A stretch of DNA of 43,180 nucleotides from an uncultured Caulobacterales bacterium (lineage in GTDB: Bacteria; Pseudomonadota; Alphaproteobacteria; Caulobacterales; Maricaulaceae). Shown here one piece after another: positions 1 through 43,180 of the stretch. The notes under the pieces were generated by a model that saw only the letters and a program-made list of their open reading frames with translations, had not been told where the DNA came from and did no database searches. How positions within the stretch are numbered: the first letter of the stretch is position 1; each line of letters opens with the position of its first letter. The position numbers and the translations under genes are program-made. The stretch lies in NCBI GenBank assembly GCA_937927825.1, contig CALFWV010000026.1:1-43180 (forward strand). The letters are read 5' to 3'.

Positions 1-243
1 ATGCCGGCCCTCGTCACAGCTGATTTGCGTTTGAACGAGCCGCGTTACGCGTCCCTGCCAAATATCATGAAGGCAAAGAAAAAGCCGATCGAAGCCAAAA
101 CCCCGGCTGATTTGGGCGTAGATACGGCGCCGCGCCTCAAGACCCTCAAGGTCACAGAGCCCGCCGCCCGCGAAGCCGGCATTAAGGTCGAAGATGCCGC
201 CGCACTCGTCGATAAATTGAAAAACGAAGCAGGAGTCATCTAA
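1..243 (+). CDS. etfB: Electron transfer flavoprotein beta subunit, C-terminal part (cut by window edge)
   Basis: This is the last 80 residues of EtfB, open at the window start, so the true start lies upstream. EtfB binds AMP and pairs with EtfA to pass electrons from acyl-CoA and other flavin dehydrogenases to ETF:ubiquinone oxidoreductase. The visible tail carries the typical EtfB end: a [21 protein letters not shown] stretch, then a Lys-rich segment (KAKKKPIE) that wraps around EtfA. The stop codon overlaps the etfA start by one base (TAATG), so the two subunits are probably translationally coupled. The identity is secure from the tail and from the adjoining etfA. Confidence 0.95.
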
Positions 244-1184
244 TGGCCATTCTTGTAGTCGCAGAACACGATAATAAGTCCGTCAAAGACGCGACCCATA
301 AAACCGTCACCGCCGCGTCCAAAATGGGCGGAGATGTCGACATTCTTGTCGCCGGTAAAGGTATCAAAGACGTGATGGCCGCCGCCGCCAAGATCGACGG
401 CGTGCGCGCTGTTATTGGCGTCGACCATGACAGCCTGGAGCGTCAACTCGCCGAAGCTATGGAATCTGTCGTTGTCGGCTTGATGGGCAGCTATGACGCT
501 GTCCTCGCGGCTGACACGACCACGCATAAAAACTACATGCCGCGCGTCGCCGCCAAGCTCGACGTTCAGCAAATCAGCTCAATCACTGGTGTTGAAAGCG
601 CAGACACATTTGTCCGCCCGATCTATGCCGGTAACGCCATGGCAACGGTTCAGTCCACAGACGCCAAAAAGGTTGTCACAGTCCGGACCACGGCGTTTGC
701 CGCAGCGGGTGAAGGCGGCTCTGCGTCTACCTCTGAAAAAGATGGCGGCATTGGCGCGTTGAAATCCGAATTTGTTGGCGAAGAGCTGACAAAATCCGAT
801 CGTCCTGAACTGACAGCAGCGAAAGTCGTTGTCTCCGGTGGACGCGGCATGGGCAGCGGTGAGAATTTCAAATTGCTCGAAGGTATCGCAGACAAGCTCG
901 GCGCAGCCATGGGCGCATCGCGCGCAGCCGTCGATGCGGGCTTTGTCCCGAATGATTGGCAAGTCGGCCAAACAGGGAAATCCGTCGCGCCCGAACTTTA
1001 CATCGCGGTCGGCATTTCCGGCGCGATCCAGCATTTGGCGGGTATGAAAGACTCCAAAGTCATCGCCGCGATCAACAAAGACGAAGACGCCCCAATTTTC
1101 CAAGTCGCAGATTACGGACTGGTCGCGGATTTGTTTAAAGCGCTACCGGAATTTGAAGCGGAGCTGACGAAAGCCGGCCTCTAA
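243..1184 (+). CDS. etfA: Electron transfer flavoprotein alpha subunit
   Basis: EtfA (313 aa, normal length) carries the FAD of the electron transfer flavoprotein and works as a heterodimer with EtfB in the cytoplasm, linking fatty-acid and amino-acid oxidation to the quinone pool. The N-terminal half is the Rossmann-like ETF domain. The C-terminal FAD domain begins near residue 195 with [15 protein letters not shown] and contains the family signature [17 protein letters not shown] near residues 250-270, followed by [10 protein letters not shown]. The start is the ATG that overlaps the etfB stop. The gene is followed at once by an intrinsic terminator at 1211-1251. Confidence 0.97.
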
Positions 1185-1210
1185 CCAAAGCTTCCAAAAT
1201 AAAATTTAAC

Positions 1211-1251
1211 AGCCCCGTTGTCAGACACTCTCTGGCGGCGGGGCTTTTTTT
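1211..1251 (+). terminator. Rho-independent terminator of etfBA, overlapping the arsR end
   Basis: A perfect 7-bp stem (AGCCCCG at 1211-1217 with CGGGGCT at 1239-1245) is followed by a run of T to 1251. It sits 26 bases after the etfA stop. Its 3' arm and T run lie inside the last codons of the opposing ArsR-type gene, which ends at 1221. Confidence 0.85.
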
Positions 1252-1580
1252 GGGTCCGCCTCTGGTGCGACCTCTCCTCGCGCCTCAGCAATCTGTTTTG
1301 ACTCCTTCACAATCGGGCCGCCCACGGGGCAAATCGATTGCGCGAAACCGTGCAGCGTATTCGTCAGATTTTCCGGTACGAGCGAGTAATGGATGAACTG
1401 TCCTTTGCGTTCACGCTTCACCAAGCCCGCATTTTCCAAAACTGAGAGATGTTTGGACAGCGACGGTTTGCTGATTTCAAACCGCTCCGCAATATCACCG
1501 GCCGTCATTGACGTTGCCGAGAGATAAGCAAGAATACGCCGCCGGGGTGTCGACGCCAGAGCTGCGAAAACTTTTTCCAT
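1221..1580 (-). CDS. ArsR-family winged-helix transcriptional repressor
   Basis: A small DNA-binding protein (119 aa). Residues 1-75 form the ArsR winged helix: MEKVFAALASTPRRRILAYL, then the recognition segment ISKPSLSKHLSVLENAGLV and the wing KRERKGQFIHYSL. There is no CxC metal-binding motif in the usual ELCVCDL position, so it is more like the SdpR/YczG-type ArsR proteins than a metal sensor; the single Cys near residue 84 does not make a metal site. The C-terminal tail is Pro/Lys-rich and partly encoded by the etfA terminator. It is divergent from the membrane protein at 1696, with palindromic boxes between them that it probably binds. The ligand or signal is unknown. Confidence 0.88.
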   Translation of the reverse strand: MEKVFAALASTPRRRILAYLSATSMTAGDIAERFEISKPSLSKHLSVLENAGLVKRERKGQFIHYSLVPENLTNTLHGFAQSICPVGGPIVKESKQIAEARGEVAPEADPKKAPPPESV

Positions 1581-1598
1581 ACTTATTCCAATAAAATA

Positions 1599-1661
1599 TA
1601 TTTAGCTAATTGACGAAACAACTAAATGTCTCTATCAGACAATTAGCTTATTAGCTAAATA
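1599..1661. promoter_or_regulatory. Palindromic operator boxes between arsR-type gene and membrane protein
   Basis: Three copies of an 8-bp box lie in the divergent intergenic region: TTAGCTAA at 1602-1609, TTAGCTTA at 1643-1650 and TTAGCTAA at 1651-1658. The box is itself a palindrome. The outer copies form a longer inverted repeat (TATTTAGCTAAT at 1599-1610 with ATTAGCTAAATA at 1650-1661). The position fits an autoregulatory ArsR operator controlling both genes; binding itself is inference. Confidence 0.65.
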
Positions 1662-1695
1662 AGCAGAATTGAACTTATCCGCAAGGGAGAGCCTC

Positions 1696-2088
1696 ATGCT
1701 CGGTTACACTTATCTCGCCTACATCCTCGTCAGTCTCGGCATAACGGTTTGGGTGGGACGAACGCTCAACCGCAATGGCCGTATTTTCCTCATGGAAAAT
1801 TATGCTGATAAACCGCAACTCGCGGATGCCATCAACCAAATGCTACTGGTCGGCTTCTACCTCATCAATATTGGCTATATCGCCTATACCATGCGTATTC
1901 GAGGGGAAGGCCCCAACAGCTGGGCGCAAGGACTGGAGTTTTTGAGTACGAAAATCGGCGCTATGGCAATTGTCTTGGGGGTCATGCATTTCGGTCTGAT
2001 GTTCGCCCTGCAAGCCTATGCCAATGCGGCGACCAAAAAGACGGACAAGATAACCAATTACGTCCAAACTGGTCACAAGGTTGGGTAA
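1696..2088 (+). CDS. Small integral membrane protein, function unknown
   Basis: A hydrophobic protein of 130 aa with about three membrane segments: residues ~5-20 (YLAYILVSLGITVWVG), ~47-65 (MLLVGFYLINIGYIAYTMR) and ~85-105 (IGAMAIVLGVMHFGLMFALQAY). The ATG at 1696 is preferred because AAGGGAGAG ends a few bases upstream; a TTG at 1669 would add nine residues but falls close to the operator boxes. It is divergent from the ArsR-type repressor, which suggests a repressor/target pair in the manner of SdpR-SdpI, although no SdpI signature is evident. I do not recognise the family's function. Confidence 0.75.
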   Translation: MLGYTYLAYILVSLGITVWVGRTLNRNGRIFLMENYADKPQLADAINQMLLVGFYLINIGYIAYTMRIRGEGPNSWAQGLEFLSTKIGAMAIVLGVMHFGLMFALQAYANAATKKTDKITNYVQTGHKVG

Positions 2089-2552
2089 AACGCGCCCAAA
2101 GAAAGACGGTGGGCTTGAGCGTCAGAAGTTTAGCTTTCAGAGTGTGCCGGAGCTTTTGAGCTGAGAAGTAGACCGCTGGGTGTTGAACCGGGTCATATCC
2201 AATAAAACGGGTATGGGTGACCGCAACATCCAACTGCGGGACCCGGTGCATTTCGCGAAGCGAATTGCACGAACAGGTTCATCAAAAACTCCTGCCACAG
2301 GCCTAGCAATTGGCGCAAGCCAAATGCGCGGGTGGAATGGGCTTTTAGCCCAACCCACGTCAGCCTTTGCGTAAAACACTTTTTACTTTCGGTCTTCCGT
2401 CGTGGAGGCCGACCCTGCGGGCAGTCCTAATTACCCAAGATACAGACCTCGGCAGACCCGCTTCGAAAAGAATTATGGGCTGTGAACCTTTCCTCCTGCT
2501 TCGCGCTCAATCCCGCATTGCCCCGCCGCCGCCGCTGACCTAAACCGCGCTT
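2089..2552. other. 464-base region without a gene
   Basis: No convincing coding sequence was seen here. A 64-codon open frame at 2180-2374 runs through hairpin repeats and looks accidental. The first two thirds hold the hairpin cluster listed separately; the last 150 bases before ggt show no clear element and must contain the ggt promoter. Confidence 0.6.
2190..2358. repeat. Cluster of short-loop hairpins, probably dispersed palindromic repeats
   Basis: Three compact hairpins lie in a row: 2246-2256 with 2260-2270 (GTGCATTTCGC / GCGAATTGCAC, one mismatch, loop GAA); 2310-2314 with 2319-2323 (TTGGC / GCCAA, loop GCAA); and 2332-2343 with 2347-2358 (two mismatches, core TGGGCT / AGCCCA, loop TTT). 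CCGGGTC near 2190 could also pair with GACCCGG near 2240. They resemble palindromic repeats scattered between genes in many proteobacteria; copy number elsewhere in the genome cannot be seen from here. Confidence 0.5.
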
Positions 2553-4334
2553 ATGAAATATCTCCTCCTCGTCTCAACCGCTCTTCTCTTTACTGCGTGC
2601 AAAGGCGTTGATGCGCCGCCGACTGCTGATGCTGTAACCATCGCAAAAACCCCTGCCCTCCAAACGGGCATGGTGGCGGCGGCTAATCCTCTGGCGACGG
2701 AAGCGGGCCTCAAGGTTCTGCGCGAGGGCGGGTCCGCGGTAGATGCGGCGATAGCCGTGCAGGCGACGCTCGGCCTGGTCGAGCCGCAATCCTCCGGTCT
2801 GGGCGGCGGGGCCTTTATGGTTGTTTATGATCCCAAGGCCGCCAAAGTCTGGGCCTATGACGGACGTGAGGAAGCGCCCAGCGGGGCAAGCGCAACTATG
2901 TTCCAGGATCCGGCCACGGGGAAACCGCGTGGGTATTTCCAACGAGTTGGCTCCGGCCAATCTACGGGCACGCCGGGGGCTGTTGTCATGTTGCACGCCG
3001 CCCATCAGGATTATGGAAAGCTGGACTGGGGTCCGCAATTTGAGAGTTCTATTGCACTTGCCGAAGAGTGTTTTCGCGTCAGCCCGCGCCTGGCCGGACT
3101 AATCAAACGCTTCGGCGGCTATATTTTGAAAAATGACCCTGACACGCGGAATTATTTCTTCACGGAAAATGGCGAGCCTCTGCCCGAAGGTTTCCTGCGG
3201 GACAATCAGCCCTACGCCAACACATTGCGCGAAATTGCGAAAAATCCGCGCGCGCTGTTGGAGGGCGACATTGCCGCCGACATCGTCGAAAAAATTAGCC
3301 AAGAGCCCTTTCCGGGGACATTGACCGTGGCCGATATGGCGGCATACCAACCCCGCAAAGCCGAGGCTTTATGCACGTCCTATCGCGGGCACGCTGTCTG
3401 CGGCGCCCAGCCCCCGGCCAGCGGCGGCGTCGCCGTACAGTCTATTTTGGGCACATTGGAAAATTTCGATATGGCGGCTGCGGGAAATACGGCAGCGGGT
3501 TGGCATCTCTTTGCCGAGGCCAGCTTTCTTGCCTATGCGGATCGCGATAAATATGTGGCGGACAGTCAATTCGTTGACGTCCCCGTTGCTGAGATGTTGG
3601 ATAAAGACTATCTCAAAAGCCGCGCAGAGTTAATTAAACCGGACCGCAATATTAAAGAGGTCAAAGCGGGCAATCCCGTCAGTTTTGCACGCGGCAAAGA
3701 CGCGACGCCCGACAACCCCGGCACATCGCATTTCACAGTCGTCGACAAGGACGGTTTGACGGTGTCCATGACAACAACGATTGAGGGCGCGTTCGGAAGT
3801 CAGCGGATGGTACGCGGGTTTCTGCTGAACAATGAACTCACAGATTTTTCGGCCGTAGATAAAGATGCCGACGGCGTCTTAATCGCCAACCGCGTCGCGC
3901 CCCGCAAACGCCCGCGTAGCTCTATGGCCCCGCATATTGTTTTTGCACCGGACGGAGAGCTTTTATTTACGACGGGCTCACCCGGCGGCAATTCCATCAT
4001 TGCTTATACAACCAAAACGATTGTGGGTATCATTGATTGGGGCCTGTCCCCGCAAGAGGCGATTGAGCTGCCCAATGTGATTGCCCGCAATGGCTCACTG
4101 CGCATGGAAGCGCAGAATTTGCGCGATGCCGAGACGTCGGAGATTAATCGCGGTGCGGGAGCGAAAGAATTTGGAATGTCAGAGGATATTGTCTCCGCGC
4201 TGGAAGGTCTCGGACATAAGGTGCGCAGGTCCGGCGGGGAGATTTCCGGCCTGCATATTATCTATCGCCAAGACAACGGTACATTGGTCGGCGGGGCAGA
4301 CCCGCGCAGAGAAGGGACAGCGCAAAAGCCATAA
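2553..4334 (+). CDS. ggt: Gamma-glutamyltransferase, lipoprotein form
   Basis: An N-terminal nucleophile hydrolase (593 aa) that cleaves or transfers the gamma-glutamyl group of glutathione. The proenzyme is normally cut autocatalytically before a Thr that becomes the nucleophile; here the TSHFTVVD motif puts this at Thr391, the same number as in E. coli GGT. Other family blocks are the N-terminal GMVAAANPLATEAGLKVLREGGSAVDAAIA and SGLGGGAF, plus GSPGGNSII near residue 475. The N-terminus is MKYLLLVSTALLFTAC, a lipoprotein signal with Cys16 as the lipidation site, so the enzyme should be anchored in the envelope rather than free in the periplasm. The ribosome-binding site is weak. It converges on the histidine kinase gene with a 12-base gap. 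Confidence 0.95.
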   Translation: MKYLLLVSTALLFTACKGVDAPPTADAVTIAKTPALQTGMVAAANPLATEAGLKVLREGGSAVDAAIAVQATLGLVEPQSSGLGGGAFMVVYDPKAAKVWAYDGREEAPSGASATMFQDPATGKPRGYFQRVGSGQSTGTPGAVVMLHAAHQDYGKLDWGPQFESSIALAEECFRVSPRLAGLIKRFGGYILKNDPDTRNYFFTENGEPLPEGFLRDNQPYANTLREIAKNPRALLEGDIAADIVEKISQEPFPGTLTVADMAAYQPRKAEALCTSYRGHAVCGAQPPASGGVAVQSILGTLENFDMAAAGNTAAGWHLFAEASFLAYADRDKYVADSQFVDVPVAEMLDKDYLKSRAELIKPDRNIKEVKAGNPVSFARGKDATPDNPGTSHFTVVDKDGLTVSMTTTIEGAFGSQRMVRGFLLNNELTDFSAVDKDADGVLIANRVAPRKRPRSSMAPHIVFAPDGELLFTTGSPGGNSIIAYTTKTIVGIIDWGLSPQEAIELPNVIARNGSLRMEAQNLRDAETSEINRGAGAKEFGMSEDIVSALEGLGHKVRRSGGEISGLHIIYRQDNGTLVGGADPRREGTAQKP

Positions 4335-4346
4335 AGGCGCCGCACG

Positions 4347-5756
4347 TTATTCGGACAGAGGCAGGGTCAGCAGAAAACGTGTGCCGGTCTCGTCAGAGGA
4401 CATGAGATTTAAATCCCCGCCTTGGGCTTTGGCCAGTTCCTTGGAAATCGACAGGCCGAGCCCCGTGGACTTTGTATTGGCGCTATGGGCTTGCGCGCTG
4501 GAAAACGCTTGAAACAGGTTGTCTTTTGCGCGGTCCGGCAATCCGGGACCTGAGTCGGAAATACGAATTTCTGCAAGCCCGTCCCGGGTCTCCACGCTGA
4601 CGTGAAGGCGACAATTAATTTTGCAATGGACGGCCATAACCTGCGCCGCATTTCGGAACAGGTTGTGAAAAATCCGGTAAGCATGGTCAGGATCTGTGCG
4701 CACCATTAAATCTGTTGGGACAATATTTCGAAATTGCGTATCCGGGAATTGCGCGATGACATCCGCGGCCGCCTCACCAATTGTGAAAGCAATCCGCGTA
4801 TCCTGAATTTGAGGGTCCGCCGTTTCCGCTTTGGAATAGGCCAAAACTTCCTCGGTTAGGCCAATACCGCGCTCCACCGTACGCGTGAGACGCTCGCCCA
4901 TCGTCGACATTTTCTCGTCAGGGTTCATCGAAAGGCGATCAGAAATTAAAAGCGCGGACGTCAGAACATTGCGGAGGTCATGATTAATCTTGGCGACGGC
5001 CAAACCCAAGCCAGCCAGACGCTCTCGCTGGCGAAAGGCCGCGCGTTGCGACTGTTTCATATCGATAAACTCGCGCTCTAATTGCCCGATTTCATCTTGG
5101 CGTTTAGGACGCTTGCGGTAAGCTCGGCGCTGCTCCGGGTTTTCGCGAAAGGCGGTCATATCTTCCGCAAGCTCCTTCACCGGGCGGATAATTAGCGCGG
5201 ACATCGACCAATAAATCAGGCTGCCCGTAATAATTGCAATGGCGAGTGAAAGCCAAAAAATATTTGTAAGATAATCTAATAAGGCCCACCGTAATTTGCT
5301 GCGCGGTATCAAAACCTCCAAGCCATCTTGCCCTTGTACGGGACTCATAGTTTTCACTAAAAGCGTTTCCTGCCCATCAGAGAATATATCCTGAAAAGGC
5401 GCAAAAAAGGACGGGAAGCGTTGAGGCTCCCGCATGTCAATCTCAATAATATTCCCCGCCTCCGCCGGTGGCTCGCCCAGCATCAACTCCGTCATACCGT
5501 CGCGTTTTGCGGCCATGAGCATCACGTCTGTGTCGGTCATAAACTGCTGGGTCAGCACTGCCGACGCTTCGTAATCAGGAACCCCCGTGAGCGCCTGCGC
5601 CAGCAACCCGGCTTGCTGCGTCCGTTCAACGAGCCAGTCCTGCCGCTTAAAGGCTGCGGACGGCACGAACAGCACCAATTCCGCCAACATAACGAACCCA
5701 ATCGTTAGCAAAAGCAGCTTTGACGACAGCCGCCGAGATATGAACCCATCGATCAT
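4347..5756 (-). CDS. Membrane sensor histidine kinase (orphan)
   Basis: A two-component sensor kinase of 469 aa. It has an N-terminal membrane segment (~12-33), a sensor region of ~130 residues, a second membrane segment (~165-185), a HAMP linker, a dimerisation helix with the phosphate-accepting His259 in HDLRN, an N box (HNLFRNAAQ), a G1 box (ISDSGPGLP) and a G2 box (STGLGLSI). No response regulator is adjacent, so its partner is elsewhere. The ATG at 5756 is chosen over a TTG two codons upstream. It is the last gene of a minus-strand set with the FAD oxidoreductase, VTT-like and DUF547 genes (gap of 49 bases), which suggests that it senses a related envelope or redox condition. Confidence 0.9.
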   Translation of the reverse strand: MIDGFISRRLSSKLLLLTIGFVMLAELVLFVPSAAFKRQDWLVERTQQAGLLAQALTGVPDYEASAVLTQQFMTDTDVMLMAAKRDGMTELMLGEPPAEAGNIIEIDMREPQRFPSFFAPFQDIFSDGQETLLVKTMSPVQGQDGLEVLIPRSKLRWALLDYLTNIFWLSLAIAIITGSLIYWSMSALIIRPVKELAEDMTAFRENPEQRRAYRKRPKRQDEIGQLEREFIDMKQSQRAAFRQRERLAGLGLAVAKINHDLRNVLTSALLISDRLSMNPDEKMSTMGERLTRTVERGIGLTEEVLAYSKAETADPQIQDTRIAFTIGEAAADVIAQFPDTQFRNIVPTDLMVRTDPDHAYRIFHNLFRNAAQVMAVHCKINCRLHVSVETRDGLAEIRISDSGPGLPDRAKDNLFQAFSSAQAHSANTKSTGLGLSISKELAKAQGGDLNLMSSDETGTRFLLTLPLSE

Positions 5757-5805
5757 GTTCAATACTTAAATCGCACCAGGCAATTTGCCTAGCGCGAACT
5801 TTGAC

Positions 5806-7266
5806 TTATTGAAACTTTGCCCAGAATTTGGCCGTTGATCGAACTTTGGAATTCGGTCCAAACAGGCTCTCGGTAAATAAACTGGAACAGGCGCGTTTTA
5901 CGGCCTCAGACCGAGTCGGGTAAGGCGAGATAATTTGCGCCAAAGCCGAGGCTTTCATTTTGCCTTTCATCCCAACAGCCAGCATGTGAATCATTTCACC
6001 AGCATGTTCACCAACAATGGATCCACCTAAAATTTGCCCCTTTTTCCCGACGATAATTTTGACCCCGCCATAGGTCGAACGTTCGGCGATGGCGCGGTCA
6101 TTTTCATCAAAGTGAAACTCTGCCACCTTTACGGCATCGCCAAATTTTTCACGCGCTTGCGCTTCGGACAAGCCAATATTCGCAAGTTCGGGCTCGGTGT
6201 AAATTGCGGCAGGCATGCGGTCGGTTTTCGCAGTTGAGAAACCTTTTCCGAAAGGCATGCCTTGTGGATACATAAAGAAATTTTTGAAAAGTGAGCTGGC
6301 ATGATGACCTGCAATATGGGTGAGCCCGCCCATGCCTTTGGCGACATCACCGGCGGCGTAAACTTTCTTATTCGATGTCCGAAGATTGTCATCGGTCTCA
6401 ATCCCGCGCCTATCGAAATCAATCCCGGCAGACTCAAGGCCCAATCCATCCACGGCGGGTGCCCGTCCGGCGGCGACGAGAAGGTCTGAACCTTTGATAA
6501 CGGTTCCGTCTTCTAACTCGATCTCAACTCCAGCCGTGACTTTGCGGACTTCTTTGGTTTTGGCAGGCGCATGAAACGTGATGCCTTCAGCTTCCAAAGC
6601 TTCCACCAAAATTTTGGCGTGTTCAGGTTCATTGCGGCCCAAGGGCGGCGCAATATCAATGATGGTGACCTCTGCGCCCAAACGGCGAAAGGTTTGCCCC
6701 ATTTCCAATCCTATTGGACCTGCGCCGACCACCAAGAGGTGTGACGGAAATTTATCGAGACTGAAAATATTTTCATTCGTTGCATAATCGACCGTATCCA
6801 AACCCGGAATTGGCGGGGCGGAGGCGCGGCTGCCAACGGCGACAACAAAGCGTTTGGCGCGGACGCGCGTCGTTTCGGATTCAACCGTATTGGCGTCGAC
6901 GAATTTTGCATATTCCGTAATGACCGTCGCGCCTAATCCTTCGAACCGCTCAACCGAATCTACCGGAGCAATCGTCGCAATGACATCTTGGACATGGGCT
7001 TTTACGGCGTCCCAATCGACGTTTGGCTCAACGGCGGTAATCCCAAATTTCTCGCCCGTCCTTTGAGCGTGGGCCATCTTGCCCGCTTTTAGGATAGCTT
7101 TTGACGGCACGCAGCCATGGTTCAGGCAATCGCCCCCCATCTCCGCGCCCTCAAATAAGAGGACATTGCGGTCCAGCATGGCAGCGCCAGCTGTCATGGA
7201 TAGGCCCGCCGAGCCTGCGCCGATTACGCACAAATCGACATCATATTCAGTTTTAGTGGTCGTCAT
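5806..7266 (-). CDS. FAD-dependent pyridine nucleotide-disulfide oxidoreductase (lipoamide dehydrogenase/mercuric reductase-like)
   Basis: A class I flavoprotein disulfide reductase of 486 aa. The FAD motif GAGSAG is at residues 16-21, the redox-active disulfide Cys47/Cys52 lies in GGDCLNHGCVPSK, a second Rossmann GAGPIGLE binds NAD(P)H, and a C-terminal dimerisation domain follows. In true lipoamide dehydrogenase and mercuric reductase the C-terminal domain has an active-site His in an HPTxSE motif; here it reads YPTRSE, so the His is Tyr. There is no N-terminal mercury-binding domain and no C-terminal Cys pair, so mercury reduction is unlikely. The 29-base gap to the VTT-like membrane gene and a shared GAGAGAG ribosome-binding leader point to one operon. 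The substrate is unknown, possibly a membrane or quinone-linked thiol system. Confidence 0.9.
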   Translation of the reverse strand: MTTTKTEYDVDLCVIGAGSAGLSMTAGAAMLDRNVLLFEGAEMGGDCLNHGCVPSKAILKAGKMAHAQRTGEKFGITAVEPNVDWDAVKAHVQDVIATIAPVDSVERFEGLGATVITEYAKFVDANTVESETTRVRAKRFVVAVGSRASAPPIPGLDTVDYATNENIFSLDKFPSHLLVVGAGPIGLEMGQTFRRLGAEVTIIDIAPPLGRNEPEHAKILVEALEAEGITFHAPAKTKEVRKVTAGVEIELEDGTVIKGSDLLVAAGRAPAVDGLGLESAGIDFDRRGIETDDNLRTSNKKVYAAGDVAKGMGGLTHIAGHHASSLFKNFFMYPQGMPFGKGFSTAKTDRMPAAIYTEPELANIGLSEAQAREKFGDAVKVAEFHFDENDRAIAERSTYGGVKIIVGKKGQILGGSIVGEHAGEMIHMLAVGMKGKMKASALAQIISPYPTRSEAVKRACSSLFTESLFGPNSKVRSTAKFWAKFQ

Positions 7267-7295
7267 AATAAATCTCTCTCAATCCATCGCGCCAC

Positions 7296-8060
7296 TTAGG
7301 CGTCGATTGGAGTCTTATTTTTCTTGAAGAATTTTTTGTAAATCGCGGGGATGAGCGCGACGAGGGCTAAGGCGAAAAAGGCAGGTGCAAAACTGCTCGC
7401 TGCATCGCGAACAAGAGAGCCAACATCGGCAGCTTCACCGGCTTCCGCAGCCTTTAGCAATGTATCCCGCAAACCTGCACCAATCAGCGTGTAAGCAATC
7501 GTTCCGGGCATTATGCCGAAGAACGTTGTAATCAAATAATCCCGAAATTTAGCGCCCAAGATAGCGGGCGCAATGTTCACAACGGCGAATGGGAAAAGCG
7601 GGATAAGGCGTAGTGTGAATAAATATGACAGAGGGCTCTCATTGAAACCTGCCTCCATCTTGCCAACAAAAGGCCCCGCGATAGATTTGAGGGCTTCGCC
7701 AATTGAGGACTTGGCGGCTACAAATAGAACACAAGCTCCAATTGTCGCTCCCATCACGGTTGCGGGCGCCCCGACATAGACGCCGAACAGAAACCCGCCA
7801 CCAATCGTCAGAGCGCTGGCAGGCACCATAAACGCTGTGGCCGCGATATAGATGGCAATGAAAGCCAGCAGCACGAGGAGGAAATTGTCTTGCACCAAAT
7901 TATTGAGATAGACCGCATTTTCGCCCAATGAAGACGGGCTAAGCTGTGTATGCCAGCCTTGAGAAATGGCGAAAGCCAATCCCGCCAAAATGATGTAAAT
8001 TGGCCATAACTTTATCCAAATTGGTTTGGACGGGGCTTCGGAAATCGTTGTATCGGTCAT
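7296..8060 (-). CDS. TVP38/TMEM64 (VTT/DedA-like) membrane protein
   Basis: An inner-membrane protein of 254 aa with an N-terminal membrane helix, several further helices and the VTT core: PASALTIGGGFLFGVYVGAPATVMGATIGACVLFVAAK, then the FTLRLIPLFPFAVVNIAPAILG segment and GIMPGTIAYTLIGAG, all typical of TVP38/SNARE-associated proteins. DedA/VTT relatives act as lipid scramblases or undecaprenyl-phosphate flippases, but this subgroup, paired with a disulfide oxidoreductase, has no settled role. The gene lies between the DUF547 and oxidoreductase genes with gaps of 39 and 29 bases. The leader (CTGAGAGAGATATATT before the ATG) closely matches that of the next gene. Confidence 0.9.
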   Translation of the reverse strand: MTDTTISEAPSKPIWIKLWPIYIILAGLAFAISQGWHTQLSPSSLGENAVYLNNLVQDNFLLVLLAFIAIYIAATAFMVPASALTIGGGFLFGVYVGAPATVMGATIGACVLFVAAKSSIGEALKSIAGPFVGKMEAGFNESPLSYLFTLRLIPLFPFAVVNIAPAILGAKFRDYLITTFFGIMPGTIAYTLIGAGLRDTLLKAAEAGEAADVGSLVRDAASSFAPAFFALALVALIPAIYKKFFKKNKTPIDA

Positions 8061-8099
8061 AATATATCTCTCTCAGGTCCAAGCGTTTGACGCTACGGC

Positions 8100-9089
8100 C
8101 TATTCGTTCAGGTCCCAATTATACTCATAGCCATCGATGGTCGCGCCGGCATCCAAGGCGGATAACAACTCAGGTCCTGCGAATTTGCGAACATGGTCCA
8201 AGGTGGAAGATTTCGATCCGCCAAAATCTTCTTTGAACCAATTATAAATCGAAGAGAGCTCAAGGTCATTTCCATCAATCGCCACGCCGCGCGGGGAATT
8301 GATGAAATCGCGGGCGGCTTGTGCGCGGTCCGCGTCTAAGGTCTCGCCACTCCAAAGTTTGCCAAGAAGGTTTGGGCACCCAATGGACGCACAATTAACC
8401 ATGTAATGCACCATGGCGGGATTCGGATATTTCTTGCGCATGATGCCGTGCTCAATATCATTGAGCGTCAGCGTTTTGCCGTTCACTGTGACCGCGTCTC
8501 GATCCCAAGGCCCGGGCTTAAACGCCCCGGATTTTATTTTTCGGATGGAGGAAACCGGATAATTCTCCAGCACAACTTTCAACGTCAGCGCATTATACAT
8601 ATTTGCCCAATAGGCGAGCTGATCAGGCACGGACATTGCGTCCGGATTTTGACTCGCCAGGTAATCCGTATAGGCCGTGATTTCTTTTAACTCTCCATCC
8701 GCAAGCGCGCCGGCATAGTCGAAAAGGTTCAATCCCCCTTCACCCCGAGAGATACGTTGGTTCAGCAGCGCAGCATAGGCTGCAACGGGTGCGGGTTGTT
8801 TTTTCATCTCTGGGGCCATCTCTAAAGTATCGGCCTGCGCCATTTGAACCACGCCGGGTGCCGGGTCGGTGGCGACTGGCGCAGTTTGTTGAATAGTTTG
8901 GCCGAGATTCGCATCAGACGTCGGCACTGCTGCAATCGACGGTGCGACCTGTTCGGGGGTTTGAATCGTGTAAACAACCTCAGCCGTTGTAAGGGGCGGA
9001 TTGCCGCAGTCAGGATTGGCGGTGGCCAATGCGGGAACACAGACAACTGCGCTTGTCAGGAAAGTTTTGATGAGTGATGTACGGCGCAT
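8100..9089 (-). CDS. DUF547 domain exported protein
   Basis: An exported protein of 329 aa with a signal peptide (residues ~1-24, ending ALATA), a low-complexity linker (~30-95) and a DUF547 domain (~105-315). The domain shows AYWANMYNALTLKVVLENYP, then the NCASIGCPNL segment with two conserved Cys and the closing LSSIYNWFKEDFGG. DUF547 proteins are common in marine bacteria; their activity is not known, and the two Cys in the core suggest a thiol-related fold. It is the first gene of the minus-strand operon with the VTT-like, FAD oxidoreductase and histidine kinase genes, and the operon promoter must lie between it and rpmH. Confidence 0.9.
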   Translation of the reverse strand: MRRTSLIKTFLTSAVVCVPALATANPDCGNPPLTTAEVVYTIQTPEQVAPSIAAVPTSDANLGQTIQQTAPVATDPAPGVVQMAQADTLEMAPEMKKQPAPVAAYAALLNQRISRGEGGLNLFDYAGALADGELKEITAYTDYLASQNPDAMSVPDQLAYWANMYNALTLKVVLENYPVSSIRKIKSGAFKPGPWDRDAVTVNGKTLTLNDIEHGIMRKKYPNPAMVHYMVNCASIGCPNLLGKLWSGETLDADRAQAARDFINSPRGVAIDGNDLELSSIYNWFKEDFGGSKSSTLDHVRKFAGPELLSALDAGATIDGYEYNWDLNE

Positions 9090-9248
9090 AATGTGCGGTC
9101 CTCTTATTTCGTCTTAAGTTGGCAGTCTGTTAGGATAAGGCAGAGCATAAGTCAGGGAACGCTTAGCTCACACCCTGTCACGTTTTTGTGCCCCTCTTGT
9201 GAGGGAGAAGCAATATCCAAGGCAAGCCTTTGAGCGTGAAGCCACGTC

Positions 9249-9277
9249 TTGACAGTTCACGCCCGCGCGCGTAGGTC
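9249..9277 (+). promoter_or_regulatory. Possible sigma-70 promoter of the rpmH operon
   Basis: CTTGACA at 9248-9254 matches the alphaproteobacterial -35 consensus exactly. The -10 about 17 bases on (near 9272-9277, GTAGGTC) is a poor match. It lies about 110 bases upstream of rpmH in the divergent region with the DUF547 gene. Nothing else is clear in this 272-base gap. Confidence 0.35.
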
Positions 9278-9361
9278 GCGGCCCTTGAGATATACAGCTC
9301 TTCAAAATCCGATTCCTCGCGTATCGGAGACCCACGAGTTGAACTGATAAAGAGAAATAAG

Positions 9362-9496
9362 ATGAAACGTACTTTTCAGCCGTCAAACCTTGTCCGCGCC
9401 CGCCGTCACGGCTTCCGTGCACGTATGGCGACCAAAAACGGTCGCGCCATTTTGGCACGTCGTCGCGCCAAAGGCCGCAAGCGTCTTTCCGCATAA
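9362..9496 (+). CDS. rpmH: 50S ribosomal protein L34
   Basis: A 44-residue basic protein beginning [18 protein letters not shown] and ending [12 protein letters not shown], the full L34 family pattern and usual length. It binds 23S rRNA in the large subunit. It stands at the head of the classic rpmH-rnpA-yidC block. The ATG follows an AAGAGA ribosome-binding site about eight bases upstream. Confidence 0.98.
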
Positions 9497-9541
9497 TCTG
9501 CCGCGCGGCGATTTTGCGCGGTGAAGGCCGCTTCTAAAGAT

Positions 9542-9928
9542 ATGATACCAAAGCTCGGAATGCTGAAGAAGCGTTCCGAGTTTTTATATGTGCGCGATGG
9601 GTTTTATTCCGCCAAAGGCGGCGTCGTCGTCCAGATGCGCGAGAATTCGATGCGGGCGGGCATCGGGATGGGCTTTACCGCCACAAAAAAAATCGGAAAT
9701 GCAGTCATCCGCAATCGCGCCAAACGCCGATTACGCGAAGCCGCGCGGACGCTTCTGCCCGAACATGGCTTGCCCGGACATGATTACGTCCTTATCGCCC
9801 GCAACTCTACGACTGCACGTGATTGGACGGACTTGCTTGACGACACGCGTAAAGCCCTCATAACCCTTTCGCACCGGGCAACCGGTAAACAGGGCACCCT
9901 CAATCCAACGCCCAAAGCTAGAAATTAA
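9542..9928 (+). CDS. rnpA: Ribonuclease P protein component
   Basis: RnpA (128 aa from this start) is the protein cofactor of RNase P, which trims tRNA 5' leaders together with the RnpB RNA. The N-terminus has the LKKRSEFLYVRDG segment and residues ~55-70 carry the RNA-binding signature IRNRAKRRLREA. The ATG at 9542 has AAAGA just upstream; a GTG at 9521 and the ATG at 9560 (MLKKRSEF) are possible alternatives. It lies 45 bases after rpmH and 12 bases before yidC. The small yidD gene often found between rnpA and yidC is absent. Confidence 0.95.
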   Translation: MIPKLGMLKKRSEFLYVRDGFYSAKGGVVVQMRENSMRAGIGMGFTATKKIGNAVIRNRAKRRLREAARTLLPEHGLPGHDYVLIARNSTTARDWTDLLDDTRKALITLSHRATGKQGTLNPTPKARN

Positions 9929-9940
9929 GAGCCAGTCCGC

Positions 9941-11779
9941 ATGAATGAACAGAAAAACCTAATCTGGGCCATGATTCTCTCGGCGATTGTCGTGATGCTC
10001 TATTTCTCTTTTATGAGCCCGACGCAGCAACGTGCGGAAATTAACGCGCAAGAGGAAATGGCGCGGTTGGAAGCCGAGCGAGCTAGCGAAGCCGCAACCC
10101 AGGTAATTGAAGAGCCTAAATCCCGCGAAGAACTTATTGCGCAGGGCGAAGCGACGCGGATTAAAATTGATACACCGTCCCTCACCGGATCTTTCCTGAC
10201 GACCGGATCGCGCGTGGATGATCTCGCGCTGAAGAATTATAATGCGACTTTAGACGCAGAAGATGGGCTCGTTCAACTTCTCAATCCCGCAGGCGGCGAA
10301 CGTGCAGCCTATATTGCTGATAACTGGACCGCCGTTGACGGCGGGTCGGGTACAGGCTCCGCTTGGTCTATCGTCTCGGGCGATATTATTACGCCGTTCA
10401 CACCGGTTTTGCTGGAAAAGCAGGTTGGATCGGTCCGTATTCAACGCGAGTTAAGTGTTGACGACCAATATCTCATCACGCTGACTGACCGACTGACCAA
10501 CACGGGCTCAACCGAAACCAGCGTCGAACGTAAAGGCGTCGCGCGCCAAGTCGGGCTGGCTGATGATTTGACGAATTTCTTTATCATTCAAGAAGGCCCG
10601 ATTTCTGTGATTGACGGCAAATATCACGAGCAGAAATATAAGAAGCTCAAGAAAAAAGGGGCTTGGACCGTTAAGGGCGAAGGCGGCTGGGTCGGCCTTA
10701 CCGATAAATATTGGCTGCAGGCCGCAATCGCCCCGCAAGGCAATCCAGTTGAAGCCAATTATGATTTCAAATTTATCAACAACCAAGATGTCTATGAAAC
10801 ATCTTATACAACCGCCTCTTTGACACTGACCCCGGGCGCTACAGTCGAATCCGTTGGCTACATGATGGCCGGACCCAAGGATTACAACATGCTGAAATCC
10901 TATGAGGACCAAGGCATTTCAGATCTGACCAATGCGATTGGCTGGGGTAAGCTGAAAATTCTGGTGAAACCGATTAGCCGCGTGCTGTCATGGTTGGGCG
11001 AGAAGCTCGGCAGTGTGGGCATGGGTATTCTGGCGCTGACACTGCTGATAAAACTGGTCATGTATCCTCTGTATTCGAAGCAATATGCCTCGCAGGCGAA
11101 GATGAAAAAGGTTCAGCCCAAGCTGAAAAAACTACAAACGCGTTACAAAGATGACCGGATGAAATTGCAGCAGGAAATGATGGCGCTGTATAAAAAAGAA
11201 GGCGCCAATCCGGCCGCGGGTTGTCTGCCAATCATTCCGACAATTTTTGTATTTTTCGCGCTATATAAAGCAGTGTTTATCAATCTTGACCTGCGCCACG
11301 CACCTTTCCTTGGCTATGTGCAGGATTTGTCCGCCCGCGACCCGCTGTCCATTATCAATGGGTTTGGAATCTTGCCTTGGGCGGGTCAGCCGGAATGGCT
11401 GCCTGTCTTTTTGGCTATTGGTCCACTTGCCATTCTCTACGGCGCCTCCATGAGCCTGATGTACACTTTGCAGCCCACCCCAACGATGGGTGCGAGCGAT
11501 CAGGCTGCGCTTCAGGCGAAAATTTTTAAATGGATGCCATGGATGTTCATGTTCATCTTGGCTGGCTTCCCGGCTGGACTTCTCATTTATTGGATCTGGA
11601 ACAACATCTTGTCCTTTGCCCAGCAATATTGGATTACGCGCCAGAACGGCGTCGACACACCCGTCGATAAATTCTTCCGCAAAATCACAGGCAAGCCGGA
11701 ACCGATTGCCGAAGGCGCAGCCGTCGAGGTTGAACCCAATGCGGTCAAGAAAAAGAAAAAGCCTAAATCAAAAAAATGA
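9941..11779 (+). CDS. yidC: Membrane protein insertase YidC
   Basis: YidC/Oxa1 insertase of 612 aa, which places membrane proteins in the inner membrane alone or with SecYEG. It begins with a membrane anchor (residues ~6-25, [19 protein letters not shown]), followed by a large periplasmic domain (~30-345) with the [16 protein letters not shown] motif. The 60KD insertase core has five segments including [17 protein letters not shown], the cytosolic coiled segment ([19 protein letters not shown]) and [21 protein letters not shown]. The C-terminus is a Lys-rich tail ([10 protein letters not shown]) that fits ribosome contact. The length is normal for a Gram-negative YidC. Its stop overlaps the engB start (ATGA). 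Confidence 0.98.
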
Positions 11780-12456
11780 GTGTTGACGAAAAAGCCCCAC
11801 TCGCGACGACGCCTGAGTTCACGGACGCCCAAATAGAGGATGGCCGTCTGCTCTTCGCGCGCGAGGTGCTTTTCATGCTCTCCGTTGTAAATTTAGACTC
11901 GCTGCCGCCCCCTGACCGCCCGGAAATCTGTTTTGCAGGGCGGTCCAATGTCGGGAAATCCTCGCTCATCAATGCGCTAACCAACCGCAAAGGTTTGGCG
12001 CGGGCGTCCAATACGCCGGGACGCACGCGGGAGCTAAATTATTTCAACGTCGATGATCGCCTGAACCTCGTCGATTTGCCGGGCTACGGCTATGCGCGCG
12101 CGCCCAAGGATCAAATTTCGAATTGGACAAGATTGACACGATCTTTCCTGCGCGGGCGCGCCGGATTGCGCCGCGTATTTTTGCTGATTGACAGTCGTCA
12201 CGGGATTAAGCCGTCTGATATTGAATTAATGGAAATGTTGGATGACGCTGCCGTGACCTATCAGCTGGTGCTGACAAAAACGGACAAAATCAAACGCGGG
12301 GAACTGGACAAGGTCATGCGCCGCACCTCAAGAACTATCAACAAACGCCCTGCTGCCCATCCCGAGCTGATGGTGACATCGTCCGAAAAGAAAACGGGGC
12401 TGGACGACCTACGCGCCGAAATCGCCACCTTGGCCCTGCCGCGCGCTGCGCTATAA
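11776..12456 (+). CDS. engB: Ribosome biogenesis GTPase EngB (YihA/YsxC)
   Basis: A 226-aa GTPase needed for 50S subunit assembly. It shows G1 [11 protein letters not shown]3 DLPGYGYA and G4 TKTD, with the switch motif [14 protein letters not shown] typical of EngB. The start ATG overlaps the yidC stop by four bases, so translation is probably coupled. This order (yidC-engB-argB) is usual in alphaproteobacteria. An N-terminal extension of ~25 residues precedes the GTPase fold, within the family's range. Confidence 0.96.
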
Positions 12457-12464
12457 GAACAATT

Positions 12465-13325
12465 ATGCAACGCCGAAAAAACGAATCAGGTTGGACAAGT
12501 GCAAAGGTTCTCTCAGAGGCTCTACCCTTTATCCAACGGCATTCCGGGCGCTGGGTTGTCGTCAAATTCGGGGGCCATGCCATGGGCAGCCCCGAGCTCA
12601 CCGCAGAATTCGCGAAAGACATCGTTCTTCTGCGCCAATGCGGCCTGCGGCCTGTGGTCGTTCACGGCGGAGGGCCCCAAATCGGCACAATGCTCGAGCG
12701 GCTGCAAATTAAAACAAAGTTTAAAGACGGCTTGCGGGTCTCTGACATGGAAACCGTTGGCGTGGCAGAAATGGTTCTCTCAGGCGCCATCAATAAATCT
12801 ATTGTCAGCGCGATTAATGTCGCGGGCGGAAAAGCGGTCGGCATTTCAGGACGCGATGCGCGCCTTATCACCGCGCAACCTGTCAACTCCGATTTGGGCT
12901 TCACGGGTGAGCCAACAGGCACAGATGTCACGGTTATCGAAACCTTGGCCAGCGATGATGCCGGCTTTATTCCCGTCATTTCCCCCATCAGCGCAGATAA
13001 TGAAGGCCGCGGTTATAACATTAACGCCGACACGGCCGCGGGCGTACTCGCCTCGGCGCTGCGAGCCAGCCGGTTGATGCTGTTGACCGATATTGAAGGC
13101 GTGATGGACGGAGACGGAAATCTGCTGACGGATTTATCCTCAGACGAGGCCCGCGGATTGATTAAAGATGGCACAGCCAAAGGCGGCATGATACCGAAAT
13201 TGACCACCGCTATAAATGCCGTTGAGGACGGCGTGGAAGCTGTGGTTATTTTGGACGGACGCCGCGCGCATGGCCTTTTGGTGGAGCTTTTCACTGATAT
13301 GGGTGCAGGGACATTAATCCGGTGA
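12465..13325 (+). CDS. argB: Acetylglutamate kinase
   Basis: ArgB (286 aa) phosphorylates N-acetylglutamate in the second step of arginine synthesis. Family motifs are VVKFGGHAM (phosphate binding), VVVHGGGPQIG (substrate site), the AINVAGGKAVGISGRDARLI segment and NINADTAAGVLASAL, with GGMIPKLTTAINAVEDGV near the C-terminus. It starts eight bases after the engB stop, and its stop overlaps the GTG start of the DUF1036 gene. argG lies about 12 kb away on the opposite strand. Confidence 0.97.
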   Translation: MQRRKNESGWTSAKVLSEALPFIQRHSGRWVVVKFGGHAMGSPELTAEFAKDIVLLRQCGLRPVVVHGGGPQIGTMLERLQIKTKFKDGLRVSDMETVGVAEMVLSGAINKSIVSAINVAGGKAVGISGRDARLITAQPVNSDLGFTGEPTGTDVTVIETLASDDAGFIPVISPISADNEGRGYNINADTAAGVLASALRASRLMLLTDIEGVMDGDGNLLTDLSSDEARGLIKDGTAKGGMIPKLTTAINAVEDGVEAVVILDGRRAHGLLVELFTDMGAGTLIR

Positions 13326-14395
13326 TACGGTCTCTCGCGCTTTCACTAATCCTTTGGGCCTTGGCGCTCGCCGCATTCGGGCAAACAGGGTCCGCCGATA
13401 CAGCGACAGCGACGGCCCCGGCCTCTCAAAGTGCAATTAGTAACTGGGACGTTTGTAACGAGACAAGCTATGTCCTGCGGTTTGCGTCGGCCTATATTCG
13501 ATCTGATCGTATGCAAGCGGCGGGCTGGACGACGGTTCAACCCGGTGCCTGCGTGAACATTATAACGCCGAAAGACAGCCCGCGCTTCCTCTTCGCCGAA
13601 AGCTTACCCGTTCACCGGGGCGGCGTTCGGGAATGGAAAGGCGCAATAGAACTCTGCGCTTCAGAAGACGACTTCACGTCTGACGCGACTGATAATTGCG
13701 CGTTGAAGAACATGGCCACGCGCGATTATTTTGCCGTCAAACCCACCGAGCGCCAAACGGCCTTTATTGAACCCGGAGATTTTGGCGTGAATGCAGAAAT
13801 CGCAGGGCTGCAGCGTCTTTTGCAAGATGCTGGGTATAAAATCACGCGCATTGACGGATTATCAGGCCGCCGAACCCTGAGAACAATAGCCAGCGCGAAA
13901 TCAGATTTAGAGCTGGATAAGAACGCAACAAATCAAGAGCTCATCAGTGCGCTAATCCCAAAAGCAGAAACGGGCTTGGACATGATGGGACTGGATATTT
14001 GTAATGACGGCACCGCACGAATGTTCAGCGCAATCGCAATCCAGCAAGACGGCAACTGGATGTCGCGAGGCTGGTGGCCAATTGACGTCGGCACCTGCGT
14101 GAAACCTTATGACCGTAGCCTCATCGGAACCCAAGCCCATATCTTTGCCTTGCAAGAAACCAAGACAGACACCGGCGAAGAGGGCCCCGACAGGCGGTTA
14201 CGTTCCGAAGTCGTAACACCCGCGCCATTCTGCATTGCCGAGTCCCGTTTTTCCGCATTGGGGCGCGAAAATTGTCTGGAACAAGGTTATGCGGCCGTCG
14301 ATTTCCGGCCTGTCCCATCAGACGTCGACGTGCAAGTTATCCGCCTGACTGATGCTGATTTCGTTGAAGGCGGCGGAGACGGCTTGCGCCGATAG
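13322..14395 (+). CDS. Exported protein with two DUF1036 domains and a central peptidoglycan-binding-like segment
   Basis: An exported protein of 357 aa with a signal peptide (~1-25). Two DUF1036 repeats are seen: the first (~42-155) opens WDVCNETSYVLRFASAY and has GWTTVQPGACVNI; the second (~220-345) opens LDICNDGTARMFSAIAI and has RGWWPIDVGTCVKPY. DUF1036 is an alphaproteobacterial family of Cys-rich exported domains with no known activity. Between them, residues ~160-210 (EIAGLQRLLQDAGYKITRIDGLSGRRTLRTI) resemble a PG_binding_1 three-helix domain, hinting at a cell-wall location. The GTG start overlaps the argB stop by four bases, tying expression to argB. Function is unknown. Confidence 0.85.
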   Translation: MIRSLALSLILWALALAAFGQTGSADTATATAPASQSAISNWDVCNETSYVLRFASAYIRSDRMQAAGWTTVQPGACVNIITPKDSPRFLFAESLPVHRGGVREWKGAIELCASEDDFTSDATDNCALKNMATRDYFAVKPTERQTAFIEPGDFGVNAEIAGLQRLLQDAGYKITRIDGLSGRRTLRTIASAKSDLELDKNATNQELISALIPKAETGLDMMGLDICNDGTARMFSAIAIQQDGNWMSRGWWPIDVGTCVKPYDRSLIGTQAHIFALQETKTDTGEEGPDRRLRSEVVTPAPFCIAESRFSALGRENCLEQGYAAVDFRPVPSDVDVQVIRLTDADFVEGGGDGLRR

Positions 14396-14417
14396 TTCAG
14401 ACCGTTAAGGCGGGCGC

Positions 14418-15116
14418 ATGTCCACACCTAAAATTAATCTCTCCCATATCGACAGCTGGATTTTCGATCTTGATAATACGCTCTATCCGGCAGACGTCGA
14501 ATTTTTCAGCCAGATTGTAACAAAAATTGAACAATATGTTGCGCGCTATCTCTCGCTGGAACCGGAAGCCGCCCTGCATTTGCAAAAAGAATATCTGACG
14601 GAATATGGCACCACCCTGTCCGGCATGATGGCCGTCCACGGCATGGACCCTGCCCCGTTCCTCGACTACGTGCATGATGTCGATTTGGCGTTCCTGAAAC
14701 CTAACCCGCTTTTGCGCGAGAACATCAAGTCTCTGCCAGGTCAGAAATATATCTTCACCAATGGCTCTAAAGGTCACGCCAGAAATGTGGCAGGGCATTT
14801 GAAGTTGTTTGATCTGTTTGATGGGCATTTCGGCGTTGAAGACACGGGCTATATCCCAAAACCCAAAGCGCATGCCTATGACGTCTTCCTGAGCGTATTC
14901 ACCGATATAGACCCAAAGAAAGCCATTTTTTTTGAAGATAATCTGCGTAACCTGAAAGTCCCGAAAGACCTCGGCATGACCACCGTCCTCGTTGTTTCTG
15001 ATGAAGACTGGAGCCACGAACCCGAAGCCGCACGTCCCGCGGCGGGCGCAGGCGAAGCGGATTTTGTGGATTATGTCACGAATGATCTTGCCGCTTGGTT
15101 GGGTGAGAATACTTAA
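14418..15116 (+). CDS. HAD-family pyrimidine 5'-nucleotidase
   Basis: A haloacid dehalogenase-like hydrolase of 232 aa. Motif I is WIFDLDNTLYP (the DxD nucleophile pair), motif II FTNGSKGHARNV, and motif III/IV is a Lys in YIPKPKAHAYD followed by FFEDNLRNL. These match the Sdt1-like pyrimidine 5'-nucleotidases that remove phosphate from UMP/CMP or modified nucleotides. A good ribosome-binding site (AAGGCGG) precedes the ATG. It follows the DUF1036 gene by 22 bases and continues the argB transcription unit. Substrate specificity is inferred from family resemblance only. Confidence 0.88.
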   Translation: MSTPKINLSHIDSWIFDLDNTLYPADVEFFSQIVTKIEQYVARYLSLEPEAALHLQKEYLTEYGTTLSGMMAVHGMDPAPFLDYVHDVDLAFLKPNPLLRENIKSLPGQKYIFTNGSKGHARNVAGHLKLFDLFDGHFGVEDTGYIPKPKAHAYDVFLSVFTDIDPKKAIFFEDNLRNLKVPKDLGMTTVLVVSDEDWSHEPEAARPAAGAGEADFVDYVTNDLAAWLGENT

Positions 15117-15189
15117 CCCAACATAAATGTTATCAGACTGCGGCATCCCGCGCCTTGACCCCCGCGCCAACCTTCCCCACTTATTTTGT

Positions 15190-15375
15190 ATGACAGACCG
15201 CACCAAATCCGCGATTGCCATCAATCGGAACGCCGTGAACTGCCCGCGTTGCAACCTCCGTCAACCGAAATTCCGCATGCCGCGTTCCCTGAAACAGTTT
15301 TTCTTTGGCGGATGGACCTGTGAACGGTGTAATACTGAAATGGACAGCTTTGGACGGCCGGTTTTCCGTCACTAG
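15190..15375 (+). CDS. Small four-cysteine zinc-ribbon protein
   Basis: A 61-aa protein with two CxxC knuckles, CPRC at residues 18-21 and CERC at 44-47, separated by a basic and aromatic segment ([14 protein letters not shown]). The spacing fits a zinc ribbon. An in-frame start further upstream (15127) would add 21 unlikely residues. It lies between the nucleotidase and def on the same strand. No function is recognised; zinc binding is inferred. Confidence 0.7.
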
Positions 15376-15425
15376 CTTACCGCGCTTGGGTTGACCGCCC
15401 GACCCCTCGTCCCTATCTCACATCC

Positions 15426-15944
15426 ATGACGATTAGACCCATATTGACCGTGCCGAACCCTATTCTGAAACAGGTTTCCAAACCTGTGGCCGAGGTGACG
15501 GATGAGACGCGCAAGCTGATGGATGATATGCTTGAGACGATGTATGCCGCGCCGGGGATTGGCCTAGCCGCTGTGCAGATTGGTGAGCCCGTCAATGTTA
15601 TTGTGATGGATTTGGCGCGCGAGGGCGAAGACCCGCAGCCCAAGTTTTTCGTCAATCCGGAAATTTTGGAAAGCGTGGAAGAGACCCTGCCTTATCAAGA
15701 AGGCTGCCTGTCGGTTCCTGAAATTTACGAGGAAGTCGACCGTCCTGAGCGCGTGCAGATTACCTATTTAGATTATAATGGCGAGCGCGTGACGGAATGG
15801 GCGGAAGGCCTCTATGCCGTGTGTATCCAGCATGAAATGGACCACCTGAAAGGCGTCATCTTCATCGATTACCTCTCGCGCCTGAAACGCGAACGCGCGG
15901 TGAAGAAGGTCGTGAAGGCGGAGAAATTCAGGGCAATGGCGTAG
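15426..15944 (+). CDS. def: Peptide deformylase
   Basis: Def (172 aa) removes the formyl group from the N-terminal Met of new proteins. All three motifs are present: [15 protein letters not shown] with metal ligand Cys94, and HEMDH with His136, catalytic Glu137 and His140. It is an iron/zinc metalloenzyme of type 1. It sits upstream of fmt, as usual, but with a 152-base gap that contains a small hairpin (GGGCT/AGCCC near 15987-16004) and no clear gene. Confidence 0.97.
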
Positions 15945-16096
15945 TGCAGAATTATCTAAAAAATATGCCTATCCTTTTCTGCTCAGGGCTTACAATTTTA
16001 GCCCAAGTCAACATGGGAATGATGGGTGTGGGCTTCCCAAAATCAATCACAAGCATCGAAACTTACCTTCTTTTGCAACGAATCTGTTTCTAACTG

Positions 16097-17014
16097 ATGA
16101 CCCTCAACATCGTTTTCATGGGCACGCCTGATTTTGCTGTGCCGTCACTCGCCGAGATTATTTCGTCCGGCCATAATGTCCTGCGCGTTTATACGCAGCC
16201 GCCGCGCAAATCGGGGCGCGGGAAAAAGCTAACCAAATCCCCTGTCCACCAATTTGCGGAACTCATGAGCTTGCCGGTGGAAACGCCGGAGAGTTTCCGC
16301 AAATCCAAGGTCATTGACGGGTTGGAAGCGCTGAACGCCGATGTCGCCTGCGTTGTCGCTTATGGCCAGATCCTGCCGCAACGCGCGCTGGACGCGCCGA
16401 CCTATGGCTGCCTGAACCTCCACGGCTCGCTGCTACCGCGATGGCGCGGCGCGGCGCCCGTGCAACGCGCGATTATGGCGGGCGATGCTCAAACAGGCGT
16501 ACAAATCATGCAAATGGCCAAAGGATTGGACACGGGCGACATATTGCTGTCCGAGACAACGGATATTCGCAGCGACGACACAGCGGCCACGCTCTCGCTG
16601 CGTCTTTCACACATGGGCGCGCAAATGTGGCCCCGCGCCTTGGGCGCGGTTGAGCGAGACGCTCTGACCCCGACGCCGCAGTCCGGCGAGCCCACATATG
16701 CCCACAAAATCGACAAATCCGAGGCACGGCTTGACTGGAGCCTCTCATCGCGCAATCTTGAGGGACACATTCGCGGATTGTCCCCATTTCCGGGGGCATG
16801 GTGCGAAATCGACGGCCGCCGTGTCAAAGTACATCTGGCGCAGGTTGTTGACGGGCAAGGTAAGCCGGGTGAAGTCTTGGACGAGCGCCTGACAATTGCC
16901 TGCGGCGAAGATGCCTTACAGCTTCTTTCCGTTCAACCCGCCGGGAAATCCCGGATGGGTGCGGATGATTTCCTGCGCGGGACCGATGTCCCTGTCGGGT
17001 CGATATTGGATTAA
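16097..17014 (+). CDS. fmt: Methionyl-tRNA formyltransferase
   Basis: Fmt (305 aa) formylates initiator Met-tRNA using 10-formyltetrahydrofolate. Motifs include FMGTPDFAVPSL at the N-terminus, the catalytic block LNLHGSLLPRWRGAAPVQRAI and the MAKGLDTGDIL segment; the C-terminal OB-like domain includes GLSPFPGAW. The length is standard. It is followed after 11 bases by an uncharacterised gene and then truA, so def, fmt, the unknown gene and truA probably form one unit. Confidence 0.97.
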   Translation: MTLNIVFMGTPDFAVPSLAEIISSGHNVLRVYTQPPRKSGRGKKLTKSPVHQFAELMSLPVETPESFRKSKVIDGLEALNADVACVVAYGQILPQRALDAPTYGCLNLHGSLLPRWRGAAPVQRAIMAGDAQTGVQIMQMAKGLDTGDILLSETTDIRSDDTAATLSLRLSHMGAQMWPRALGAVERDALTPTPQSGEPTYAHKIDKSEARLDWSLSSRNLEGHIRGLSPFPGAWCEIDGRRVKVHLAQVVDGQGKPGEVLDERLTIACGEDALQLLSVQPAGKSRMGADDFLRGTDVPVGSILD

Positions 17015-17025
17015 AGAGAGATAAA

Positions 17026-17550
17026 ATGAGTATTCACGAAGAAATATATGACGGTCATTTGATCCGTGCCAATGCCAAAGCTGCCATGGTGTTTTTAGAC
17101 GGCTCTAAAAGCCTCGAAACCAAAATTGTCGCCATGGATCTCGAAGATGCCATTACAAAATCCAAAGCTTGGATTGACGAAAAACTCGGCGAACGCCGGG
17201 AAGAGCGCCGCGAAGTCAACATAGGCACAGTCGACGGCTATGTTGAGGTTTTCAAGGTTTTGAAATTCAGCAAAGCTCGCCGCCTGATGCTCGTTGCGCA
17301 TCGCCGCGCCGATGACCGCAAAATGTCTGCCGCTGAATTGGCGCAGGCTGCAGGTTGGAAGACCTCCACCTCTGCTACAACCCATTACAGCAAGCTGGGC
17401 AAAGAAGTTGCAGAGCGTTTGGACCTGAAAGTTAACGGCACTGACAAAGCCGCATGGACGTCTGCCGTCGCGAGTATCGACCCGGACACGGACCAATTGC
17501 AAATGCACGAAGAAGTCGCTTTGGCATTGGATGCTCTAAACATCGGCTAG
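17026..17550 (+). CDS. Unknown 174-aa cytoplasmic protein between fmt and truA
   Basis: A soluble protein with no signal peptide or membrane segment. The N-terminal ~100 residues look like a mixed alpha/beta domain with a highly charged stretch ([13 protein letters not shown], ~54-66). Residues ~105-135 ([14 protein letters not shown] then [16 protein letters not shown]) resemble the small helical, winged-helix-like tail seen in some restriction or HNH-associated proteins (LAxAxGWK...YxKLG...A). That resemblance is weak and by eye. A clear AAAGAGAG site precedes the ATG. It lies 11 bases after fmt and 16 before truA, so it is co-transcribed with translation genes. I do not recognise the family. 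Confidence 0.75.
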
Positions 17551-17566
17551 ATGTGAAAATAGGCAC

Positions 17567-18304
17567 ATGGCCCGCTTTAAATTGACGATTGAATATGACG
17601 GCGGGCCATTTCAGGGCTGGCAGCGTCAAGATCATGCCTCCACGGTGCAAGGCGAGATAGAAGCGGCAGGCGCACGGTTAAACGGCGGCCCCGTAACAGT
17701 TTACGGCTCAGGCCGCACGGATAGCGGCGTCCATGCCCTCGCCCAAATTGCCCATGTCGACTTCGACAAACCGCTGCGCGCGGATCAGGTGCGGGACGCG
17801 CTGAATTTTCACTTGCAAACACACCCGATTTCCATTTTGGCCGCCGAAGAGACGGATGATGAATTCCATGCGCGGTTTGATGCGGTAGAGCGGCGGTACT
17901 TATATCGTGTCGTGGACCGTCGGCCACGCCTTGCGCTGGACCGGGGCCGCGTCTGGCGTATTCCGGTCAAACTGGACGCCGATGCCATGCATGACGCCGC
18001 GCAAGTGCTTGTCGGGAAGCATGATTTCACAACCTTTCGCGACGGGCAGTGCCAAGCTAAAAGCCCGGTCAAAACGATGGATGAGATCAATGTCTTGCGC
18101 GCAGGCCATGAAATTCATCTGACATTTCGCGCGCGGTCTTTTCTGCATAAACAAGTCCGCAGCTTTACCGGCAGCCTTGTCGAGGTCGGCATGGGGAAAT
18201 GGGATGCTGAAGATATGCAAGCGGCGCTCGACGCGCGTGATAGAACGGAATGCGGGCCCGTCGCGGCACCCGATGGACTATATTTGGTGCGGGTTATCTA
18301 CTGA
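17567..18304 (+). CDS. truA: tRNA pseudouridine synthase A (positions 38-40)
   Basis: TruA (245 aa) makes pseudouridine at positions 38-40 of the tRNA anticodon arm. It shows [13 protein letters not shown] at the N-terminus, the catalytic Asp52 in [11 protein letters not shown], the RRYLYRV segment and the C-terminal [17 protein letters not shown]. The length is normal. Its 3' end overlaps the opposing membrane-protein gene by 11 bases. Confidence 0.97.
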
Positions 18305-18851
18305 TTGCCAGCACAACGAATGTCAGCCCAACCGCGACAATCACGCAGCCAATCAAAATAGCCGTCCCCCAAGTAAATCCCGCGACCTTTTGGGCTAGCC
18401 GAATATCCGCAGCCAGAAGTCCGAGATATGCAGCGAATAAAACACCATTGGCGGCCGCGAAAGGCACACCTCTTTCCACAAACATAAAGGCGAGTCCTGA
18501 CAGCAAAGAAAGCCAGAACACGGTCCAATTGCGGGTGATGGTCCATGTGCGCACGCGGTCCATTTTTTCAAATATCATCCCGATAAGATAAGCAAGCGCC
18601 GGGAATGAAAATAACCAAACTCCAACAATAAGGACGAAGGGCAGCGTCGGCGGCAGGGTAACAGGCGCACCCGCCTGCGCCGCTCGTTCAGTTTGAATGC
18701 CGTAAGCCACCATCCAAAGCGGAAGCAGGCTGAGAGCTAAAACGACGAAAGAGAGTTTCTGCCCCTTGCGGGACAAATCAAAATACTGCTCCCAATTCGG
18801 CCACGTGCCAAGAACCGCAAAAATTCCGAGAATGGATTTGGTCAGATGCAT
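18294..18851 (-). CDS. Integral membrane protein, function unknown
   Basis: A 185-aa hydrophobic protein with about five membrane segments: ~33-52, ~72-95, ~108-126, ~130-148 and ~158-182 ([22 protein letters not shown]). No family motif is recognised. The N-terminus ([15 protein letters not shown]) is followed by a short charged, aromatic region ([14 protein letters not shown]). It is convergent with truA (11-base overlap) and divergent from the cupin gene, with only 48 bases between starts, so the two share a promoter region. No function can be proposed. Confidence 0.75.
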
Positions 18852-18899
18852 GCTCTGCCTCTATGTCAGGACACTCGCTCTCGCAAGGACACCTAACCT

Positions 18900-19364
18900 A
18901 TGCCCAAACTCGATCTCACGAAAATCCGGCCGCGCGTAGGGAGTAATTATCCGGCGCCTCTCGATGCGCCGTGCCTAAACCGTGAGGGTCAGCGCTTGTC
19001 AGACGCAGGTGGACTGACTCAATTTGGCGCGAACCTCATGACGCTTTCGCCTGGCGCTTGGAGTTCCCAGCGCCATCACCACAGCCAAGAAGACGAAATG
19101 GTCTATATCGTGGTTGGCAATCCAACGCTTTATGAAAGCGCCGTTGGTGTGGTCCTCTCACCGGGAGATGTAACAACACATCCGATGGGCGACGGCATTG
19201 GGCATCACATGAAAAACGAAACAGACCGGGAGGTTGTCTATCTGGTCATTGGTGGTCGTAATCCTGAAACAGATCACGTGGTCTATCCCGATATTGATTT
19301 AGACCTACCCGCTAATGGAACGGCGAACCGCCGCTATCAGCGGAAGGACGGCAGCACCTATTAA
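18900..19364 (+). CDS. Cupin-domain protein
   Basis: A single-domain cupin of 154 aa. The metal-binding first motif is RHHHSQEDEMVYIVVG (His cluster plus Glu) and the second is GDVTTHPMGDGIGHHMKN. This type, ending in GTANRRYQRKDGS, is widespread in alphaproteobacteria and is annotated only as cupin; a small-molecule or sugar-processing role is possible but not shown. Its stop codon touches the stop of the opposing msrA with no base between them. Confidence 0.88.
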   Translation: MPKLDLTKIRPRVGSNYPAPLDAPCLNREGQRLSDAGGLTQFGANLMTLSPGAWSSQRHHHSQEDEMVYIVVGNPTLYESAVGVVLSPGDVTTHPMGDGIGHHMKNETDREVVYLVIGGRNPETDHVVYPDIDLDLPANGTANRRYQRKDGSTY

Positions 19365-19982
19365 CTAAGCCGCAGGCTTTGCTGCATCGTCCTGCGCGGG
19401 CTCCGGTAAGGCACAGAAAATGCCTGTCGGCCCGTGCATGCAATAGCCCTGCGGATTCTTTGCCAGATATTGCTGATGGTAATCTTCAGCCACATGATAA
19501 ACGTCTGGCGCGCTGCGCAGTTCTGTCGTGATGGGCCTGCCATAAGCTTTGGCATACCGCGCAATCGCGGCCTTGGAGGCCTCCATTTGTGCGTCGCTAT
19601 ATGTGAAAATCGCCGAGCGATATTGCGGCCCGACATCATTGCCTTGGCGGTCGCCTTGGGTCGGGTCGTGATGTTCGAAAAAAACTTTCAGGATTTCATC
19701 AAAGCTGATGACGGCCGGGTCAAAGACGACATGGCACATTTCGGCGTGACCGGTTTTGCCCGTGCAGACCAGACGGTAATCCGGCTTCGGCGTATGACCG
19801 CCGGAATAGCCCACACTGGTGACATGTACGCCGTCCAGCTTCCACAAAATACGCTCGGCGCCCCAGAAACAGCCGAAACCGAGTTGGGTTTGTTCAAATC
19901 CATCGGGCAGCTCTGCGAACATCAGTTCGCCATTGACATAATGTGTGCGGGCTTCGCACAGGCTCAAATCCATCCGGCTCAT
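19365..19982 (-). CDS. msrA: Peptide-methionine (S)-S-oxide reductase, cytoplasmic
   Basis: MsrA (205 aa) reduces the S form of methionine sulfoxide in proteins. The catalytic Cys38 lies in GFGCFWGAE; other blocks are VGYSGG, TGHAEMCHVVFDP, the FFEHHDPTQGDRQGNDVGPQYRSAI stretch and YHQQYLAKNPQGYC, with resolving Cys residues in the tail (YCMHGPTGIFC). There is no signal peptide, so it acts in the cytoplasm. It follows the N-formylglutamate amidohydrolase-like gene by four bases. A second, lipoprotein MsrA is at 40274-40957. Confidence 0.96.
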   Translation of the reverse strand: MSRMDLSLCEARTHYVNGELMFAELPDGFEQTQLGFGCFWGAERILWKLDGVHVTSVGYSGGHTPKPDYRLVCTGKTGHAEMCHVVFDPAVISFDEILKVFFEHHDPTQGDRQGNDVGPQYRSAIFTYSDAQMEASKAAIARYAKAYGRPITTELRSAPDVYHVAEDYHQQYLAKNPQGYCMHGPTGIFCALPEPAQDDAAKPAA

Positions 19983-19986
19983 AGGT

Positions 19987-20709
19987 CTAATCCAATATTT
20001 GTTTTAACGCGTCACCCAAGAGTTTAACGTATCTGGTGACACCGTAATCATGGCGGATGTGGTCTTGACGGATTTCAATTGCAAGGTGGCGAAGTGCGCG
20101 TGGCGCCACATGCAGATCAATCGTATGGTTAAGGTCATGGGCCGAATAGGGTTCATTTAACCCAACAGATAATTTGGGCGCAACCCGATAAATGGCGTCT
20201 TTGAAATCCTGCGCCGTTGCCTCATCATGTTTGACCAACAGGCCCATATCCAGCGTGCGGGTTTCCCCCATATGAGGCTTGGGCGTGAAAGAATGCAGCG
20301 AGATCGCCAGCGGCGCAGAGAGCTGGTTCAACTGCTGCGTCAAGGCCGCGTGATAGGGCGCATAAAGTGTCTCTATGCGTTCGGCCCGCGCCTCTGCGCT
20401 GATATTTTGGTTCCCGGGAATCAGCGTTCCGTCGGAGCTGTTGGGAATCAAACTCTCCATACGTTTGGAGCGGTTTGGATCAATCAGCAGCCGAGAGAAT
20501 CCGGCCACAACGCCCCCACATTTGAACCGATCACACAGGCCGCGAATAACGGCTTCCGTACCAATATCCCACGCAATGTGCCGCGTCAGATCATCGCCCG
20601 TCAGGCCCAAATTATCATATCTATCCGGAATGTGCCGCGACGCATGATCCCCAAAAATGAAAAGCGGCGTCTCGGACGCTGCGGGAATGATGTGAAAGGG
20701 GTTGGACAT
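19987..20709 (-). CDS. N-formylglutamate amidohydrolase-family protein
   Basis: A 240-aa zinc-peptidase-like hydrolase of the FGase family, known from HutG-type enzymes that release formate from N-formylglutamate. Visible features are the N-terminal FIFGDHASRHIPDRYDNLGL segment with likely metal ligands (His and Asp), ARHIAWDIG-like TRHIAWDIGTEAV, the SRLLIDPNR block and SLHSFTPKP. No hut genes are nearby; instead it is coupled to msrA (four-base gap). Relatives in alphaproteobacteria often stand outside histidine operons, so the true substrate may differ. Confidence 0.87.
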   Translation of the reverse strand: MSNPFHIIPAASETPLFIFGDHASRHIPDRYDNLGLTGDDLTRHIAWDIGTEAVIRGLCDRFKCGGVVAGFSRLLIDPNRSKRMESLIPNSSDGTLIPGNQNISAEARAERIETLYAPYHAALTQQLNQLSAPLAISLHSFTPKPHMGETRTLDMGLLVKHDEATAQDFKDAIYRVAPKLSVGLNEPYSAHDLNHTIDLHVAPRALRHLAIEIRQDHIRHDYGVTRYVKLLGDALKQILD

Positions 20710-20808
20710 ATGGACGGGTGATAACAGATGAGGCGGAAATGTGTGAGGGATAGTTTCAGTTTGATCGAAATTTACGCGGCAAGGTCAATCTTCTTCCGTC
20801 TCGGTCAT

Positions 20809-20836
20809 AAAAAAGGCCGCAATCGAAATTGCGGCC
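20809..20836 (-). terminator. Rho-independent terminator of the glycine-zipper gene
   Basis: On the minus strand a perfect 9-bp stem (GGCCGCAAT / ATTGCGGCC) closes a TTCG tetraloop and is followed by six T. It lies 23 bases past the stop of the gene ending at 20859. It is one of the clearest terminators in the window. Confidence 0.93.
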
Positions 20837-20858
20837 CAATTTACGGTTTTAAACGGGA

Positions 20859-21671
20859 TTAATGCCCCATGTCGCAGCTATAACGTCCATGGTAATGCGT
20901 GCGGTGGGCCGTCTGGTGCTGACGCGGCCTGGTATAAGTAACGGGCGCAGGCTGGCTGTAGACCGTTCTGTGCGTCGCCGGCTGCGTATAAACAGTCCGT
21001 TGCGGGACGGGTTGCGAATAGACAATACGCTGAGTCGTCGGCTGAGACTGGCTGTAATAACCGCCATTTGTTGACGGCGCAGTATAGTCACGCGCGCCAT
21101 GTGTCGTGCTATACGTCTGGTGGGCATATTGGCTGTTATTTCCGGACGGTGGATAAGTTACTGTCCCTGTTGAATGGGTTGTGCCTTGGGCAACACCGCC
21201 CGCGCCATAATAGGGATCTGAATAGACCGGATGATTTGAAACCGTCACGCGGTCCTCATAATAAGGCTGTGGCGTGCCGTAAGTCGATGGGGTGCCGTAA
21301 GAGCTGGTCCCATATTGTGCATTGCCATATTGTGCATTGCCATATTGGGATGTCGGTTGGGACGCATAAACCGTCTCCGTCGTTTCATATACCGGGTCAC
21401 AATCGACCGTCTTATCCGCGATACCAACCCCGGCAAGACCGCCTAGAACCGCGCCGATTGCGCTGCCTTCGGTCCGCGCGCCGTTTCCTGACACTTGCGA
21501 GCCGACAACCCCGCCGATGACGGCACCTGCGACGCCGCCCAAGACCTGGCGTGTATCTTCATTTGTTTTGCAACGCTCATGCGCGTCATATCCATTACTA
21601 TTTGCGGCAGCGATAGCCGGAGTCAGGGAAACCGCGAGGATCATGGCTGTTGATGATAGTAGAGTTTTCAT
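20859..21671 (-). CDS. Exported glycine-zipper protein with Tyr/Gln/Thr-rich repeat tail
   Basis: A 270-aa envelope protein. The ATG at 21671 is chosen because GGAGG stands five bases ahead; an in-frame ATG seven codons upstream lacks this. It has a signal peptide (MKTLLSSTAMILAVSLTPAIAAA), then a glycine-zipper segment (~40-80: VLGGVAGAVIGGVVGSQVSG, then IGAVLGGLAGVGIADK) as in 17 kDa surface-antigen and SlyB-like proteins that insert in the outer membrane. The rest is low complexity, rich in Tyr, Gln, Thr and Pro, with QYGNA repeats near ~105-115 and (Q/H)RTVY(S/T)QP repeats near ~215-245. A near-match CtrA box lies about 60 bases upstream. Function is unknown, probably outer-membrane integrity. 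Confidence 0.85.
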   Translation of the reverse strand: MKTLLSSTAMILAVSLTPAIAAANSNGYDAHERCKTNEDTRQVLGGVAGAVIGGVVGSQVSGNGARTEGSAIGAVLGGLAGVGIADKTVDCDPVYETTETVYASQPTSQYGNAQYGNAQYGTSSYGTPSTYGTPQPYYEDRVTVSNHPVYSDPYYGAGGVAQGTTHSTGTVTYPPSGNNSQYAHQTYSTTHGARDYTAPSTNGGYYSQSQPTTQRIVYSQPVPQRTVYTQPATHRTVYSQPAPVTYTRPRQHQTAHRTHYHGRYSCDMGH

Positions 21672-21731
21672 ATTTACCTCCGTCGTTGTCATCAGACAGA
21701 GGAGACATATCCGCTGAAAATCTGATTACGG

Positions 21732-21746
21732 TTAAGCGTTAGTGAA
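21732..21746. promoter_or_regulatory. Near-match CtrA box upstream of the glycine-zipper gene
   Basis: TTAA-GCGTTAG-TGAA matches the CtrA pattern TTAA-N7-TTAA at seven of eight positions, 60 bases upstream of the gene start at 21671 (minus strand). It is a weak candidate on its own. Confidence 0.3.
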
Positions 21747-22082
21747 GACCTCTTGAACAAATTCTGAAACGCGAATCCATCTCCCGTTCATTAAACTCAC
21801 GTTCAGGAAAGCGGGTGGGGCGGGAGCCTCAATTCTTGTAAAGTAAGTCGGCCGAACATGACCGAAAACGTTAGCTCGGGCGGACCGGCATGGACGGAGA
21901 TTGGACAATCTCTGGTCTTTCAAAACTCTATCCCTGTATGTCTACGCCTCTATTGCAATTAAAACCCAACTCATTCAATCGCTTGTAAAAAATCTGAAAA
22001 GATGCGTCCTCACTTTGGGTTTTGTCCCGCATATTTACGCTTGTCTTCTTCCAAAGGGCGGTCAGGTGCACGCGTAACGCCC

Positions 22083-22139
22083 GCAATTGACCCTGTGAGT
22101 CGATTGCAGTGTAGCGCCGAACCGCTCTAGGCGGTTCGG
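22083..22139. other. Two adjacent hairpins, possible small RNA or orphan terminator
   Basis: The first stem is GCAATTGA (22083-22090) with TCGATTGC (22100-22107), including one wobble pair. The second is a perfect 9-bp stem, CCGAACCGC (22117-22125) with GCGGTTCGG (22131-22139), loop TCTAG. The bases after it are T/G-rich but not a proper T run. No neighbouring gene needs a terminator here. Confidence 0.35.
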
Positions 22140-22342
22140 TTGTGCAATTCTGTAGAGTTTAGAATCAAAAATTGGGCGAAGGATGCGCATTTTTTTTAGC
22201 TTTATTTTGAAATGAAACAGAATTGCACGAGCTGGGAGGGCTCAAAGCATTCGCATGTCGCATTCGCACTTAGCAGAGCCTAACCACCCACACGAACATC
22301 CCTTCTAATTTTAGATAGATAGCAAACGGAAAAACTTAAAAA

Positions 22343-22366
22343 CGAAACATCGAAACATCGAAACAC
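22343..22366. repeat. Short tandem repeat, three copies of an 8-bp unit
   Basis: CGAAACAT at 22343-22350 and 22351-22358, then CGAAACAC at 22359-22366. It directly abuts the REP-like element that begins at 22370. Confidence 0.8.
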
Positions 22367-22369
22367 TGA

Positions 22370-22491
22370 ATTGTCATCCCGCACCAGAGGATGCGGGACC
22401 TTTCGGCAATCAAACTCATCCTACGTTCTGAAAACGACAGGCCCCGCATCTCCGGTGTTTGACTCATCAAACAATGGCGCGGGATGATAAT
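22370..22491. repeat. REP-like / MITE-like inverted repeat element
   Basis: The terminal inverted repeats are ATTGTCATCCCGC (22370-22382) and GCGGGATGATAAT (22479-22491), matching at 12 of 13 positions. Inside, GGATGCGGGACC (~22389-22400) can pair with GGCCCCGCATCT (~22440-22451), and CCCGCA/TGCGGG form a small hairpin at 22378-22397. The whole could fold into one long imperfect hairpin. ATTGTCATCCCGC-type repeats are common between genes in alphaproteobacteria. There is no transposase nearby. Confidence 0.65.
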
Positions 22492-22511
22492 GGCGTTTGG
22501 TCTATGGGTTC

Positions 22512-23927
22512 CTACAATCCAATACTGCGGTAATGCAGAGCGATGTCATTAATTGCGGTGTAGAAGGCGGCCGTACGCAGATCTTCTAACTCCGGCTTTT
22601 CCTTGAGTGTGTCGCGAATATTGCGATAGGCGAGGCGCATCGTATCGTCGAGCCCTGCGCGCACGAGGTCCAATTCATCCGCGCCGTCCAGATATTTGGA
22701 TTTAAAGCCGCGCGTGAATTTCATGCCTTGCTTTTCCAAGGCTGTGATGAGCGCATTATTTCGCCCTTCTTCATAGCGGCGCTGCAACCGTCCGAAACGG
22801 ATTTGGTTGATGTTTTTCACCCATTCGAAATAAGACACCGTCACGCCGCCCGCATTTGCAAACATATCAGGGATAATTGTGATGCCCCGATCGCGGAGAA
22901 TTTTATCGGCTTTCGCGGTGACCGGTCCGTTCGCCGCCTCGATAATTAGCTTGGTCTTTATATCATGGGCATTTGAAACATTAATCACGGACTCAAGCGC
23001 CGCCGGAATTAAAATGTCACATTTATCCATCAAGCCGTTTGCGTCTTGAGATACAGTGCCGCCGTCGAATTCAGCCAATGGCGCGCCCGACGTCATGTGA
23101 TCTTTCAATTTCTGGATGTCGAGGCCGTCTTTATTTCGAATCACGCCGTCACGTTCAATCACGGTGATGATTTTGGCTTTGTCTTCGGTCTGCAAAAACA
23201 GCGCGGCGTGGAAACCCACATTTCCCAAACCCTGAACAACAATCTTTTTACCCTTTAGGTCGCCGCGTAAACCGGCCGCTTTTACATCATCGGAGTGACG
23301 GAAGAATTCTTGCAGAGCGAATTGAACGCCGCGCCCTGTCGCTTCGGTACGGCCCATGATGCCGCCCAAATGCACAGGCTTGCCCGTGACGCAGGCAATT
23401 GCGTCAATGTTCTCATTATGGAGGCGGCGATATTCATCGGCCATCCAGGCCATCTCCCGCTCGCCCGTGCCCATATCGGGCGCAGGGACGTTGAGGGACG
23501 GATGGATGAGGTCCCGACGGGACAACTCGAAGGTAAAGCGGCGGGTAATCCGCTCCAGCTCTTCCTCATTCCAATCTTGCGGGTTGATACACAGCCCCCC
23601 TTTGGAGCCGCCAAATGGCACATCAACCAAGGCGCATTTATAAGTCATCAAAGCCGCCAAAGCCTCAACTTCATCTTGGTTCACACCCAATGAATAGCGG
23701 ATACCGCCTTTGACTGGTTCCTTATGCTCCGAATGGACCGAACGATATCCGGTGAATGTATGCACATCACCTCGCAATTTAACGCCGAAGCGGACGATAT
23801 AGGTGGCGTTACAGACCCGAATTTTCTCTATGAGCTTGTCCGAAATATCCATGAAACTGGCTGCGCGGTTGAACATAACCTCGACGGATTCGCGAAAGCC
23901 GAGCTCATTAGAAGACGCTTTGGACAT
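22512..23927 (-). CDS. gdhA: Glutamate dehydrogenase (Glu/Leu/Phe/Val dehydrogenase family)
   Basis: A hexameric-type amino-acid dehydrogenase of 471 aa that interconverts glutamate and 2-oxoglutarate plus ammonia, with NAD(P). Motifs are the substrate-site Lys in VPFGGSKGGLCINP, then PAPDMGTGEREMAWMADEY, TGKPVHLGGIMGR, the nucleotide-binding VVQGLGNVGFHAALFL and the EAANGPVT region. The ATG at 23927 is preferred over an earlier one at 24017 because AGAGGTGATC sits just upstream and the protein then starts at the usual place. Coenzyme preference and choice of glutamate over other amino acids are inferred from family likeness. Confidence 0.9.
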   Translation of the reverse strand: MSKASSNELGFRESVEVMFNRAASFMDISDKLIEKIRVCNATYIVRFGVKLRGDVHTFTGYRSVHSEHKEPVKGGIRYSLGVNQDEVEALAALMTYKCALVDVPFGGSKGGLCINPQDWNEEELERITRRFTFELSRRDLIHPSLNVPAPDMGTGEREMAWMADEYRRLHNENIDAIACVTGKPVHLGGIMGRTEATGRGVQFALQEFFRHSDDVKAAGLRGDLKGKKIVVQGLGNVGFHAALFLQTEDKAKIITVIERDGVIRNKDGLDIQKLKDHMTSGAPLAEFDGGTVSQDANGLMDKCDILIPAALESVINVSNAHDIKTKLIIEAANGPVTAKADKILRDRGITIIPDMFANAGGVTVSYFEWVKNINQIRFGRLQRRYEEGRNNALITALEKQGMKFTRGFKSKYLDGADELDLVRAGLDDTMRLAYRNIRDTLKEKPELEDLRTAAFYTAINDIALHYRSIGL

Positions 23928-24075
23928 GTGATCACCTCTTTGGATATTCCCCGCGTAATAGCGCCTGCCTAGCGGGTGAGGCACGCAATTGTAACCTCGA
24001 TTTTTGCAGCTTTGCACAAAATTGTCTCTCCCGCCTCCTGCGGAACTGCCCGCCCTTGAGCGGGGACTCGCTTGT

Positions 24076-24090
24076 TTAACGAGGCTTTAG
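24076..24090. promoter_or_regulatory. Near-match CtrA box upstream of the Pro/Gln-rich protein
   Basis: TTAA-CGAGGCT-TTAG matches TTAA-N7-TTAA at seven of eight positions and ends 44 bases before the chosen ATG at 24135. Confidence 0.35.
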
Positions 24091-24134
24091 GTTTTAGCAA
24101 CCATAAGGGGGGTCGATATTCCGGGGACACGACC

Positions 24135-24923
24135 ATGACTAATACGATTCCAACAAATCCGACGCCAACGGCTGTGCCGTGGACGCCAGATATGACCCAG
24201 CCGAACGCAAACGGTCAAAGCCAGGCCTATCAGCCCCAGACGCAACAGCCCCAGACGCAACAGCAGGCTGTGCCCGCTCAGAGGCCGGCGGCGCCTTACC
24301 AGCCGACGCCGCATTATCAGCCCCCTCAGCCAGATTATGCACAAGCGAGCGCGCCGCAAGGCTATCCACCGCAGCCGCAGGTCCACACGCCCCCGGCATA
24401 TCCGCCTCAACATCAACATATGTCTCCCACTCAATATGCACCTGCCTTCCAGCCTGTGCATCACACGCAGCAGCCCGCTGCACCCCAAATGGGGCAGGTT
24501 GCTGCTGTACCCCCTCACATGGAACAGGCGGCACAATATGCCCCGCAACAGCACCCGCATTATGCGCCTGGCGGCCCGCCGCCGATGCCAGCGGCGCTCG
24601 ACGCAGTCCGCGGCGCGCCTCAGAAATCGAAGAGCTTTCTTGCCAATCTGCTGAAACGCTCGCCCAAGCCCACTGAAGCCGAGTTTGAGCCACCGGTGAA
24701 ATCCGGATCTTTATTGAATAAGAACTTCATTATCGGAGCGGCAACAGGACTGGTTATCGGGGCCTTTGTGCTTCCGATGCTTGTGAACATATTGGGCGGC
24801 GGTTCATCCTCGCAAACGCAAGTCCAAGCCGCCACGGCGCCTGTCACGGCGATTTCCCCGACCTCGGACGGCGATACATTCCTCGACAATGCGATGGCCA
24901 ATGACGCGCGGGGGACGCCTTAA
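24135..24923 (+). CDS. Pro/Gln-rich single-span membrane protein, function unknown
   Basis: A 262-aa protein whose first ~165 residues are low complexity (Pro, Gln, Ala, Tyr, His) and surely disordered, including two exact QPQTQ units from a 15-bp tandem repeat. A short basic segment follows (KSKSFLANLLKRSPKPTE), then one membrane span near ~202-222 (FIIGAATGLVIGAFVLPMLVNIL), and a ~40-residue tail. With no signal peptide, the long disordered part is likely cytoplasmic. The ATG at 24135 is chosen over a TTG at 24072. Long Pro-rich disordered proteins with a membrane anchor often act in polar or cell-cycle organisation in this class; that is a guess supported only by the upstream CtrA-like box. 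Confidence 0.75.
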   Translation: MTNTIPTNPTPTAVPWTPDMTQPNANGQSQAYQPQTQQPQTQQQAVPAQRPAAPYQPTPHYQPPQPDYAQASAPQGYPPQPQVHTPPAYPPQHQHMSPTQYAPAFQPVHHTQQPAAPQMGQVAAVPPHMEQAAQYAPQQHPHYAPGGPPPMPAALDAVRGAPQKSKSFLANLLKRSPKPTEAEFEPPVKSGSLLNKNFIIGAATGLVIGAFVLPMLVNILGGGSSSQTQVQAATAPVTAISPTSDGDTFLDNAMANDARGTP

Positions 24924-24973
24924 AGCGCCCTCAGCTATCAACCTTTGGCGTTCTCCGCGGTAGAAATCAGAGC

Positions 24974-26197
24974 TTAAGTATTTTTCCCGGCTTTGCGGTC
25001 ACGTGCTTTTAACAGGCGCAAGCGCAGCGCGTTGATTTTGATAAACCCCCCCGCATCGGCCTGATCATAGACATCATCTTCTTCGAAGGTAACATGCTCT
25101 TGGCTGTAAAGTGAATATTCGGATTTGCGTCCAACAATATCGACATTCCCCTTATAGAGTTTCAGGCGAACCGTGCCTGTCACCAGCTCTTGGGATTTAT
25201 CAATGGCGGCCTGCAGCATTTCACGCTCCGGCGAATACCAATAGCCGTTATAGACCAGCTCCGCATATTTTGGCATCAACTCATCTTTCAGATGGCTTGC
25301 GCCTTTATCCATTGTGATTTGTTCAATGCCGCGATGCGCCATCAGCAGGATTGTCCCACCGGGCGTCTCGTAAACGCCGCGCGATTTCATGCCGACATAG
25401 CGATTTTCCAGCAAGTCCAAACGGCCAATTCCATTCGCGCCGCCGAGCTCGTTCAGCTTGGTGAGGAGGGTTGCGGGAGACATTGTTTCGCCGTCGATGG
25501 ACACGGCGTCGCCGCGCTCAAATCCAATTTCGATGAAGGTCGCTTTATCCGGGGCCTCTTCGGGAGAGACAGTCCGCTGATAAATATATTCCGGAGCTTC
25601 TTCAAACGGGTCCTCGAGAACCTTACCTTCGGAGGATGTATGCAGCAAATTTGCATCCACGGAGAAGGGCGCTTCGCCGCGCTTATCTTTGGCGATTTCA
25701 ATATTATGTTTTTCGGCATATTCGATAAGTTTATTCCGGGAATTCAAATCCCATTCCCGCCAAGGGGCGATAACCTTTATCTCCGGGTCGAGCGCGTAAT
25801 AACCGAGCTCGAACCGAACTTGATCATTCCCCTTACCCGTTGCGCCGTGACAGACGGCGTCCGCGCCGACCTGATGCGCAATTTCAATCTGGCGCTTTGA
25901 AATCAGCGGCCGCGCGATGGATGTACCGAGCAAATAGAGCCCTTCGTAAAGAGCATTTGCCCGAAACATCGGAAAGACGAAATCACGTACGAATTCCTCG
26001 CGTAAATCATCAATGAAAATCTCTTTCACGCCAGCGGCTTCTGCCTTTCGGCGCGCGGGTTCCAACTCTTCGCCCTGGCCCAAATCAGCCGTGAAGGTGA
26101 CAACCTCGCAGCCCTTTTCTTCCTGCAACCATTTCAAAATGATCGAGGTATCCAGACCGCCTGAATAGGCCAAGACGACTTTTTTTGGTGAACTCAT
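24974..26197 (-). CDS. argG: Argininosuccinate synthase
   Basis: ArgG (407 aa) joins citrulline and aspartate with ATP in the penultimate step of arginine synthesis. The N-terminus has the ATP pyrophosphatase P-loop [16 protein letters not shown]; other blocks include [15 protein letters not shown] ([11 protein letters not shown]), the IAPWREWDL segment, [17 protein letters not shown] and the C-terminal [18 protein letters not shown]. The ATG at 26197 is chosen since AAAGGA lies about nine bases upstream; an ATG three codons earlier would have the site abutting it. argB lies in another operon at 12465, so the arginine genes are dispersed. Confidence 0.97.
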
Positions 26198-26309
26198 GTT
26201 TTGCATTCCTTTGACAGGGCCTTTTATTCGACGCTCCCATAGCGCAAACACGTTTACAAAAGCTAGCCGCGGCAGTAGGAAAGCGTGATTAAGTCCGGGG
26301 GGTCAGAAC

Positions 26310-27605
26310 ATGCCGACGAATGGCGCAGAATTTCAAGCTTTGCTGAATGAGTGGGGACAGCAGATTATGACCTGGGCGCAAAGCCCAAGTTTTCTCGCCC
26401 AAGTCGGCGCGGTTGTCGCGGCGATTATTCTGGCTCCGCTGATAGCGGGGCTCATTCGCAAACGGGTTTTCTTTTTCCGAGACGAGCCGACCGAGGATGT
26501 GAAGTACCTGCCGGTTCGGCGCGTCGTTCATACGGCGGGCGGGTTTCTCCGCGCGTTAATGCTTGTTCTATTGCTGGCGCTGTTCGCCGCTGTCTTACGC
26601 GCAGTCCCGTCATTAGGGCAGGATTGGCTCGTCAAAATGGCCCAATCTTTGGCCATGGTTTTTCTCATTTATAGAGCCATAAAGACGTTTGTCTCCGATC
26701 CGCTTGTACGAAAGATACTGGTGTGGACCCTCATTCCGCTCGGGCTGATAATCTCATTGGGATATTTTGATGAACTGACGGGGTTCTTGGACGGCGCGAC
26801 AGTGTTCAATCTGGGCGAGACGCCGATTACGTTAATGAGCTTAATTAAGCTCGGCCTTTTCGGGTCTCTGTTTTTCTGGCTGGGGGGGATTTCGAACAAG
26901 CGCGGTCAGGCCGCTATTCGCTCTCAAGAAAGCCTGGATGTGGGCGTGCGAGAAATCGTGGCGAAACTATTTCAGATCATCCTCTTTATCATCATTACCG
27001 TCCTGGTCATGGGCGCGGCAAATATTCCCCTGTCCGGCTTGGTAGTTGTCTTTTCGGCGGTGGCTTTGGGTATTGGGTTTGGCCTTCAGCCTATTGCCGC
27101 AAACTTCGTTTCAGGCCTCATCATTCTGTTCGATCGCTCCGTCCGCGTGGGGGATTTCGTGGTGCTGCCGGACGGCCAAGAGGGGTTCGTTGAGGCCATC
27201 AATATGCGCAACACCGTCGTGGAGACCACGGATGGCAAAGACATCATGGTGCCCAACACGAAGTTCACGGAAGACGCCTATGAAAACTGGACGCACAAGG
27301 ATCCACGCCAGCGATATGAAGTTCACTTCACCGTTGCCTATGATACCGACTTGGATGCGCTCGAAGATATGTTGCTTCCGGAGATTTTGAAGCATCCCAG
27401 TGTTTTGGAAGAACCCGAAATGCCGGATCTTGAGTTCAGAGAATTTGGTGAACATGGGGCCAAAATGGCCATCGAGTTTTGGTGTTCCGGCATTGATGAC
27501 GGCCCGAACAAATTTACTTCGGATTTGAATTTCACGGTCTGGCGGGTGCTGCGGGATAATAAAATCACGATACCATTCCCGCAGATGGTGGTTCATAAGA
27601 AGTAA
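26310..27605 (+). CDS. MscS-family mechanosensitive ion channel
   Basis: A 431-aa small-conductance channel that opens under membrane tension and protects against osmotic downshock. There are about six membrane segments (roughly ~23-45, ~75-98, ~105-125, ~133-150, ~170-190, ~212-235), followed by the pore helix region FSAVALGIGFGLQPIAANFVSGLIILFDRSVRVGDFV and the beta domain with the NTVVETTDGKDIMVPNTKF segment. It is longer than E. coli MscS (286 aa), with extra N-terminal helices as in YnaI/YbdG-like members. The ATG is preceded by a GGGGGG stretch. Confidence 0.93.
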   Translation: MPTNGAEFQALLNEWGQQIMTWAQSPSFLAQVGAVVAAIILAPLIAGLIRKRVFFFRDEPTEDVKYLPVRRVVHTAGGFLRALMLVLLLALFAAVLRAVPSLGQDWLVKMAQSLAMVFLIYRAIKTFVSDPLVRKILVWTLIPLGLIISLGYFDELTGFLDGATVFNLGETPITLMSLIKLGLFGSLFFWLGGISNKRGQAAIRSQESLDVGVREIVAKLFQIILFIIITVLVMGAANIPLSGLVVVFSAVALGIGFGLQPIAANFVSGLIILFDRSVRVGDFVVLPDGQEGFVEAINMRNTVVETTDGKDIMVPNTKFTEDAYENWTHKDPRQRYEVHFTVAYDTDLDALEDMLLPEILKHPSVLEEPEMPDLEFREFGEHGAKMAIEFWCSGIDDGPNKFTSDLNFTVWRVLRDNKITIPFPQMVVHKK

Positions 27606-27620
27606 AGATTAGTTTTGCCT

Positions 27621-28088
27621 GTGACCGCATATCAAAAGTTCATCAAGCGATGGCAGTCGAAACTAGATGAAGAAAGGTGTCCTTGGGTAGAGTTTGGGTT
27701 TCTTGAGGGCGAATTTGACCCCGCTGACCCTATCCCAACAGCAGACAAACTGATGGTATCTATCGGCTTTAACGGAATTGGCGCGGGGTGGGAAGATTTA
27801 GTTTGGGACGCCAAACCAAATTGGCCATTCACGTCGAAGGAACCAAAAGCACATCTCCCGGCTTTTATGCGAAAAGGAATCGCCTATTCTGTTGATTGGC
27901 TGAGCGAGCCCGAGGCCGCTGATTTTGCGACAGAGTTTTACAACCTTTTCAATCCCGCGCGTTTACGCCACCTAACAAACGGAATGAATAACGGCTGGAA
28001 CCCGGTTACACATTCAACATTTGACCGAGCATTCGTAGCAATGGACACACAGCTGATTGGTGCGATTGTTATCCAAGACGAAGATTAG
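27621..28088 (+). CDS. Unknown soluble protein of ~155 aa
   Basis: A cytoplasmic protein without signal or membrane segments, rich in Trp and Phe (WVEFGFLEGEF, GIGAGWEDLVWDAKPNWPF), with acidic ends. No family is recognised. The start is uncertain: GTG at 27621 or TTG at 27615, just after the MscS gene stop, with AAAGAT as the only plausible ribosome-binding site. It is followed by a hairpin at 28092-28118 that may end transcription. It may be co-transcribed with the channel gene (gap of about 15 bases). Confidence 0.65.
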   Translation: MTAYQKFIKRWQSKLDEERCPWVEFGFLEGEFDPADPIPTADKLMVSIGFNGIGAGWEDLVWDAKPNWPFTSKEPKAHLPAFMRKGIAYSVDWLSEPEAADFATEFYNLFNPARLRHLTNGMNNGWNPVTHSTFDRAFVAMDTQLIGAIVIQDED

Positions 28089-28091
28089 TCT

Positions 28092-28118
28092 GAGCCAATG
28101 CGCCCCACGCACTGGCTC
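28092..28118. terminator. Hairpin between convergent genes, probable weak terminator
   Basis: An 11-bp stem with one mismatch, GAGCCAATGCG (28092-28102) with CGCACTGGCTC (28108-28118), loop CCCCA. It sits three bases after the stop at 28088 and eight before the SDR gene end at 28126. The T content after it is modest (CTTATAT), so termination is plausible but not certain. Confidence 0.55.
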
Positions 28119-28125
28119 CTTATAT

Positions 28126-28911
28126 CTATCGCGGCGGCATTCTCGCACCGGCATCTGTTCGAATATATTCCGCATTGATATAGGCGTGCTCTGCCATGAA
28201 GACGGCGACGTCGCCAAACTCGCTGGGTTGGCCAAAGCGGTTCGGGAATTGGACGTGGGCACGCAGGCTCTCTTTCACCTCGGGTTTCATCTGCTCATAA
28301 ATTGGCGTCTCGTAGAAGCCCGGCAAGATGGTGTTCACGCGAATGCCTTCGCGGGCCAGATCGCGGGCCATCGGCAGCGCCATAGATAGAATACCGCCTT
28401 TGGATGCCGCATAGGCGAGCTGGCCGATTTGGCCGTCTTGCGCCGCAACAGACGCCGTATTGACGATTAACCCGCGCTCCCCGTCAGGGTCCATCGGCTC
28501 TAGCGCCATCATGGCGGCGGCGGATTTGGACGCGCAAAGGAAGCTGCCAAACAAATTGATGTCGAGCACGCGTTTATAGGCGGCAACATCATGGGCCAAA
28601 ATCGCGCCCGTATCGCGTTTGCGGCTGGCCGTTTTCATGCCGAGGCCAATGCCTGCGCAATTGATAAACAAGCGCTCTGTGCCGTTTTCCGCGCGGACGG
28701 CTTCGAAGCCAGCGTCGACACTGGCTTCATCTGCGACATTAACTTTGGCGAAGACGCCGCCGATTTCGGATGCCACCTGTTGGCCGCGCTCTGCATTCAT
28801 ATCGAAAATGCCGACTTTGACGCCCTTGGCGGCAAAAGCGCGGGCGGTGGCTTCGCCGAGTCCGGACGCCCCGCCCGTGACAACGGCTGTGATTTCGCTG
28901 GATAATTTCAT
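28126..28911 (-). CDS. Short-chain dehydrogenase, 3-hydroxyacyl-CoA dehydrogenase (HSD10)-like
   Basis: An SDR oxidoreductase of 261 aa using NAD(H). The cofactor motif TGGASGLG is at residues 12-19, the NCAG motif follows near ~85-88, and catalytic Ser (in NTASVAAQDG) and Tyr167/Lys171 (YAASK) are in place. The overall pattern (SVAAQDGQIGQLAYAASKGGI, then PMARDLAREGIRVNTILPG) is that of type II 3-hydroxyacyl-CoA dehydrogenases, suggesting a step in fatty-acid or branched-chain acyl-CoA breakdown. It is divergent from a TetR regulator with two palindromic operators between them. Oddly, nine C residues fill the whole space between GGAGA and the ATG. Confidence 0.92.
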   Translation of the reverse strand: MKLSSEITAVVTGGASGLGEATARAFAAKGVKVGIFDMNAERGQQVASEIGGVFAKVNVADEASVDAGFEAVRAENGTERLFINCAGIGLGMKTASRKRDTGAILAHDVAAYKRVLDINLFGSFLCASKSAAAMMALEPMDPDGERGLIVNTASVAAQDGQIGQLAYAASKGGILSMALPMARDLAREGIRVNTILPGFYETPIYEQMKPEVKESLRAHVQFPNRFGQPSEFGDVAVFMAEHAYINAEYIRTDAGARMPPR

Positions 28912-28925
28912 GGGGGGGGGTCTCC
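28912..28925 (-). promoter_or_regulatory. Ribosome-binding site of the SDR gene with a nine-C spacer
   Basis: Read on the minus strand, GGAGA (28925-28921) is followed by exactly nine C (28920-28912) and then the ATG. The tract sets the distance between ribosome-binding site and start, so slippage would change translation. Confidence 0.7.
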
Positions 28926-29057
28926 GCTATCTGTTTCGCTGTTCAATGTGTTGAGAGAGGACCAGCCGATTTGGGCGGGCGTAATCAAGCCCGCTTTTCA
29001 TAGCGGCGGGCATACGGTTTCAAACAGGCGCTGCTTAACGGGCCCCGGCAGAATGTG

Positions 29058-29071
29058 AGTGAACAATCACT
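29058..29071. promoter_or_regulatory. Probable TetR operator, copy 1
   Basis: AGTGA-ACAA-TCACT, perfect 5-bp arms around a 4-base spacer, followed by TTTG. It lies about 150 bases from the SDR start and matches copy 2 at 29150-29165. Confidence 0.7.
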
Positions 29072-29149
29072 TTTGAACAGCTATGCATGCAGATTCATCG
29101 CGTGACAAGCGGCCCTCAATTCGGCTTAGGTGCGGCTAAATTCAAAAGT

Positions 29150-29165
29150 AAGTGAATAATCACTT
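29150..29165. promoter_or_regulatory. Probable TetR operator, copy 2
   Basis: AAGTGA-ATAA-TCACTT, perfect 6-bp arms around a 4-base spacer, ending 52 bases before the regulator's ATG. The same arms and spacing occur 93 bases upstream. Confidence 0.75.
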
Positions 29166-29217
29166 TTATTGATGTTTGCGCACTCTGGTGCTAAACACAT
29201 GCGCGGAAAGAGGCCTC

Positions 29218-29826
29218 ATGACTGACGCTTTGACAAGAAAGCACTTTTCGATTGAGACACGCGGCGTGACAGCGCCTCCGGGCACCTCTAAAGCGCGTAT
29301 CGAACGGGCAGCCCTCACCCTTTTTGTCGAAAAATCCATCGAAGGCGTCTCGACAAAGTCCATTTCTGAGTTAGCCGATGTGAGCGAAGGCCTGCTTTAT
29401 CGGCATTTTAAATCCAAAGGCGACCTGTCTCGCATACTCATGAAAACGATTCATGACCGCCTGACGGACCTCGTTCGCGGCGCGATGGACCAACCACTTG
29501 CAGGGGCGGTATCCGACATCGTCCGCAGGTACACGGCCTTAGCCGATGAAGATTGGCCGCTTTTCGCCTATCACCTGCTGTATATGCACCGCTTTCCAAG
29601 CCTGTCGGAGGACGGCCCACTGCGCGCGGCCGCCGATTTAGTGCGGTTCAACCAAGGCGCGGGCCGCCTGCGTAGCGGGATTGCGCCTGAACTTTTGGCC
29701 TCAATGGCACTCGGCGTCGTCATGCAGACTGCACACACCAAATTACTTGGCTATGACATTGGTCCGCTGACGCATTACGCGGATGGTTTTGAACGCGGCG
29801 TCATGGCCGTTTTAGAGGACGCCTAG
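29218..29826 (+). CDS. TetR-family transcriptional regulator
   Basis: A one-component regulator of 202 aa. The N-terminal HTH (~22-70) reads SKARIERAALTLFVEKSIEGVSTKSISELADVSEGLLYRHFKSKGDL, the standard TetR pattern. The C-terminal ligand domain contains WPLFAYHLLYMHRFP and ends with an ATG-like MALGVVMQTAHTKLLGY segment. The ATG at 29218 is chosen because AAAGAGG lies just upstream; an earlier in-frame ATG at 29176 sits nearly on the operator. It probably represses itself and the divergent SDR gene through the AGTGA-N4-TCACT boxes. An acyl-CoA or fatty-acid-like ligand would fit the SDR target but is inference. Confidence 0.92.
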   Translation: MTDALTRKHFSIETRGVTAPPGTSKARIERAALTLFVEKSIEGVSTKSISELADVSEGLLYRHFKSKGDLSRILMKTIHDRLTDLVRGAMDQPLAGAVSDIVRRYTALADEDWPLFAYHLLYMHRFPSLSEDGPLRAAADLVRFNQGAGRLRSGIAPELLASMALGVVMQTAHTKLLGYDIGPLTHYADGFERGVMAVLEDA

Positions 29827-29939
29827 ATCATGCGCCCGAAACCTGTTCAAACAAATCTCACTGACCCTAGCTTCATTCACCACAATGCTAGTTTCTACAG
29901 TCCGACTTGCCCCAATCCGACTTTCAAAGGCACGACCTA

Positions 29940-30740
29940 ATGCGCAGTTTATTTTTTAACATTTTCTTTTACCTCGTGACTTTCATTTACGTGCTGAGCT
30001 GTCTTCTCGCCTCGCTTATTCCCGGACGCGCGGCGCTGATGGGCACATTGAAGCGCTACACCAAAGTTATGGTCTGGGGGATGCGCCGGATTGGGGGAAT
30101 GGATATCCAAGTTTCCGGCCAAGAGAATATCCCGTCTACCGGCCCGGTGATTATTGCCTCCAAACATCAATCCTATGGAGATGGCTTTGTTATCTTTTCG
30201 GGGTTCGACGATTTGTCTTTTGTGGCAGGCAATCATTTAGAAAAATTTTGGGGCGTTAAACGCATATTGAGCAAAATGAACGCGGTCGTGATTGACAGCT
30301 GCGGCGGATCGGATTCGCGCAAAGAGATGGAAGAAAAGGCACAGGAAGTCCGGTCACAAGGCCGACGTTTGCTTATTTTCCCAGAAGGCCACCTCTCGAA
30401 AGTCGGTAAGTATCACAAATATCGCAAGGGGATTTGGCATTTGCAGCAAGACTTTAATTGTCCCGTCATTCCGGTTGCCAATACGCTGGGCCAACGGTGG
30501 AATCAGATGGATTGGGCGAAGTTTCCCGGCAAGGCCTGTATCGAATATTTAGAGCCCATCCCGCCGGGTTTGGAAAAAGACGCTTTCATGACTTTATTGC
30601 AAGAGCGGATTGAAGGCCGCTCTATAGAATTACTCGATCTGGAAGACCTTGGCGCTCTAAATCCTGCAGATATTGGAAAAATTGAAGAAAACAAATCGGC
30701 ACGCGCCAAAAGATTGGCGCGCGAAGCGGAAGCAGGCTAG
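29940..30740 (+). CDS. 1-acyl-sn-glycerol-3-phosphate acyltransferase-like (PlsC family)
   Basis: A membrane-bound acyltransferase of 266 aa. An N-terminal membrane segment (~5-28) precedes the acyltransferase domain with the catalytic H76-QSYG-D81 motif and the FPEG box at 147-150 (LLIFPEGHLSK). PlsC-type enzymes move an acyl chain to the sn-2 position of lysophosphatidic acid or lysophospholipid. The gene stands eight bases ahead of an LplT-like transporter, which suggests re-acylation of lysophospholipid brought in by that transporter rather than de novo synthesis. A weak ribosome-binding site (AAAGG) precedes the ATG. Confidence 0.9.
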   Translation: MRSLFFNIFFYLVTFIYVLSCLLASLIPGRAALMGTLKRYTKVMVWGMRRIGGMDIQVSGQENIPSTGPVIIASKHQSYGDGFVIFSGFDDLSFVAGNHLEKFWGVKRILSKMNAVVIDSCGGSDSRKEMEEKAQEVRSQGRRLLIFPEGHLSKVGKYHKYRKGIWHLQQDFNCPVIPVANTLGQRWNQMDWAKFPGKACIEYLEPIPPGLEKDAFMTLLQERIEGRSIELLDLEDLGALNPADIGKIEENKSARAKRLAREAEAG

Positions 30741-30748
30741 GCACAGTT

Positions 30749-32101
30749 ATGTCAAACAACAAACTCTTGGCGGTCGAAACGCCGCGGAAGCCGCTTTTAC
30801 TCTCTCGCCGCTTCGCCCCGCTCTATATTTTGTTTGAGGCCGGGACGTTTAATGACAATGCGCTGAAAAATGCCCTGATTGCGCTGATCACTTATGTCGC
30901 CCTCATTAACCCGGCGTTTGAGTTTTTGCCGGGCTTACCAGAAGCCATGAAAGTGCCGATTGCGTCTCTCATTTTTACGGGACCATTCCTCATTTTTTGC
31001 GCCATTGCAGGCCAGATTGCGGATAAGGTCGATCGCGGTGTTATATTCCGCTGGATTAAACGCGCTGAAGTTTTGATTATGATTTTAGCCGGCATTGGAT
31101 TTCTAACGCAAAGCATCCTTATCCTCGCCATTACATTAGCAATGATGGGAACACAGTCAGCCTTTTTCGCGCCGACTAAAAATGCCGTTATGCCGCAATG
31201 GCTGGACAGTGACGAACTCATTCGCGGAAATGCTCTGTTGTCGGGCACTCAATTTGCCGTTCTCTTAATCGGTACAATAATCGGGACATTATTGGCAACG
31301 ACAGCGCCAATGGTTTTAGCCGGGCTTTTATTTGTTCTCGCCATCATTGGCTGGTTGGCAGCCGAAACCTGCCCGCCAGCTGCCCCGCCCAATCCTGATT
31401 TAAGAGTCAACTATAACCCGGTCACAGCAATTTGGGATGTGTTAAAAAAGATTTTCGAACATCCCGATGTCCTTCGTCCTTGGCTCGGGATTGCCTGGTT
31501 TTACGGATTATCTACAATCTTTCTGATAGCTTTTCCCAACTTCATCGCGCGCGTCATGGGATATAATGCAGAAGTTTTCATGCTCGTCATGGCAAGTTCT
31601 ACCGTTGCTATTTTCATCGGTTCAATCCTGACGATGATTATCGGACATTGGAAAATTTGGGGACCGGAAGCGATACGTTTGGTCACCGTTGGGATAGTTG
31701 GTGTCACAATTTCGGCGTTCCTGATATATTTTTTACCTATTCCTGAATTTGAGGGACAGATGGGACAAGGTACGATTAAGGATTTCTTGGCGCACCCCAA
31801 TACCGGGCCTTTCATGACGGCGGTGGCGGCGTCATCCGTGTTTAACGGTATGTTTGTTGTCCCGTTGCAAGCCATGGCTCAGCGCCGCGCCCATCCGAGA
31901 ATTCGCGCGCAATTGATGAGCGCGGGTTCGGTCCTTTATAATTTTGCCGTCAATGTTTTGACCTTTGGACTCATCGGATTGGCGCTGATGAACATGCCGC
32001 CAAAGGCGCCTTTTTTAATGGTCGCGCTAGGCAGCGCCGTTGTCGCCGCCTATGCGATTTATCGTGCCTTCCATCTGACAGAGCATAAAACCTACAGCTA
32101 A
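30749..32101 (+). CDS. MFS transporter resembling lysophospholipid transporter LplT
   Basis: A 450-aa major facilitator protein with about twelve membrane segments. The N-terminal FAPLYILFEAGTFNDNALKNALIALITY is the pattern of the LplT and Aas/LplT-fusion branch (F-NDN-x-KNAL), and the loop IADKVDRGVIFRWIKRAEV is the MFS motif A region. In E. coli LplT flips lysophosphatidylethanolamine inwards for re-acylation by Aas; here the adjacent PlsC-like gene (eight-base gap) may supply that activity. The C-terminal half contains a second AMAQRRAHPRIRAQLMSAGSVLYN block, also typical of the family. Confidence 0.87.
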   Translation: MSNNKLLAVETPRKPLLLSRRFAPLYILFEAGTFNDNALKNALIALITYVALINPAFEFLPGLPEAMKVPIASLIFTGPFLIFCAIAGQIADKVDRGVIFRWIKRAEVLIMILAGIGFLTQSILILAITLAMMGTQSAFFAPTKNAVMPQWLDSDELIRGNALLSGTQFAVLLIGTIIGTLLATTAPMVLAGLLFVLAIIGWLAAETCPPAAPPNPDLRVNYNPVTAIWDVLKKIFEHPDVLRPWLGIAWFYGLSTIFLIAFPNFIARVMGYNAEVFMLVMASSTVAIFIGSILTMIIGHWKIWGPEAIRLVTVGIVGVTISAFLIYFLPIPEFEGQMGQGTIKDFLAHPNTGPFMTAVAASSVFNGMFVVPLQAMAQRRAHPRIRAQLMSAGSVLYNFAVNVLTFGLIGLALMNMPPKAPFLMVALGSAVVAAYAIYRAFHLTEHKTYS

Positions 32102-32132
32102 TGAGGTGAAGTCTGTGCACTTACAGCTGTAT

Positions 32133-32147
32133 TTAACGCGGGATTAA
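32133..32147. promoter_or_regulatory. Perfect CtrA-type box (TTAA-N7-TTAA)
   Basis: TTAA-CGCGGGA-TTAA, followed by CC, matches the Caulobacter CtrA full site at all eight positions. It ends 28 bases before the ATG of the IalB-like gene at 32176 and lies in a 74-base intergenic gap. Confidence 0.6.
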
Positions 32148-32175
32148 CCGAACGCGCGGCAGTATCATAGGCGTT

Positions 32176-32694
32176 ATGACACGTTCTTCCTGCTTTCGTT
32201 TTTGTATGGCTTTGGCCCTTGCCGCCTTTACGGCGGCTCCTGCATTTGCCCAATCTGCCCCGAAATTGGCCGGAACCCATGGCGATTGGGCCGTTTATAC
32301 GCGCGGCGCAGGAGCGGACCGCATTTGTTATGTCTTAAGCGAAGCCCAAGACAAATCTCCAACCTCCGTCAATCATGGTGATATTTATTTCATGGTCTCC
32401 AATTGGAAAAACGGCGCGGCGAAAGAACAGCCCTCCTTCCTCGCCGGATATGAGCTGAAAACGACCCGCGCCCCCAAAGCGAAAGTGGGGAGCACAGCCC
32501 TGACCATGTTTGCCGCCGATAATGAAGCTTTCATTTCCGAGAGCGTAGACGAGCGCAAACTGGTGTCTAAAATGCGGGCCGGCTCGACCATGACGGTGTC
32601 TGCCGTGTCCAAACGCGGAACGCAGACCCGTTACACATTTTCCCTGAAAGGCGTCACGGCAGCCCTCAGGCAAGCCAAAACGGCTTGCAGCTAA
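32176..32694 (+). CDS. IalB-like invasion-associated locus B family protein
   Basis: An exported protein of 172 aa. The signal peptide (~1-25) ends APAFAQ. The mature part begins GTHGDWAVYTRGAGADRICYVLSEAQ and continues with DIYFMVSNWKN and FLAGYELK, the pattern of the IalB family (W-x-VY...CY...Y-x-VS...GY-x-L/FK). IalB is linked to red-cell invasion in Bartonella, but the family is widespread in free-living alphaproteobacteria, where it is a small periplasmic protein of unknown role. Two Cys (in CYVL and near the C-terminus, TACS) may form a disulfide. A perfect CtrA box stands just upstream. Confidence 0.85.
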   Translation: MTRSSCFRFCMALALAAFTAAPAFAQSAPKLAGTHGDWAVYTRGAGADRICYVLSEAQDKSPTSVNHGDIYFMVSNWKNGAAKEQPSFLAGYELKTTRAPKAKVGSTALTMFAADNEAFISESVDERKLVSKMRAGSTMTVSAVSKRGTQTRYTFSLKGVTAALRQAKTACS

Positions 32695-32721
32695 CGACCT
32701 TCGCGCGGTACACGCCGCCAT

Positions 32722-33540
32722 ATGAGCATTGAAATTGGCATATTAGGCGCGGATGGGCGCATGGGCGCAGCCGTTATTCGGGCAATCGAAAGCACAGAAG
32801 GCGTCCTGCTGGGCGCTGCCATAACAGCCCCCGGCAGAGCAGGCCTCGGCGAAGACGCCGGGCCTCTTGCGGGCGTTGGCCCCACAGGCGTGAAACTTAC
32901 ATCAGATTTGAAAGCAGCGCTGGATAATTGTGACGTTTTAATCGATTTTTCGGCCCCCCAAGCCGCCATTGACGCCGCATTGATATTGTCCGGAACCGGA
33001 CATTCGGGTCGGTGCAAAGCCATGGTATCGGGCACAACGGGATTCACAGCGACAGAGGATGGCGCGCTGGAAGCTGCCGGTGAAAACATAGCCTTGCTGC
33101 GGGCCGGGAATTTTTCGCCCGGCGTCACCGCATTGTCGGTTCTGGTTGAATTGGCGGCGGAAAAACTGGGGACCGGATGGGATATCGAAGTTCTGGAAAT
33201 GCATCACCGCCATAAAGTTGACGCCCCGTCGGGAACGGCGCTCTTGCTCGGCGAGGCTGCGGCCAAGGGGAGAGGCTTAAACTTACCAAACGCCCAAACC
33301 CTTTCGCGGGTTGGCGTCACGGGGGAACGTCAAGATGACGAGATTGGCTTTGCTGTCTTACGCGGCGGCGGAGTCATTGGCCGCCACGATGTAATGCTCG
33401 CCAACCAAAGAGAAATGATTACCCTGTCTCATGACGCATTTGACAGATCTGTTTTTGCGCGCGGGGCCGTGTCGGCCGCCATTTGGACCGCCGCGCAAAA
33501 TCCGGGACGATATACAATGCGAGATGTTTTAGGCTTTTAA
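32722..33540 (+). CDS. dapB: 4-hydroxy-tetrahydrodipicolinate reductase
   Basis: DapB (272 aa) reduces the dehydrated form of 4-hydroxy-tetrahydrodipicolinate with NAD(P)H in the lysine and diaminopimelate pathway. The nucleotide motif GADGRMG is at residues 8-14, the VSGTTGFT block follows, and the catalytic/substrate segment is EMHHRHKVDAPSGTALLL. It ends in YTMRDVLGF as usual. It lies 27 bases after the IalB-like gene and converges on the membrane gene at 33544; a palindrome covers both stops. Confidence 0.97.
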   Translation: MSIEIGILGADGRMGAAVIRAIESTEGVLLGAAITAPGRAGLGEDAGPLAGVGPTGVKLTSDLKAALDNCDVLIDFSAPQAAIDAALILSGTGHSGRCKAMVSGTTGFTATEDGALEAAGENIALLRAGNFSPGVTALSVLVELAAEKLGTGWDIEVLEMHHRHKVDAPSGTALLLGEAAAKGRGLNLPNAQTLSRVGVTGERQDDEIGFAVLRGGGVIGRHDVMLANQREMITLSHDAFDRSVFARGAVSAAIWTAAQNPGRYTMRDVLGF

Positions 33541-33550
33541 AGCCTAAAAC
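33526..33550. repeat. Perfect palindrome over the stops of two convergent genes
   Basis: Arms of 12 bases (GTTTTAGGCTTT at 33526-33537 and AAAGCCTAAAAC at 33539-33550) flank a single T. It contains the dapB stop and the TAG stop of the opposing gene. It may act as a bidirectional terminator, though no T run follows on either side. Confidence 0.75.
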
Positions 33551-34047
33551 GTTTCGCCGTAATCAATATCGCCATAAAGATGTTGGTCCATTTCGAACTG
33601 CAAACTTCCGGGTGCAGTTTGGTGATAGCGCCGAGCCGCCAAATAAGCGATGCTGACCCAGACGGCGATAATCCCGAAAAACAGAAAAAACTGCCAAACC
33701 AAAAATCCCGGTTCAATCACCCGGCTTTGACCGGAGAGATTATAGATAAGGTTCAATCCTGCCTCAAAGCCGAACATAGCGATTGGTGTTGCAATCAAAA
33801 TCGCGAGCATGGCCCCGGCCACGTGTAACGGTCCCCGCGGACCATAGACCCGTCGATAAATCTGCTCGTAAGCCTCGCGGGTCATTGCCCCGGGCATCAT
33901 ATTATTGGCTTGCTTATAGTCATAATCGGCATGAGCATCCCCGCGAACCTGCCGCCACCCTATAAAAGCGCGAACCGCGAATATCAGCGCGATGGTTCCC
34001 ATCAGGACCAAGGCCCACACGAAAGATATACCTTCAAATTTTTGCAT
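33544..34047 (-). CDS. Integral membrane protein, function unknown
   Basis: A 167-aa protein with about three membrane segments (~8-27, ~73-95, ~117-138). Between the first two is a soluble loop with MMPGAMTREAYEQIYRRVYGPRGPLH, a Tyr/Arg-rich helix-like stretch. It ends in a hydrophilic tail (FEMDQHLYGDIDYGETF). No family with known function is recognised; similar genes are expected in related genomes near dapB or nth. It is divergent from the FMN reductase gene. Confidence 0.75.
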   Translation of the reverse strand: MQKFEGISFVWALVLMGTIALIFAVRAFIGWRQVRGDAHADYDYKQANNMMPGAMTREAYEQIYRRVYGPRGPLHVAGAMLAILIATPIAMFGFEAGLNLIYNLSGQSRVIEPGFLVWQFFLFFGIIAVWVSIAYLAARRYHQTAPGSLQFEMDQHLYGDIDYGETF

Positions 34048-34169
34048 AGTTACATTATTACAACGCAGATAAAGTTAATCAAGGCCTCCCCTTCATTCAC
34101 TCCAAAACGTTTGCAGTCCCGTATGTAGGTGGATAGGGCGTGCAGAGTACTGCATAGCCGCCAAGAATA

Positions 34170-34733
34170 ATGCCCGAAAGTGATTTTATGTCTTCTTCTA
34201 CTCCGCCAGTCATTGGCTTTATCTGCGGTTCGCTGCGTGAGGGATCCATCAATAAACGCCTGGAAAAAGCCCTCGTTAAACGTTTCAAACGTGCGGGGGC
34301 AAAAACAACCTCCATTAATCTCGCCGCATATGATCTGCCGCTTTATCATGGGGACTTGGATATGCCCGCAGGCGTGAAGAAGCTGGTCCGTAAGATTAAA
34401 TCCTGTGACGGGGTCGTTGTAGTCAGCCCCGAATATAATGGCGGATTGCCGCCCGTGTTAAAGAACGCGATTGATTGGACATCGACGACCGGCAAGGCTC
34501 ATTTCGAGACGCCTTACTGGGGTATCGCGTCCTGCACGCCCGGGCCCATGAGCGGGATTATGTGTATGCGCCAAGTCAATTATATATTGATGCGCCTGGG
34601 AGCGCATGTCTCCCCGATTCAAGTCGGTGTCGGCAAAGCCCAAGTCGCCTTTGACAGTCAGGGCGAGCTGATTGCAGAACCCTCAGCAACGCTGGCGGAG
34701 TCTCTCATCAAAGATATGCTTGCCCAGATTTAA
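34170..34733 (+). CDS. NADPH-dependent FMN reductase family protein
   Basis: A flavodoxin-like reductase of 187 aa (or 181 from the ATG at 34188; neither start has a strong ribosome-binding site). Motifs are GFICGSLREGSINKRL for the FMN phosphate loop, VVVSPEYNGGLPPVLKNAIDWTS and the GPMSGIMCMRQVNYILMRLG segment. These match the NAD(P)H:quinone/azo or chromate reductase group (ChrR/AzoR-like in the NADPH_dep_FMN_red family), which reduce quinones, dyes or metals with FMN. Its stop overlaps the nth start by one base (TAATG), so the two are likely co-transcribed. Confidence 0.9.
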   Translation: MPESDFMSSSTPPVIGFICGSLREGSINKRLEKALVKRFKRAGAKTTSINLAAYDLPLYHGDLDMPAGVKKLVRKIKSCDGVVVVSPEYNGGLPPVLKNAIDWTSTTGKAHFETPYWGIASCTPGPMSGIMCMRQVNYILMRLGAHVSPIQVGVGKAQVAFDSQGELIAEPSATLAESLIKDMLAQI

Positions 34734-35416
34734 TGGCTGTCAAAGAGAAGCTTTATAAAACACTCCCGCGTCCAAAACTGACCCGGGCGCAGATTGCGGA
34801 AATCTATCGCCGGCTGTCGATTGAGCGCCCCGCTCCGGAAACAGAGCTGGATTACGTCAATCCTTACACTTTAGTTGTCGCCGTTGCCCTGTCTGCGCAA
34901 GCCACCGATGTCGGCGTGAACCGTGCAACCAAGGATCTGTTCCGCATCGCGGATACACCGGAGAAAATGTTGGCGCTGGGCGAAGACGTCGTTCGCGACC
35001 ACATCAAAACCATTGGACTCTATCGCAATAAGGCCAAAAACGTCATCAAGCTCTCCCAGCTTTTGGTTGATGAGTTCAATTCTGAAGTCCCGCAAACCCG
35101 GGAGGAACTGGTTCGTCTGCCCGGCGTGGGCCGTAAGACAGCGAATGTCGTGCTAAATGAAGTCTTTGGCCAGCCAACAATGGCTGTCGACACACATATT
35201 TTCAGAGTCTCGAACCGAACGGGGATGGCTCCAGGGAAAGATCCGTTGGAAGTTGAACTCAACCTTCTGCGCGTGACCCCTGAAGAGTATCTCCACGGCG
35301 GACATCACTGGATCTTGCTTCACGGGCGCTATGTTTGCAAAGCTAGAACCCCGGAATGTTATGCCTGTCCAGTCCAAGACATTTGCCGTTTTTCGAAGAA
35401 AACGCCCGCGCCCTAA
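34733..35416 (+). CDS. nth: Endonuclease III
   Basis: Nth (227 aa) is a DNA glycosylase/AP lyase that removes oxidised pyrimidines. The helix-hairpin-helix LPGVGRKTANVVL carries catalytic Lys135, Asp153 is in VDTHIFRVSNR (same 18-residue spacing as E. coli K120/D138), and the C-terminal 4Fe-4S cluster loop is CKARTPECYACPVQDIC with the C-x6-C-x2-C-x5-C spacing. The length is slightly above the usual 211. It overlaps the FMN reductase stop by one base. Confidence 0.97.
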   Translation: MAVKEKLYKTLPRPKLTRAQIAEIYRRLSIERPAPETELDYVNPYTLVVAVALSAQATDVGVNRATKDLFRIADTPEKMLALGEDVVRDHIKTIGLYRNKAKNVIKLSQLLVDEFNSEVPQTREELVRLPGVGRKTANVVLNEVFGQPTMAVDTHIFRVSNRTGMAPGKDPLEVELNLLRVTPEEYLHGGHHWILLHGRYVCKARTPECYACPVQDICRFSKKTPAP

Positions 35417-35587
35417 AGCTCTCATTTCTTTACGGTTTATTAAGCTTGGTTCAGATTTCAAACTTTCAAAACATCTAACCCTCCTGTTTTAAAGTGTTTT
35501 TTTGAGATGTTTTTATCATAAGCATGCGTCATTATTACACATTCAGAAAGCGTTCATCAGGGGTGTGCCCAGTTATGTGCGGTAAAG

Positions 35588-35602
35588 TTTAGTTAACCTT
35601 AA
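35588..35602. promoter_or_regulatory. Near-match CtrA box upstream of the OmpA-like gene
   Basis: TTTA-GTTAACC-TTAA matches TTAA-N7-TTAA at seven of eight positions, 53 bases before the ATG at 35656. The 239-base gap before this gene also holds an inverted repeat (AAAACATCT / AGATGTTTT near 35466-35512). Confidence 0.35.
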
Positions 35603-35655
35603 TTCGGGGACCGGGTGAAAGCGGCGCGGATTTTCATATTTTGGGGATATCAGTC

Positions 35656-37146
35656 ATGAGATCTTATTTATTCGGCGCTGTTTCAGTGCTCAGCCTACTT
35701 GCAGCTACGTCTGCATCAGCGGACGACCACAACAGCGAAGGCTGGTATCTTCGCGGAAACGCAGGTTATGGCATTCATACAGACATCGATGTCGAAGGCC
35801 AAATCGACAGTTCCTTCCACGGCAATGGCACGCAGAGTGAAGGCAACGCCGGCTATTCTGTTGGTGTCGGCTATGATTTTGGCGACCACTGGCGCGTTGA
35901 AGCGGACATTGACAGCTTAAACACATCTTTGGGCAGCATCAGCCAGACGCCAAATTCAAGCGCGAATCTGCTAACTGAAACAGCGATGCTCAATGCTATA
36001 TATGACTTTGACGGTTTCGGAAATTTCGAACCTTATGTCGGTGCTGGTATCGGCGCGGTCCGGGGTAAAGCCAAGCTTTTTGCTGCTGACTTTGCAGACT
36101 CCGCAGGTGGGCGTGTTGTGAACCCGACCTGTGTCGGATCACGGGCGGCACCTGGCGGTTTAGAGTGCGGCGTCAGCGATTCAGATTTAGGCCTAGGCTT
36201 TCAGTTATTGGCGGGTGCAGGGTATAAACTCTCTGACAATTTGACGTGGGACACACATGCCACTTACCTCAAAGGTTCAGACTTAAAATTGAGCGGGCAA
36301 CAAGCCAACGTTAACACTGGTAACACTGCCTTTACCGACACGGTCGTTGGCGGCATTGGCGCGCTCGCGCTTGTGACGGGTCTTCGTTACACCTTTGGTG
36401 GAAGCAAATCGCCAACAGCTCCTGTCGTATCGACACCTGCGCCGACACCGACATTTGAGTGTTGGGACGGAAATATGGTGTTTAACTCCGGTCAGTGTTT
36501 GCCGAAACCAGAGCCTGTTGTTGAAGTTGTTCCGCAACCTGAACCGGTTCGCCAAACTCAAACGTGCTGGGATGGTTCAATTATGGACATTAGCGCAACT
36601 TGCCCGTCACAACCTGCACCAGAGCCGCTTCCGCAGACATATTCTTGCTGGGATGGTTCCGTGGTTTATGACTTGGCAACATGTCCTGTACAGGCACCCG
36701 TTGTTCAGCAGACAAACCTAAACTTGTGTAGCGAGTCGTCTGTTGCAATCTTTAATGTCCCGGCGAATAAAACGCCGAAGCAAATGCCACGTCTTGGTAC
36801 AATGCCAGAATTTGGCGACAGCCACGGCCTGACCCCATCGCAGTTCTATGACAAGCTCAACGCGCGTTATAATGATAATGCAACGGACAAAGCCTATTTG
36901 AACTACCTGTTCAAATCCATGGGTTACTCCAACGGTTGGTCCGATGCACAACCCTATATGTTCAGCGAAGAGGTTCTTCCTGTTGGAACGCGCGGCCTGT
37001 TGGGTCTCGGTAAGCAGCATCATTATGAATACTCAATCCTGCCAACGAATGACCGGGATCGCCAAGCGTTCCGCATTCAAAGCGCAAATGGGTCGGTCGT
37101 TCACTTCATGAAGACATGTGGTAACTACATGTATGCATGTGAATAG
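35656..37146 (+). CDS. OmpA-like beta-barrel protein with three CWDG repeats and an unrecognised C-terminal domain
   Basis: An outer-membrane protein of 496 aa. The signal peptide (~1-22) ends SASA. Residues ~25-255 form an OmpA-like eight-stranded barrel: GWYLRGNAGYGIHTDIDVEG, SVGVGYDFGDHWRVEADID, FEPYVGAGIGAVRG and VTGLRYTFGG. A Pro/Thr linker carries three CWDG repeats at Cys269, Cys304 and Cys331, each followed ~10 residues on by a second Cys. In related OmpA proteins such repeats lead into the peptidoglycan-binding OmpA domain; here residues ~355-496 are instead a different domain (SHGLTPSQFYDKLNARYNDN, NYLFKSMGYSNGWSDAQPYMFSEEV, ending CGNYMYACE). The ATG at 35656 follows GGGGATA. Two hairpins end the gene. 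Confidence 0.85.
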   Translation: MRSYLFGAVSVLSLLAATSASADDHNSEGWYLRGNAGYGIHTDIDVEGQIDSSFHGNGTQSEGNAGYSVGVGYDFGDHWRVEADIDSLNTSLGSISQTPNSSANLLTETAMLNAIYDFDGFGNFEPYVGAGIGAVRGKAKLFAADFADSAGGRVVNPTCVGSRAAPGGLECGVSDSDLGLGFQLLAGAGYKLSDNLTWDTHATYLKGSDLKLSGQQANVNTGNTAFTDTVVGGIGALALVTGLRYTFGGSKSPTAPVVSTPAPTPTFECWDGNMVFNSGQCLPKPEPVVEVVPQPEPVRQTQTCWDGSIMDISATCPSQPAPEPLPQTYSCWDGSVVYDLATCPVQAPVVQQTNLNLCSESSVAIFNVPANKTPKQMPRLGTMPEFGDSHGLTPSQFYDKLNARYNDNATDKAYLNYLFKSMGYSNGWSDAQPYMFSEEVLPVGTRGLLGLGKQHHYEYSILPTNDRDRQAFRIQSANGSVVHFMKTCGNYMYACE

Positions 37147-37152
37147 AATTAA

Positions 37153-37172
37153 TGAGGGGTGATTGCCCCTCA
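37153..37172 (+). terminator. First hairpin after the OmpA-like gene
   Basis: TGAGGGG / CCCCTCA, perfect 7-bp stem with a 6-base loop, seven bases after the stop. Only a short AT-rich tail (TAATACT) follows, so it may be an RNA-stabilising hairpin instead. Confidence 0.55.
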
Positions 37173-37206
37173 TAATACTCCGCCTCGGCAGAGTTTGACT
37201 GTAGAG

Positions 37207-37235
37207 CCCGCACCGATTTATCGGTTGCGGGTTTT
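37207..37235 (+). terminator. Second hairpin after the OmpA-like gene, Rho-independent type
   Basis: CCCGCACCGA and TCGGTTGCGGG pair with one bulged T, loop TTTA, and TTTTATTGTGTTT follows. This is the more typical terminator of the pair and also separates the gene from the amidohydrolase ending at 37295. Confidence 0.8.
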
Positions 37236-37294
37236 ATTGTGTTTATCGAAAAGATGTCCGGCGTCAGATGACCGCCAAGTTTTGACGCGAAAAT

Positions 37295-38599
37295 TCAGTC
37301 CCGTTTATAAACCACGCCGTCTTTCATCACGAAATCGACGTCTTCGAGTGCGCGGATATCGTCCATTGGGTCCCCATCAACGGCGATAATATCGGCGCGC
37401 TTCCCCACCGATAGGGAGCCGCGATCTTTCGTAATACCGAAAAGTTTCGCATTGCCAATAGTCGCGGCTTGTATCGCCTTCATAGGCGTCAGGCCCCAGT
37501 CGACCATATAGGCAAATTGGCGGCCATTTTGGCCATGAGGATAGACTCCCGCATCAGACCCAAAAGCCAAGTTGACACCTGCCCGTGCGGCGGCTTGGAA
37601 TTTTTCTCTTTGCGCTTTTCCGACCACACGTTCCTTGGCGAGGCTTTCCTCCAGAATACCCGCGGCTTCACCTTCTGAGAGAATATAGTCTGAAACGTAA
37701 ATATCCATCGACAGATAGGTGCCTTTGCGTTTTGCCATGCGCAGACCTTCATCAGAAATAAGACTGGCGTGTTCCACAGAATCGACGCCCGCACGAATAG
37801 CCGTTTCAATCCCCTCCGCGCCATGTGCGTGAACGGCAACTTTCAGGCCGAGCAAATGTGCCTCCTCCACGATGGCTTTCATTTCTTCAAAGCTAAATTG
37901 CTGCGCACCAATTTTTGTCCCCTTCGACAATACGCCGCCCGTCCCGCAGAATTTTATAACTTTGGCTCCATATTTATTGTTTTCTCGAACCTTCGCACGA
38001 ACGGCCCACGGTCCATCTGCGACGCCGCCCGCTTTTGCTTCATACTCAAAGGGCAGAAGATTATTGTCACAATGTCCGCCCGTTATGCCAATAGATCGCC
38101 CTGCCGGAATCATATGCGGTCCCGGAATATCCCCCGCCTCAATTGCATTCATAAGATCAATGTCAGCGAAACCCGGCGCGCCTAGATTTCTGACAGTGGT
38201 AAATCCCGCCATCAGCGTTTTCTCAGCATTTACGACACCCGTTATCGCAGCGCGCGGCGTTGAAACGGTCAGACGTTTATAGCCATGAACAGAAGCATCG
38301 CTGGTGAGATGAACATGAGAGTCACTCAGGCCGGGCAACACCGTCATATTAGACAAGTCTATCAGCTCTGCATTATCGGGGAAACGCGTTTCATCAATCG
38401 TCGCCTTTGGCTCAATCGCCGAAATCAAGCCAGCCTCAATCAGGATCACGCGGTCACGAAGCACTTGGCCCGTCTCAACATCAACCATAGCGCCGGCATG
38501 GATAACTTTCGGAGCGTCCTCCGCAGCAACCGCACCCGCCGAAACTCCAAAAATGAGACCGAGTGACAGGCCGGTCGAGAGGGCGAGATATTTCAACAT
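37295..38599 (-). CDS. Exported metal-dependent amidohydrolase (prolidase/imidazolonepropionase-like)
   Basis: A 434-aa hydrolase of the amidohydrolase superfamily, with a signal peptide (~1-26, LIFGVSAGAVAA) so it acts outside the cytoplasm. Metal ligands are the HVH pair in GLSDSHVHLTSD, a probable carboxylated Lys in AKVIKFCGTGGV, His in VAVHAHGAEG, His in VDSVEHASLI and Asp in FGSDAGVYPHG. This subgroup includes Xaa-Pro/Xaa-Arg dipeptidases and imidazolonepropionase-like enzymes; a peptide substrate is likely given export. The ATG at 38599 is preferred over a GTG at 38620, because the signal peptide then starts correctly. Confidence 0.9.
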   Translation of the reverse strand: MLKYLALSTGLSLGLIFGVSAGAVAAEDAPKVIHAGAMVDVETGQVLRDRVILIEAGLISAIEPKATIDETRFPDNAELIDLSNMTVLPGLSDSHVHLTSDASVHGYKRLTVSTPRAAITGVVNAEKTLMAGFTTVRNLGAPGFADIDLMNAIEAGDIPGPHMIPAGRSIGITGGHCDNNLLPFEYEAKAGGVADGPWAVRAKVRENNKYGAKVIKFCGTGGVLSKGTKIGAQQFSFEEMKAIVEEAHLLGLKVAVHAHGAEGIETAIRAGVDSVEHASLISDEGLRMAKRKGTYLSMDIYVSDYILSEGEAAGILEESLAKERVVGKAQREKFQAAARAGVNLAFGSDAGVYPHGQNGRQFAYMVDWGLTPMKAIQAATIGNAKLFGITKDRGSLSVGKRADIIAVDGDPMDDIRALEDVDFVMKDGVVYKRD

Positions 38600-38735
38600 G
38601 GGTCGACTTTCAAAATTCACTGAGACGCCCTACAAACGGCATTGTTCTTTATTTGTCCAGTCCCCGGAGCGACGGTGGCGAGGCAAAGCGTATGCCGCGC
38701 TTTCCTTCCCGCCGCGAAAACGCCATAGCTAGAAG

Positions 38736-40277
38736 GTGACTGACCAATCTGACATTGTGGGCCCAAATTTTTTAGGTCGACTGGCTCTCATCCTGATTGG
38801 GTTGCTGGCGCTGCGGCTTCTCTTTTTGTTTGTTGCGCCTTGGGGGCTGCACGGCGATGAAGCGCAATATTGGGCCTGGTCGCAAGACCCTGCCTTTGGG
38901 TATTTCTCAAAACCCCCAATGATTGCCTGGGTGATAGGTTTTACAACGGCTATTTTTGGCAACGCTGAATGGGCTGTGCGTCTGTCTGCGCCGTTCCTGC
39001 ACATCGCGACAACGATTATGATTTTTCTGGCTGCGCGGCGTTTCTTTCACACACAGACCGCGTTTTGGGCCGCATTGATTTACACCCTTATGCCCGCCGT
39101 ATGGCTGTCGAGTTTTATCATGAGCACGGATGCGGTTTTATTGCTCTGCTGGGCAGTGGCTCTCCATGGATGGGGATGTCTCCGAGATGGCGGAGGATGG
39201 GGGCGCGTCCTGCAACTCGGTCTCGCCTTGGGTCTGGGACTTCTGTCCAAATATGCGATGGCCTTTATGGTGCCTGTACTTTGTCTGACCGTTTTGTTCG
39301 ACCCGCCCAGCCGAAAAGCCTTGCTCGGGAAAAAAGGTTTCGTTGTCGCTGGCTTGGCAGCGGCGTTACTGGCTCCGAACCTGATGTGGAATGCAGCAAA
39401 TGAGTTTGCGACGATTTCCCATACGGCGGAAAATGCCAATCTGGGCCGGGATTTATTTAATCCCGAAGAAGTCTTGCAATTTTGGGGAGACCAATTCGGC
39501 GTCTTTGGCGTCGTTCCTTTTGCCATGTTATTGTTGGCATTCGTCGCCGTTTTGAAAGGCCGTCTCAACAGTCCCGCGAAATGGTTGGCCGCGCTCTCGG
39601 CCCTACCGCTGTTCGCGATTAGTTTGGAGGCGCTCTTATCGCGCGCCAATGCGAATTGGGCCGTCACCGCCTATATAGCCGCGCCTATCTTGGTCGCCTG
39701 TTGGACCGTACAGTCCCCAAAACGTTTGACATGGTTGAAATGGGGTTTGATTGCACAGACAGCCCTTTGCCTTGGCGTCGGCGGCATCGCCGCGCGTGAA
39801 AAAACTGTAGATGCAGTCGGCGTTAATAATGCGGTGAAAAGATTACGCGCCTGGCCCGAGACGGCGTACGCCGTCAAAGACAGATTGGCAGGCGGGGAGT
39901 ATGCCTATGTTGCGGCAGATAACCGGCTCGTGTTTTATGATTTAAATTATTACCTTCCGGACTTAGACCCCCGAAGAAACAAACTCCATATGATGGTCAA
40001 AATAGCCCAACCATGGGAGCCGACAAAACTCACCATGTGGTCGCTCAATGCTTCGCCCGCACAACATGCGAGCCTGACCCGTGCCTTACCCGATACGGAT
40101 AAGCCCGTGCTTCTCCTGTCTCATCATCACAATTTTGAAGCGTATTTCCGCGAAGATTTTGAAACGCTCACAGAGTTACCACCCATTCAAATTAATCTGG
40201 GGCCGGGTAAAATTCGGGATTTAAAGGTCTTTCGCGGGACCGGATATAAACGCACATCCCGCGAAGATAGAACCTAA
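38736..40277 (+). CDS. GT39/ArnT-like membrane glycosyltransferase
   Basis: A 513-aa integral membrane protein with about eleven membrane segments. The first periplasmic loop carries the catalytic acidic pair D41-E42 in GLHGDEAQYWAWSQDPAFGYFSKPPMIAW, the pattern of PMT_2/ArnT-like transferases that use polyprenyl-phosphate sugars to modify lipids or proteins in the periplasm. The C-terminal part (~375-510) is soluble. The GTG start has AGAAGG just ahead. The sugar and acceptor are unknown; lipid A or another envelope glycolipid is a reasonable guess. Its stop overlaps the opposing msrA by four bases. Confidence 0.88.
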   Translation: MTDQSDIVGPNFLGRLALILIGLLALRLLFLFVAPWGLHGDEAQYWAWSQDPAFGYFSKPPMIAWVIGFTTAIFGNAEWAVRLSAPFLHIATTIMIFLAARRFFHTQTAFWAALIYTLMPAVWLSSFIMSTDAVLLLCWAVALHGWGCLRDGGGWGRVLQLGLALGLGLLSKYAMAFMVPVLCLTVLFDPPSRKALLGKKGFVVAGLAAALLAPNLMWNAANEFATISHTAENANLGRDLFNPEEVLQFWGDQFGVFGVVPFAMLLLAFVAVLKGRLNSPAKWLAALSALPLFAISLEALLSRANANWAVTAYIAAPILVACWTVQSPKRLTWLKWGLIAQTALCLGVGGIAAREKTVDAVGVNNAVKRLRAWPETAYAVKDRLAGGEYAYVAADNRLVFYDLNYYLPDLDPRRNKLHMMVKIAQPWEPTKLTMWSLNASPAQHASLTRALPDTDKPVLLLSHHHNFEAYFREDFETLTELPPIQINLGPGKIRDLKVFRGTGYKRTSREDRT

Positions 40278-40957
40278 CCCTCACCCCAGAGCTTCTGCAG
40301 TCGCTTATCGCGGCCGCAGCCATTGCGGTAATATTTATAGCGCAGAGCGTTCCTCTTGTAATAATCCTGATGATAGGTTTCCGCGTCATAGAATGTCACG
40401 GCCGGCAGGATAGGCGTAACAATTTTATCTGAGAACGGCTTGGTTTCAATGATGTTCGCAAGAGACCCTTCCGCTTCGGCGCGCTGTTCAGGGGTCACGA
40501 AAATCGCGGAGCGATAGCTCGCGCCCTTGTCGCAAAATTGGCCCCGGTCATCCGTTGGATCGATCGTCTTCCAGTAATAATCCACGAGCTGGCGATAGCT
40601 GACAACGGCAGGGTCATAGGTAACTTTGACTGCTTCATAATGGCCTGTGCGGTTTGTGCCGACTTTCTTATAGGTTGGGTTATCCAGCGTCCCGCCCGTG
40701 TAGCCGGAGACAGCTTCGCGGACCCCCGCGATTTTTTCAAAATCAGATTCGGTGCACCAAAAGCATCCGCCCGCAATAATCATTTCCTCCAACCCATCAG
40801 TCCGGATATTTTTAAACGGAGCCTGGGGTCCGGAGGTCGCGGATAGGACTTGTGTTTGCGCGGGCATCTCCGATTTTTCTACGGATTGCGCTGGTGCGCA
40901 GGCATAGACGGAGATGGATAAGATGGCGGTCGCGGCCGCTGTGAGTAAATGTTTCAT
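40274..40957 (-). CDS. msrA: Peptide-methionine (S)-S-oxide reductase, envelope lipoprotein
   Basis: A second MsrA (227 aa). The N-terminus is a lipoprotein signal with lipidation Cys20 (SVYAC), followed by a ~35-residue linker. The catalytic domain begins near residue 55 with Cys65 in AGGCFWCTE; further blocks are VSGYTGG, TGHYEAVKVTYDP, DPTDDRGQFCDKGASYRSAI and the YHQDYYKRNALRYKYY stretch. It should repair oxidised Met in exported proteins; electron supply in the periplasm is unclear, as no MsrB or DsbD-like partner is adjacent. It shares the family but little close sequence with the cytoplasmic MsrA at 19365. Confidence 0.94.
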   Translation of the reverse strand: MKHLLTAAATAILSISVYACAPAQSVEKSEMPAQTQVLSATSGPQAPFKNIRTDGLEEMIIAGGCFWCTESDFEKIAGVREAVSGYTGGTLDNPTYKKVGTNRTGHYEAVKVTYDPAVVSYRQLVDYYWKTIDPTDDRGQFCDKGASYRSAIFVTPEQRAEAEGSLANIIETKPFSDKIVTPILPAVTFYDAETYHQDYYKRNALRYKYYRNGCGRDKRLQKLWGEG

Positions 40958-41023
40958 GATTCTCTAATCCGTGAAAGCACGCGTGAGTTCCAGTCACGTT
41001 GCGGTGTGATATCTGTGAGGCCC

Positions 41024-42442
41024 CTAGCTTCGACTCTCTTTATATCCGGCCAAAGCTTTTTCCCGGGCCTCTTTGTGATTGACCACAGGCTTTGGATAAG
41101 TTTTCCCTAACTCTACACCCGCTTGGGCCAACACATGTTTCGGGGCAGTCCAAGGTTGGTGAATATATTTCTTCGGCAACCTGCCGATTTCCGGAATATA
41201 TTTCCTGACATAATCTCCGTTCGGATCGAATTTCTCGCCTTGGGAGAATGGGTTGAAAATGCGGAAATAAGGTGACGCATCCGCGCCGCTGCCCGCGACC
41301 CATTGCCAGCTGGCTGCATTAGACGCGGGGTCCGCTTCCAGCAGCGTGTCCCAATACCACGCTTCCCCGACGCGCCAATCGGTCAGTAAATGTTTAATCA
41401 GAAACGACGCGCAAATCATCCGCACCCGGTTATGTTGCCAGCCCGTCTGCCAAAGCTGCCGCATGCCCGCGTCGACCATGGGATAGCCCGTTTGGCCGCG
41501 CCGCCACGCCTCAACTTTAGCCTCATCAGAGTCCCAAGGAAATTTATCAAAGTCGGATTTATAATTCTCACTTGCCAGATTGGGATTATAAAAAAGCAGA
41601 GTATAGGAAAATTCACGCCACCCGATTTCGGTCAGAAATTTATCCGAGGTGTAGTCATTATCTTTGGTTTCGTTCCAAATTTGACGCGGCGAAATTTCGC
41701 CAAAAGCCAAATGCGGGGAGAGTTTTGATGTGCCTGTTTCGTCATCAGGACGGTCGCGTTGCTCTGCGTAATCTTCAACGGGACCCGCCAAGAAGCTCTC
41801 CAAACGCGCCATCGCGGCTGCCTCGCCGGGCGTGTGCTCATCCATCATTTTGGAGCCCCAATCGGGCGAGGTCGGGAGGAGTTTCCAATCATTCAATTCA
41901 TCTGACGCGACGCCTGAAACGCAGTCAAAAGAACCTGGCGCGGGTAAAGAAGAGTCGACAGTGAAATTCGCCTTGGCCGCGCGCCAAAATGGCGTGAAGA
42001 CTTTGTAAAAACCGCCCGTCTTTGTCGCGACTTCCCAAGGTTCGGTCAGGAGATTGGCTTTGTGGCTTTCGACCTTCAGAGCGCGTGATTTCAAATCCGT
42101 TTTAATCGCTTCGTCAATCTCTCGCGCCCAGCCCTCATAGCGGCGGTTCCAATGGACCTCATCCGCGCCTGTCTCTTTTATTATTTCATCTATAATGGCG
42201 GCAGCTTCACCCCGCCGTAAAATCAACTGACCGCCTTTGTCAGAGATGGATTTCATGAGATCAGTCAAGGAATGGTGCAGCCAGACCTCTGCCGCTCCGC
42301 CCAGCGCACGGCCTTTATTCAGCTCATCAATGTAGAGTATAATGAGCGGCTTCCCGCTATGGACAGCGACATGAAGCACAGGATTATCAGCCAGTCGCAA
42401 ATCACGACGAAGCCAGACGATGATGGGGTTTTGTTTGGGCAT
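41024..42442 (-). CDS. phrB: Deoxyribodipyrimidine photolyase (cryptochrome/photolyase family)
   Basis: A 472-aa flavoprotein that uses blue light to split pyrimidine dimers. The N-terminal antenna domain opens IIVWLRRDLRLADNPVL; the C-terminal FAD domain includes SPHLAFGEISPRQIW, IGWREFSYTLLFYNP, the VDAGMRQLWQTGWQHNRVRMICASFL block and ADPASNAASWQWVAGSGADASPYFRIFNP, all typical of class I CPD photolyases. The length matches E. coli PhrB (472). The ATG at 42442 is chosen as the antenna domain starts there; frames further upstream read as non-conserved sequence. Photolyase rather than cryptochrome is inferred from the intact W/N residues in NAASWQW. Confidence 0.95.
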   Translation of the reverse strand: MPKQNPIIVWLRRDLRLADNPVLHVAVHSGKPLIILYIDELNKGRALGGAAEVWLHHSLTDLMKSISDKGGQLILRRGEAAAIIDEIIKETGADEVHWNRRYEGWAREIDEAIKTDLKSRALKVESHKANLLTEPWEVATKTGGFYKVFTPFWRAAKANFTVDSSLPAPGSFDCVSGVASDELNDWKLLPTSPDWGSKMMDEHTPGEAAAMARLESFLAGPVEDYAEQRDRPDDETGTSKLSPHLAFGEISPRQIWNETKDNDYTSDKFLTEIGWREFSYTLLFYNPNLASENYKSDFDKFPWDSDEAKVEAWRRGQTGYPMVDAGMRQLWQTGWQHNRVRMICASFLIKHLLTDWRVGEAWYWDTLLEADPASNAASWQWVAGSGADASPYFRIFNPFSQGEKFDPNGDYVRKYIPEIGRLPKKYIHQPWTAPKHVLAQAGVELGKTYPKPVVNHKEAREKALAGYKESRS

Positions 42443-42532
42443 GTTGTAGTTACGGATGAAATCTATGGCGCGTTGTAAAAAACTATGGTTTTGTGCTTTC
42501 ACAACCACACCAGACGTAATCCTTTGAAAATA

Positions 42533-43159
42533 ATGACTCCACGTGAATTTTATAACCGTTGGTATAACGAAGCCCGTATCATTCATACAGATGAAGCCCA
42601 CTTACTAAAGTGGTTGGAACAACAGTTTCCTGATGATTGGCATGCGATAATTTCTAATTGGAATTATGATTCCAACAATGCGGCTCTAAAGTGGATTGCC
42701 TCTCACCAGGAATGTGACATTGGAACAGCCATACAGCTCTTCATGATTGGTAAGGACTCATGGGACGGCTATAAAGGAAAGGATATCGAAGCGTATTATC
42801 ATAATGATTTCGACACCTATGAGATAGCACGTAAACGGCTAATGAACGAAGATTTTATAAATAGAGAACTTATTCCAAACATTAGATATTCTTCGGAGCA
42901 AATTCGTCCTACCGATCCTTCCATAATTAAAACCTACAAAGGCCTTCGCGCAGAAAATTCTGATTTCAAGAGCCAAGATGGAACTATTTATTTATCGGAA
43001 CGCGCATTTGCCAAAAAAATCGGAGTCGATTTTTCAATCCTTCAAAATTCAGTGACAGATAAAAGCTCAGCCTCTCAAGAAAAACTATATTCGAAGTTCC
43101 AAGTCATAATTTCAATAATCACACTCTTAACTATCTTTTTAGCGCTTATATTTTTATAG
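42533..43159 (+). CDS. DUF4274-like protein with C-terminal membrane anchor
   Basis: A 208-aa protein. Residues ~10-85 contain WLEQQFPDDWHAI, then NNAALKWIASHQECDIGTAIQLFMIG, which looks like the DUF4274 pattern (ALxWI...CDxGTAL). A hydrophilic middle part with many Tyr/Asp/Lys follows, and the last ~20 residues (FQVIISIITLLTIFLALIFL) form a membrane span, so it would be a tail-anchored protein facing the cytoplasm. The gene is AT-richer than its neighbours, hinting at later arrival. It is divergent from photolyase, with 90 bases between starts. Function is unknown; the family call is tentative. Confidence 0.7.
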   Translation: MTPREFYNRWYNEARIIHTDEAHLLKWLEQQFPDDWHAIISNWNYDSNNAALKWIASHQECDIGTAIQLFMIGKDSWDGYKGKDIEAYYHNDFDTYEIARKRLMNEDFINRELIPNIRYSSEQIRPTDPSIIKTYKGLRAENSDFKSQDGTIYLSERAFAKKIGVDFSILQNSVTDKSSASQEKLYSKFQVIISIITLLTIFLALIFL

Positions 43160-43180
43160 GTCACATTTCATCAAATCTAA

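Follow-up and report, generated by a model that had tools for sequence, protein, structure and literature searches.

The outer-membrane-to-wall tethers of diderm bacteria are known from a handful of systems, for which an excerpt of PMC10628300 names Lpp, Pal, OmpA, and OmpM and describes OmpA and Pal as tethering the outer membrane. A domain related to that of OmpA occurs in MotB, where, according to a passage in PMC3080404, it is believed to serve as the stator's anchor on the wall. We describe here a domain (the C-terminal domain, or CTD) that takes the place of the OmpA domain in an otherwise OmpA-like protein and that is also carried by an inner-membrane-type protein. The gene was found in the window, by which we mean the whole stretch of DNA analyzed, 43,180 nucleotides of contig CALFWV010000026.1 from an uncultured Caulobacterales bacterium (assembly GCA_937927825.1).

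RESULTS

A standard barrel joined to a new C-terminal domain

The window protein is built from the following parts.

35656..37146, + strand: barrel/CWDG/CTD gene, 496 aa plus stop, from translation; a TTG 15 bases upstream, at 35641, is an alternative start
35656..35721, + strand: signal peptide, residues 1-22, ending ...ATSASA, read from the sequence
35734..36399, + strand: eight-stranded outer-membrane beta-barrel, residues 27-248, from PF13505/PF02462, model strands, and Foldseek
36130..36168, + strand: Cys159 and Cys171, both located between strands of the barrel and invariant across 24 homologs
36460..36498, + strand: CWDG repeat 1, C269-C281, from sequence positions
36565..36603, + strand: CWDG repeat 2, C304-C316, from sequence positions
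36646..36684, + strand: CWDG repeat 3, C331-C343, from sequence positions
36715..37143, + strand: new CTD, residues 354-496, with invariant Cys358, Cys488, and Cys495, from a profile match, a 49-copy alignment, and an AlphaFold2 model

The N-terminus places the protein among the OMP_b-brl/Opacity barrels, both Pfam families matching above their curated cutoffs: PF13505 at E 2.7e-16 and 60.7 bits (cutoff, 28.7) and PF02462 at E 4.6e-10 and 40.1 bits (cutoff, 21). A full-length AlphaFold2 model built from 24 homologs has eight long strands here (residues 29-41, 64-74, 79-93, 101-117, 124-144, 169-191, 196-218, and 224-246, the last two in two pieces each), with a mean pLDDT of 74, a pTM of 0.46, and a poorly modeled linker and chain ends. 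Foldseek placed Escherichia coli OmpA at the top for this model (E 2.3e-8) and Neisseria NspA second, the barrel matches being OmpA 9a2m, 9fzd, and 1bxw and NspA 1p4t. The barrel and signal peptide are thus as standard as a preliminary description, made from the sequence alone, had judged them, the signal peptide still being a reading of the sequence. Cys159 and Cys171 probably form a loop disulfide.

That description had also pointed to three CWDG repeats beginning at Cys269, Cys304, and Cys331, rightly so; since every repeat reads C-W-D-G-x8-C, each holds two cysteines, and the partners are Cys281, Cys316, and Cys343. A 507-aa zinc-ribbon and TonB_C-like protein of the same genome (L006:451-1971, contig C32) has one CWDG-x8-C repeat as well, so the repeat is common to several proteins of the window genome, and it could be a nameable repeat family by itself.

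Although the eight-stranded N-terminal barrel of the OmpA family is present, two other marks of that family are missing: PF00691 gives no match to the window protein at E values up to 10, and the N..LS..RA wall-binding motif is absent. A Pfam search found no SLH family either. The protein is an OMP_b-brl barrel member by its N-terminus and lies outside the OmpA family by its C-terminus.

The gene's neighbors in the window encode DapB, an FMN reductase, endonuclease III, an amidohydrolase, and a PMT-type transferase, with no obvious operon partner beside the gene. Promoter- and terminator-like sites around it are no more frequent than expected by chance. An inverted repeat at 37152-37173, between the convergent barrel and amidohydrolase genes, is terminator-like on the - strand; it is no evidence by itself, because chance alone predicts 2.5 such repeats in the stretch that was scanned and only this one was seen. 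Between the dapB and FMN reductase genes lies a 167-aa open reading frame (33547-34047, - strand) that looks membrane-protein-like by eye and has no Pfam match at E 0.001.

The CTD is strongly conserved and without a recognized relative

No Pfam family matched the window's CTD at E 1. Searching with 49 copies gave nothing meaningful in Pfam, the best E value being 0.09 (three members, an MHC family), and the six Pfam names returned at E 0.09-0.27, each by one to three of the 49 members, were taken as chance. NCBIfam (0/49 at E 0.1) and PHROGs (0/49 at E 0.01) were equally empty, and the CTD profile found nothing useful among PDB sequences, the lectin 4tqj at E 0.26 being taken as chance. The preliminary description had staked its reading on the C-terminus having no clear match to a characterized domain, and across these three family databases the 49 copies have none. 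In the open-licence PMC literature, judged on titles and the openings of abstracts, we recognized no description of the domain.

Modeled alone by AlphaFold2, the CTD gives a confident structure (pLDDT 91.7; pTM 0.87) in which helices 47-60 and 62-74 come first and six strands after them, two short helices being placed ahead of and among the strands. Foldseek returned no PDB match at E ≤0.001 (best row, E 0.086 and probability 0.14), VIA-align of the chains in Foldseek's rows gave 0 of 997 at Z ≥2, and BFVD held no match at E 0.001. The predicted fold is accordingly one without a significant relative within the PDB and BFVD, which is not in itself proof of a new fold; for the same reason, solving the CTD would probably yield either a new fold or a remote relationship. 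Structure prediction had been proposed from the outset as a check, and its outcome agrees with the view that the domain is unfamiliar.

Conservation of the CTD is far beyond chance. Across the 49 copies all three cysteines (358, 488, and 495) are invariant, which gives substance to the early remark that cysteines sit near both ends of the domain, and there are invariant His and Asp residues as well. Pairwise identity of the CTD is 63-98%, with a mean of 78%, against a barrel mean of 52% (24 full-length barrel proteins). At pS values of 0.54-0.87, pN was lower in the CTD than in the barrel in nine of nine pairs tested; between the window protein and L011 it was 0.010 in the CTD versus 0.155 in the barrel, at pS values of 0.62 and 0.68. 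The CTD is therefore the slowest-changing part of the barrel protein. It is a real, new, lineage-bound domain family, and one that could already be catalogued from the 49-row alignment.

The CTD is confined to one family in the samples searched

The window genome (2.55 Mb in 220 contigs) has the CTD three times. It was found in 37 of 137 genomes and 8 of 19 genera of the family, including 16 of the 95 genomes with ≥90% completeness and ≤5% contamination; in the other 100 genomes (79 of the 95 best ones) none was found. A sample of the order (299 genomes) yielded ten family members with a match, and four partial matches at E 0.24-0.61 were taken as chance. The class sample (385 genomes) and the phylum sample (299 genomes) contained the CTD only in the window's own genome. 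A scan of one genome per species over 84,980 species, resting on two short peptide patterns, gave 41 loci, whose titles name Hellea, Litorimonas, Robiginitomaculum, or uncultured Caulobacterales. A pattern scan of IMG/VR and a tblastn search of PLSDB revealed no relative that would point to a phage or plasmid origin. Within the samples searched, the CTD is restricted to a single family, comprising Hellea, Litorimonas, Robiginitomaculum, and their relatives.

Three kinds of protein carry the CTD

The search for the same domain on other proteins, proposed in the preliminary description, was successful, for two further architectures occur in the window genome itself. Sorted on frame length alone, 30 of the 66 matches of the family survey have the size of the barrel protein, 10 that of the giant, and 23 that of the DUF1508 protein, and 3 are fragments; three of the barrel-sized frames and one of the DUF1508-sized frames could not be typed for shortness. 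When typing is done on domains and counting by gene, the 61 complete CTD genes comprise 27 barrel, 10 giant, and 20 DUF1508 genes and 4 that are untyped because contig ends cut them at the 5' side; these carrier loci are best matches and not a random sample. In all 61, the CTD is followed by only 0-3 residues.

The giant of the window genome has 1,912 aa (L009:548-6283), with DUF11 and weak SdrD/SpaA-like matches, no best Pfam stretch beyond about residue 580, and a long, strand-type C-terminal half, which we assume from its richness in strands to be an outer-membrane barrel. At an E threshold of 1e-30, its core is present in 50 of the 137 family genomes. Among 30 giant genes, taken from the best loci of the 50 genomes with a match, 10 have the CTD and 20 lack it with no other anchor domain seen at their ends; most of the latter end a few dozen residues past the last strand, and two end after Cys repeats. 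These two, L128 and L129, stop after one and two CxD-type Cys repeats, respectively, and are possibly linkers without a domain, left by a lost fusion. No degraded CTD was seen by eye in the first ~200 codons downstream, in three frames.

The third carrier (L010, on contig C38 of the window's own genome) consists of several DUF1508 repeats, an Ala/Pro-rich linker, one membrane helix, and the CTD. DUF1508 matches occur in 23 of the 137 family genomes. All 20 complete DUF1508 genes end with the CTD, which in each is preceded by a helix rich in Leu, Ile, and Phe; where a copy shows further hydrophobic windows, these are Ala/Pro-rich linkers, which were not counted as helices. When 249 genomes of the order were searched for DUF1508-plus-helix proteins with another C-terminus in sister families, only three genomes outside the family gave a match, in short DUF1508 frames of 119-139 aa.

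The CTD and the OmpA domain exchange places on one barrel

Relatives of the barrel occur in 78 of the 137 family genomes. Typing was confined to fetched loci and left out distant relatives (33-39% identity); of the 48 barrel genes with a 3' stop that were typed, 27 carry the CTD, 21 carry an OmpA domain, and none carries both or neither. The window genome has one barrel of each type. Its OmpA-type paralog, on contig C176, is 48-49% identical to the window protein over barrel and linker, has CWDG repeats, and ends in a normal OmpA domain that matches PF00691. Both kinds directly adjoin on the same strand in four genomes (G005, G006, G007, and G014) and lie several kilobases apart on one contig in four others (G032, G035, G038, and G040). 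The linker is 71-119 residues long from barrel to CTD and 71-99 from barrel to OmpA domain (15/24 ORFs with usable boundaries). The N..LS..RA motif, present in 27 of 27 OmpA-domain genes, occurs in 0 of 61 CTD genes. In the simplest history, the barrel gene would have been duplicated in tandem, and one of the two copies would then have had its C-terminal domain replaced. Several genomes thus hold a natural swap experiment, in which neighboring genes have the same barrel and linker and a different anchor.

Possible repeated arrival of the CTD on the giant

The CTD tree holds 62 distinct copies (27 barrel, 10 giant, 21 DUF1508, and 4 untyped, one DUF1508 gene contributing two) and is rooted at its midpoint only. 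Giant-borne CTDs fall among those of barrels, with six alongside the window's genus (support 87/78), three alongside the Hellea group (88/93), and the tenth, on a long branch, placed with weak support among the g9/g3 barrels. At least 3 carrier changes are needed (bootstrap, 2-3), yet the strongly supported branches by themselves force only 1, and a single fusion to the giant still fits those. A single clade of all ten giant CTDs was rejected (p 0.014), as was a clade of eight with two long branches removed (p 0.031). The pattern fits several fusions to the giant as well as a single one after which the CTD was copied over from the barrel gene. DUF1508-borne CTDs are the most diverse copies in the tree, and the DUF1508 protein may be the oldest carrier.

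DISCUSSION

The CTD as a candidate envelope anchor

The CTD is probably a lineage-specific envelope anchor. We give an even chance to a fuller reading, by analogy with the OmpA, Pal, and MotB domains: a portable periplasmic anchor whose most likely ligand is peptidoglycan. The peptidoglycan-binding OmpA domain of an OmpA-type barrel would have been replaced by an unrelated, lineage-specific, periplasmic CTD. The barrel, judged by family and predicted-fold matches, would sit in the outer membrane; the CWDG linker, of a measured ~70-120 residues and with presumed disulfides, would reach inward; and the CTD would dock on the cell wall, holding barrel and wall together. The CTD would also be joined to the inner-membrane DUF1508 protein and to the giant, outer-membrane-like protein, a spread paralleling that of the OmpA domain common to OmpA and Pal (outer membrane) and MotB (inner membrane). 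Topology suggests that the domain is periplasmic in all its placements, since the barrel is even-stranded and a single helix stands behind DUF1508 repeats of a cytosolic type. Peptidoglycan would be the likeliest ligand because both membranes face it, and the slow change of the CTD suits a fixed ligand. Several findings stand against an anchor. Neither its sequence nor its predicted fold connects the CTD with a known peptidoglycan-binding domain, it lacks the OmpA wall-binding motif, and its three invariant cysteines, an odd number, are unexplained by simple wall binding. It would be dispensable, none having been found in 100 of the 137 family genomes, and 20 of the 30 giant genes do without it. 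Since three true OmpA-domain proteins remain in the window genome, tethering would not depend on the CTD.

A broader and more tentative proposal is that the CTD is a wall-binding domain of new fold that arose in a single marine lineage, took over from the OmpA domain once the barrel gene had been duplicated, was fused anew to the giant perhaps three times, and sits on an inner-membrane protein as well. It would then be a second, independent solution to an OmpA-like role.

The presence of the CTD both behind an inner-membrane-type helix and on proteins of outer-membrane type would also suit a protein-protein docking module, with copies on the two membranes binding each other or a shared periplasmic partner and so bridging the envelope or placing proteins at one site, such as a stalk or pole. 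Its very strong conservation and odd number of invariant cysteines, which would allow an intermolecular disulfide, agree with this, and an excerpt of PMC11556061 describes Algimonas, a member of the Robiginitomaculaceae, as prosthecate. A fixed inner-outer pair is not obligatory, however, because the searches found the barrel-borne CTD but no DUF1508 carrier in one genome that is 100% complete (G045) and three that are 65-91% complete (G047, G053, and G057), and the window gene adjoins no obvious partner. We regard docking as possible but doubtful, and rank it second to peptidoglycan anchoring because OmpA-like domains show the same two-membrane spread. That the CTD is instead an enzyme, a periplasmic wall hydrolase of the papain/NlpC kind or another hydrolase, is improbable. 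Its invariant Cys, His, and Asp would be in keeping with catalysis, and some weak Foldseek rows belong to papain-like proteins (2k1g, Spr; 8xud, with MepS; 7n87; and 9l5u). These four rows have E values of 0.95-1.2, probabilities of ≤0.05, and TM scores of ≤0.22 and stand amid many unrelated rows, and VIA-align supported no chain. Papain-like enzymes need the catalytic cysteine at the start of a helix; no helix of the model starts at an invariant cysteine, and the CTD thus has neither the fold match nor the cysteine placement of that class.

The six cysteines of the CWDG repeats and the three of the CTD, together with the DUF1508 repeats ahead of the membrane helix in one carrier, could be read as a periplasmic sensor of redox state or metals whose signal goes to the cytosolic DUF1508 repeats. 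We consider this quite improbable, as CWDG-like repeats, by the pattern used, are missing from several CTD carriers and the barrel carriers have no evident signaling part. The preliminary description had left the domain either surface-exposed or periplasmic, and topology favors the latter; although two of the three carriers are of outer-membrane or surface type, an adhesin or receptor at the surface is very improbable for a domain that follows the last strand of an eight-stranded barrel, occurs also in a carrier that has just one clear membrane helix, and shows the strongest rather than the weakest conservation within the barrel protein. Least credible is a degenerate OmpA domain. The CTD has the position of the OmpA domain of the paralogs and a similar linker length, but its hhalign comparison with OmpA domains from 22 paralogs gave 0.1% probability, the motif is absent from every CTD gene, and two long helices followed by six strands are unlike the OmpA fold as an excerpt of PMC3080404 presents it. 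We rejected a divergent OmpA domain on the alignment and motif results, in agreement with the original judgment that the C-terminus lacks the OmpA fold. The same early account had called the module new to the OmpA family; new it is, but that wording proved too narrow for a domain common to two proteins that are not OmpA-like.

Comparison with known systems

Opa/NspA-type barrels (PF02462 and PF13505) belong to the same barrel family and have the same fold as the window protein; they are not known to have a periplasmic C-terminal domain. OmpM of diderm Firmicutes, as an excerpt of PMC10628300 describes it, likewise combines a barrel, a linker, and a periplasmic wall-binding domain that is not of the OmpA kind. 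In that excerpt the OmpM domain is N-terminal and of a known family, SLH, whereas the CTD stands at the C-terminus and has no family match. The OmpA-like domains of Pal and MotB put one type of wall-binding domain on both membranes, and the CTD has the same kind of spread; no homology of the CTD to these domains was found, and its wall binding is putative. From the domain of OmpA itself the CTD differs in sequence, motif, and predicted fold. The window protein is nevertheless like OmpA (an eight-stranded barrel plus PF00691), the C176 paralog included, in having a signal peptide, a barrel, and one C-terminal domain, and it shares with the OmpA-type paralog a CWDG linker and, in several genomes, a place as the neighboring gene.
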